Below are positions 1-40,995 of a stretch of 40,995 bases of DNA, in pieces. The stretch's first letter is position 1. Each line of letters begins with the position of its first letter. The translations under genes were made by a program, and so were the position numbers. The stretch comes from Pseudochrobactrum kiredjianiae. Its GTDB lineage: Bacteria; Pseudomonadota; Alphaproteobacteria; Rhizobiales; Rhizobiaceae. The stretch spans positions 1-40,995 of the forward strand of contig NZ_JAUCBM010000019.1 in the NCBI RefSeq assembly GCF_030362795.1, written 5' to 3'. The notes beneath the pieces are model-generated. The model saw nothing but the letters and a program-made list of their open reading frames with translations, searched no databases and had not been told where the DNA came from.

Positions 1-762
1 GATGTCGATACCTTTATCATGCAGGCCGGTGTTGACGGGCAGCTTTATGAAGGCGAAACCGGCAAACTCATCGGTGGTATCACCGGCCAATATGGCAAGG
101 CGAATTCCAAAATCACTTCCGATCATGGTGATGGTAAAATCGATACCCATGGCTGGGGTCTTGGCGGCACGCTGACATGGTATGATGATAATGGTTTCTA
201 TGCTGACGCTCAGGCGCAAGCTATGTGGTATGACAGTGATCTCAACTCAACCACCGCCAATCAATCGCTGATCAACGGCAATAAGGGCTTCGGCTATGGT
301 CTGAGCCTTGAAGGGGGCAAGCGCATTGATCTCGATGATAACTGGTCGCTGACACCACAGGCGCAACTGGTCTGGTCGTCGGTGAAGTTTGATACATTCA
401 CTGATGCATGGGAGGCATCTGTCTCCAATCGCAATGGTGATAGTCTCAATGCACGGCTGGGTCTCTCGGCGGATTACCGGAACGCTTGGGCAGCGAGCAG
501 TGGCATGATCGCGCGTTCCCATCTCTATGGCATTGTTAATCTTTATCAGGAGTTCATGAGCGGCAACAAAGTCACGGTTGCTGACGTGGATTTCAGAAAT
601 GAGAATGACACGACATGGGGCGGGATCGGTGCTGGCGGTACTTACGCATGGGCGGATGATAAATATGCACTCTATGGTGAGGGTTCGCTTAACACTAGCC
701 TCAGCAATTTTGCTGATAGCTATGCGGTCAAAGGCACTGTCGGCTTCAGGGTGAAGTGGTAA
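1..762 (+). CDS. Autotransporter beta-barrel domain (3' end, partial)
   Basis: The reading frame is open from the first base, so the gene starts upstream of the window. The visible ~254 residues look like an autotransporter translocator: alternating amphipathic strands rich in Gly, Tyr, Trp and Asp (for example QAQAMWYDSDLNS, GYGLSLEGGKRID, PQAQLVWSSVKFD) and a last strand ending in an aromatic residue (GTVGFRVKW), as expected for an outer-membrane barrel recognised by the BAM machinery. In the type Va family this C-terminal barrel of about 270 residues anchors an exported passenger in the outer membrane. The passenger is outside the window, so its function cannot be stated. The ATG at position 19 is internal and not the real start. 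No strong terminator follows the stop. A second, different autotransporter lies at 34176-37814. Confidence 0.85.
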   Translation, partial: DVDTFIMQAGVDGQLYEGETGKLIGGITGQYGKANSKITSDHGDGKIDTHGWGLGGTLTWYDDNGFYADAQAQAMWYDSDLNSTTANQSLINGNKGFGYGLSLEGGKRIDLDDNWSLTPQAQLVWSSVKFDTFTDAWEASVSNRNGDSLNARLGLSADYRNAWAASSGMIARSHLYGIVNLYQEFMSGNKVTVADVDFRNENDTTWGGIGAGGTYAWADDKYALYGEGSLNTSLSNFADSYAVKGTVGFRVKW

Positions 763-828
763 GTAGGCTCTCAGACGCAGGTGCTGTATAGCCAATGTGG
801 CATCGTAACCTTAATTTTGGAACAAGCA

Positions 829-981
829 TGAAAGGCGATAATAAACTGTGGCTGAAGCTGCGTGGCTGTATTTCCGCTTTCGTTAAGCTCTCGCATGGTT
901 GAGTATATGCTGGTTTATCAAGGATCGTCGTTGTCCATAAAACTGTGCACGAGTGGGCTGAAAAACTCGGACGAGAATATG
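829..981 (+). pseudogene. Possible IS6-type transposase N-terminal relic
   Basis: Within the 423-base gap after the autotransporter, one frame reads MKGDNKLWLKLRGCIS..., meets an in-frame TGA at 900-902, continues as VYAGLSRIVVVHKTVHEW and AEKLGREYA, then stops again. The second part resembles the IS6-family N-terminus, where an LSxRDVEExLxxRGIxV element is followed by SYETVRxWxxKFGxxYA. No catalytic DDE region follows and no terminal inverted repeats were recognised. This is a weak, pattern-based assignment; the rest of the gap (763-828 and 982-1185) shows nothing I can name. Confidence 0.25.
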
Positions 982-1185
982 CCTGAAATGTACGTAATAT
1001 CAACACTATAGGAAGAATTACGTTTACACTCAGGTTGATATTACAGCGCACTTCTGATTGTCGGCCAAGAAAAACATAACCGCTTCCTGGTACGACAATG
1101 TTCGACCGGAGGCGGCATGCGAAATTTTTCATTTTTTAGCGAAAAAATAACTTACTAATCTTGCTAGAACAAGAAACTTTATATT

Positions 1186-2454
1186 TTACTCTTGGTCAAA
1201 TATCCCGTTGCTTAGAGTTGTTGTATAAATTTTGATCATCTCCTCAATTGACTGCCCCTCACGCCATTGTTGCAATTCAGAAGCTGCATTGAGTGCCGAT
1301 ATAATCAGATGACTGGCAATCAATGGATCTATGCGCCGGATGGATCCTTCTTGAATACCTGTAACAAGTATTCCCATTATTGAGAGTGTTATCTGATGGG
1401 TTTTTTGAAGCGCTGCGTCGCGGATAGCAGGCGGCATAGATTGACAAGCAGTCACCCGAAGGAATGGAAAGACCTCATTGAATTGAATTGCCAATACCGA
1501 AGACAGAAGACTGGACAGTTGTTTCCATGGTGAATTGTGAGTGCCGGAAACTTTGGTATATAGAGAGGTCAAGCGGCTGTGGCTGATCTGCCAGCAAGCA
1601 TTGATAAGATCATCTTTCGAGTCCAAATGATGATAAAAGCTTCCCTTCGTCCTTTTTAGTTCTGCCATAATTCTTGTCACAGAAGCACCGCGATAGCCGA
1701 TATCATTGATAAGTTTTGTAGCGGCGCATAGAAAGCTTTCCTGCTCAACGGAACTCGCAATGGCATCCGGTTCTAAGAACAGTGCATTGTTCGAGGTGTG
1801 GAATTCCCATGCGAGACCTCCATCAAGTATATCAAGGAAACGCTGTCTGACATTGGGGAAATCCCCGATTGCAAATTGGCCAAGCCAGACATTTTGCCAG
1901 AACACTGCTTCTATCAAAATATGTGCACGAACCGTGAAAAGGCGTCTGTGATCCTCATCGGCAGCTGGGCCAAAGAAACTCCGGACTTCACGGAAGAAAA
2001 TTCGATATTGCTCAAAAAGCCGAGCGCGTGCCGTTGCATCTATAGATCTTAGTTCGGACAGATTGGCAACTGGACGCCCCTCATTTTGCAAAGTGTCTGC
2101 GAAAGCGCATGAATAGAGATCAAGATAACGCGTGACGCGCTTTCTTGGGGTATTCTCCTGTCCTGCGCTCCGTGCCATGAGGGTTAGACGCTCAAGCGTG
2201 TCCTCGTAGATGGCTATTATCAGATGCTCCTTACGCCGGAAATAATAGGTCACAGCAGTCGTCTTTAAATCAAGAGCCTTGCCTACGTCGGCTAACGTCA
2301 TCCCCTGAATGCCCTTCTCGTTGAGGAGTATGACGGCAGCGTCAAGAATGCGTTGTTTTTGCCGCTCATAGCGGGAGCAGTCGTAATTTGTGGCAAGCCC
2401 TTCTGTGAGGTCACGGCCAGCACCGGATGGCATTCTAGATGAACGGTTACACAT
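1186..2454 (-). CDS. Tandem double TetR/AcrR-family transcriptional regulator
   Basis: The protein has about 422 residues, twice the usual TetR length, and carries two TetR-type DNA-binding domains. The first lies near residues 30-85 (RILDAAVILLNEKG, MTLADVGKALDLKTTAVTYY, FRRKEHL). The second lies near residues 235-290 (CAATKLINDIGYRGASVTRI, KRTKGSFYHHLDSKDDLI). Each HTH is followed by a helical stretch long enough for a ligand/dimerisation domain, so this looks like a genuine fusion of two repressors. I prefer the ATG at 2454 because AGGA and AGAG elements lie upstream; a GTG at 2472 would add six residues but has no visible ribosome-binding site. It is divergent from the decayed fatty-acid genes and emrAB-like genes at 2673-6647, which are the obvious candidate targets. 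Tandem TetR proteins are known near acyl-CoA genes in Alphaproteobacteria; the ligand here is unknown. Confidence 0.85.
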   Translation of the reverse strand: MCNRSSRMPSGAGRDLTEGLATNYDCSRYERQKQRILDAAVILLNEKGIQGMTLADVGKALDLKTTAVTYYFRRKEHLIIAIYEDTLERLTLMARSAGQENTPRKRVTRYLDLYSCAFADTLQNEGRPVANLSELRSIDATARARLFEQYRIFFREVRSFFGPAADEDHRRLFTVRAHILIEAVFWQNVWLGQFAIGDFPNVRQRFLDILDGGLAWEFHTSNNALFLEPDAIASSVEQESFLCAATKLINDIGYRGASVTRIMAELKRTKGSFYHHLDSKDDLINACWQISHSRLTSLYTKVSGTHNSPWKQLSSLLSSVLAIQFNEVFPFLRVTACQSMPPAIRDAALQKTHQITLSIMGILVTGIQEGSIRRIDPLIASHLIISALNAASELQQWREGQSIEEMIKIYTTTLSNGIFDQE

Positions 2455-2472
2455 GAGCTCTGCATTCCTCAC

Positions 2473-2672
2473 GAAACAATAAGGCGGGCAAATATTTGGT
2501 ATTGGCGAACACGCATTCTTATGCTTTGAATATCAGGTATGTAAAACATAAATTGAAATATAATATTGTTTTTAAGCATAATGCTATCAAATAACAACTT
2601 TTCACATATGCATTTCAAAAGAAAATCAATTTTTGAATATATAGTATTTATGGCAAAGGCTCAAGGAAAGTA
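2473..2672. promoter_or_regulatory. AT-rich divergent promoter region with candidate TetR palindrome
   Basis: This very AT-rich interval separates the double TetR gene from the genes to its right. It contains a perfect 11-base palindrome AGCATAATGCT (2575-2585) and a related inverted pair GCAT-TCTT-ATGC (2513-2524). Two sites with the same GCAT/ATGC half-sites would suit a repressor with two DNA-binding domains, but short AT-rich palindromes arise easily by chance. No convincing -35/-10 pair stands out. Confidence 0.3.
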
Positions 2673-3211
2673 ATGATGGATTTCAAATTTACCGGGAAGC
2701 AGCAGTATTTTCAGGAGCAAGTGCGGGGCTTCATGACAACCAAAGTGCGCCCGCAGCTAGCTCAATATGCTCGCGAACTTGAGACCGGCGAACGCTGGAC
2801 ACCTCTGACAACAATTGAAGACCTGAAACCAAAGGCGAAGGTAGCAGGACTGTGGAACTTGTTTATGCCACCCCATTCGGGTCAACCGCAGATTGATGAA
2901 AGCTTTGTTTTTGAAGGCACCCAGCTCAACAATCTTGAATATGCGCTTTGTGCTGAGGAAGTGCCTTAGCTGCATTTGACGGTGATCGTTGCAAACGGGA
3001 GCGCATTGTCTCGGCAGCTAAATATACGATTGAACGTGTTGGCACACTGGTCACCGAAGAGGCCATTCAAATACATGGTGGTATCGTTATGATCTGGGAA
3101 TTGCCGCTCTCACATTATGCCAAGCGGTTAACAATGATCAGTCATCAGTATGGCGATGAGGATCATCATCTCGACCGCTTTACTGCGTTGGCACATGCAA
3201 TGAACGGTTAA
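2673..3211 (+). pseudogene. Acyl-CoA dehydrogenase relic (internal deletion, apparently chimeric)
   Basis: Positions 2673-2969 encode the N-terminal ~98 residues of a FadE-like acyl-CoA dehydrogenase (MMDFKFTGKQQYFQEQVRGF; KAKVAGLWNLFMP; LNNLEYALCAEEVP) and then hit TAG. Shortly after, in a different frame (about 2972-3211), lies the C-terminal end of an acyl-CoA dehydrogenase (EEAIQIHGG; ELPLSHYAKRLTMI; QYGDEDHHLDRFTAL). Intact family members have about 380-400 residues, so the FAD- and substrate-binding middle is gone. The C-terminal part looks like the pimeloyl-CoA dehydrogenase small-subunit type, whereas the N-terminal part looks like a different FadE group, so the junction probably fuses two formerly separate genes. 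The product cannot be a working enzyme. Confidence 0.8.
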
Positions 3212-3249
3212 ATCCATCAGGAATTTCCCATTTCAGTCAGGAGAGAGAT

Positions 3250-3915
3250 ATGAGAGATGCCGTTATCGTATCTACCGCGCGCGCACCGATTGGCCGAGCC
3301 TATCGCGGTGCTTTTAATGCTACCCCGTCGCCCACACTTGCTGCACACGCAATCCGCGCGGCGGCGCGTTCAGGCATTGGTTCAACAGAGATTGATGATG
3401 TGATTATCGGCGCAGCGTTGCCGCAAGGCTTCCAGCAAACCATCGGCCGCACCGCCGCTCTTCGTGCCGGATTGCCGGTTACAGTCCCCGGCATGGTGCC
3501 GGACGTCTATATACAGATGCTGGAAACAGCTGAGATAGTCGCCAAGCGTTATGACATCAGGCGCGAGCGACAAGACACCTATACGCTGCGCTCACAACAA
3601 CGCACGGCCAAAGCACAGGTGGTGAGCGTTTTCGATCGTGAGATTGTTCCCGTTGCCGCGACGATGTCCGTAACAGACAAAGCAAGTGGCGAGATATCTT
3701 TAAAAGATGTGACGCTTGGCAAGGATGAAGGTAACCGGCCTGACACGACGATCGACGGACTAAGCCCGCGCATCGACCGAATTTACGGTCTGGCTGATGC
3801 GGGAGCAGCAATCACACGACTAAGCAGCCGTTCTGCAATCGGCAAGGACGTCGAGCGTTTTACCGATACGAACAAAACCGGCTCACAAGATGAAAAAGAG
3901 TCTCATCATGACTGA
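3250..3915 (+). pseudogene. Thiolase (acetyl-CoA acetyltransferase) relic
   Basis: The first ~80 residues are a normal thiolase N-terminus (MRDAVIVSTARAPIGRAYRG; GRTAALRAGLPVTVPGM). The sequence then jumps in frame to VPDVYIQMLETAEIVAKRY, omitting the segment of roughly 55-60 residues that carries the nucleophilic cysteine (usually DRQCSSG). Thiolase similarity ends around GNRPDTTIDGLSP; the last ~50 residues are not recognisable and the C-terminal catalytic His and Cys motifs are absent. An intact thiolase has about 390-400 residues; here 221 remain. A good Shine-Dalgarno (AGGAGAGAG) precedes the ATG, so it may still be translated. Its 3' end overlaps the start of the EmrA-like gene. With the dehydrogenase relic it marks a decayed beta-oxidation operon. 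Confidence 0.85.
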
Positions 3916-5092
3916 TACGAACAATATCGTGAAACATCCCGCAGTAGCAGATGAGAGCATATTGGAAGCAAGGCTGGATAGCCGTACGAATACAACGGCC
4001 AGAGTTTCCGATGATGCCGTATCTGAAACTATTTTGGGTGAAACCGAAATAGATCGTCGCAGATTGATCCGCCGCAAAGCAGGTTTTGCCCTGCTTCCGA
4101 TTGCGCTGCTCATAGGCGGTTATTTTTACATTACCGGCGGACGATATATGTCGACTGACAATGCCTATGTTCAGGCCGATATGGTGGGCGTCTCTACTGA
4201 TGTCTCGGGGTTGGTTACATCAATTAGCGTTCGTGAAAATGAACTGGTCAGAAAAGGACAGGTTTTATTCAGTTTGCGACCAGACAGTTTCCTTATAGCT
4301 GTAGCTGGTGCCAAAGCAGAGCTTGAGAACACGCGCAATAAAATCATCAGCCTTAAGGCTGAATATCAAAAGTCTCTAACGGCGACTAAACAAGCTGAAA
4401 TCAACATTCCTTATTATGAAACAATATTTAAACGTCAGCAAAACCTCGTTGCGAGTCATACGACATCACACGCCATTTTTGATCAGGCACAACATGATAT
4501 GGATGCGGCTCGCCAAATGGTTTCGGTCGCCAAAGCAGATGCGCAATTAGCACTTTCGCAACTAGGCGGCGATGTGAACCAACCTGTTGAACAAAATCCG
4601 CTTTATCAGGAAGCCAAAACCAAGGTGGATGAAGCGCAGCGTCAGCTTGATCATTCTGTTGTTCGCGCACCATTTGACGGGGTCGTTACCAATGTGAACT
4701 CTTTGCAGGTTGGCTCTTATCTGCAAGCCTCCCAACAGGCTTTTTCTTTGGTTTCATCCAACAATGTATGGATTGCTGCAAATCCGAAGGAAACAGAGCT
4801 GACGAATATCCAACCTGGTCAAAAGGTTGCAATATCGGTTGATACTTATCCCGGCATACAATGGGAAGGTATTGTGAGCAGCATCAGCCCTGCCTCCGGC
4901 TCAAGTTTCTCACTATTGCCTGCCCAAAACACATCAGGCAACTGGATCAAAGTGGTACAGCGCATTCCCATACGTGTTGCCATCAACAGTACTGATAGCA
5001 AGCCGATACTTCGCATAGGCATGAGCGCCAATCTGGAAGTCGATACCGGCCATTCACGGGGCTTGCCTTCTTTTATTACCAATATTTTTTGA
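3908..5092 (+). CDS. EmrA/HlyD-family membrane fusion protein of a multidrug efflux pump
   Basis: A periplasmic adaptor expected to link an inner-membrane MFS pump to an outer-membrane channel. After a ~70-residue cytoplasmic N-terminus there is one membrane anchor (FALLPIALLIGGYFYITGG), then the family motif STDNAYVQADMVGVSTDVSG starting the lipoyl half-motif, a long alpha-helical hairpin, and the second lipoyl half (VVRAPFDGVVTNVNSLQVGS) followed by the beta-barrel region. At 394 residues it matches EmrA-type length. I chose the ATG at 3908 because AGAG lies 7 bases upstream; an ATG at 3890 would add six residues without a better site. The EmrB-like gene starts 10 bases downstream, so both should be co-transcribed. 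The substrate is unknown. Base composition is more AT-rich than the genes to the right, which may reflect horizontal acquisition. Confidence 0.9.
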   Translation: MTDTNNIVKHPAVADESILEARLDSRTNTTARVSDDAVSETILGETEIDRRRLIRRKAGFALLPIALLIGGYFYITGGRYMSTDNAYVQADMVGVSTDVSGLVTSISVRENELVRKGQVLFSLRPDSFLIAVAGAKAELENTRNKIISLKAEYQKSLTATKQAEINIPYYETIFKRQQNLVASHTTSHAIFDQAQHDMDAARQMVSVAKADAQLALSQLGGDVNQPVEQNPLYQEAKTKVDEAQRQLDHSVVRAPFDGVVTNVNSLQVGSYLQASQQAFSLVSSNNVWIAANPKETELTNIQPGQKVAISVDTYPGIQWEGIVSSISPASGSSFSLLPAQNTSGNWIKVVQRIPIRVAINSTDSKPILRIGMSANLEVDTGHSRGLPSFITNIF

Positions 5093-5102
5093 AGTATTTG
5101 AC

Positions 5103-6647
5103 ATGTCAAACACTGCTGTTTCCCAACCTTTTATCATTGCGAATAGAGGCGCTATCAGTGCCTGCATTACTCTTGCGGTCATCATGCAGGCACTGGACAC
5201 GACAATCGCAAATGTGGCTCTGCCCTATATTCAGGGTAGCGTCGCGGCGAGCGCCGATCAGATTAACTGGGTGCTGACATCCTATATAGTCGCTGCAGCT
5301 ATCATGACGCCACCATCGGCATTTCTCGCCGCTAAATTTGGCCGCAAACGTGTTTTGCTGACAGCTATTGCCGGCTTTGTGGTTGCGTCTGTTTTATGTG
5401 GCTTGGCACAATCATTGCCGCAAATTGTAGGCTTTCGTTTGTTGCAAGGGCTTTTTGGTGCAGCGCTCATACCGCTGTCACAAGCGATCTTATTTGACAT
5501 TTATTTGCCCGAAGAGCGTGGTCCGGCTATGGCGCTATTTGGGGTTGCAGTTATGGTGGGGCCGGTTCTCGGGCCTGTTATTGGCGGATGGCTCACCGAT
5601 AAGATGAGTTGGCGTTGGGTTTTTTATATCAACGTACCTATCGGGGTTATTGCTTTCGCAGGCATTATGATCTTTGTAACAGAAACGAAAATCGACTTCT
5701 CGGCAAAGCTTGATTGGATTGGTTTTGGCTTGCTTAGTTTGGGGATCCTCACGCTACAGCTTTTTCTTGACAGAGGCGAGCAACTGGACTGGTTTTCTTC
5801 AAGCGAGATCGTAATTGAAGCAATCATTTGCGCCGCCGCATTCTATCTTCTGTTGATCCATACATTCACAACTAAAAACGCATTCGTCAGGCCGGAACTC
5901 TTTAAAGACCGTAATTTCGCGGTCAGTATATTATTCATCTTTATTATTGGTGTTACCTATCTGGCATCGCTTGCGTTAATGACACCCTATCTGCAAACAT
6001 TAATGGGCTATCCGGTTACTACAGCAGGTATTGTCATGGGGCCACGCGGCGTGGGCACTATGGTCTGCATGCTTATTGTTGGCCGTTTGATAGGTCGGGT
6101 GGATACACGATACCTTTTATTAGCCGGGTTAGGTCTCACAGCCATTGCTATGTATGAGATGACAGGATGGACACCTGATGTTTCACAATGGACTATTGTT
6201 CGTGTTGGTTTCATTCAAGGGGCAGGTCTTGGTTTTCTTTTCGTGCCATTGACAACAGTTGCATTCGCAACCTTACCAGCACATCTTCGCGGGGATGGTA
6301 CGGGGCTATATAATCTGTCACGAAATATAGGATCGAGTGTCGGTATTTCGATTGTGTCTGCGCTACTGACAGAAAATATTCAAGCTAACCATGCAGATAT
6401 TGCAACTTACGTAACACCGTTCAATCATAATTTTGATGCTTCAGCGGCCGTCCAGTTTTTGAATCCTTTTAAGGCTGGCGGACGTGCGCTATTAGATGGT
6501 GTTATAACTGAGCAAGCGACCGTCATTTCTTATATTGACGACTTTAAGTTACTTATGTTGATGGCGTTACTGGCTATGCCGCTTGTCTTTTTGCTTCAGA
6601 AACCAAAGCATGGTCAGGAAATCGAGCATCATATTGCTATGGAATAA
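5103..6647 (+). CDS. DHA2-family (EmrB/QacA) MFS drug efflux transporter
   Basis: A 514-residue integral membrane protein with the 14-helix DHA2 pattern. Visible family motifs are MQALDTTIANVALPYIQG in helix 1 (the D1-like motif of EmrB), LAAKFGRKRVLL (MFS motif A variant between helices 2 and 3), GFRLLQGLFGAALIPLSQAI and GVAVMVGPVLGPVIGGWL (antiporter motif C), and WRWVFYINVPIG. It is expected to export hydrophobic compounds in exchange for protons, acting with the EmrA-like protein just upstream. The ribosome-binding site is weak, consistent with translational coupling. The stop overlaps a downstream ATG (TAATG), giving a possible third, small cistron. The likely regulator is the double TetR protein encoded at 1186-2454. 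Confidence 0.92.
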   Translation: MSNTAVSQPFIIANRGAISACITLAVIMQALDTTIANVALPYIQGSVAASADQINWVLTSYIVAAAIMTPPSAFLAAKFGRKRVLLTAIAGFVVASVLCGLAQSLPQIVGFRLLQGLFGAALIPLSQAILFDIYLPEERGPAMALFGVAVMVGPVLGPVIGGWLTDKMSWRWVFYINVPIGVIAFAGIMIFVTETKIDFSAKLDWIGFGLLSLGILTLQLFLDRGEQLDWFSSSEIVIEAIICAAAFYLLLIHTFTTKNAFVRPELFKDRNFAVSILFIFIIGVTYLASLALMTPYLQTLMGYPVTTAGIVMGPRGVGTMVCMLIVGRLIGRVDTRYLLLAGLGLTAIAMYEMTGWTPDVSQWTIVRVGFIQGAGLGFLFVPLTTVAFATLPAHLRGDGTGLYNLSRNIGSSVGISIVSALLTENIQANHADIATYVTPFNHNFDASAAVQFLNPFKAGGRALLDGVITEQATVISYIDDFKLLMLMALLAMPLVFLLQKPKHGQEIEHHIAME

Positions 6648-6856
6648 TGATGATTATTATTGATGGCGAACGCTGCCGGAGGAAAATTCTAAGCCTCGCT
6701 CGCCGCCGTGCTGATGTGAATGATGTCATGGCAGATATGGCTGTGTCCGAAGAACAGGCATGCCAGATTCTCGGTCCACATCATCGCGATGCTGTATCAC
6801 GCAGGCTCGATCCTAGCTGTCAAACGGGACATTCCTGGAATATTGAACGCTTATAA
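6647..6856 (+). CDS. Small hypothetical protein overlapping the efflux gene stop
   Basis: A 69-residue frame starts in the TAATG overlap with the EmrB-like stop codon (alternative ATG at 6650), an arrangement typical of translational coupling. The product is charged and rich in Arg (GERCRRKILSLARRRADVND) and contains a possible short helix-turn-helix-like stretch (MADMAVSEEQACQILG). I do not recognise a family, and the C-terminus (PSCQTGHSWNIERL) has no distinctive feature. It may be a true small cistron, a relic of a longer gene, or a chance frame. Confidence 0.3.
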   Translation: MMIIIDGERCRRKILSLARRRADVNDVMADMAVSEEQACQILGPHHRDAVSRRLDPSCQTGHSWNIERL

Positions 6857-7110
6857 AAGCAGTGCTTGAAATTCACTGCACAGGGTTTATAAGCCAACGC
6901 CGAATCCTAATATTGTGGTTCAACATAACCCTGCCTTACTTTTCTAAACCATTTTTATTGTGCAACGATTTAAAGCACCGCATAGATCCGGATTGTTAGC
7001 AAAGCACCGCAGTTTTAAAAAATTGAAACTTGATTTCTCTCAATATGCGTATGGGCTGTGCTGATAACAGACTATAGTTTTAAGAGGATCAGGCCTGTTT
7101 CGAGGTCGCC
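6857..7110. promoter_or_regulatory. Non-coding leader with 11-base direct repeats
   Basis: The 254-base gap before the YcaD-like gene contains a short hairpin just after the small frame (GCAGTG...CACTGC, about 6861-6881) and two identical copies of AAAGCACCGCA at 6972-6982 and 7001-7011. Their starts are 29 bases apart, close to three helical turns, which would place two bound proteins on one face of the DNA. GAGG about 8 bases before the ATG at 7111 is the likely ribosome-binding site. Confidence 0.35.
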
Positions 7111-8400
7111 ATGTCTGCGCAACTGATAGCGATGATACTTGCCCCGCTTTTGGGATTGTTTATTGTCAGTATCGGCAACGGCTTCCTGTCATCATTGACG
7201 ACCCTGCGCCTGGACACAGCGGGCGCTTCTGCAACCGTGGTTGGTCTTGTTTCTTCAGCGTATTTTATCGGGCTTACACTGGGAGCCGTTTTTCATGATC
7301 GCCTGATCGCCCGTATTGGTCACATCCGCGCTTATAGTAGCTTTGCATGCCTCATTACCGTGAGTGTGTTGCTGCAAGGCATGTATTTCGATGTCTGGTT
7401 TTGGTTCGCACTGCGTTTGCTCTATGGCTGGGCAGCGATTGGTATTTTTCTGGTTATTGAAAGCTGGTTGCTATTAGCCTCCGACCAAAAAATGCGTGGA
7501 CGTATTTTGGCGCTGTATATGATTGCACTATACGGGTCGGGCATGCTGGGGCAAATCGCACTCGGTACGATTGACGCTTGGGGAGACGTCGCGCCGTTCA
7601 TGGCCGCAGCCATACTGGCATCACTCTCTGTTCTTCCGATCGTGATTTTGCCAAGGGTCACGCCGGTTGTTGAGCGTGTTGAAGCGCTTAATCCTTTGGA
7701 TTTGTTACGCATGACCCCGAGCGGTGTTATCGGTTGTTTCGGTTCGGGGATCGCTATCGCGGCAATATACGCGCTGTTACCACTTTATTTGCAGCGCACC
7801 GGACGTGATGTCGGCGAAATCGGTACAATGATGGCCAGTGTTATTCTGGGGGCTATGGTGCTGCAATATCCGGTCGGGCGATGGTCTGACCGGCAGGATC
7901 GCCGCATTGTGTTGATCACAATCAGTATTGCCTGCGTGGTATTATCCGCATTGATTATTGTGATACCGCCATCGTCACCTTTGCTGATTTTTGTGTTCTT
8001 TTTGCTGGGCGGCGCTATTTTTGCGATCTATCCTGTGGCAGTGAGCTTTGCGGCGGACAGCACATCAGCTGATGCGCTCGTGCGTATGATACAGGGGCTG
8101 CTGCTGATTAATTCTTTGGGATCTGCAATTAGTCCGCTTATTATCTCTCCGGTTATGGCCGCTATGGGCCCTGTCGGGCTTTTCTGGGCGCTCAGCATTC
8201 TCAATATTCTGATGGTGGGTTTCTTCGTTTGGAGGCGCGGTGCGCGTCCGGAATCAACCCCGACAGCGCCTTTTGCGCCCGCCACACCTTATTCACCTAT
8301 TGGTGCAGAATTGCGTGTGACAGATGAAATGATCCAAGGGGCGATTGAGAACGATAAAAACGACACGGTTCGTGTAGTCTTGCCTGAGCAGCAAAACTGA
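7111..8400 (+). CDS. YcaD-like MFS transporter
   Basis: A 429-residue, 12-helix major facilitator protein. The N-terminal half contains FIVSIGNGFLSSLTTLRL, SSAYFIGLTLGAVFHDRLIA with RIGHIRAYSS (the loop 2-3 motif), and RLLYGWAAIGIFLVIESWL, a combination typical of the YcaD subgroup. Helices 7-12 follow a hydrophilic central loop (PRVTPVVERVEALNPLDLL); the second-half motif appears as YPVGRWSDRQDRRIVL. A hydrophilic tail of about 50 residues follows the last helix. The substrate is unknown for most of this subgroup. It stands alone, transcribed toward the PPK2 gene 226 bases downstream, with two inverted repeats in between. Confidence 0.88.
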   Translation: MSAQLIAMILAPLLGLFIVSIGNGFLSSLTTLRLDTAGASATVVGLVSSAYFIGLTLGAVFHDRLIARIGHIRAYSSFACLITVSVLLQGMYFDVWFWFALRLLYGWAAIGIFLVIESWLLLASDQKMRGRILALYMIALYGSGMLGQIALGTIDAWGDVAPFMAAAILASLSVLPIVILPRVTPVVERVEALNPLDLLRMTPSGVIGCFGSGIAIAAIYALLPLYLQRTGRDVGEIGTMMASVILGAMVLQYPVGRWSDRQDRRIVLITISIACVVLSALIIVIPPSSPLLIFVFFLLGGAIFAIYPVAVSFAADSTSADALVRMIQGLLLINSLGSAISPLIISPVMAAMGPVGLFWALSILNILMVGFFVWRRGARPESTPTAPFAPATPYSPIGAELRVTDEMIQGAIENDKNDTVRVVLPEQQN

Positions 8401-8626
8401 AGCGAAGGCAATAGGGATGGTGTTGAATAAATCAGATATGCTGTGCTGCCTGATCAGTGCAGCATATGTGCATGTTTTCTAAATTAAAATGCCTGTCTTG
8501 CAGGATGCACTGCAAGAGTTAGAATAAGCACATTTATTGATGCTCTTTGAAGTATATGGCAATTTCTCGCTTTACCTGATGCCTGAAGGATAAGTACTAT
8601 CGGCAGATCAGAGAGAGGATCTTGTT
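8401..8626. promoter_or_regulatory. Intergenic region with two inverted repeats before ppk2
   Basis: Two stem-forming sequences lie here: ATATGCTG (8436-8443) pairing with CAGCATAT (8460-8467), and CTTGCAG (8497-8503) pairing with CTGCAAG (8510-8516) across a 6-base loop. Neither is followed by a clear T-run on the plus strand, so neither is a standard rho-independent terminator; they could end the upstream transcript weakly or act as operators for ppk2. A strong GAGAGAGG ribosome-binding site precedes the ATG at 8627. Confidence 0.3.
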
Positions 8627-9490
8627 ATGTGCGCTCATTCAAAAAGTGATAATAAAAAGAAGTTCGACATAAATGATCCGAAGCTGCCTGACTGGATTGA
8701 AGAGCAGGCGTTGCAATCAGGTGGTTATCCTTATCCGACAAAAATGAAATCGGGAGAATATCAGGAAACGCTGACCCGTTTACAAATTGAGCTGGTAAAG
8801 CTGCAAAGCTGGCTTCAGGCTACTGGCGGCCGAGTTGTATCTGTGTTTGAAGGACGCGACGCTGCCGGAAAAGGCGGGACTATTTTTACTCTGCGTGAAT
8901 TTATGAACCCGCGTACCGCACGGAATGTGGCCTTAACTAAGCCGACCGAAACGGAAAGAGGCCAGTGGTATTTTCAGCGGTATGTTGCACATTTTCCGAC
9001 TGCCGGTGAATTCGTAACCTTTGACCGTTCTTGGTATAACCGTGCGGGTGTGGAAACGGTTATGGGTTTTTGTACACCCGCTCAGCTTGAAACGTTTTTG
9101 GTCGAGACACCGGATTTCGAGCGTATGATTGTGACGGATGGCATTCATCTGTTCAAATTCTGGCTCGATATCGGACAGGAAATGCAATTGAAACGCTTCC
9201 ACGAGCGTCGTCACAGCCCGCTCAAGCACTGGAAATTTTCACCTATGGATGTGGAGGGTATTTCGCGTTGGGATGATTACTCAGCAGCACTTCACGTTAT
9301 GCTTGAGCGCACAGACACCGGTTATGCCCCGTGGACGATCATTCGCGCTAACGATAAAAGACGTGCCCGTCTGGCAGCAATCCGCCGGATCTTGCTGACT
9401 TTGCCTTATGAGGGGCGGGACCTGGCTGCAATTGGTTCAGAAGACCAGTCTATCATTGGACGTGGTCCGGAGTTTTTATCAAGTGAGTAG
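8627..9490 (+). CDS. ppk2: Polyphosphate kinase 2 (class I)
   Basis: A cytoplasmic phosphotransferase of 287 residues, the normal size for one-domain class I PPK2, which typically phosphorylates NDP to NTP with polyphosphate. The family's leading helix is present ([20 protein letters not shown]), followed by Walker A ([11 protein letters not shown], residues ~74-84), the lid-region residues ([20 protein letters not shown]) and Walker B ([13 protein letters not shown]). The motif KHWKFSPMD also matches the family. Class III enzymes accept AMP as well, so nucleotide preference cannot be fixed by eye. The gene is monocistronic and convergent with ogt. Confidence 0.93.
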
Positions 9491-9563
9491 ACAGTTTTGC
9501 TCCGGTGGCACGAGCCGAAGCAGAAATTGCAATGCTGAAAACCGCACATCAGATGAAGAGGCG

Positions 9564-10076
9564 TCAGAACAAACGTGCCTGAAAACTGTAGCCTTCGAGC
9601 TGTAGCAATGCTTCTTTTTTATCGAGGCCGCCGCTATAGCCGGTGAGTTTACCATTGGCTCCGATCACCCGATGGCATGGCACAATGATGGAAATCGGAT
9701 TGATGGCGTTCACACGGCCATAGGCGCGTGCGGAGCTTTTATGATCCGTACGCTTTGCCAGTTCGCCATAGGTTGTAACCGTGCCGTAGGGCACTTTGGC
9801 CAGTTCCAGCCATGCGGCTTTCAAAAACGGTGTGCCAATTGGTGCCAGTGGCAGATCAAAAACGCGCCTTTCGCGGGCAAAATATTGGTGCAACTGCTCG
9901 GCAACATGCAACACGGCCTGATCGTCGTGTCGCGTAACCGGTATTTGTGTTTGCGGCGGATGCACCCGACGATCATTATCAAAATCAAGCCGCATGACAG
10001 CCCCGTGATCGTTGACGATTGCGATCATAGTTCCGATCGGGGTTTCGATATTTCCTGAGTAGTACCGATCTGTCAT
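9564..10076 (-). CDS. ogt: Methylated-DNA--protein-cysteine S-methyltransferase
   Basis: A 170-residue suicide repair protein that transfers the alkyl group from O6-alkylguanine (or O4-alkylthymine) to its own cysteine. The active-site motif IIVPCHRVIG places the acceptor at Cys134; the recognition helix and asparagine hinge region (SSARAYGRVNAINP) and the downstream GKLTGYSGGLDKKEALLQLE match Ogt/AGT proteins. The N-terminal ~80 residues form the usual ribonuclease-H-like domain. No Ada-type regulatory domain is present, so expression is probably not adaptive. It lies 44 bases downstream of the LLM oxidoreductase gene and could be the last gene of the GST-LLM-ogt transcript. Confidence 0.95.
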   Translation of the reverse strand: MTDRYYSGNIETPIGTMIAIVNDHGAVMRLDFDNDRRVHPPQTQIPVTRHDDQAVLHVAEQLHQYFARERRVFDLPLAPIGTPFLKAAWLELAKVPYGTVTTYGELAKRTDHKSSARAYGRVNAINPISIIVPCHRVIGANGKLTGYSGGLDKKEALLQLEGYSFQARLF

Positions 10077-10120
10077 GCTATGCTTGGCTCTTTTTGTTAA
10101 ATTCCTATATCATCTGTATT

Positions 10121-11161
10121 TTACCATTTTATGGCAGAAGGTGCAGGGCCTTCCAGAGAGGGGAACAGCGGCAGAACTTCTTCCGCAAGTTCTTGTATAA
10201 TCTCTGCCGACGGACGGGTCGCAAATTGCATGCCGAGTGCTGCGTGATTGACGCCAGCCTGTTGCCATTCTCCGAGCAGATCAATCAGCCCTTTACGTCC
10301 GGTTTTTAGTGTAAAGCCGCCATTGAGCGGTGTGCGCGGAAAATCTGGATCTTCCGTCAGTTCAATCCATTCATTGGTAACATGCGGGCGAAAGCCACCA
10401 TCGGGCAAAGCATCACGCCAGCGCTTTATATTCTGTGCAAGGCGTTTAGGGCCTTCTGAATGATGCGTCGCTTGCGGATAAGTCAGCCAGCCATCGGCGT
10501 AGCGTGCAACCCATTCCGGCGTTTGGCGGCTGGAACCGGTGACCAATAAAGGGACACGTCCGAAAGGCGCTTTGGGCAAAAATTCAGCCTGCGTTATTTC
10601 TCCTAAAGGAGAGCGGATAGCAGGTGTTTTCTCTGCCAGCAGCTGACGGAAATAATGCACAGATTCCGCAAAGCGTTCGCCTCTGTTGTCCAGATCGAGA
10701 CCATAAGCGGGAAACTCCACCGGTCTGTCGCCGGATGCTATGCCGAGCACAAGACGACCTCCCGATAGCTGGTCAATTGTTGTGGCAGCTTTTGCCAGAT
10801 CAATCGGATGACGCAGCGAGAAAATCGCACTGCCGGTAGCCAGTGAAGTTCGGTTGGTGTGGGCTGCGAGATAAGCAAGATAAGTAAACGGATCAAAGAC
10901 TTGCCCTGCATCACCAAAAGAAGGGTCGTATAGGGGAACATCCCGCACCCAGACGGAGGCAAATCCGCGTTCATCAATATCTTTAACAAGCGCGGTTTGT
11001 CCTTCGAGAACACGCATGTCCCCCTGATAAAAACGCAGCGGCAGGAAAATGCCGATTGTCAGCTGGTTTTCTGCAAACATTCGGCGATAACCCGGATGAT
11101 GGGCAAATGCATCTGAAGATGCGCCCAGAGTGATTTCTGAAGCAGCTTGGTGAATAGTCAT
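10121..11161 (-). CDS. LLM-class flavin-dependent oxidoreductase (BA3436-type)
   Basis: A bacterial-luciferase-like TIM-barrel monooxygenase of 346 residues. Features include the N-terminal strand LTIGIFLPLRFYQGD, GFASVWVRDVPLYDPSFGD, the phosphate-binding-side motif TNRTSLATGSAIFSLRHPID, and QLSGGRLVLGIASGDRP, the classic LLM segment. The overall pattern fits the TIGR03571/BA3436 group, whose substrate is not established; such proteins use reduced FMN or F420, and FMN is more likely in this lineage. It is 51 bases downstream of the GST-like gene, on the same strand, so a shared role in detoxifying small organic compounds is a reasonable inference. Confidence 0.85.
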   Translation of the reverse strand: MTIHQAASEITLGASSDAFAHHPGYRRMFAENQLTIGIFLPLRFYQGDMRVLEGQTALVKDIDERGFASVWVRDVPLYDPSFGDAGQVFDPFTYLAYLAAHTNRTSLATGSAIFSLRHPIDLAKAATTIDQLSGGRLVLGIASGDRPVEFPAYGLDLDNRGERFAESVHYFRQLLAEKTPAIRSPLGEITQAEFLPKAPFGRVPLLVTGSSRQTPEWVARYADGWLTYPQATHHSEGPKRLAQNIKRWRDALPDGGFRPHVTNEWIELTEDPDFPRTPLNGGFTLKTGRKGLIDLLGEWQQAGVNHAALGMQFATRPSAEIIQELAEEVLPLFPSLEGPAPSAIKW

Positions 11162-11212
11162 AGCTTGTCTTTCAATAAGGGGAGGATTGGGCAGGCAGAA
11201 CAGGGAGAGGAT

Positions 11213-11836
11213 TCAGGGGCCGGTTGCAGGCGCTGGCAATGCGATGCCGCGCTGCACGGACGGACGGGCAGCGATCCGCTGGTGCCATGCGGTCAGATGC
11301 GAGTATTGATCAAAACTGAACCCGCAAATCTGCGCGATATGTGTCCAGCCAAATGCCGCGATATCAGCAATGGAATAATCCGACCCAGCAAAATAGTCTG
11401 CTTCACGCAAGCGCTGATCGAGTACCCGATAAATATCGTCTGTCAGCTTTTGGTAACGGGCAATCGCTTCCGGCAGTTTGTTTTCGGCAAAGATTTCAAA
11501 ATGCACACGCTGTCCAAAAACCGGTCCCATGCTGGACGCATGGAATTGCAGCCATTGCAGTGCCTGCCAGCGCTCTAGGAGTGATTGCGGTAAAAGCTGA
11601 CCGGATTTTTCTGCGATATAGAGCAGGATTGCTGCGGATTCGAATAATGTTACGCCGGTTTCACTATCGGTTATGACCGGAATACGGCCATGCGGATTGA
11701 GTTTCAGGAATGCCGGCTGCCGGTGTTCACCCTGCTCAATCTGAATATGATGCAAGGTGTAGTCCAAGCCGGTTTCTTCAAGCACGATGGTTGCTTTGAA
11801 GCCATTTGGTGAAGAGTCTGTGTAGAGATCAATCAT
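11213..11836 (-). CDS. Glutathione S-transferase family protein (YfcG-like)
   Basis: A 207-residue cytosolic protein with a thioredoxin-fold N-terminal domain (MIDLYTDSSPNGFKATIVLE, the cis-proline NPHGRIPVITD, and the gamma-glutamyl-binding ESAAILLYIAEKSG) and an all-helical C-terminal domain ending with the conserved YSIADIAAFGW N-capping/hydrophobic staple. The TDSSPNGFK start resembles the Nu-class/YfcG group, which often has disulfide-bond reductase rather than classical conjugation activity. It is the first gene of a minus-strand group with the LLM oxidoreductase and ogt, and is divergent from a LysR regulator with a clear operator between them. Confidence 0.92.
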   Translation of the reverse strand: MIDLYTDSSPNGFKATIVLEETGLDYTLHHIQIEQGEHRQPAFLKLNPHGRIPVITDSETGVTLFESAAILLYIAEKSGQLLPQSLLERWQALQWLQFHASSMGPVFGQRVHFEIFAENKLPEAIARYQKLTDDIYRVLDQRLREADYFAGSDYSIADIAAFGWTHIAQICGFSFDQYSHLTAWHQRIAARPSVQRGIALPAPATGP

Positions 11837-11919
11837 TTTTGCCTTGTGATATTGAAGAAGAAATTCTAAATTGATGATGCGTGATTAAATCCATAAATAT
11901 CTTGTTATTATTGCTTTCA

Positions 11920-11940
11920 AAAATCATTCATTCTGATTTT
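11920..11940. promoter_or_regulatory. LysR-type operator (T-N11-A palindrome)
   Basis: AAAATCA (11920-11926), seven spacer bases, then TGATTTT (11934-11940) form a perfect inverted repeat whose inner part is TCA-N7-TGA, exactly the T-N11-A pattern bound by LysR-family regulators. It lies 20 bases upstream of the lysR start and about 80 bases from the divergent GST start, the usual placement for autorepression plus activation of the divergent gene. Confidence 0.6.
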
Positions 11941-11960
11941 GAATTTAGGAAATCTAAACT

Positions 11961-12854
11961 ATGGGAAAAGTGTTGCCGCTTTTGGCTTTGCGGGCTTTTA
12001 TCGAAACAGGACGCACCGGCAGCATTAAGAGTGCTGCGGAAGTGATGGGGGTTACCTCCGGTGCTGTCAGCCAGCAAATCCGCTTGCTGGAAGAGCGGAC
12101 GGGGGTGAATTTGTTCCGGCGTACCCGTTACGGGGTGGAGCTGACTGAAGAGGGAACCAATGTATATCCGGCTTTGCTGCGGGCTTTCGCGCAGATCGAG
12201 GCAAGCCTGACCACTCTGGAAGCGAGCAGTCAGCGCCAGACTTTGACTGTCAGTACATTGCCGTCCTTTGCTGCCTCATGGCTGGTGCCGAGACTGGGAC
12301 GGTTCATGGCGCAAAATCCGGAGATCGAAGTGCGGGTTGAGGCTTCATCCGGCCTGACCAATTTGCATGGCGGGCGGGTTGATATTGCTCTGCGGCACGG
12401 TCTTGGTAATTATCCGGATTATGAGGTGCAGCCATTAATGGCACCGGCACTGGTGCCGGTGATAAGCCCTGCTTTATTGGCGTCAGGGCCTGTCATTGAG
12501 CAACCGTCTGATTGTCTTGCCTATCCGTTGTTGCAGGATTCTGACCGTGCTGACTGGCGGTTATGGCTGACAGCATGCGGTATTGAAGCCACGCCGGAAG
12601 TGGAACGCGGCACGGCTTTTGACGAGGATTTTCTATTGCTGAAAGCGGCAGAAGCCGGACAGGGTATTGCGCTGATACGGGATATTTATGCCCAACCGGA
12701 GATCGCTGCCGGACGTCTGACCTTGGCGATTGACCGGCCATGGCCGACCCAATTTGCTTATTATATTCTGACTCTGCCGGAGAATACGCAAAAGCCTGCA
12801 CTCAAATTGTTTATTGAATGGCTGCATCAGGAAGCAAGGACGAGTGAGGCGTGA
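11961..12854 (+). CDS. LysR-family transcriptional regulator (GcvA-like)
   Basis: A 297-residue regulator with the standard N-terminal winged HTH (LPLLALRAFIETGRTGSIKS; SAAEVMGVTSGAVSQQIRLL; VNLFRRTRYGVELTEEG, residues ~5-65) and a C-terminal periplasmic-binding-like effector domain. The ALRAFIETGRTGSIKSAAE and SGAVSQQIRLLEERTGVNLF wording is closest to the GcvA/AmpR-like subgroup. It is transcribed divergently from the GST-like/LLM operon, and the T-N11-A palindrome in the shared promoter suggests it controls that operon and itself. The inducer is unknown. Its end is convergent with fbpB, only one base apart. Confidence 0.92.
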   Translation: MGKVLPLLALRAFIETGRTGSIKSAAEVMGVTSGAVSQQIRLLEERTGVNLFRRTRYGVELTEEGTNVYPALLRAFAQIEASLTTLEASSQRQTLTVSTLPSFAASWLVPRLGRFMAQNPEIEVRVEASSGLTNLHGGRVDIALRHGLGNYPDYEVQPLMAPALVPVISPALLASGPVIEQPSDCLAYPLLQDSDRADWRLWLTACGIEATPEVERGTAFDEDFLLLKAAEAGQGIALIRDIYAQPEIAAGRLTLAIDRPWPTQFAYYILTLPENTQKPALKLFIEWLHQEARTSEA

Positions 12855-12855
12855 G

Positions 12856-14523
12856 CTAGAGCTTACTCCCGACGCGGGATAGCACAATCACCGGTAAAAT
12901 GCCGATTGCCACAATTGCCAGTGCGGCGAGAGAGGCTTCCTCATAAGTGCCGCGCGCGGCCTCACCGTAAAGGTGGGTTGCGAGCGTTTCAATATTGAGC
13001 GAGCGCAGCAATAGTGTGGCGGGCAGTTCTTTGACGCAATCGACAAAGACCAGCAGAGCCGCAGCGCTGAGTGCCGTTTTGGACAAAGGCAAATGGATGT
13101 GACGGAAGGTTCCGGTTGCTGTTTCACCTAATGTTCGAGATGCCTGATCATAGGTCACAGGAATACGGTTGAAACCTGCATCAATACTACCTGCAGAGAT
13201 GGCTAAGAAGCGTACCAGATAGGCATAGATCAGCGCAGCGCCGGAGCCAAGCAGGAACAGGCTGACCGATACATTAAACCATGACATGGCGATCTGGCTG
13301 ATAAAGCGATCCGCTGCGCCGGTTACAATGAGCACACCAATCGCGATCACCGTTCCGGGGGCTGCATAGCCCATGGTGGAGAAACGGAAGAACCATTGCG
13401 AGGCATTGCCCGGACGCAACCGGATGGCATAGGCAACGATCAGGCCGATGGTGAGCGTGACGATGGTCGCGATGGAAGCCAGCATCACCGTATTGATGAT
13501 TTCATCGTAAAGGCGTGGCGAGATACCGGCAAAGCGTACGCGTTTCCATGCTTCCGTTGCCAGATAAATGGCAGGGAAAACGAAGCCAAGCAGAATTGGT
13601 GTGAGCCCGAGCAAAAACAGAATGCCGCCGCGTGCAGCACTGACTTTGTGCGGTGTGAATTGCTGACTGCGCTTGGCACTGGATGAAAAACGCTGTTTGC
13701 GCCGTGCCCAGCGCTCCAGCGAGACCAGACAAACAACAATCAGCAGCAACGCTAATGCAATCTGTGCTGCGCCGGGAAGATCAGAGCGCGTAATCCATGT
13801 TGTATAGATGGAAACGGTCAGTGTACGGATGCCAAGAAATTCTGCCGCACCGATATCATTCAGTGTTTCCATCAATGCGAGGCTGATACCGACTGCAATG
13901 GCGGGGCGTGCCATAGGTAGCGCCACACGCCAGAAAATTGCATTGCGCGTAACGCCCAAAGTGCGCGCGGCGTCGATCAATGACGAGGATTGTGTCAGAA
14001 ACATCGCCCGTGTGGGGATGTAAACATAGGGATAAAGCACAAAGCCGAGCAGCAGAATACAGCCGGTCATGGAGCGGATATCCGGCAGGCGGAACTCGCG
14101 CGGGCTTGTATAGCCTAGCAAATCTCTTAATGCGCTTTGCACGGGGCCGATAGGATGCAGAATATCCAGATAGGCATAAGCAATAATATAGGTTGGCACT
14201 GCGAGCGGCAGTAAAAGCGCCCATTCCAGCAGCCTGCGTCCGCGAAAATCATAGGCTGTTACTAGCCATGCAGCGGATGTGCCGACGAGTGCAACAATGA
14301 TGCCAGCGCCGGTCAGGAGGATGATCGTATCAACAAAAGCAACGGGTAATGTGGTGGCCAACAGGTGTGACCAGAGACCTTCAGAACCTTGTGCGGCTTG
14401 TAAAGCGAGTGCCAATACGGGCAGCAAGACCAGAATTGCACTGATAGCTGAAAGGCAGAGCCATAAAGATCCGGCACGGAACAACCGGCCTTTAGAATAT
14501 GCTGGCATGGTAAGGCTCGCCAT
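12856..14523 (-). CDS. fbpB: Iron(III) ABC transporter permease (FbpB-type, fused two-domain)
   Basis: A 555-residue inner-membrane permease made of two homologous six-helix modules, as in FbpB/SfuB. Each has an EAA-like loop that docks with the ATPase: ARTLGVTRNAIFWRVALPMA in the first module and SRTLGETATGTFRHIHLPLS in the second. It would move Fe3+ delivered by the periplasmic binding protein encoded just upstream (14661-15683). The gap to that gene contains a terminator-like hairpin, so fbpB may be expressed mainly by read-through. The ATG at 14523 has only a weak ribosome-binding site; a second ATG lies five codons later. The stop abuts lysR in a convergent arrangement. Confidence 0.9.
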   Translation of the reverse strand: MASLTMPAYSKGRLFRAGSLWLCLSAISAILVLLPVLALALQAAQGSEGLWSHLLATTLPVAFVDTIILLTGAGIIVALVGTSAAWLVTAYDFRGRRLLEWALLLPLAVPTYIIAYAYLDILHPIGPVQSALRDLLGYTSPREFRLPDIRSMTGCILLLGFVLYPYVYIPTRAMFLTQSSSLIDAARTLGVTRNAIFWRVALPMARPAIAVGISLALMETLNDIGAAEFLGIRTLTVSIYTTWITRSDLPGAAQIALALLLIVVCLVSLERWARRKQRFSSSAKRSQQFTPHKVSAARGGILFLLGLTPILLGFVFPAIYLATEAWKRVRFAGISPRLYDEIINTVMLASIATIVTLTIGLIVAYAIRLRPGNASQWFFRFSTMGYAAPGTVIAIGVLIVTGAADRFISQIAMSWFNVSVSLFLLGSGAALIYAYLVRFLAISAGSIDAGFNRIPVTYDQASRTLGETATGTFRHIHLPLSKTALSAAALLVFVDCVKELPATLLLRSLNIETLATHLYGEAARGTYEEASLAALAIVAIGILPVIVLSRVGSKL

Positions 14524-14618
14524 TATCCGGAGCGGTTCTGACAGAATGAAACGAAGACCGCTCAGTCGTTTTTATCAAGCAGCGCATCGAATCGATGGAA
14601 TATCTGCTTTAGTACAAA

Positions 14619-14655
14619 AAACGCCGCTCTTCATCCTGAATGAAAAGCGGCGTTT
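14619..14655 (-). terminator. Rho-independent terminator/attenuator after fbpA
   Basis: AAACGCCGCT (14619-14628) pairs perfectly with AGCGGCGTTT (14646-14655) around a 17-base loop. Read on the minus strand, the hairpin is followed by a T-run, immediately downstream of the fbpA stop. It would end most fbpA transcripts and let a fraction continue into fbpB, the usual way to keep binding protein in excess over permease. Confidence 0.75.
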
Positions 14656-14660
14656 GTTTG

Positions 14661-15683
14661 TTAGTTGTCGAAGCCGACTTTGTCGACCAACTCGCTGGCC
14701 TGTTTGCGATGGCTTACGATTTCTGTGAGCGGTGTCTTGTCGATGGTCAGCTCACCAAAGGATTTGACGATCGGATCAAGTGGCGCACCCGGCTTTACCG
14801 GATATTCGAAATTGGCTTCCGCATAGATCTTCTGAGCTTCGTCGGACACCAGATATTCGAGCAGTTTCACAGCAGCGTCTTTATTCTTGGCATGCTTGGC
14901 AAGCGAAGCGCCGCTGATATTGACCTGTGTGCCGCCTTCTTTGAAGGTCGGGAGGATCACTTTGATGCTTTCCGCCCATTTAACCTGTTCTTCGCCGCCC
15001 TTACCGGAGCGCATCAAACCGACATAGTAGGAATTGGCTACAGCGATATCGCAAATGCCGCCTGCAATGTCTTTGGCGCCGTCACGGTCACCGCCGGCAG
15101 CTTTACGCGCCAGATTGTCTTTAACGCCTTTGAGCCATTCTTCAGTTTTTTCCGCACCGTAATGGGCAATATAATCAGCGATCAGTGCTGTATTATACGG
15201 ATGCTGACCGGCACGGATACAGATTTTGCCTTTCCATTTCGGATCGGACAGATCTTCATAATTCAGCGAAGAAACATCGAGATCTTTGGCTGCATAAACA
15301 ACGCGGGCGCGCATTGAAAGAGCAAACCATTCGCCCTTGGCATCACGCAGCTGTGCCGGAATAGCATCTTCCAGAACTTTGGAAGAGACAGGCTGGGTCA
15401 GGCCCTTTTCTGTCAGGTCGATCAGATTACCCGCATCAACGGTCATCAGAATATCGGCCGGAGAGTTTTCGCCCTCAGTTGCAACACGTTCAGCCAAACC
15501 ATCTTTCAGGAATACAGTATTCACCGTAATACCGCTGGAAGCCTTGAACGCATCAAGCAAAGGCTGGATCAGACCCGGTTCGCGCGTTGTGTAGATGTTG
15601 ACTTCTTCAGCACTGGCAGCGCCGGCGAGCATGGTTCCGAAAGCTAAGGCGAGGCCAGCTTGCATGGTACGGGTTCTGGTCAT
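14661..15683 (-). CDS. fbpA: Iron(III) ABC transporter periplasmic substrate-binding protein
   Basis: A class II periplasmic binding protein of about 340 residues. The ATG at 15683 is chosen because AGGAAAG lies 7 bases upstream; the longer frame starting at 15740 has no such site. A clear signal peptide (MTRTRTMQAGLALAFGTMLA, cleavage near GAASA-EE) is followed by VNIYTTREPGLIQPLLDAF, the typical start of FbpA-like proteins. The dityrosine iron-binding motif is present in CDIAVANSYYVGLM, and the C-terminal YPVKPGAPLDPIVKSFG matches the ferric-binding group. It captures Fe3+ for the FbpB/FbpC importer. Its own promoter probably lies in the 216-base gap before it; on the minus strand TTGACC and AATAGT are 18 bases apart there, a weak candidate. 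Confidence 0.93.
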   Translation of the reverse strand: MTRTRTMQAGLALAFGTMLAGAASAEEVNIYTTREPGLIQPLLDAFKASSGITVNTVFLKDGLAERVATEGENSPADILMTVDAGNLIDLTEKGLTQPVSSKVLEDAIPAQLRDAKGEWFALSMRARVVYAAKDLDVSSLNYEDLSDPKWKGKICIRAGQHPYNTALIADYIAHYGAEKTEEWLKGVKDNLARKAAGGDRDGAKDIAGGICDIAVANSYYVGLMRSGKGGEEQVKWAESIKVILPTFKEGGTQVNISGASLAKHAKNKDAAVKLLEYLVSDEAQKIYAEANFEYPVKPGAPLDPIVKSFGELTIDKTPLTEIVSHRKQASELVDKVGFDN

Positions 15684-15789
15684 CGTAGATCTTTCCTGAG
15701 TGAAAGTTGCAGGGGCAGAAAACATGATTAACGAAGTCAACTATTGGCGAAAAATCTGTGTGCGGTCAAGTCTTTGTGATCAGACTATG

Positions 15790-15834
15790 GCATGTCTCCC
15801 AAAAGTGGACACCGGTTTTGGGGCAAAGACATGC
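15790..15834. repeat. Palindromic intergenic repeat, GCATGTC type
   Basis: GCATGTCT (15790-15797) and AGACATGC (15827-15834) bracket a second inverted pair, CCCAAAA and TTTTGGG, forming one imperfect 45-base palindrome. It resembles short palindromic repeats that I recall as abundant between genes in Hyphomicrobiales. A diverged relative is present at 37999-38046. It sits between fbpC and fbpA. Confidence 0.6.
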
Positions 15835-15847
15835 GTAGACACAAAAA

Positions 15848-15893
15848 GATAGAGCATTTCGAGTGTTTCACCTTAAATGTGAAATGCTCTATC
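15848..15893 (-). terminator. TAGAGCAT-type palindromic repeat acting as fbpC terminator
   Basis: GATAGAGCATTTC (15848-15860) pairs over 13 bases with GAAATGCTCTATC (15881-15893); inside it is a second pair, TTTCAC and GTGAAA. On the minus strand it begins 6 bases after the fbpC stop and is followed by TTTTTG, so it has the form of a rho-independent terminator. The TAGAGCAT...ATGCTCTA ends and the inner CCTTAAA are shared with the element at 37946-37996. Confidence 0.6.
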
Positions 15894-15899
15894 GTAGGA

Positions 15900-16985
15900 T
15901 CAGTCACGAAAGAAAAAGGCCTTATCAGTATCAAGACGCAGACGTATTGCACGAATTTCCGCAGGCAGACGTAAAGTTGTGCGGACACGTAAAGGAGCTG
16001 ATTGGTCATCGGTATGAACCACCAGTTCCTCGGATTCACCTAAGAAGTGCCGCTCTGTGACAGCCCCCTTGATGGTATTGTGCAGGTCGCCATCATCGCT
16101 CACCGGATAAATATGGCTCGGGCGTAAATACATATGCACGGCACCATTTGTATTCTGCTGGTCTGTGAGCTCAAAACTACCAAGAGCGGTTTCAATCCGG
16201 CCGTCACGGATCGTGCCGGAAAGCGCATTGAAATTACAGAAAAAATCTGCCGTATAACGACCATTGGGCTGGTCATAAATTTCATGCGCCGTGCCCTGCT
16301 GAATAATACGCCCTGAGCGCATCAGCACGATGCGGTCACCGGCAGATAAAGCCTCTTCCGCATCATGGGTGACGATAATAACTGTCGTGCCTAATTTGCG
16401 CAGCAATGCGATTGTTTCACTGCGGACTTTTTGGCGTAATCCCTGATCCAGATTGGAAAAAGGTTCGTCCATCAGCAGGATATCCGGCGTTGGCGCAAGG
16501 GCACGTGCCAGTGCTACGCGTTGTTGCTCGCCACCTGACAGCATATGCGGATAACGCGCTGCCATATGGGACAGGCCAACCAGCTCCAGCAATTCATCAG
16601 CACGTGCTGAGGCGGTGGCGCGTGGCGTTTTACGCAGGCCGAATAAGATATTCTGTTTAACAGTCAGATGCGGGAATAGCGCATAATTTTGAAACACCAC
16701 GCCGACGCGGCGTTGCTCGGGTTCAATAAAATGGGTGCCGTTGACAATAGGCTGACCGTTGATGAAAACCGACCCACTATCCGGCGTATCAATACCGGAA
16801 ATCATTTTGAGCAAAGTGGTTTTACCGCAGCCGGAATGGCCGACAAGACAAATGATTTCACCCGAGGCGACAGAAAGCGAAATGTCTTGCAATGCGGTCG
16901 TGTCGTCAAAATGTCGGCTGACATTTGACACTTGCAGGGCTATTTTTCGGTTTTCAGTCTGTTCAGGCGTTATATTTGAATGCAC
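15900..16985 (-). CDS. fbpC: Iron(III) ABC transporter ATP-binding protein
   Basis: A 361-residue ATPase. Motifs in order: Walker A GHSGCGKTT (residues ~49-57), Q-loop VVFQNYALFPHLTV, signature LSGGEQQRVALARAL, Walker B ILLMDEPFSNLD, and H-loop VIIVTHDAEEAL. A C-terminal TOBE-like regulatory region follows (YLRPSHIYPV onward). The FALFPH-type sequence and the neighbouring FbpA and FbpB genes make ferric iron the likely cargo; spermidine or other CUT1-type cargoes share the same architecture but do not fit the context. It is the first gene of the group, giving the unusual order C-A-B. I see no convincing Fur, Irr or RirA box upstream by eye. Confidence 0.9.
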   Translation of the reverse strand: MHSNITPEQTENRKIALQVSNVSRHFDDTTALQDISLSVASGEIICLVGHSGCGKTTLLKMISGIDTPDSGSVFINGQPIVNGTHFIEPEQRRVGVVFQNYALFPHLTVKQNILFGLRKTPRATASARADELLELVGLSHMAARYPHMLSGGEQQRVALARALAPTPDILLMDEPFSNLDQGLRQKVRSETIALLRKLGTTVIIVTHDAEEALSAGDRIVLMRSGRIIQQGTAHEIYDQPNGRYTADFFCNFNALSGTIRDGRIETALGSFELTDQQNTNGAVHMYLRPSHIYPVSDDGDLHNTIKGAVTERHFLGESEELVVHTDDQSAPLRVRTTLRLPAEIRAIRLRLDTDKAFFFRD

Positions 16986-17114
16986 TGTCTGCTCTGTCCG
17001 TTCTGGTTGTGCTATTGCTATAACACTGCTTCCTGAGTTGTACTATAAAAACCTGAGCCTTATCATCCTGTATCAAGAATATTCGTTGCAGCCATTAAAA
17101 AGTGAGACGGGACA

Positions 17115-17489
17115 GTGTTGAAGATTGCAGTCAAAAGGATTTATGATGCGCCATCGCCGAATGATGGTTTTCGCATTCTTGTCGACCGCATCTGGCCGCG
17201 CGGGGTGAGCAAGCAGGAAGCGGCTCTTGATCTCTGGTTGAAAGATATCGCACCGACGACAGAACTGCGGCAATGGTTGCATCATCAGACAGTTAGTGCA
17301 GAAGTCTGGCAGGTTTTTAAACAGCGCTATCATGATGAATTACAAAGCAATGGGCAGGCAGTAGAAGTGTTGCAAAGCCATTGTGCAGAACATCCGATAA
17401 CCTTGCTCTACTCGGCCAGAGATACGGCGCATAACCATGCGCAGGTTCTGAAAGACTATATAGAAGAGCGGCAGGATAGGCGCCCATAA
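17115..17489 (+). CDS. DUF488 (YeaO-like) family protein
   Basis: A 124-residue cytoplasmic protein beginning at GTG, with GAG and GGGA elements upstream. The family signature is complete: VKRIYDAPSPNDGFRILVDR, IWPRGVSKQEAALDLWLKDI, AP-(S/T)-TELRQWLHH, and TLLYSARDTAHNHAQVL. The biochemical role of DUF488 is not established. It stands alone, divergent from fbpC across 129 bases and followed by the AT-rich regulatory region of the acetoin reductase gene. Confidence 0.88.
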   Translation: MLKIAVKRIYDAPSPNDGFRILVDRIWPRGVSKQEAALDLWLKDIAPTTELRQWLHHQTVSAEVWQVFKQRYHDELQSNGQAVEVLQSHCAEHPITLLYSARDTAHNHAQVLKDYIEERQDRRP

Positions 17490-17528
17490 GGAAAATTTTT
17501 ATTTTAGATGAAATAAATACAAATAAAA

Positions 17529-17542
17529 TTGATTTTAATCAA
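17529..17542. promoter_or_regulatory. Perfect FNR/FixK-type box upstream of acetoin reductase
   Basis: TTGATTTTAATCAA is an exact match to the consensus TTGAT-N4-ATCAA used by FNR, FnrN and FixK. Its centre is 142 bases before the chosen start codon. Weak -10-like hexamers (TAAGCT at 17564, TATGAT at 17571) lie at distances close to class II activation geometry. It points to induction of the downstream reductase under low oxygen. Confidence 0.65.
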
Positions 17543-17677
17543 TGCATTAGTGAGATGATATTCTAAGCTGTATGATTATGTACGGTAGATTGATGGACAG
17601 AAGATGCCATATTAAAGTCGTGTATGGCAGCCATCTTTCGCCGGAGTTTTTGTGTTTCAAACGAAAAGGATATGGGT

Positions 17678-18457
17678 ATGTCTGTTACCAATAAGGTTGC
17701 GTTAGTTACTGGTGCTGCTCAGGGTATTGGCCGTGGCATTGCTTTGCGTTTGGCCAAGGATGGTTTTGATCTGACCTTGGTTGATCTGAAAGAAGATAAG
17801 CTTGAAGAGGTCGCCAAAGAGATTTCGGCTTTGGGGCGCAGAGTGACTACTTTTGCTGCGGATGTCAGCAAGCGTGAGGATATTTACGCGGCGATTGATT
17901 ATACCGAGAAAGAACTCGGTGGCTTTGACGTGATCGTCAACAATGCCGGTATTGCGCAGGTGAAGCCATTGGCTGAAGTCATGCCTGAAGAAGTTGACCG
18001 GATTTTCCGCATCAATGTGGATGGCGTGCTTTGGGGTATTCAGGCTGCTGCGGCAAAATTCAAACAGCGCGGACAAAAGGGCAAGATCATCAACGCTTCG
18101 TCGATTGCCGGTCATGATGGCTTCGCTATGCTTGGCGTTTATTCCGCAACCAAATTTGCGGTGCGAGCGCTGACACAGGCAGCAGCAAAGGAATATGCAA
18201 GCGCAGGAATTACCGTAAACGCCTATTGCCCGGGCATTGTCGGCACGGATATGTGGGTGGAAATCGACGAGCGCTTCTCTGAACTGACTGGCGCGCCAAA
18301 AGGCGAAACCTATAAGAAATTTGTTGAAGGTATTGCCCTTGGCCGTGCGCAGACACCGGATGATGTGGCAGCGCTGGTCTCGTTCTTTGCAGGGCCGGAT
18401 TCCGATTACATTACCGGTCAGGCTGTTCTGACTGACGGTGGTATTGTTTATCGCTGA
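17678..18457 (+). CDS. budC: Acetoin/diacetyl reductase, short-chain dehydrogenase family
   Basis: A 259-residue SDR, matching the ~256-260 residues of (S)-acetoin-forming diacetyl reductase/2,3-butanediol dehydrogenase. The NAD(H)-binding [19 protein letters not shown], the structural [11 protein letters not shown], the catalytic Ser (INASSIAG) and the YSATKFAV Tyr/Lys pair are present, as are the acetoin-reductase-like [20 protein letters not shown] and [15 protein letters not shown] ends. The ATG at 17678 has AAGGA seven bases upstream; the longer frame from 17624 does not. An FNR-type box upstream suggests low-oxygen expression, fitting a role as NADH sink. Other SDR substrates cannot be excluded. 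Confidence 0.85.
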
Positions 18458-18478
18458 TTATTACGTTTAATGAAAGGA

Positions 18479-18508
18479 AAGCCCGTCGGAATTTCCGGCG
18501 GGTTTTTT
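18479..18508. terminator. Bidirectional rho-independent terminator
   Basis: CCCGTCGGAA (18482-18491) pairs with TTCCGGCGGG (18493-18502), with one G-T wobble, followed by TTTTTT on the plus strand and preceded by A-rich sequence that gives T-rich sequence on the minus strand. It lies between the convergent acetoin reductase and sugar kinase genes and can serve both. Confidence 0.85.
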
Positions 18509-18512
18509 GTGT

Positions 18513-19409
18513 TTAGTCCACCAGTGCACCATAATGCTGAATGGTTTTTGCCGCGATCTGAGAGGCAAATTTTGCCGATGTAACGGCATCACCCGTATGG
18601 GCGAAATGCCCTAAGAATGAGCCATTGAAGCTGTCACCTGCGCCAGTTGTATCGATAATCTGTGGGACTGTTGTGGCTTTGACGGTCAATGGCTGGCCAT
18701 CAAAATATCCCTCAATGTCGTCCGCACCATTTTTGACGATAATCCGGTTCAGACCGTAGCTGCGATAGCGATCAATTGTATCTGCAATAGTCAGATCACC
18801 GAAGTGGCTGGCTTCATCATCAAAGCTTGGCAGAACAAGATTGCTGACTTTGGCGCCGCGGATCAATTGTGCGCGCATATGATCCTGATCCGCCCAGAGG
18901 CGGGGACGGATATTGGGGTCAAAAGCAATGATCTTATCGGTATTGCGCGTTTCTTCCAGTACAGAGAGCAGATTGTCGGCACCATCACTTTCGAGAATTG
19001 CCAGCGTGATACCGGAGAAAATGATGATTTTTGACGCTTCGATTGCCTGCCGGAGCGCTGCTTTATCCTCTGCAAGTAAGCGTGCTGCAGAATGAGAACG
19101 CCAATAGGAAAAACTGCGCTCACCATGGTTGAGATGCACCATATAGAGGCCGGGCATGCGTGATGCATGGCGGCCTATATAGTCGGTTCCTATCTGTTTT
19201 TGTGCCATGAAAGCCAGCATGGCATCGGACATCGCATCCAGCCCGAGCTGGGTGAAATAGCTGACCTGCCATGCGGCAGGCAGCGCAGCGCGGGCATAAT
19301 AGGCGGCATTTAAGGTGTCACCGGCAAAGCCCTGCCGTAAGGCGCCGTTGCCATCAGGTGCCAGCTCGACCATAGCCTCACCAATGGCGAGAAACTGTCC
19401 GCTCATCAT
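18513..19409 (-). CDS. PfkB-family sugar kinase (2-keto-3-deoxygluconate kinase-like)
   Basis: A 298-residue ribokinase-fold enzyme. It has the N-terminal GEAMVELAPDGNGALRQGFA and GDTLNAAYYARAA substrate region typical of KdgK, the FSYWRSHSAARLL segment, and the C-terminal PfkB signature DTTGAGDSFNGSFLGHFAH with the catalytic Asp and anion hole. By sequence it would phosphorylate 2-keto-3-deoxygluconate or a similar keto-sugar acid. Its place, five bases after a D-amino-acid deaminase gene and inside a D-amino-acid cluster, is unexpected and suggests another substrate, although no evidence here identifies one. It shares the minus-strand promoter near 20583-20611. Confidence 0.85.
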   Translation of the reverse strand: MMSGQFLAIGEAMVELAPDGNGALRQGFAGDTLNAAYYARAALPAAWQVSYFTQLGLDAMSDAMLAFMAQKQIGTDYIGRHASRMPGLYMVHLNHGERSFSYWRSHSAARLLAEDKAALRQAIEASKIIIFSGITLAILESDGADNLLSVLEETRNTDKIIAFDPNIRPRLWADQDHMRAQLIRGAKVSNLVLPSFDDEASHFGDLTIADTIDRYRSYGLNRIIVKNGADDIEGYFDGQPLTVKATTVPQIIDTTGAGDSFNGSFLGHFAHTGDAVTSAKFASQIAAKTIQHYGALVD

Positions 19410-19414
19410 CGACC

Positions 19415-20497
19415 TCAGACCAGCTTGCCACGGGCGGCAATCGGCCAGCTTTCCGTGACGATGCCGTTGCGCTGGATATAGACGCTGTCGAACATATTGG
19501 TAACGACGCAGACATGGTTGGGAATGATCCGCAGTTTATCGCCGACTTTGAGATTTATCGGCTGGTCGCTGACCAGACGACCATGCTCTTCCGACAATTG
19601 ATCTATGCGGATATCATCGCGGCCAAGCACATGGCCATAGCCGGTCAGTCCCAGCAGATCGGACGTCAGTGTTTTGCTGCCAGCATCAATAATGGCTCTG
19701 TTTTCTGACGGTACGGACACAACGGTTGCCAATACAAAAAATGCACAATCATCATAGGTGCAGGCACCGCGCTCAACGAGCGAGCGATCGTTATAAATAT
19801 AAGTGCCGGGGCGATATTCCGTGACGACCGGTGCCTCTGCTGCACTCATCATTGAAGGTGTGCCGCCGGAGGTGATGAGCGGCACAGCAATGCCGGATGC
19901 TTCGATCTGTTGTTTTGCCTGTGCCATGAAGTTTTCAACCGCTGCATGGGCATTCGCTGGAGGATAGGTCATCAGCCCACCAAATTGCAGCCCCGCAGCA
20001 TCGTGAATGGCTCGTGCAAGTTCTGCGGCCGCTTCAGGCGATGCAACGCCGCAGCGGTCTGCGCCGGTATTGCATTCTACCAACACGGTTAGTGGCTGTT
20101 CTTCATTGGCAAAAGCCTGTGACAGACCGTTAATCACGGTCATATTATCTGCTACTACAGTTAGTTTTGTGCGGTGAGCCAATGCTTTGAGGCGATCAAG
20201 TTTTTCATGGCCTAAAATATTATAGGTAATCAGCAGGTCAGGCGAGCAGTCATAATTTTTTTGCAAACCATCAAGCATGGCTTCCGCTTCAGAGATTTTT
20301 TGGCAGGTGATGCCGCCTGCACCGGCTGCAAGCTGGGCATGCGCAAGCACAGGTAGTTTATGCGTCTTGATATGAGGGCGTACTCTGAAACCATTTTTGT
20401 CCGCATAAGATTGAAAGTTATGGATATTGCGCTCTGCGATATCCAGATCAACAACAATTGCCGGTGTGTTCAATTGGTCTGCAAGTTTTGGTTCCAT
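19415..20497 (-). CDS. DSD1-family PLP enzyme (D-serine dehydratase/D-threonine aldolase-like)
   Basis: A 360-residue fold-type III PLP enzyme. The N-terminal alanine-racemase-like barrel carries PLP on the lysine of VRPHIKTHK (about Lys44), and the C-terminal domain has the zinc-binding His-x-Cys of IPNHVCVVTN (about His328/Cys330) found in eukaryotic-type D-serine dehydratase and D-threonine aldolase. Other family landmarks are LVECNTGADRCGV, GGLMTYPP, SGGTPSM and EYRPGTYIYNDRS. It is expected to act on D-amino acids with a beta-hydroxyl, giving 2-oxoacid plus ammonia or glycine plus aldehyde; which reaction cannot be told by eye. RidA and D-aminoacylase genes in the same cluster favour deamination. 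It is co-transcribed with the sugar kinase gene. Confidence 0.85.
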   Translation of the reverse strand: MEPKLADQLNTPAIVVDLDIAERNIHNFQSYADKNGFRVRPHIKTHKLPVLAHAQLAAGAGGITCQKISEAEAMLDGLQKNYDCSPDLLITYNILGHEKLDRLKALAHRTKLTVVADNMTVINGLSQAFANEEQPLTVLVECNTGADRCGVASPEAAAELARAIHDAAGLQFGGLMTYPPANAHAAVENFMAQAKQQIEASGIAVPLITSGGTPSMMSAAEAPVVTEYRPGTYIYNDRSLVERGACTYDDCAFFVLATVVSVPSENRAIIDAGSKTLTSDLLGLTGYGHVLGRDDIRIDQLSEEHGRLVSDQPINLKVGDKLRIIPNHVCVVTNMFDSVYIQRNGIVTESWPIAARGKLV

Positions 20498-20575
20498 TTT
20501 TCCTCACATATTCAGCGACCTTGTTTATTACCCTTTCAGACGTCAAAAAACGTGCCGGTCAGGCTGGCCGCCCCC

Positions 20576-20611
20576 TTGACAAGTTATGCATACTGTATTG
20601 AGATACGTCAA
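20576..20611. promoter_or_regulatory. Overlapping divergent promoters of the D-amino-acid island
   Basis: For the plus strand, TTGACA (20576-20581) and TGAGAT (20599-20604) are 17 bases apart and would drive the ABC importer. For the minus strand, TTGACG (complement of 20606-20611) and CATAAC (complement of 20583-20588) are also 17 bases apart and would drive the deaminase and kinase genes. The two promoters face each other and overlap almost completely, so transcription in one direction should interfere with the other. The -10 elements are imperfect. Confidence 0.45.
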
Positions 20612-20629
20612 TCCGGTAAAATAGACGAA

Positions 20630-20647
20630 TGTCCATTATTTTGGACA
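20630..20647. promoter_or_regulatory. Perfect palindrome, candidate IclR operator
   Basis: TGTCCATTATTTTGGACA has six-base inverted arms (TGTCCA/TGGACA) with a six-base AT spacer, the form commonly bound by IclR-type regulators. It lies just downstream of the putative plus-strand promoter and upstream of the minus-strand one. An IclR gene is present in the same island, with a degraded copy of the site at 26854-26871. Downstream, 20674-20690 forms a small hairpin (CCGCATC/GGTGCGG) in the leader of the binding-protein mRNA. Confidence 0.55.
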
Positions 20648-20714
20648 AAATCAAAAGTCACACCGAGGAGGAGCCGCATCTGGGGTGCGGACATAACAAT
20701 TGGGGGTTCATAAA

Positions 20715-22244
20715 ATGCAGGCAATGAAACTGGCGCTGTTGATAAGTGCTGCGACAATCGCATTGATACCATCCGCATTCGCGCAGCAAAAAGGCGGCGT
20801 GCTGGATGTGGCGACAATTGGTGAGCCGCCGACACTGGATCCGATGGTCTCGACCGCTGATCTCGTTGGTATTGTCAGTCAGCATATGTTTGAAACGCTT
20901 TATACCTTTGACAAGGATTGGAAACCGGCGCCGCTTCTGGCTGCCAGCCTTCCGGAAATCTCTGCCGATGGTAAAACCTATCTGATTAAGCTGCGTGAGG
21001 GTGTTAAATTCCACGATGGTACAGACATGACATCGGAAGATGTTGTGGCATCGCTCAAGCGCTGGACAAGCTTAGCCTCGCGCGGCAAACAGGCGGCAAC
21101 GCTGATTGAAGCCATTGAGCCGGTTGACGATTACAGCATTAAAATCACGCTGAAACAGCCTTATGCGCCGCTGACATCTCTGCTGGCTTTCAACAATTCC
21201 GCGGCTATTGTTCTGCCATCTGAAAAACAGGCCGAACCGATGACTGAATTTGTCGGCACCGGCCCTTACCAGTTTAAAGAACGCAAGCCGGATCAATATA
21301 TTCAGCTGGTGCGTTATGACGGTTATAAATCGCAGGAAGGCGAGCCAAGCGGTTATGCAGGCAGCCGTCAGCAAAATCTTGATGAAATCCGGTTCGTGCC
21401 GGTGCCGGATGCCAATACCCGTGTAGAGGCAGCAGTTTCTGGCCAATATGGTTATGTGGATGCGTTGCCGGTTGAGGCTTTTGACCGTGTGTCCGGATCA
21501 GCGTCTTCGGATGCCGTGATGCTCAAGCCATTCGGCTGGCCGGTGTTCATTATGAATACTTCCAAAGGCATTGCCGCGAACCGTGATCTGCGTAAAGCCG
21601 TGCAGGTGGCGCTGAATAATGAGGATATGCTGACTGCTGCCTATGGCAGCAAGGATTTCTTCAGTGTTGAGCCGTCACTCTATCCGTCTCAGTTCATCTG
21701 GAATACCGATGCCGGTTCAGAAGGCAGCTATAATGTTGGCGATGCAGAAGCGGCAAAAGCCCTGCTGAAGACAGCCAATTATAATGGCGAGCCGCTGCGT
21801 ATTCTCACCAGCCGGCAGTATGAATTCCATTATAAAATGGCACAGGTTGCCGCTGAATATCTGAAACTGGCCGGTTTCAAGGTTGATATGCAGGTGGTTG
21901 ATTGGGCAACGCTGACCCAACGTCGTGCTGATCCTGCACTCTGGGATATTTATATTACCCATAGCCCATTTTTGCCGGAACCGGCGCTGATTGACCCGCT
22001 CTCTGTCAGTGCGCCGGGTAAATGGGATACGCCTGCCCGTGCCAAGGTGATGGATGCGTTTAATGCGGAGGCTGATCCGCAGAAGCGTGCGGCACTCTGG
22101 GCAGATGTGCAGAAAGTTGTGTTCGACGAAGTGCCGTTCATCAAGATCGGTAATTTCAACAATCTCTCTGCCAAATCCAAGAAACTGGATGGTGTGACAC
22201 CGGCACCATGGCCTTATTTCTGGAATGCATCCGTTGAAAAATAA
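20715..22244 (+). CDS. ABC transporter substrate-binding protein, family 5 (dipeptide type)
   Basis: A 509-residue periplasmic protein with a signal peptide (MQAMKLALLISAATIALIPS, cleavage near AFA-QQ). The mature protein begins GGVLDVATIGEPPTLDPMVS and includes LREGVKFHDGTDMTSEDVVA, the SBP_bac_5 signature region, and TGPYQFKE. I chose the ATG at 20715, preceded by GGGGG at a suitable distance, over a TTG at 20700. It should bind a peptide or a related cargo and deliver it to the permeases encoded next. Given the neighbouring D-aminoacylase and D-amino-acid deaminase, N-acyl-D-amino acids or peptides with D-residues are plausible ligands, but this is inferred only from context. Confidence 0.9.
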   Translation: MQAMKLALLISAATIALIPSAFAQQKGGVLDVATIGEPPTLDPMVSTADLVGIVSQHMFETLYTFDKDWKPAPLLAASLPEISADGKTYLIKLREGVKFHDGTDMTSEDVVASLKRWTSLASRGKQAATLIEAIEPVDDYSIKITLKQPYAPLTSLLAFNNSAAIVLPSEKQAEPMTEFVGTGPYQFKERKPDQYIQLVRYDGYKSQEGEPSGYAGSRQQNLDEIRFVPVPDANTRVEAAVSGQYGYVDALPVEAFDRVSGSASSDAVMLKPFGWPVFIMNTSKGIAANRDLRKAVQVALNNEDMLTAAYGSKDFFSVEPSLYPSQFIWNTDAGSEGSYNVGDAEAAKALLKTANYNGEPLRILTSRQYEFHYKMAQVAAEYLKLAGFKVDMQVVDWATLTQRRADPALWDIYITHSPFLPEPALIDPLSVSAPGKWDTPARAKVMDAFNAEADPQKRAALWADVQKVVFDEVPFIKIGNFNNLSAKSKKLDGVTPAPWPYFWNASVEK

Positions 22245-22253
22245 ATAAGACCG

Positions 22254-22286
22254 GCCGCGTTTTCTCCGGAGGAGGAGAGGCGCGGC
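22254..22286 (+). other. Intercistronic hairpin between binding protein and permease genes
   Basis: GCCGCG (22254-22259) pairs with CGCGGC (22281-22286), and inside it TCTCC (22263-22267) can pair with GGAGA (22274-22278). No T-run follows, so it is more likely to protect the upstream binding-protein mRNA or tune expression than to stop transcription. The ribosome-binding site for the permease lies further on, in GGGTGGAGACTGA. Confidence 0.5.
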
Positions 22287-22326
22287 TTCAAGGATTTGGG
22301 CATGTCCCGAATGGGGTGGAGACTGA

Positions 22327-23268
22327 ATGCTACGCTATATTATACAGCGTTTGATCGGCATGATCGTGGTCATGTTTCTGGTTGTGACGATTGTTTTTGT
22401 GATTGTCCGCGTTACACCGGGTGATCCTGCTGCCGTCATGTTGGGGCCGGAGGCGACACAGGCTGATATTGAAGGACTGCGCGTAAAGCTCGGTCTCGAC
22501 CGCTCATTGCCGGTCCAATATGGCTATTACCTACTGCAATTGCTGCGCGGTGATCTGGGACAGTCAATCTTCCTTGGTCAGCCGGTTGCTCATGCTTTGG
22601 CCGAGCGGGCAGAGCCGACATTCTTTCTCACACTGTTTTCCATTCTGATTGCCAGTGCCATTGCTTTGCCGGTCGGAATTTATGCTGCGGTTAAGCGTGG
22701 TTCGTTTTTCGACCAGACAGCAACAGCTTTGGCGATGTTTGCCGCAAGTATTCCCAGTTTCTGGCTTGGCCTGCTGCTGATGCAGGTTTTTGCCGTGCGT
22801 TACGGGTTGTTTCCGGTCTCCGGTTATGGTGGCCCCGATACCAGTTTCGGTGAGCGGATGATGCATCTGGTGCTGCCGTCCTTCGCACTAGGTATTGTCT
22901 CCTCAGCTTTGATTATGCGTTTTACACGCGCCTCTATGCTGGATGTACTGGGGGATGATTATGTGCGCACTGCTAAGGCGAAAGGGCTGAACGGTAGCCG
23001 CGTGGTGATGAAACATGCATTTAAAAATGCGCTGATCCCGATTCTGACCGTCATCGGACTAACCGCCGCTGTGCTGATTTCCGGCGCGGTGGTGACAGAG
23101 ACTGTGTTTGGTCTTCCGGGTATTGGCAATCTGGTGGTGTCGGCTGTGATGCGCCGTGACTATCCGGTTATTCAGGGAGCATTGCTGGTGATTGCAGCGC
23201 TCTATGTTCTGATCAATTTTGCCATTGATATGCTTTATCTGGCTGTCGATCCGAGGGTGCGCTACTGA
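22327..23268 (+). CDS. ABC transporter permease, DppB-type
   Basis: A 313-residue inner-membrane permease. The N-terminus MLRYIIQRLIGMIVVMFLVV and the following VIVRVTPGDPAAVMLGPEAT are hallmark DppB/OppB sequence, and the EAA loop reads RTAKAKGLNGSRVVMKHAFK followed by NALIPILTVIGL. Six membrane helices can be traced. With the DppC-type permease it forms the channel for the cargo bound by the upstream family 5 protein. Its stop overlaps the next start (TGATG), indicating translational coupling. Confidence 0.93.
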   Translation: MLRYIIQRLIGMIVVMFLVVTIVFVIVRVTPGDPAAVMLGPEATQADIEGLRVKLGLDRSLPVQYGYYLLQLLRGDLGQSIFLGQPVAHALAERAEPTFFLTLFSILIASAIALPVGIYAAVKRGSFFDQTATALAMFAASIPSFWLGLLLMQVFAVRYGLFPVSGYGGPDTSFGERMMHLVLPSFALGIVSSALIMRFTRASMLDVLGDDYVRTAKAKGLNGSRVVMKHAFKNALIPILTVIGLTAAVLISGAVVTETVFGLPGIGNLVVSAVMRRDYPVIQGALLVIAALYVLINFAIDMLYLAVDPRVRY

Positions 23269-24131
23269 TGACCGGTTCCGTTATAAAATCCTCTGAAACA
23301 TGGTTGTTTATCCGCCGCCTGTTGCGCCGGCGTACCGTTGCATTCGGCCTGTTCGTTCTGACGGTTTTCGTGCTGCTGGCCGTTTTAGCGCCACTGATTG
23401 CTCCCTATGCCCCGGGAAAATTATCGATCAGTAACCGTCTGACCGCGCCGAACGGCACATGGTTGTTCGGCACAGATGAGTTTGGTCGTGATGTGTTTTC
23501 CCGCACACTCTATGCGGGGCAATTGTCTCTGGCGGTGGGGGCTGCCGTGGTGGTGCTGGCCTCTGTAATTGGCATTACACTTGGCCTGATGGCCGGTTTT
23601 TTCCAGCGGTTGGATACGCCGATTGCGCGTCTGATTGATGCGATGATGGCCTTTCCGGATATTCTGCTGGCGATTGCGCTGGTTGCTGCACTCGGCCCCT
23701 CGCTGACAACAGTGATTGTGGCGCTGTCGATTGTCTATGCACCGAGACTGGCGCGCGTGGTGCGCGCTTCAACACTTGTTATCCGCGAACTGCCTTATAT
23801 CGAGGCGTCGCGTGCGCTGGGCATTTCCACGCCGCATATTATGACCCGCCATGTGTTGCGTAATCTGCTGTCGCCTATTCTGGTGCAGGGTACGTTTCTG
23901 TTTGCGCAAGCCATGCTTGCTGAGGCCGGTTTGTCCTTTCTGGGGCTTGGTGTCAGCCCTGAAATTCCGACATGGGGCACGATGATTGCTTCTGGTCGTC
24001 AATATGTCGGGCAGGCAGACTGGATGACACTGTTTCCGGGTTTTGCCATCATTCTCGCCGTTCTGTCGTTACAGATGGTTGGTGACGGGTTGCGTGATTT
24101 ACTCGATCCGCGTTTGCGGAAAGATATGTGA
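23268..24131 (+). CDS. ABC transporter permease, DppC-type
   Basis: A 287-residue inner-membrane permease with the DppC N-terminal cytoplasmic segment and first helix (RRLLRRRTVAFGLFVLTVFV), the periplasmic NGTWLFGTDEFGRDVFSRTL motif characteristic of OppC/DppC, and an EAA loop EASRALGISTPHIMTRHVLR. It pairs with the DppB-type protein whose gene it overlaps by the TGATG junction. The ATPase gene starts a few bases after its stop, so the four importer genes form one operon. Confidence 0.93.
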   Translation: MTGSVIKSSETWLFIRRLLRRRTVAFGLFVLTVFVLLAVLAPLIAPYAPGKLSISNRLTAPNGTWLFGTDEFGRDVFSRTLYAGQLSLAVGAAVVVLASVIGITLGLMAGFFQRLDTPIARLIDAMMAFPDILLAIALVAALGPSLTTVIVALSIVYAPRLARVVRASTLVIRELPYIEASRALGISTPHIMTRHVLRNLLSPILVQGTFLFAQAMLAEAGLSFLGLGVSPEIPTWGTMIASGRQYVGQADWMTLFPGFAIILAVLSLQMVGDGLRDLLDPRLRKDM

Positions 24132-24138
24132 GGGCATG

Positions 24139-25959
24139 ATGAGCCATTTATCAGACAAACAGCCTGTGCTCCGTGTGCAAAATCTCACAACCTCTTTTCT
24201 GGGGGATGGCGGTTGGCGACCGGTTGTTAAAAATATCTCTTTTGATGTTGGCGCAGGAGAAACAGTGGCGCTGGTCGGGGAATCCGGTTCGGGAAAAAGC
24301 GTAACGTCTCTATCGGTGATGCGATTGTTGCAGCCGGACACAAGCCGGATTGAAGGCAATATTCTGCTTGCGGGCAAAGATATCCTGAAGCTTTCCGAGC
24401 GGGAAATGCAGAAATTGCGCGGCAATGATGTCGCGATGATTTTTCAGGAACCGATGACCTCGCTGAACCCGCTCTATACTGTGGGCGATCAGATTTGCGA
24501 AGCGCTGCTGTGCCACCGCAATATGAGCAAGGCGGAAGCGAAGATTGAAGCTCTGCGCCTGATGGATAAAGTGCGTATTCCTTCGGCGGCAAGCCGGTTC
24601 AATGAATATCCGCATCGTTTTTCCGGTGGTATGCGCCAGCGTGTGATGATTGCTATGGCACTGGTCACCCGCCCTAAACTGTTGATTGCCGATGAGCCGA
24701 CCACAGCACTGGATGTGACTATTCAGGGGCAGATCCTCGACCTCATCAAAACTTTGCAGGAGGAGGAAGGCACTTCGGTGCTGTTCATTACCCATGATAT
24801 GGGGGTGGTTGCAGAAGTGGCTGACCGTACAGTGGTGATGTATCATGGTGATGCGGTGGAAACCGGTGATACGGCCGAGATTTTTCATCAGGCGAAGCAT
24901 CCCTACACACGCGCTTTATTGTCGTCAGTCCCCGCACTTGGATCGATGACAGGGCGCGTGCGTCCATTACGTTTTCCGGTTGTTGATATCCGTACCGGCA
25001 CGGCTCTGCCGCCGGTTGAAGCTGCTGATACTGTTGCGCAGGATGCACCGCCGGTTCTGGATGTAAAAGGACTCACAACGCGCTTTACTATTCATAGCGG
25101 ATTATTCGGGAAACTGGCAGGGCGTGTTCATGCAGTGGAGAATGTCTCGTTCTCCCTGCAACCGGGAGAAACACTGTCACTGGTAGGGGAATCCGGTTGC
25201 GGTAAGTCGACGACAGGCCGCTCGATCATGCGGCTGATCGAGCCGCAAAGCGGTTCAGTTATGGTCAACGGGCAGAATGTGATGGCCATGGCCGGACATG
25301 AGTTGCAAGGTTTGCGCCGTACCATGCAGATGGTTTTTCAGGATCCCTATGCCAGCCTCAATCCGCGTATGCGGGTGGGTGCTTCTATCGCGGAGCCGTT
25401 TCTGGAACATGGCCTCGGCACGAAACAGCAGGCGCGCGACCGTGTGGCTGACCTTCTGGAGCGGGTGGGGTTAAAAGCGGATATGGCTTCGCGTTTTCCG
25501 CATGAATTTTCCGGCGGACAGCGTCAGCGCGTTTGTATTGCACGCGCTTTAGCACTCGATCCGAAATTGATTGTAGCTGATGAATCTGTGTCTGCTCTCG
25601 ATGTTTCGATCAAGGCACAGGTGATTAATCTGCTGCTCGATTTGCAATCCAGTCTTAATCTGGCTTTTCTATTTATCTCGCATGATATGGCAGTGGTGGA
25701 GCGGCTTAGTCACCGCGTTGCAGTGATGTATCTGGGTGAGATTGTTGAGATCGGCCCACGTGCTGCAGTGTTTGAAAATCCGCAGCATCCTTATACGAAA
25801 AAACTGATGGCCGCAGTGCCGGTGCCTGACCCTGCACGGCGCGGCATGCGCCGCGGTCAGATCGCTGATGAACTGCACAGCCCTGTTCGTGCGCCGGATT
25901 ATGTGCCGGTCGAGCGGCAAATGCGTGAAGTTTCAAAAGGGCATTTCATATTCCAATGA
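24139..25959 (+). CDS. Fused double ATP-binding protein of peptide-type ABC importer (DppD-DppF)
   Basis: A 606-residue protein with two complete ABC ATPase domains, replacing the usual separate DppD and DppF. Domain 1: Walker A GESGSGKSV, signature FSGGMRQRVMIAMAL, Walker B LLIADEPTTALDVT. Domain 2: Walker A GESGCGKST, signature FSGGQRQRVCIARAL, Walker B LIVADESVSALDVS, where the position after Glu is Ser. Each domain ends with the peptide-importer oligopeptide extension (HPYTRALLSSVP and HPYTKKLMAAVP). The two adjacent ATGs at 24136 and 24139 both follow GAGGG; the second has better spacing. The long frame starting at 24043 runs into the permease gene and is not the true start. Confidence 0.93.
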   Translation: MSHLSDKQPVLRVQNLTTSFLGDGGWRPVVKNISFDVGAGETVALVGESGSGKSVTSLSVMRLLQPDTSRIEGNILLAGKDILKLSEREMQKLRGNDVAMIFQEPMTSLNPLYTVGDQICEALLCHRNMSKAEAKIEALRLMDKVRIPSAASRFNEYPHRFSGGMRQRVMIAMALVTRPKLLIADEPTTALDVTIQGQILDLIKTLQEEEGTSVLFITHDMGVVAEVADRTVVMYHGDAVETGDTAEIFHQAKHPYTRALLSSVPALGSMTGRVRPLRFPVVDIRTGTALPPVEAADTVAQDAPPVLDVKGLTTRFTIHSGLFGKLAGRVHAVENVSFSLQPGETLSLVGESGCGKSTTGRSIMRLIEPQSGSVMVNGQNVMAMAGHELQGLRRTMQMVFQDPYASLNPRMRVGASIAEPFLEHGLGTKQQARDRVADLLERVGLKADMASRFPHEFSGGQRQRVCIARALALDPKLIVADESVSALDVSIKAQVINLLLDLQSSLNLAFLFISHDMAVVERLSHRVAVMYLGEIVEIGPRAAVFENPQHPYTKKLMAAVPVPDPARRGMRRGQIADELHSPVRAPDYVPVERQMREVSKGHFIFQ

Positions 25960-26030
25960 CCTGTTTGATGAAACAACTATCATTCTGCTTTGGGGCGGGG
26001 GAGGCGCTCAGTGGTCGTACCGGATATCCG

Positions 26031-26822
26031 TTATTGTTTGCCGCTGAGTGCCTGCGCCGCATCCTTGAGGCATTGCAGATAAAAAGCATGGTTCTTCAGC
26101 CCGTCATCGCGCGGGGCAACAAGGCACAGCGTTGCGGTGGCAATGCCCTGTGCATCGCGCATCGGCACGGCAAAACAATGGGTGAAATTGTCGACCGTGC
26201 TATTGAAGGTAAATTGGCCGGTTTTATCGGCCTCACGCACCTGCGCGATAAACTCTGCCGGATCCAGCCAGCTGCCATTGGGCATCTGAAAATCTGCGGC
26301 AGGAATAAAACTGGTTATGTCTTGATCGCTGAGATGAGCAACCAACAGGCGTCCGGAGGCTGTCCACGGAATAGGCACGGAATGGCCGACATCCGAGGAA
26401 ATACGGAACGGGCGCACGCCTTCTTTCATGCGGGCAACGGTATATTTATTGCCGTCCAGAACACAATATTGTGCGGTTTCGCGAGTTTGTTCGGCAATAC
26501 GTTCCAGCGCTGCATCGCAGGCGCGCATGAAGTCAAAATGATCTTCGTAAGCGGCGCCGAGAAAATAAAGTTTGCGCCCGAGAAAGACGCGGCCGTCACC
26601 GCCGGTAAATTCGAGAATACCATTGCGCAGCAACAGATTGACCAATTCATAAACCGAGGAACGCGGAGCGCCGATCTGCGCTGCAATTTCGTTGGGTTTC
26701 AGCGGTTCACGTTTGTTGCGCAAAAAGTCCAAAATCTCAAACGCCCGATCAAGCCCGCGCGCACGTTTGCTGACGCCGTCTTCTTTAGGCGTGACCGGAG
26801 TGATTGCTGGCTTATCTGACAT
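26031..26822 (-). CDS. IclR-family transcriptional regulator
   Basis: A 263-residue regulator with an N-terminal winged HTH (RGLDRAFEILDFLRNKREPL; KPNEIAAQIGAPRSSVYELV; near residues 20-80) and a C-terminal GAF-like IclR effector domain (RIAEQTRETAQYCVLDGNKY; GHSVPIPWTASGRLLVAHLS). In IclR proteins the effector pocket senses a pathway metabolite. It is divergent from the ridA-D-aminoacylase pair and adjacent to the importer operon, so it most likely controls the D-amino-acid island through the palindrome at 20630-20647 and the related site at 26854-26871. The ligand may be an N-acyl-D-amino acid or its product. Confidence 0.92.
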   Translation of the reverse strand: MSDKPAITPVTPKEDGVSKRARGLDRAFEILDFLRNKREPLKPNEIAAQIGAPRSSVYELVNLLLRNGILEFTGGDGRVFLGRKLYFLGAAYEDHFDFMRACDAALERIAEQTRETAQYCVLDGNKYTVARMKEGVRPFRISSDVGHSVPIPWTASGRLLVAHLSDQDITSFIPAADFQMPNGSWLDPAEFIAQVREADKTGQFTFNSTVDNFTHCFAVPMRDAQGIATATLCLVAPRDDGLKNHAFYLQCLKDAAQALSGKQ

Positions 26823-26853
26823 GGCGTCTCAAATGCTCGCTATAATGTTTCTA

Positions 26854-26871
26854 TGTCTGTTATATTGGATT
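26854..26871. promoter_or_regulatory. Degenerate copy of the candidate IclR operator
   Basis: TGTCTGTTATATTGGATT matches the perfect palindrome at 20630-20647 at 13 of 18 positions, including TGTC, TTAT and TGGA at the same spacing. It lies between the divergent iclR and ridA genes, 31 bases upstream of the iclR start, where autoregulation would be expected. Confidence 0.4.
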
Positions 26872-26933
26872 ATTTTTGGCAGGCAAGCAGAAGTTTAAAA
26901 CCGGAAATTATGATTGCAGAAGGAAATATGATT

Positions 26934-27278
26934 ATGATTATGCGTTATGAAAAAGGCAGCCGGATGAGTCAGGCCGTAAGTTATGGCGGCATGGTGCATA
27001 TTGCTGGTCAGGTGGCTGAAAATCGCAAAGCGTCGATTGAAGAACAAACCCGTGATGTTTTGGGGAAGATAGATCAGCTCTTAAAACAGGCCGGTACGGA
27101 TCGTTCAAAATTGCTGGCTGTGAATGTGTTTCTTCCGGCAATTGTTGATTTTGATGCGATGAATTTGGTCTATGATGCATGGATTGATACGGAAAATCCG
27201 CCAGCGCGTGCCTGTGTGGAAGCCCGACTTGCTGATCCTGATCTGCGGGTTGAAATGACAGCCGTTGCTGCTCTTTAA
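26934..27278 (+). CDS. ridA: RidA-family enamine/imine deaminase
   Basis: A ~114-residue YjgF/YER057c/UK114 protein that hydrolyses reactive 2-aminoacrylate-type enamines released by PLP enzymes. Family features are SYGGMVHIAGQVAENRKASI, the DVLGKIDQLLKQAGTDRSKL helix, and ENPPARACVEARLADPDLRV, which keeps the conserved arginine that binds the substrate carboxylate. It belongs to a Rid subgroup distinct from housekeeping RidA because residues in the C-terminal motif differ. Several in-frame ATGs occur (26910, 26928, 26934, 26940); 26934 has AAGGA at the best distance. The D-aminoacylase gene follows 26 bases later. Its presence supports a deaminase role for the DSD1 enzyme of the island. Confidence 0.85.
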   Translation: MIMRYEKGSRMSQAVSYGGMVHIAGQVAENRKASIEEQTRDVLGKIDQLLKQAGTDRSKLLAVNVFLPAIVDFDAMNLVYDAWIDTENPPARACVEARLADPDLRVEMTAVAAL

Positions 27279-27304
27279 TATTCAATAAATAGCCGGAGCC
27301 GGAT

Positions 27305-28903
27305 ATGACACAAACGCTCATTCGCAATGCCCGTATCATTGATGGCACCGGCGCGCCTTGGTATCGCGGTGATGTGCTTTTAGGGAACGGGCTGATCCAG
27401 CAGATCGGCAGGGGGCTGAAAGCAGACGGCGATATGCAGATTATTGATGCGGATGAGCGCTACTTAAGTCCCGGTTTTATAGATGCCCATTGTCATGATG
27501 ACCTGATTTTTTTGCGTGAGCGGGACAGACCCGAAAAAGCCATGCAAGGCGTGACCAGTATTGTGGTCGGCAATTGCTCATTTTCGCTCTATCCCGCAAT
27601 CGATCAATCCCGCGAATATCTGCGACAGCATTTCTCCGGCCTTCTCGGTGAAACGCGATCTGATGAAATTTTTGATGATTTCTCCGGCTATCATCAGGCA
27701 TTGGAAGGTGAGGGGATCGCACTCAATCTCGTATCGCTTGTTGGTCATGCGGCTTTGCGGCTGGCAGTGATGGGGCATGACAGACGACCCGCAACAGAGA
27801 ACGAGCTTGCAGCAATGTGCCGGTTACTTGAAGTGCAAATGGCACAAGGCGCGGCAGGTCTGTCTCTGGGGTTGGTTTATCCGCCAAGCGCTTTTGCTGA
27901 AATTGAAGAACTGGTGGCTTTGGGAAGAGTTGTCGCCGGTTTTGGCGGTGTGCTGGCTGCTCATATCCGCTCCTATGAAGCAGGGCTGATGCAGGCGACT
28001 GAAGAGTTCGGTGAGGCCGTGCGCCTGTCTGGTGCAGCCGGATTATTATCGCATTTGCAATCGGCGGGACGGCCGAACTGGGGCAATGTACCGGCGGTGA
28101 TCGATTATCTGGAAAGCCTGCGGTCTGATGGTGTGGATATCAGCTTTGATATGTATCCCTATCCGGCAGGCAGTACATGGATATTACAGCTGTTGCCGGC
28201 AGCGGTGATGGATGGTGGTTTGCCGGCTTTGAAAGCGCGCTTACAGGATACAGCATGGCGACAGAAACTGGCGCATTGGGTGGAGCACGGCGGCGATGAT
28301 TATCATGGCCAGAGCAAGATTTTTCTGATTGGCTGGGAGAATGTACGGCTTTCAGCAATCGGTATTGAAATGCTGAAACATCTGGAAGGGCAGTCTATGC
28401 GTGAGGCAGCGTTTGCGCTTGGCACAACGCCTTTCGACCTGTTGGTACGCTTTGTCGAAGAGGATGACGGGCAGACGGGGATTATCCTGTTTCAGCTTGA
28501 TGAAAGCGATCTCCATGCGGCCTGTTGCAACCGGTTGTTTATGGCAGGGTCTGATGGGTTGCCGCGTCCGGGTTCCAAGCCGCATCCGCGTGCCTTTGGT
28601 ACCTTCCCGCGGATTGCCGGCCATTTGCGACGTGATAAAAAATGGTTCCCGCTTGAGGATGCAGTGCGCCGGATGACCTCAGTTGCTGCGCAGCGTTTCT
28701 CGCTGCATGATCGAGGCCTGTTACGTCCCGCAATGGCTGCCGATCTGGTGTTATTTGAAGATGCAATCGCGGATCATGCCACATTTGAAAACTCCACGCA
28801 GATGCCGTCCGGTATCAGCTATGTTTTTGTCAACGGGCAGGCGGTTGTTGCAGAAGGCAAACCAACAGGTCGGCGTGGGGGAAGGGTTCTGAAACGCTCA
28901 TAG
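27305..28903 (+). CDS. N-acyl-D-amino-acid deacylase (D-aminoacylase)
   Basis: A 532-residue amidohydrolase-superfamily enzyme that releases D-amino acids from their N-acyl forms. The metal-binding motif is GFIDAHCHDD (His62 and His64) and the cysteine ligand lies in VVGNCSFSLYP (Cys91), as in D-aminoacylases. Further landmarks are LVGHAALRLAVMG, GLSLGLVYPPSAFAE, AAHIRSYEAG, LLSHLQSAGRPNWG, VDISFDMYPYPAGST and SDGLPRPGSKPHPRAFGTFP. The normal length is ~480-540 residues. It is downstream of ridA in the same orientation and completes the island's predicted pathway. Acyl-chain and amino-acid preference (D-Glu, D-Asp or neutral) cannot be decided by eye. Confidence 0.9.
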   Translation: MTQTLIRNARIIDGTGAPWYRGDVLLGNGLIQQIGRGLKADGDMQIIDADERYLSPGFIDAHCHDDLIFLRERDRPEKAMQGVTSIVVGNCSFSLYPAIDQSREYLRQHFSGLLGETRSDEIFDDFSGYHQALEGEGIALNLVSLVGHAALRLAVMGHDRRPATENELAAMCRLLEVQMAQGAAGLSLGLVYPPSAFAEIEELVALGRVVAGFGGVLAAHIRSYEAGLMQATEEFGEAVRLSGAAGLLSHLQSAGRPNWGNVPAVIDYLESLRSDGVDISFDMYPYPAGSTWILQLLPAAVMDGGLPALKARLQDTAWRQKLAHWVEHGGDDYHGQSKIFLIGWENVRLSAIGIEMLKHLEGQSMREAAFALGTTPFDLLVRFVEEDDGQTGIILFQLDESDLHAACCNRLFMAGSDGLPRPGSKPHPRAFGTFPRIAGHLRRDKKWFPLEDAVRRMTSVAAQRFSLHDRGLLRPAMAADLVLFEDAIADHATFENSTQMPSGISYVFVNGQAVVAEGKPTGRRGGRVLKRS

Positions 28904-29031
28904 ACATGTATTAACATGCCAGGACTGGTCGAAATGTATGCCTGAACGATTATAAAATATTTAAGGCCGTATTTACTTACATATATTATAAATTTACCGA
29001 TAAAGGGATATTTACGGCAGGATACCATAAC

Positions 29032-29385
29032 ATGAAGGCTCTGAGCGAAGATCAGCGGTTTCAGCTCCGCGATCTGATGCCGGCGATATTATTGCTGGCG
29101 CTGTTGCTTGGCAGCATTGCGGTGGCCGTGTTGCGGCCGACCGGCAAAGATGATCAGTATATTGTTATGGTTACACCATGGCGCAGTCTCAGCTCTGTGG
29201 TCAGTTCCATTCAGGCTGCTGAAGGCGCGATTGTCTCCATCAACGCATCCAATAATGTGATTACCGTTTATTCCGAGAATAAAGAATTCCCAAGCAAGCT
29301 TTACAGTGCCGGAGTATGGCTGGTTTTTGAACCGCTGCTGCCGGGCGGCTGTTATGGCATTCAGGAGCGGACAACAGCAGCATGA
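29032..29385 (+). CDS. Small single-pass membrane protein of a signalling operon
   Basis: A 117-residue protein with a short cytoplasmic start ([16 protein letters not shown]), one membrane segment ([18 protein letters not shown]) and a ~75-residue extracytoplasmic part ([27 protein letters not shown]). I do not recognise the family. AGGA lies 9 bases before the ATG. Its stop overlaps the kinase start as ATGA, so the two are translationally coupled, which suggests a partner or accessory sensor for the kinase. The same coupling links the kinase to the REC-GGDEF gene. Confidence 0.75.
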
Positions 29386-32231
29386 TCCTAGAACTCGACG
29401 ACCTCCGCAGCCGGTTCAGCCGGTTTTTGCTGATTTTATTCTGGCTGCATGTCCCGCTGCTGGCAATTGTTGCCTATGGCACAGGCCATTCGCCTCTCTG
29501 GGCGGCTCTGGCTGGTGTCGCATTGGCGGGATGCTATCATTTGTCATGGCTGCGTTCAGGCATTGCGCCGGTTACCCGCTATATTTCTGGTGTTGCTCTG
29601 ATGGGGCAGCCTGCTTTGCTGCTTTTTCTGATGAGCGGGCGTCAGTGGCAGATGGATATGCATATGTATTTCTTTGCCATGCTGGCGCTGACAGTCGCGT
29701 GGTGTGATCGCCGTGCCGTCTTGTTTGCCGCTGCCGCTGTGGCCGCGCATCACCTGACGCTGGATTACCTGATGCCTGCCGCTGTGTTTCCGGAAGGCGG
29801 CGATCTGCTGCGCGTTTTGCTCCATGCAGGAATTGTTGCCTTTCAGGCTGCTGTTCTGGTGTGGTTTGGCGATATGCTGGTTGAATGTTTCAACCGTATT
29901 AGCGCCATGCGCGATGAGATTATTGCCAAAAATGAAACACTTGAACTGCGCACATTGGAAGCGGAAGGGGCAAGTAAATCCAAGAGCATGTTCCTTGCTA
30001 ATATGAGTCATGAAATTCGCACGCCGATGAATGCCATTCTGGGCTTTTGTCATCTGGTGCTGCGTACAGATCTCGATTTGCGCCAAAAAGAATATGTCTC
30101 GAAAATCAGCAATGCGAGTACAGCTCTGTTGCGTCTGATTAATGACATTCTTGATTTCTCCAAGAATGAAGCAGGCAAGCTCTCCCTTGAGGCGCGCCCG
30201 TTTAATCTGCGCTCATCTTTGCAGAGCCAGCTTAATCTCGCAGCGATTAACGCCGAGAATAAAGGCGTGACTATCGAGACGGTTATTCATGAAGATGTTC
30301 CGCCGGTGCTGGTCGGGGATGAACTGCGTCTCAATCAGATTTTGCTCAATCTTGTTAGCAATGCCGTCAAATTCAGCGAAAAAGGCACTGTCACCGTATC
30401 TGTCGATACGATTGAGAGACGAGATGATGATATTGCCCTGCGCATTTCTGTGCGCGATCGTGGTATTGGTATGGCACCGGAACAGCAGGCGCTGTTGTTC
30501 AACTCCTTTACGCAGGCCGATAGCTCTATGACGCGCCGTTTCGGCGGTACTGGTCTTGGACTGGTCATCAGCAAGCAGATTGTTGAGCAGATGGGCGGCA
30601 CGATCGCTGTAGAGAGCACGCAAGGCGAAGGCAGCTTGTTCACTTTCACGGTCAATATGGCTGTAGGTGAAATGCAGCAGGAACCGGTACGCATTGCATC
30701 AGAAAAAATCGCTGGCCTGCGGGTTCTGGCGGCGGATGATAATCCGGCCTCTCGTGAAATTTTGCAGGATGTTTTCAGCTCTTGGGGCGTAACCATTGAT
30801 CTGGTTGCTTCCGGCGAGGAAGTTCTCGGCGCGCTTGAAAGTGCCTGTCTTGCTGAGAAACCTTATGATCTGGTGGTGCTGGACTGGAAAATGCCGGGCA
30901 TGGATGGTCTGGAGACCGTGCAACGCATGCATCGTCACGAGAAGCTGACATCGCTGCCTTATGTCGTGATGGTGACGGCTTATGGTAATGACGAGTTCCG
31001 TTCAGAATCTGAGCGTGCGGGTATTGCAGCCTTCCTGACTAAGCCGATTATGCCGGATGTTTTGTTCGACACAGTGACAGAATTGTTCTCGCAAGATGTT
31101 GCGCCGGATGCACCGCATGCGGAGATCGGGCAGGCTATTCCGATGGTTGCAGAGCATTTGCGTGGCCTGACACTGCTTCTCGCTGAGGACAGCATGATCA
31201 ACCGTGAAATCGCTGTTGAATTGTTGCAGGATGCGGGTCTGAAGGTTGATGTTGCCGAGAATGGCCGGATCGCCTGTGATCTGGCACTGGCCAAGCCTCT
31301 TATCTATGACGGCGTGCTGATGGATATTCAGATGCCGGAAATGGACGGCATTGAGGCCACACGCCTGATCCGGCAAACATGGTCTTCCGAGCAATTGCCG
31401 ATTATTGCGATGACAGCTCATGCTTATGAAGAAGAACGGCAGAAATGTTTTGCTGCCGGTATGGACGATCATATTGCCAAGCCGGTTGATCCATTCCTGT
31501 TGGTGCGCACACTGAACCGCTGGCTCAAACCCCGTCAGAAAATTGTCGAGGTTCAGGCCGTATTAAGTGAAGTGCCAGCGGCAGAGCCAAAACCTGATTT
31601 GCCTAACAGCCTGCCGCCGTTTGATCTGGCAAAAGCCCTGCCGCGCATGAACGGAAAAACTGCATTACTGCGTAAGCTGATTATAGATTTTGGACAGAGA
31701 TTTGCGGGCGCGACCGAGGAGTTGCACGAGCTGATGAGCCGTGGCGCATTGGAAGATGCACGACGCAATGCACATACGCTGAAAGGTGTTGCCGGTTCTC
31801 TGGAACTTGCAGAGATTTATGCTCATGCGGCCAAAACGGAAGCGGCTTTGTCACAGGGCGATGTCGTTGCCGCGAATAGTCTGATTGCTGAGTTGGAGCA
31901 ACTGCTAAAACCTGCGATTCAGGCTGCACAGAGCCTTGTAACTACGCCAGAAACTGCTAATACCGCCGCACCGGCAGCATCTGCTGATCCGGTTGATGTT
32001 CAGGCAGAGATTTCTGCTTTTCGCGGGCTCTTAGAGCGCCGCAGCCTGAAGGCACGCAGCAGTTTTGAAAAATTGGCGACGACAATCGGTTTGACACCTG
32101 CCGCTATGCAGGATCATCCGGTGAAACTCGCTCTTGATAGTCTTGACTACAATCGTGCGCTGACATTGCTGGATGAAGAATTTGCGGACAACCCGCAGTC
32201 TTCAACCAATAATGTGCGCATCGGAGAATGA
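29382..32231 (+). CDS. Hybrid sensor histidine kinase with two receiver domains and HPt
   Basis: A 949-residue membrane kinase. Residues ~10-175 form a multi-helix membrane sensor of a type also seen in some alphaproteobacterial chemotaxis receptors ([40 protein letters not shown]). HisKA follows with the phospho-acceptor His210 in [15 protein letters not shown], then HATPase_c ([43 protein letters not shown]), receiver 1 with Asp501 ([12 protein letters not shown]), receiver 2 with Asp648 ([12 protein letters not shown]), and an HPt domain with His798 ([15 protein letters not shown]). All phosphorelay residues are present. It overlaps both neighbours by ATGA junctions. The REC-GGDEF protein downstream is the likely final phosphate acceptor. 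The stimulus is unknown. Confidence 0.92.
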
Positions 32232-32233
32232 TT

Positions 32234-33172
32234 ATGGCAAACCGGGCAGTCATCCTTATTGTTGATGATGAAATCTCAAATATCGAGATTATGAGTGCAG
32301 TTCTTGAGGATGATTATGAGGTATGTTTTGCGACATCCGGTGAGGAAGCTCTGAAGATTGCGCAAACCGTATTGCCGGATCTCATTCTGCTGGATGTGCT
32401 GATGCCCGGAATTGACGGTTATGAAGTGTGCCAACGTCTCAAGAAAGACCGGATGCTTGCGGATATTCCGGTGATCTTCACCACGGGTCTGAACGATCAG
32501 GACGCGGAAGTGCGCGGCCTGTCTGCCGGTGCGATTGATTATGTGACCAAGCCAATTCAGCCGGTTATTCTGCTGGCACGGGTTGCCAATCATGTGGAGC
32601 TGAAGCGCTTGCGCGATCAGCTGGCGCAGATGGCGGTCACGGATGCACTCACGGGTTTAAGCAATCGCCGCCATCTGGAGCAGACACTGGCGACAGAAAC
32701 CGCAAAGCTTTCCCGTACAGGTGAATGGCTTTCGGTGATTATGGTCGATATCGATTTCTTCAAGCTGTTTAATGACACATTCGGCCATCCGGCGGGTGAC
32801 CGGTGTCTGGCTATGGTTGCCGCAGCGCTGACCAGAGCCGTGCATCTGGCCACCGATCTGACTGCGCGTTATGGCGGTGAGGAGTTTGTCTGCGTACTTC
32901 CGGGGCGTGACCATGAAGCCGCCGCTCTGGTTGCCAAGGAAATTCAGGAACAAGTCAGTTCACTCAGAATCCCGCATCCTGAATCGGCTGTGGGGCCTTG
33001 CGTGACCGTTAGTATTGGTGTGGCTTCAGCCTGTTGCCTGCCGGATATGTCACCGTCTCAATGGATTGCCCATGCAGACCGCCAGCTTTATTTGAGCAAA
33101 CGCGCGGGTCGCAATGAGATTTTCAGCACCGTTTTCCACGAACAGCAAATTGGTGTCACAGGCGATTCATAA
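32234..33172 (+). CDS. Response regulator with GGDEF domain (diguanylate cyclase)
   Basis: A 312-residue cytoplasmic protein with an N-terminal receiver (LIVDDEISNIEIMS; phospho-acceptor Asp in LILLDVLMPGIDGYEVC; Lys in YVTKPIQP) and a C-terminal GGDEF domain (TDALTGLSNRRHL; RYGGEEFVCVLPGRD; VTVSIGVASA) expected to make cyclic di-GMP when phosphorylated. The GGEEF active motif is intact. The inhibitory I-site that normally reads RxxD before it is changed here to LATD, so product inhibition is probably lost. The ATG at 32234 follows GGAG at 7 bases; an upstream ATG at 32228 overlaps the kinase stop. It has one receiver, unlike PleD with two. Confidence 0.92.
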   Translation: MANRAVILIVDDEISNIEIMSAVLEDDYEVCFATSGEEALKIAQTVLPDLILLDVLMPGIDGYEVCQRLKKDRMLADIPVIFTTGLNDQDAEVRGLSAGAIDYVTKPIQPVILLARVANHVELKRLRDQLAQMAVTDALTGLSNRRHLEQTLATETAKLSRTGEWLSVIMVDIDFFKLFNDTFGHPAGDRCLAMVAAALTRAVHLATDLTARYGGEEFVCVLPGRDHEAAALVAKEIQEQVSSLRIPHPESAVGPCVTVSIGVASACCLPDMSPSQWIAHADRQLYLSKRAGRNEIFSTVFHEQQIGVTGDS

Positions 33173-33183
33173 GTGAAGTATGG

Positions 33184-33215
33184 TGACCGGCTGTTCTCAG
33201 GAACCGTGCCGGTCA
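33184..33215. terminator. Possible terminator hairpin between convergent genes
   Basis: TGACCGGC (33184-33191) pairs perfectly with GCCGGTCA (33208-33215) across 16 bases. It spans the gap between the convergent REC-GGDEF and DeoR genes and includes the last DeoR codons. No T-run follows in either direction, so intrinsic termination would be weak. Confidence 0.35.
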
Positions 33216-34015
33216 TCTGTCTCGCATAGATGCAATTGCAGGTTCAGTGCCTGTATTTTATCTAGAATATGTGATGCAGGTGCTTTGTCGGTAATGATAG
33301 CATCAACACTATCCAGTCCGCCGAGCTTTACCAAAGCACGTTTGCCGAATTTGCTGCTATCAACGGCCAGTAATTTGTGTCTGGACTGATCGAGTGCTTT
33401 GGAAACTGCCGCCACTTCGGTGCGGTCATCATCACAAAGGTCACCGTCATCATCAACGCCACTAACCGAAATTACGGCGTAGTCGAATTTAAACCGGCTG
33501 ATGAAGTCCGGTGTATCTTCCTGAAAAATACCACCATCGACGGCGCGTACAAAGCCACCCGGAATAGCCAGTGCGAAGTCCGAATTTTCGCTGATCAGCG
33601 ATGCCACGCGCAGACTATAGGTGACTATTCGCAAGCCTTGACGGTTCTTGAGCAGTGCGGCTGCAATCGCCTCGCAAGTCGTGCCGGTATCAATAAAGAT
33701 TGTCGTGTTATCCGGAATTGTCTCTGCCACAAAAGCCGCGATGGCTTGTTTTTCTACCGCCTGATCGAGGCGGCGCTGGCGATACGTGCCGACATCCATC
33801 GGCGCGGCAATGGTTGCGCCACCGTGAATACGACGGACTTTGCCGGTGGTTTCGAGCGCCATAATATCCCGCCGTGCAGTCTGCATGGTGACAGAGCAAA
33901 GATGGGCGATTTCTTCAAGAGAAATATAGTGATTTTGTTCGAGATATTGCAGCAGAAACGCCTGACGATTGTCTTTTTTATTGCCGCCAGTTGATATTAC
34001 GTCGTCAAATCGCAT
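33197..34015 (-). CDS. DeoR/GlpR-family transcriptional repressor
   Basis: A 272-residue repressor. The N-terminal DeoR HTH reads FLLQYLEQNHYISLEEIAHL, then CSVTMQTARRDIMALETTGK and VRRIHGGA, and the C-terminal sugar-phosphate sensor domain has TIFIDTGTTCEAIAAAL and the KLLAVDSSKFGKRALVKLG tail typical of DeoR/GlpR proteins. ATG 34015 is preferred because AGAGGG lies six bases upstream; a GTG at 34033 would add six residues. It is divergent from the autotransporter gene, and two near-identical direct repeats in the shared promoter region are candidate operators. Its ligand is probably a phosphorylated sugar or polyol, as for the family. Confidence 0.9.
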   Translation of the reverse strand: MRFDDVISTGGNKKDNRQAFLLQYLEQNHYISLEEIAHLCSVTMQTARRDIMALETTGKVRRIHGGATIAAPMDVGTYRQRRLDQAVEKQAIAAFVAETIPDNTTIFIDTGTTCEAIAAALLKNRQGLRIVTYSLRVASLISENSDFALAIPGGFVRAVDGGIFQEDTPDFISRFKFDYAVISVSGVDDDGDLCDDDRTEVAAVSKALDQSRHKLLAVDSSKFGKRALVKLGGLDSVDAIITDKAPASHILDKIQALNLQLHLCETDDRHGS

Positions 34016-34100
34016 AGCGCGCCCTCTGTTCACATATTATTTCAAATAAAAAAATTTAAGCGTCAAGTGAATGATTTGATACACTCACAGGCTTTGTATA

Positions 34101-34141
34101 AAAACTGACATATACCTCGTCTAATGTACGAAAAGTGACAT
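34101..34141. promoter_or_regulatory. Direct repeats in the deoR/autotransporter promoter region
   Basis: AAAACTGACAT (34101-34111) and AAAAGTGACAT (34131-34141) differ at one base and their starts are exactly 30 bases apart, about three helical turns. They lie 35-75 bases before the autotransporter start. A weak promoter, TTGATA with TATAAA 15 bases later, lies directly upstream. DeoR-family proteins often bind repeated sites, so these are candidate operators. Confidence 0.45.
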
Positions 34142-34175
34142 TTGTTGTCTCAGCTCTTACTATCAGGATGATGTT

Positions 34176-37100
34176 ATGAAAAAGCAGCGGTCAGGCGCAG
34201 GACAGAAACGTAATTTGGGAGCAGGGGTGGCAGGCGCATTGTTGCTCGCGGCTCTGGGCACCCATGCACAGGCGGAAGAGGCAAAAGATAAGAGTTTCTC
34301 ACTGACCGTGATGGGCTTCAATATCTGGAATAACAACGTTAATTCCAAAATGTGGGATGCCGAGGCGAAAAAAAATGGCCAGCTGATTTATAATCAGACG
34401 ATGAAGGACCTGTTGCTCGGTGTTGCGCCTGATGTGCTGGTCTTACCGGAACTATATAACAACAGCGGCAAAAAGCTGGGCGATAAGAGCGTTGTTGACG
34501 CTCATGTGCAAAACACGCTGGATTTGTTGAATGCTAATCCTGACAAGCTCGGCAATTACGAGAAAATCAAAGATAATGATGACCGCGAAGGCAGCGGCAT
34601 GGTGATATCTGCCGGTCAGTCTGACTATCTCGGCGCAAATACAATTCGTATGAAGCCGGGCAACGGATTTCCGGATACAGTCATCACCGGGCGTCATTTC
34701 AATTATTATGACGAGCCCACCAATCGTATCAAACAGGCCAAAGAAGCCAATACGCTTGCGCAATCAACGGCCATTCCGACTATCCTTGTCGGTGATCTTA
34801 ATGCCGGAGATGTTTCCGAGCGTGGGTTGCTGAGCGTGGACGCGCAATTGCGTCTGATGAAGCAGGCTACAGGCAATAAACTATATAGCGACTTGTCTGC
34901 GGAATATCTTGAACTTGCAGATAAAACCAAATGGCGCGCGATCATTCAGGACGCGCATAAGGGGGTAAATATTGATACGCTTTCCTGGAACCAATGGGGT
35001 ACTGCACTGGAAAAAGCTTACAAAGCAGGCAAAGATATTGGTCTTGTTGATGAGACATATCCGGTAAAAAACAATCTGCCGGTGACGATGAATATTCTGA
35101 AGCAGCAGCATCAGTTGATTCAGTTAGACCGCAACCGCGAGCAATTTAACCCAAGTCAGGTCGGCGATGAACGCGCGACATGGACCAGTGATGGCGAAGA
35201 ATCCACCAATACTTGGGCAAGTTGGGATCGTGTGAATATTGATCATATTCTGGTGTCTCGCCCGTTTGCTAAATGGATTGAGATTGTTGATAACGGCAAA
35301 TGGTCAGGCACGCTTTCCAAGCCTGCGCTGTTGCCAAATGGCAATTCACTGTCTGATCATGATCCTATTGCGCAGGATTTGCGCTGGATCGGGCCAAAGC
35401 TGGAGACTTATAAAGACGGTGATGTGGAAAAGACCCGCATTGTCTGGGGCGCGGATGCTTCCGGTTTTGAAGCCAAGGGCAAAGAATTCTATCTGACCCG
35501 TAACAATAATCGCAATGATACCTATCTCGGGCAGATTGCGGATGAGAACGGCAATCCGATCCTGAAAGATCTGACGCAGGAAGAAAAACAGACACTGCTC
35601 GACTGCAAAACAACGGATGATCGTTTTGCGCAGGCTGTGAAGGATTATTGTATTGATAATCACGAGTTTATCGGCCAGACGCTGGTGACAGATGGCGGTA
35701 CGATTATCGTTGATGAAGATGCCGCTTTAGGCACTGCAAAAGCCGATCTTTATCTGGCTGATGGCGGGTTGAAGATTGCCGGACAGGCAATGAATGCACT
35801 GGACCGCAAACTTATTCTGAATGGTACTGGGCGCATTGATGTTGCTGATGCACAGAATGAACTACTGGTTAAGCAGGAGATCAGCGGCAGCGGTGGTTTG
35901 GTTAAACAGGGTGAGGGTACGCTTGTTCTGGGGCAGGCAAACAGCCATCAGGGCGGTACATTTGTAGAAAAGGGCATTTTAAGAGCAGATGTTGCCGGTG
36001 CTCTGGTTGATAACACAACGCTTGTTGTGAATGGCGGTAAGCTTGATCTCAATGGTCATGACCTGAAGGCATCTTCCCTGTCCGGTAAAGGCGGCAGTCT
36101 GGATTTGAATTCTGCTGCGCTGGAAATCAATCAGACACTGAATACCCGCTTTGACGGAACGATCGATGGTCAGGGTGATCTGACGAAGAACGGCACCGGT
36201 ATTTTGGTGCTGAATGGCAAAAACAGCTATCAAGGCACGACCACAGTCAATGGCGGTGGTTTGATCGTTGGTGATGCAGATCATAGGGATGCATCAGTAA
36301 GCGGTATTATCAAAGTCAGTAATGGCGCCTTCCTTGCCGGTTCAGGTATGCTGGGCGGTATTCATGTTGCTGCGGGTAGCGTTTTGGCTCCGGGCAACTC
36401 AATCGGAACGCTTAAAGCCTCCGGTGATCTGGTGATGGAAGCGGGCTCTTTGTATGAGGCAGAGATTAATCCGGACGGTACTTCGGATCTCATTCAGGTT
36501 GGTGCTGCGGCCATAATTGATGGTGCCAATGTCCATGTGGAAAAAGCAACCGGCAGCTACAAAGCCAATACCCGTTATACAATTCTGACTGCAGATGGCG
36601 GGATTACCGGTACTTTTGCAGATATGAGCCAGAACAAGCCGTTTATTGATCTGAATCTCGTTTATGATCCGAAAACGGTTTATCTGGATGCTTTGCGTAA
36701 CAGCACAAGTTTTGCCTCTGTTGCACAGACCGAAAACCAGCAGGCTGTCGCCAGTGCTGCTGAAGGGCTTGGCATCGGTAATGCCGTTTATGATGCTATT
36801 GCCGGACAGGATAGTGATGCAAATGCCCGTGTAGCATTTGATATGCTGTCAGGTGAAGTACATGCGTCTTCAAAAACCGCTCTGATCAACACAAGCAGTG
36901 ATCTGCGTAATGCCGCACAGGATCGTCTTCGCTCTGCCTTTGGTGATATCAATGCGCAAAAGGGCGCACAGGTTGTCTCGGCAAACGATGCGCCGGCTGC
37001 TCTTTGGGTGCAGAGTTTTGGTACTTGGACTGAGAACTCCTCAAACGGGAATGCTGCAAAACTCAGCCAGACAACAGGTGGTATTTTTGCCGGTTATGAT

Positions 37101-37814
37101 GCCGAGGTAGCAGAAAATCTGCGTCTTGGTGCTCTTGCCGGTTATAGCCGCACCAGCTTTGATGTTGATGATCGTGCTTCATCGGGTGAGAGCGACAATT
37201 ATCATCTGGGTCTTTATGGCGGATCTCACTGGGGTAATACAGCGCTGAGCGGTGGTATTGCCTATAGCTGGCATTCGGTTGATACCAGCCGTTCGGTTTT
37301 CTTCCCTGATTTCTCTGAAAAGCTGACTGCTGATTATAATGCAGGCACAGTTCAGGCCTTTGGTGAGTTGAGCCATAAGTTGAAAACTAGCAATGCTGTT
37401 TTTGAACCATTTGCCAATCTGGCTTATGTATCGCTGAAGACGGATGGCTTTACTGAAACCGGTGGTCAGGCTGCTCTGACAATCGACAGGGACAGAATGA
37501 GCACGGTTTTCACGACTTTGGGTATTCGCGGGGCTACAGAAATGATGTTCGGTAATGTTAAGACCGAGCTGAACGGTACGCTGGGCTGGCAACATGCCTT
37601 TAATGATGTGGACTCTGTCACTCGTGCATCTTTTAGCAATGGCTCTGCCTTTGATATTTCCGGTGTTCCTGTTGCTAAGGACACGGCATTGGTGCAAGCC
37701 GGTTTCGATATTAAAGCCAGTGAAACAGCAACATTCGGTATCAGCTATCGCGGCCAGTTTGGCTCAGGTTTCCAGAGCAATTCTGTCAACGCCAAGCTGG
37801 GTATCAAATTCTGA
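34176..37814 (+). CDS. Autotransporter with endonuclease/exonuclease/phosphatase-like passenger
   Basis: A 1212-residue type Va autotransporter. Signal peptide: a basic start, then GAGVAGALLLAALGTHAQA. Residues ~42-405 form an EEP (DNase I/sphingomyelinase-like) domain with the expected metal and catalytic residues visible: Asn49 (MGFNIWN), Glu92 (LVLPELY), His174 (TGRHFNYYD), Asp207 and Asn209 (LVGDLNAGD), Asp356 (RVNIDHILVS) and Asp394/His395 (SLSDHDPIA). Residues ~565-700 hold two autotransporter-associated (PATR) repeats (SGSGGLVKQGEGTLVLGQ; GQGDLTKNGTGILVLNG), followed by VLAPGNSIGTL and a C-terminal barrel (~943-1212) ending in LGIKF. AGGA precedes the ATG. It should display or release a phosphodiesterase, nuclease or phospholipase at the cell surface; the substrate is unknown. 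A DeoR regulator is divergent; a strong terminator follows. Confidence 0.9.
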   Translation: MKKQRSGAGQKRNLGAGVAGALLLAALGTHAQAEEAKDKSFSLTVMGFNIWNNNVNSKMWDAEAKKNGQLIYNQTMKDLLLGVAPDVLVLPELYNNSGKKLGDKSVVDAHVQNTLDLLNANPDKLGNYEKIKDNDDREGSGMVISAGQSDYLGANTIRMKPGNGFPDTVITGRHFNYYDEPTNRIKQAKEANTLAQSTAIPTILVGDLNAGDVSERGLLSVDAQLRLMKQATGNKLYSDLSAEYLELADKTKWRAIIQDAHKGVNIDTLSWNQWGTALEKAYKAGKDIGLVDETYPVKNNLPVTMNILKQQHQLIQLDRNREQFNPSQVGDERATWTSDGEESTNTWASWDRVNIDHILVSRPFAKWIEIVDNGKWSGTLSKPALLPNGNSLSDHDPIAQDLRWIGPKLETYKDGDVEKTRIVWGADASGFEAKGKEFYLTRNNNRNDTYLGQIADENGNPILKDLTQEEKQTLLDCKTTDDRFAQAVKDYCIDNHEFIGQTLVTDGGTIIVDEDAALGTAKADLYLADGGLKIAGQAMNALDRKLILNGTGRIDVADAQNELLVKQEISGSGGLVKQGEGTLVLGQANSHQGGTFVEKGILRADVAGALVDNTTLVVNGGKLDLNGHDLKASSLSGKGGSLDLNSAALEINQTLNTRFDGTIDGQGDLTKNGTGILVLNGKNSYQGTTTVNGGGLIVGDADHRDASVSGIIKVSNGAFLAGSGMLGGIHVAAGSVLAPGNSIGTLKASGDLVMEAGSLYEAEINPDGTSDLIQVGAAAIIDGANVHVEKATGSYKANTRYTILTADGGITGTFADMSQNKPFIDLNLVYDPKTVYLDALRNSTSFASVAQTENQQAVASAAEGLGIGNAVYDAIAGQDSDANARVAFDMLSGEVHASSKTALINTSSDLRNAAQDRLRSAFGDINAQKGAQVVSANDAPAALWVQSFGTWTENSSNGNAAKLSQTTGGIFAGYDAEVAENLRLGALAGYSRTSFDVDDRASSGESDNYHLGLYGGSHWGNTALSGGIAYSWHSVDTSRSVFFPDFSEKLTADYNAGTVQAFGELSHKLKTSNAVFEPFANLAYVSLKTDGFTETGGQAALTIDRDRMSTVFTTLGIRGATEMMFGNVKTELNGTLGWQHAFNDVDSVTRASFSNGSAFDISGVPVAKDTALVQAGFDIKASETATFGISYRGQFGSGFQSNSVNAKLGIKF

Positions 37815-37833
37815 TCTGACATGACTTTAAAGA

Positions 37834-37873
37834 ACAAAACCGCCCGCTTGTCGAAACAAGCGGGCGGTTTTGT
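37834..37873 (+). terminator. Strong rho-independent terminator of the autotransporter gene
   Basis: An 18-base arm (37834-37851, ACAAAACCGCCCGCTTGT) pairs without mismatch with 37856-37873 around a four-base CGAA loop and continues into ATTTTAG. It begins 19 bases after the stop codon. Confidence 0.9.
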
Positions 37874-37891
37874 ATTTTAGGTGGGAATGAC

Positions 37892-37933
37892 TAGAGCGCC
37901 GTGTGCCAGACTTGGCACACAAAGGTCGCTCTA
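37892..37933. repeat. Nested palindrome, TAGAGCG type
   Basis: TAGAGCG (37892-37898) pairs with CGCTCTA (37927-37933) and encloses a second perfect pair, GTGTGCCA (37901-37908) with TGGCACAC (37913-37920). It is the first of four palindromic elements between the autotransporter terminator and the next gene, in a 360-base non-coding interval. Confidence 0.65.
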
Positions 37934-37945
37934 ACACTTTAAAAT

Positions 37946-37996
37946 TAGAGCATAATTTTACCTTAAACTGATCCAAGTTTAAGGAATTATGCTCTA
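37946..37996. repeat. Nested palindrome, TAGAGCAT type
   Basis: TAGAGCATAATT (37946-37957) pairs with AATTATGCTCTA (37985-37996), enclosing CCTTAAAC (37961-37968) with GTTTAAGG (37977-37984). The outer ends and the inner CCTTAAA match the element after fbpC at 15848-15893, showing that these belong to one repeat family. Confidence 0.7.
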
Positions 37997-37998
37997 GG

Positions 37999-38046
37999 GC
38001 ATGTCGCAGCAAAATGGGATCATGGTGCGTCCGCGAGCATGCGACA
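37999..38046. repeat. Degenerate GCATGTC-type palindrome
   Basis: TGTCGCA (38002-38008) pairs with TGCGACA (38040-38046). The left part GCATGTC and the AAAATGGGATC core resemble the element at 15790-15834 in diverged form. It directly follows the TAGAGCAT element, so both loci contain the same two repeat types side by side. Confidence 0.45.
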
Positions 38047-38059
38047 ATTAGAAGAATCT

Positions 38060-38099
38060 AGAGCGAGCGTCATGGGCGAGGTTAAACGCGACACGCTCT
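38060..38099. repeat. Palindrome, AGAGCG type
   Basis: AGAGCG (38060-38065) pairs with CGCTCT (38094-38099), with partial pairing inside. It is the fourth element of the cluster and lies 75 bases before the small membrane protein gene. Confidence 0.45.
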
Positions 38100-38174
38100 G
38101 GTCTTGTGCCGGAGGATAATGCATGACATGACGGAGTTACCCGGCACTATCTTGCATTCACGCGGAATTCTCGA

Positions 38175-38498
38175 ATGATTATGCTTTTCATATTTCCGGT
38201 GACATTATTGGCGGCATGTCTTTGCGGACTTGCTGATGCAATGCGTTTCCGGTCTGTTTTGAAAATACGGCCGGTTATTCTCATAGTGCTGTTCGGGCAG
38301 ATTTTTGCTTATGTGCTCGCTTTATGGATGCTCTCTCTCGATCCGTATTTTGACGATGACGGCACTCTCACCCATATTGAAGGTCATCAGCTCTGGTTCT
38401 GGGCGTTGGAAATTGGTGGCTGGTTTGCCGTTGTTTTGGTGCCGGCCCTGCTGGCTACTCTTTTTCTTTTGCAAAAAGCTCTGCGGACGATCCGGTAA
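38175..38498 (+). CDS. Small hypothetical membrane protein
   Basis: A 107-residue protein with three probable membrane segments (MIMLFIFPVTLLAACLCGLA, RPVILIVLFGQIFAYVLALW and EIGGWFAVVLVPALLATLFL) and an acidic loop (SLDPYFDDDGTLTHIEGHQL). GGAA lies about 9 bases before the ATG. I do not recognise the family. The hydrophobicity pattern is regular enough to suggest a real gene rather than a chance frame. It lies between the palindrome cluster and the ABC-F gene, 88 bases upstream of the latter. Confidence 0.6.
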   Translation: MIMLFIFPVTLLAACLCGLADAMRFRSVLKIRPVILIVLFGQIFAYVLALWMLSLDPYFDDDGTLTHIEGHQLWFWALEIGGWFAVVLVPALLATLFLLQKALRTIR

Positions 38499-38586
38499 AA
38501 CAACCCCGCACTTTGTACTTGTATGAGGTGACAGCGCGCCTAAGGCATGGCATAGGAGCCTGACTAATCAAAAGGCCTCTTCATTC

Positions 38587-40209
38587 ATGATCCGTATCGA
38601 CAATATCAGCAAATCCAACAGCCACCGTATTTTGTTTATCGAAGCGTCCGCCGCTTTGAATCGTGGTGAAAAAATCGGTCTCGTCGGGCCGAATGGTGCC
38701 GGTAAGACCACTCTGTTTCGTATGGTTACCGGTGAGGAACAGCCGGATGAGGGGCAGGTTACGGTCGAGAAGGGCGTAACTGTTGGCTATTTCGATCAGA
38801 ATGTCGGCGAAATGGGTGGACGTACCGCCGTTGCGGAAGTCATGGATGGTGCAGGCCCTGTCAGTATTGTTGCTGCGGAATTGCGTGAGCTTGAAGCTGC
38901 CATGTGCGATCCGGATCGTATGAATGAGATGGATGCGATCATTGAGCGTTACGGTGAAGTTCAGGCGCGCTATGAAGAACTGGACGGCTACGGACTGGAT
39001 GGTCGTGCGCGGGAAGTGCTGGCAGGACTGAGTTTCACGCAGGAAATGATGGACGGCGATGTCGGCAAACTGTCCGGCGGCTGGAAAATGCGTGTGGCAC
39101 TTGCCCGTATTTTGCTGATGCGTCCTGATGTAATGCTGCTCGATGAACCTTCCAACCATCTTGATCTTGAAAGTCTGATCTGGCTGGAAAGTTTCCTCAA
39201 GACCTATGACGGCGCATTGCTGATGACGTCGCATGACCGCGAATTTATGAACCGGATTGTCTCTAAGATTATCGAAATCGATGGTGGTAATCTTACAACC
39301 TATTCCGGCGATTATGCGTTTTATGAAGGCCAGCGTGCGCTGAATGAAAAGCATCAGCAGGCACAGTTTGAGCGCCAGCAGGCAATGCTAGCCAAAGAGA
39401 TTAAATTTATCGAGCGTTTCAAGGCGCGTGCTTCCCACGCTTCACAGGTGCAAAGCCGTGTGAAAAAACTAGAAAAGATTGATCGGGTAGAGCCGCCGCG
39501 CCGCCGCCAGACTGTTGCTTTTGAATTTGCCGCGCCACCGCGCTCCGGTGAAGATGTGGTCAACTTGAAGGGCGTCAGCAAAGCCTATGGTAGCCGTACA
39601 ATCTATGACGGTTTAGATTTCATGGTGCGTCGGCGTGAGCGTTGGTGCATTATGGGTATTAATGGGGCGGGCAAATCGACTTTGCTCAAGCTGGTTACGG
39701 GCACAACTGAGGCCGATAATGGCATTGTAACGCTTGGTGCCAGCGTCAAGCTTGGCTATTTCGCCCAGCATGCGATGGATATCCTTGAAGGCGACAGCAC
39801 TATTCTCGAATGGTTGGAACAGCGCTTTCCAAAAGCGGGGCAGGCACCTTTACGCGCATTGGCCGGCTGTTTTGGTTTTTCTGGTGACGATATTGAAAAG
39901 AAATGCCGGGTTCTTTCCGGTGGTGAAAAGGCGCGTCTGGTCATGGCGGCTATGTTGTTTGATCCGCCGAACTTCCTTGTGCTGGACGAGCCTACCAACC
40001 ATCTTGATCTCGATACCAAAGAAATGCTGATTAAAGCGCTCTCAGCTTATGAAGGAACAATGCTGTTCGTTTCGCATGATAGACATTTTCTGTCCGCGCT
40101 TTCAAACCGTGTTCTTGAACTGACACCGGACGGTATTCACAAATATGGCGGCGGTTATACAGAATATGTAGAGAGCACGGGGCAGGAAGCACCGGGTTTA
40201 CATGGTTAA
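38587..40209 (+). CDS. ABC-F family ATP-binding protein
   Basis: A 540-residue cytoplasmic protein with two ABC domains and no membrane segments, typical of ribosome-associated ABC-F proteins (YbiT/Uup/EttA group). Domain 1: Walker A GPNGAGKTT, signature LSGGWKMRVALARIL, Walker B VMLLDEPSNHLD. Between the domains is the linker helix pair (EKHQQAQFERQQAMLAKEIK and FKARASHASQVQSRVKKLEK). Domain 2: Walker A GINGAGKST, signature LSGGEKARLVMAAML, Walker B FLVLDEPTNHLD. The closest match by eye is the YbiT-like subgroup, whose exact role in translation is not settled; resistance-type ABC-F function is less likely. A strong terminator follows. Confidence 0.92.
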   Translation: MIRIDNISKSNSHRILFIEASAALNRGEKIGLVGPNGAGKTTLFRMVTGEEQPDEGQVTVEKGVTVGYFDQNVGEMGGRTAVAEVMDGAGPVSIVAAELRELEAAMCDPDRMNEMDAIIERYGEVQARYEELDGYGLDGRAREVLAGLSFTQEMMDGDVGKLSGGWKMRVALARILLMRPDVMLLDEPSNHLDLESLIWLESFLKTYDGALLMTSHDREFMNRIVSKIIEIDGGNLTTYSGDYAFYEGQRALNEKHQQAQFERQQAMLAKEIKFIERFKARASHASQVQSRVKKLEKIDRVEPPRRRQTVAFEFAAPPRSGEDVVNLKGVSKAYGSRTIYDGLDFMVRRRERWCIMGINGAGKSTLLKLVTGTTEADNGIVTLGASVKLGYFAQHAMDILEGDSTILEWLEQRFPKAGQAPLRALAGCFGFSGDDIEKKCRVLSGGEKARLVMAAMLFDPPNFLVLDEPTNHLDLDTKEMLIKALSAYEGTMLFVSHDRHFLSALSNRVLELTPDGIHKYGGGYTEYVESTGQEAPGLHG

Positions 40210-40216
40210 AGTGATA

Positions 40217-40250
40217 AAGCCTCCCGAAAATGCTTTCGGGAGGCTTCTTT
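40217..40250. terminator. Bidirectional rho-independent terminator
   Basis: AAGCCTCCCGAAA (40217-40229) pairs perfectly with TTTCGGGAGGCTT (40234-40246) around an ATGC loop, followed by CTTTAT on the plus strand. It separates the convergent ABC-F and deformylase-like genes and can serve both. Confidence 0.88.
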
Positions 40251-40263
40251 ATAAGTAGTGCGT

Positions 40264-40761
40264 TTAGCGGCGCTGTAATTTCTCGTAGCGTTTGATCAGG
40301 CGATCTCGTTTTAAGCGGGAGAGACGCTGAATCCAGAAGATGCCATTCAGTTGGTCAATTTCATGCTGATGGCAGACAGCAAGCAGTCCGTCGGACTCTT
40401 CTATATGTTCCGCACCGTTCAAATCCTGATAGCGAATACGGATACGGGCGTGGCGCTCAACTTCTTCCACAACACCGGGCATTGAAACGCTGCCTTCCGA
40501 ATGTTTGATTGTCTCATCCGAGGCCCAGATAATCTCCGGATTGATATAGATTTTCCCGCCGTCTTCTACGGATAGTTCCAGAACAACGACACGTTTCCCA
40601 ATACCGATATGCGAAGCAGTGATGCCGATACCGGGAGCAGCACGCATCGTATCCAGCATATCATTTGTGAGCTTGCGTAAATCCTCATCGAAAATCGTGA
40701 CAGTTTCAGCAATCTCACGCAGGCGTTGATCGGGGTAAGGAACAATCGGGCAGACGGTCAT
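40264..40761 (-). CDS. Peptide-deformylase-like protein with altered metal site
   Basis: A 165-residue protein of the peptide deformylase fold (MTVCPIVPYPDQRLREIAET, IYINPEIIW). In true deformylases the Fe2+/Zn2+ is held by Cys in EGCLS and by both His of HExxH. Here the codons give EGSVS (Ser91 for Cys) and HEIDQ (Gln137 for the second His); only His133 and Glu134 remain. The first motif, normally GxGLAAxQ, is GIGITASHI, lacking the usual Gln. It is therefore unlikely to deformylate nascent proteins in the standard way. Deformylase-like paralogs with lost ligands are known in Alphaproteobacteria beside a normal def gene, which would lie outside this window. Confidence 0.88.
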   Translation of the reverse strand: MTVCPIVPYPDQRLREIAETVTIFDEDLRKLTNDMLDTMRAAPGIGITASHIGIGKRVVVLELSVEDGGKIYINPEIIWASDETIKHSEGSVSMPGVVEEVERHARIRIRYQDLNGAEHIEESDGLLAVCHQHEIDQLNGIFWIQRLSRLKRDRLIKRYEKLQRR

Positions 40762-40995
40762 TGATACTCTTTATCTGAGCGCACATGCGGCACATATATA
40801 GGTGAACAGGTATTGGGAGAGTGATTATCGCAAATCCGTTGCACTGAATAGCTCAGCATACTCTGCGATTCTTCAGAAACAGCGCTCCGATTCTGAATTT
40901 CCGAGTCGGAACAAGGTGTTGGGGTGTTATTTTGATATATGTGACGTGGGTTTTGAGGTGTTTTGGTTGTAATTGTGGGGTTGGGTGTATGCTGG
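40762..40995. other. Non-coding end of window with hairpin and GT-rich tail
   Basis: No gene is recognisable. TCCGATTC (40886-40893) can pair with GAGTCGGA (40903-40910), with one wobble pair. From about 40911 to the end the plus strand is rich in G and T with very few C residues. The upstream part probably holds the promoter of the deformylase-like gene, but no clear -35/-10 pair was seen. Confidence 0.4.

Follow-up and report, generated by a model that had tools for sequence, protein, structure and literature searches.

The window analysed here, a stretch of 40,995 nucleotides from a Pseudochrobactrum kiredjianiae contig, contains a gene whose product appears to be a type Va autotransporter. 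Its N-terminal passenger is predicted to be a catalytically complete, metal-dependent EEP phosphoesterase. We propose, with a probability of roughly 0.58, that this enzyme acts at the cell surface and feeds an organophosphate-uptake regulon under a GlpR-like repressor. The features that matter for this reading are as follows.

33197..34033, minus strand: DeoR/GlpR-type repressor gene, 278 aa, divergent (PF00455, PF08220; PRK10906 GlpR model)
34093..34112, no strand: operator-like site 1 (TTTGTATAAAAACTGACATA), degenerate, conserved in the 7 loci aligned
34123..34142, no strand: operator-like palindrome AATGT-N10-ACATT (site 2), within the 142 bp that separate the EEP gene from the divergent repressor gene
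34176..37814, plus strand: EEP autotransporter gene, 1212 aa
34176..34274, plus strand: signal-peptide-like N-terminus, residues 1-33 (AQA/EE), judged by eye from the translation
34293..35390, plus strand: EEP catalytic domain, residues about 40-405 (PF03372, residues, fold)
35391..35795, plus strand: family-specific domain, residues about 406-540, directly C-terminal to the EEP domain, borders set by eye
35898..35984, plus strand: PATR repeat 1, residues 575-603 (PF12951, TIGR02601)
36180..36266, plus strand: PATR repeat 2, residues about 669-697, a second PATR stretch with its position estimated through the alignment
37002..37748, plus strand: autotransporter beta-barrel, residues 943-1191 (PF03797, 242 bits; TIGR01414)

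Two features of type Va autotransporters are present: the PF03797 barrel lies at the C-terminus, where the last residue is Phe, and the two PATR stretches make up a beta-helix stalk. Such a stalk is common in type Va autotransporters, without being obligatory. The family-specific domain has no match in Pfam; two of its residues, Cys477 and Cys492, are invariant and could possibly form a disulphide. A search of a phage collection gave no match to the protein, nor did PADLOC.

That the passenger is an EEP domain had been proposed in the first-pass annotation, and the domains, the residues, the fold and their conservation all bear this out. The PF03372 profile search that it called for gives 24.7 bits for the full protein, above the curated cut-off of 24.5, and 27.9 bits for the passenger alone; the profile also matches 12 of 12 family members at an E-value of at most 1. 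All the residues listed there, from Asn49 to His395, are found in the chain (N49, E92, H174, D207, N209, D356, D394, H395). This set (Asn, Glu, His, Asp-x-Asn, Asp, Asp-His), which we in part take to be the one that defines the catalytic and metal sites, shows no substitution in any of 18 sequences compared, although identity falls to about 35% for some of them.

The EEP fold is recognised in a predicted structure of the EEP part alone, a weak model with a pLDDT of 56.9 and an untrustworthy last third; among the listed fold neighbours, which are ranked chains realigned by VIA-align, are TDP2, ExoIII and DNase I. The model of 500 passenger residues (pLDDT 50.9) was left out of the fold comparison. 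When solved structures were searched with the EEP part as a single sequence nothing was found at E 10, and the profile search gave six weak hits, the best at E 0.17; they are to TDP2, ExoIII and an unrelated protein. Profile-profile comparison with the six other EEP proteins of the genome aligns the first 36 columns only, with a probability of 93% (85% against two of them). We place the passenger at the level of the EEP superfamily (PF03372), where the closest known systems are DNase I, ExoIII, TDP2, bacterial sphingomyelinase and the mannosyl-6-phosphatase Bt3783. Unlike these it carries a post-EEP domain of its own and an autotransporter barrel, and the distance from the Asn of DxN to the Asp of ID is 147 residues, compared with 72 in the ExoIII-like protein of the same genome (L003).

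In passages from three autotransporter surveys, the named passengers are proteases, esterases/lipases, a sialidase, an aminopeptidase and the acid phosphatase MapA, together with a phosphatase/hydrolase group whose domains are of the phosphatidic phosphatase, tyrosine phosphatase and glycoside hydrolase kinds. The words nuclease and endonuclease do not occur in any of the three surveys, nor does exonuclease in the two searched for it. According to these passages phosphatase autotransporters are thus known, while EEP ones are not named. Among the literature matches listed there is no EEP autotransporter, and the one paper that has both "autotransporter" and "Exo_endo_phos" assigns them to different proteins. 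MapA of Moraxella catarrhalis, compared by description only, is similar in being a phosphate-ester hydrolase on an autotransporter but different in being an acid phosphatase, with no EEP domain mentioned in the passages concerned (PMC3419190, PMC9289746). The EEP autotransporter is a new enzymatic variant among type Va autotransporters, and its passenger would add a metal-dependent phosphoesterase class to the handful of activities in those survey passages.

The linkage between the repressor gene and the EEP gene is a new observation. Of 21 loci, 18 have the two genes side by side, divergent or co-directional; these comprise all 8 loci of the Pseudochrobactrum/Brucella type and two further sets of 8 and 2. 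In most loci the repressor gene is upstream and divergent; in four (L026, L035, L036, L039) it is downstream and co-directional. When the same sampled genomes of the order are used for both counts, all 5 genomes that encode the EEP protein also have a repressor orthologue (identity 55% or more), against 1 of the 292 that do not encode it (Fisher p = 3e-10; 2e-8 when the genome of the window is left out). One genome, G174, has a repressor of 62% identity and no EEP gene; at its repressor locus (L145) and at that of G222 (L146) neither the upstream box described below nor a close importer relative was found. The enzyme and its regulator have apparently spread as a pair through different orders of Alphaproteobacteria, and the EEP autotransporter gene is apparently controlled by a regulator of the sugar-phosphate type. 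The best NCBIfam model for the repressor is the GlpR equivalog PRK10906; however, its score of 217.2 bits is below the cut-off of 331. The genome encodes a second protein with a better score (287 bits), so that one is more likely to be the true GlpR and the repressor a paralogue of it.

A conserved box upstream of the EEP gene, also new here, would be the site at which this repressor binds. The palindrome, approximately AAATGT-N10-ACATTT, precedes the EEP gene in all 21 loci, with at least one site in 19 of the 19 loci scored. In these 19 loci there are 26 sites in 10.45 kb of upstream sequence against 5 in 305 kb elsewhere, and a count that allows one mismatch gives 29 sites over 17 loci, where 10 Markov shuffles give 6.6 on average. 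Site 1 of the window lies 30 bp upstream of site 2 and departs from the ten fixed bases (AATGT/ACATT) at 3 positions. The only exact matches to TGTANNAAAANTGACAT in the whole genome are the two sites before the EEP autotransporter gene. Weak matches to TGTANNAAAANTGACAT are noise, since with up to 2 mismatches it occurs in 29 places of the genome and its reversed control in 34. Exact copies of AATGT-N10-ACATT are no commoner genome-wide than those of the reversed control (6 against 5 places). The box shares the ATGT-N10-ACAT frame of the E. coli GlpR operators. By eye, the tandem upstream repeats were also considered as a possible Pho box, and the gene may be under PhoB control; the palindrome found across lineages is more like a DeoR-type operator.

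The connection to uptake comes from two closely related Martelella plasmids. In these a further copy of the box stands before an operon that encodes an AfuABC/PhnS2-like importer and a HAD hydrolase and that neighbours the same repressor. In both (L028 and L134) the box is 50 bp before the start of the binding protein (SBP), and importer, HAD gene, repressor and EEP gene are contiguous. Among the loci scanned, these are the only two in which the close importer neighbours the EEP gene; in the two Ensifer loci the importer is only distantly related (SBP 26%, permease 28%, ATPase 53%). Further, in two genomes without the EEP gene (G170 and G197), repressors of 47-48% identity that branch next to the EEP-linked ones stand directly before SBP/ATPase/permease orthologues (81/69/76% and 82/68/76% identity, respectively). 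These two loci have no site with at most one mismatch, only looser GlpR-like ones. The Pseudochrobactrum SBP orthologue is 73% identical to that of Martelella, and a box is found about 400 bp upstream of it in 3 of the 6 genomes searched and is absent in the other 3. Given the genome-wide count of exact copies above, this single site could be due to chance.

The best solved relative of the linked SBP is AfuA (4r72; E 1.8e-42, 149 bits), from the hexose-phosphate importer AfuABC of Actinobacillus and Citrobacter, to which it is a clear homologue. The residues aligned with Thr150 and Glu229 of AfuA are kept (numbering matched by hand). In contrast, AfuA cannot bind sugar without its His205 and Asp206 (PMC4546632), and all 5 orthologues aligned have Leu/Met and Arg at these positions. 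As these are the hexose-selecting residues of AfuA, glucose 6-phosphate is probably not what the importer takes up. A glycerophosphoinositol importer was also considered; no paper on one is among the literature matches listed.

Taken as a mechanism, Sec export, barrel insertion and outward passage would bring the EEP enzyme to the cell surface, carried on its short PATR beta-helix stalk. There it would hydrolyse an extracellular phosphodiester, or possibly a bulky phosphomonoester, and the AfuABC/PhnS2-like ABC transporter would import the small phosphorylated product, which in Martelella the HAD hydrolase of the importer operon could dephosphorylate. The GlpR-like DeoR-family repressor from next door would bind the palindromic boxes before the EEP gene, and would probably leave them when a small phosphorylated metabolite is present in the cell.

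Of the roles put forward in the first-pass annotation, phosphate scavenging is favoured by the gene context, in the broader form of organophosphate scavenging under a DeoR/GlpR-type repressor, while there is no specific evidence that the target is DNA or host lipid. A surface DNase, breaking down extracellular DNA in soil or biofilm as a source of nucleotides or phosphate, is unlikely in our view, although TDP2, ExoIII and DNase I among the neighbours of the modelled fold would fit it, as would the response of the classical E. coli DeoR to a DNA-derived sugar phosphate. We give the same low weight to a surface phospholipase C or sphingomyelinase that frees a phosphorylated head group from the lipids of other organisms or from recycled membrane lipid: the profile search of solved structures gave no sequence match to sphingomyelinases (best E 0.17), and no lipid gene recurs among the neighbours with annotation or Pfam results.

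Slightly less probable again is phosphonate scavenging, in which the enzyme would free 2-aminoethylphosphonate from phosphonolipids or phosphonoglycans for uptake by the PhnS2-like importer. The best NCBIfam models of the importer proteins are indeed phnS2, PhnT2 and PhnU2, and the second-best model of the HAD protein is a PhnX-like hydrolase. However, the three importer proteins score below the curated cut-offs (339/392.75, 440.8/457.7 and 523.3/593.25 bits), the HAD protein is far below (49.2/218.9 bits), and DeoR-family sensors are not known as the usual regulators of phosphonate genes. Finally, most characterised autotransporters outside the enzyme groups are adhesins, according to the survey passage concerned (PMC9289746), so the passenger might be an adhesin on an inactive EEP scaffold. 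This is very improbable, since such a scaffold would not require the catalytic and metal residues to be invariant even between sequences of about 35% identity.

Organophosphate scavenging could also be part of something wider. With somewhat less than even odds, we suggest a previously undescribed nutrient-acquisition module: one regulon under a GlpR-like sensor that joins a surface EEP phosphoesterase (an autotransporter in most lineages, with a VPLPA-CTERM-type tail in Qingshengfaniella) to an ABC importer dedicated to organophosphates and to a HAD phosphatase. If true, it would be the phosphodiester counterpart of surface polysaccharide utilisation. With the repressor and importer linked to it, what would otherwise be a nuclease or lipase at the surface for no clear purpose becomes a metabolic hypothesis that can be tested, because the binding protein of the importer can be used to fish for the product of the enzyme.

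The same passenger apparently occurs with a sorting tail in exchange for the barrel, and nature would thus offer a clean case of one enzyme with two surface anchors. It is seen in one homologue (L026), where a VPLPA-CTERM-like tail takes the place of the barrel. This tail scores 21.5 bits against TIGR03370 (cut-off 25.35; E 1.7e-4) at the extreme C-terminus, and the VPLPA motif, a hydrophobic stretch and an Arg-rich end are all visible in it.

The EEP autotransporter of the window stands next to a putative regulator, in the following arrangement.

33197-34033, divergent and directly upstream of the EEP gene: DeoR-family repressor
34176-37814, + strand: open reading frame of the EEP autotransporter, 1212 aa

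In the translated protein Pfam finds the barrel (PF03797, 242 bits, residues 943-1191), two stretches of PATR and, at 24.7 bits against a cut-off of 24.5, the EEP domain (PF03372), while NCBIfam matches it with TIGR01414 for the autotransporter barrel and TIGR02601 for the repeats. The eight residues that the first-pass annotation listed for the active site (Asn49, Glu92, His174, Asp207, Asn209, Asp356, Asp394 and His395) are all at the positions it gave, and with these domains and residues its observation of an autotransporter with an EEP passenger stands. The eight are invariant in an alignment of 18 family sequences, as are Asp212, Glu215, Arg216, Glu293, Cys477 and Cys492. Further, 12 of 12 members of the family alignment A1 match PF03372 with E no higher than 1, the best reaching 1.4e-12, and the six other EEP proteins found in the genome have an invariant Glu, GD-x-N, Asp and SDH in common. 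The EEP assignment is marginal for the window protein alone and firm for the family. Two Pseudochrobactrum relatives (L019, L020) are about 90 residues shorter, with the gap within the repeat stalk and the EEP domain kept at its length.

Some relatives are labelled in databases as 'autotransporter domain-containing protein' or 'endonuclease/exonuclease/phosphatase family protein'. No EEP passenger is described in the available parts of PMC3419190, PMC9289746, PMC5767081, PMC4546632 and PMC5551000, and a literature search, with most subscription journals outside it, found no paper on an EEP-passenger autotransporter.

The closest named relative of the passenger is from Pseudochrobactrum asaccharolyticum (95% over the passenger); that of Brucella rhizosphaerae is more distant (67%). 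Judged by this similarity, the window comes from a Pseudochrobactrum. In one sample the EEP autotransporter is present in all six other Pseudochrobactrum genomes, one of them incomplete with the gene across two contigs, and in none of the 34 genomes of other genera. In overlapping samples it is found in 4 of 296 other genomes of the order, 1 of 384 of the class and 1 of 397 of the phylum, the last a genome counted already; the phylum sample also contains six weakly matching, short EEP frames of 280-329 aa. Among plasmids, 15 of 72,556 records contain a relative at E 1e-5, including 8 from Ensifer and 3 from Martelella. Such scattered occurrence points to spread by horizontal transfer or to frequent gene loss. 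Two records carry doubtful names: JAHREI010000005.1 (L017), titled Bacillus subtilis SK6B4, has a 95%-identical EEP autotransporter in Pseudochrobactrum gene order and is mislabelled or contaminated, and CP070278.1 (Dysgonomonadaceae bacterium zrk40) is probably the Martelella lutilitoris plasmid NZ_CP066788.1 under a wrong name (246,192 and 246,197 bp, same match).

In the Qingshengfaniella homologue (L026, Rhodobacterales) the EEP domain is retained, together with the domain of about 135 residues behind it and a PATR repeat. The barrel is missing, and at the C-terminus VPLPA is followed by hydrophobic residues and a tail rich in Arg (TIGR03370, VPLPA-CTERM, 21.5 bits, slightly below the cut-off of 25.35); the enzyme therefore seems to use a different anchor there.

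The top NCBIfam model of the repressor is GlpR (217/331 bits), and a different protein of the same genome reaches 287 bits on it, which points to the repressor being probably a GlpR paralogue. At 18 of the 21 loci examined the EEP gene has a close relative of the repressor as its neighbour, the exceptions being L023, L027 and L038. The orientation of this neighbour varies, divergent at some loci and downstream on the same strand at others, which speaks against plain inheritance of the gene order. In the order samples, repressor orthologues of at least 55% identity occur in 5 of 5 EEP-positive genomes against 1 of 292 negative ones (G174). One genome, G222, has no repressor adjoining the EEP gene, yet has one elsewhere.

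In the intergenic region, seven Pseudochrobactrum-type loci have two conserved TGTANNAAAANTGACAT-like copies 30 bp apart. The cross-lineage form is a palindrome, AAATGT-N10-ACATTT (the box), and its ATGT-N10-ACAT frame is common to Escherichia coli GlpR operators. All 19 scored loci have one or more upstream sites that deviate from the ten fixed bases at no more than one position. Since the loci include close relatives that are not independent, a Poisson calculation overstates the significance, but sites occur in every lineage examined. Of the 21 loci entered, L037 and L038 were left out because Ala replaces Ser in the frame-setting protein motif; each has two upstream sites. The density is 26 sites in 10.45 kb upstream against 5 in 305 kb elsewhere. 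We infer that the repressor binds the box.

Of the five sites outside the upstream regions, two match exactly, and each begins 50 bp ahead of an ABC-importer operon (binding protein SBP, ATPase, permease, HAD hydrolase). Both cases are from Martelella, namely Martelella lutilitoris (L028) and Martelella sp. AD-3 (L134), where the operon with its exact box adjoins the repressor and EEP genes. Between these two loci the importer and HAD proteins are 93-99.7% identical, and the pair is therefore counted as one event. The window's genome has a 73% orthologue of the linked SBP, and its best non-EEP box copy lies about 400 bp upstream of it; among six Pseudochrobactrum genomes, G002 being outside this check, the box is present there in three and absent in three. 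At 12856-16985 (- strand) the window encodes another permease, SBP and ATPase set, which belongs to the PhnSTU/AfuABC superfamily and is a distant relative of the linked importer (26% identity between the SBPs).

The best solved relative of the linked SBP is AfuA, which, according to the available part of PMC4546632, binds phosphate via Ser37 and Thr150 and sugar via His205, Asp206 and Glu229. In a hand alignment, Thr150 and Glu229 are common to AfuA and the linked SBPs, whereas Ser37 is Asn in the SBP of locus L104 and Thr in the other four, and His205 and Asp206 are replaced by Leu/Met and Arg. The last two replacements make AfuA-type glucose-6-phosphate binding unlikely, and the linked SBPs are probably not binders of that type. 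The nearest NCBIfam labels, all three under cut-off, are the putative 2-aminoethylphosphonate importer PhnS2/T2/U2. The ligand can safely be stated as an organophosphate or phosphonate.

With the repressor, box and importer taken together, the predicted EEP enzyme most likely hydrolyses phosphoesters at the cell surface as part of a regulon for organophosphate scavenging. The same passenger could act as a surface DNase, which we consider improbable, or as a surface phospholipase, to which we would give equally poor odds.

Two genomes lacking the EEP gene, G170 and G197, have repressors of 47-48% identity directly before orthologues of the SBP (81-82%), ATPase (68-69%) and permease (76%), and in the repressor tree the repressors of G170 and G197 branch beside the EEP-linked clade and away from the genome's paralogues. 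An ancestral repressor-importer pair, with the surface enzyme as a later addition, is thereby suggested though not proven. Three observations count against it: the G170 and G197 loci (L147, L148) have no box at up to one mismatch and only looser GlpR-like ones; at the repressor genes of G174 and G222 both the box and a close importer relative are missing; and Martelella alone has the linked importer as a neighbour of the EEP gene, Ensifer having a distant relative of it.

At 29382-33172 (+ strand) the window encodes a hybrid histidine kinase, which has an Hpt domain besides two receiver-domain stretches, and then a GGDEF-domain response regulator. Further autotransporter-like genes were seen elsewhere: at L108 (G000:C8:52000-60000) a 2667-aa open frame spans the whole stretch and by eye resembles an autotransporter repeat region, and the EEP autotransporter gene of Martelella mediterranea is directly followed by another autotransporter gene of very large size (L027:10475 onward).
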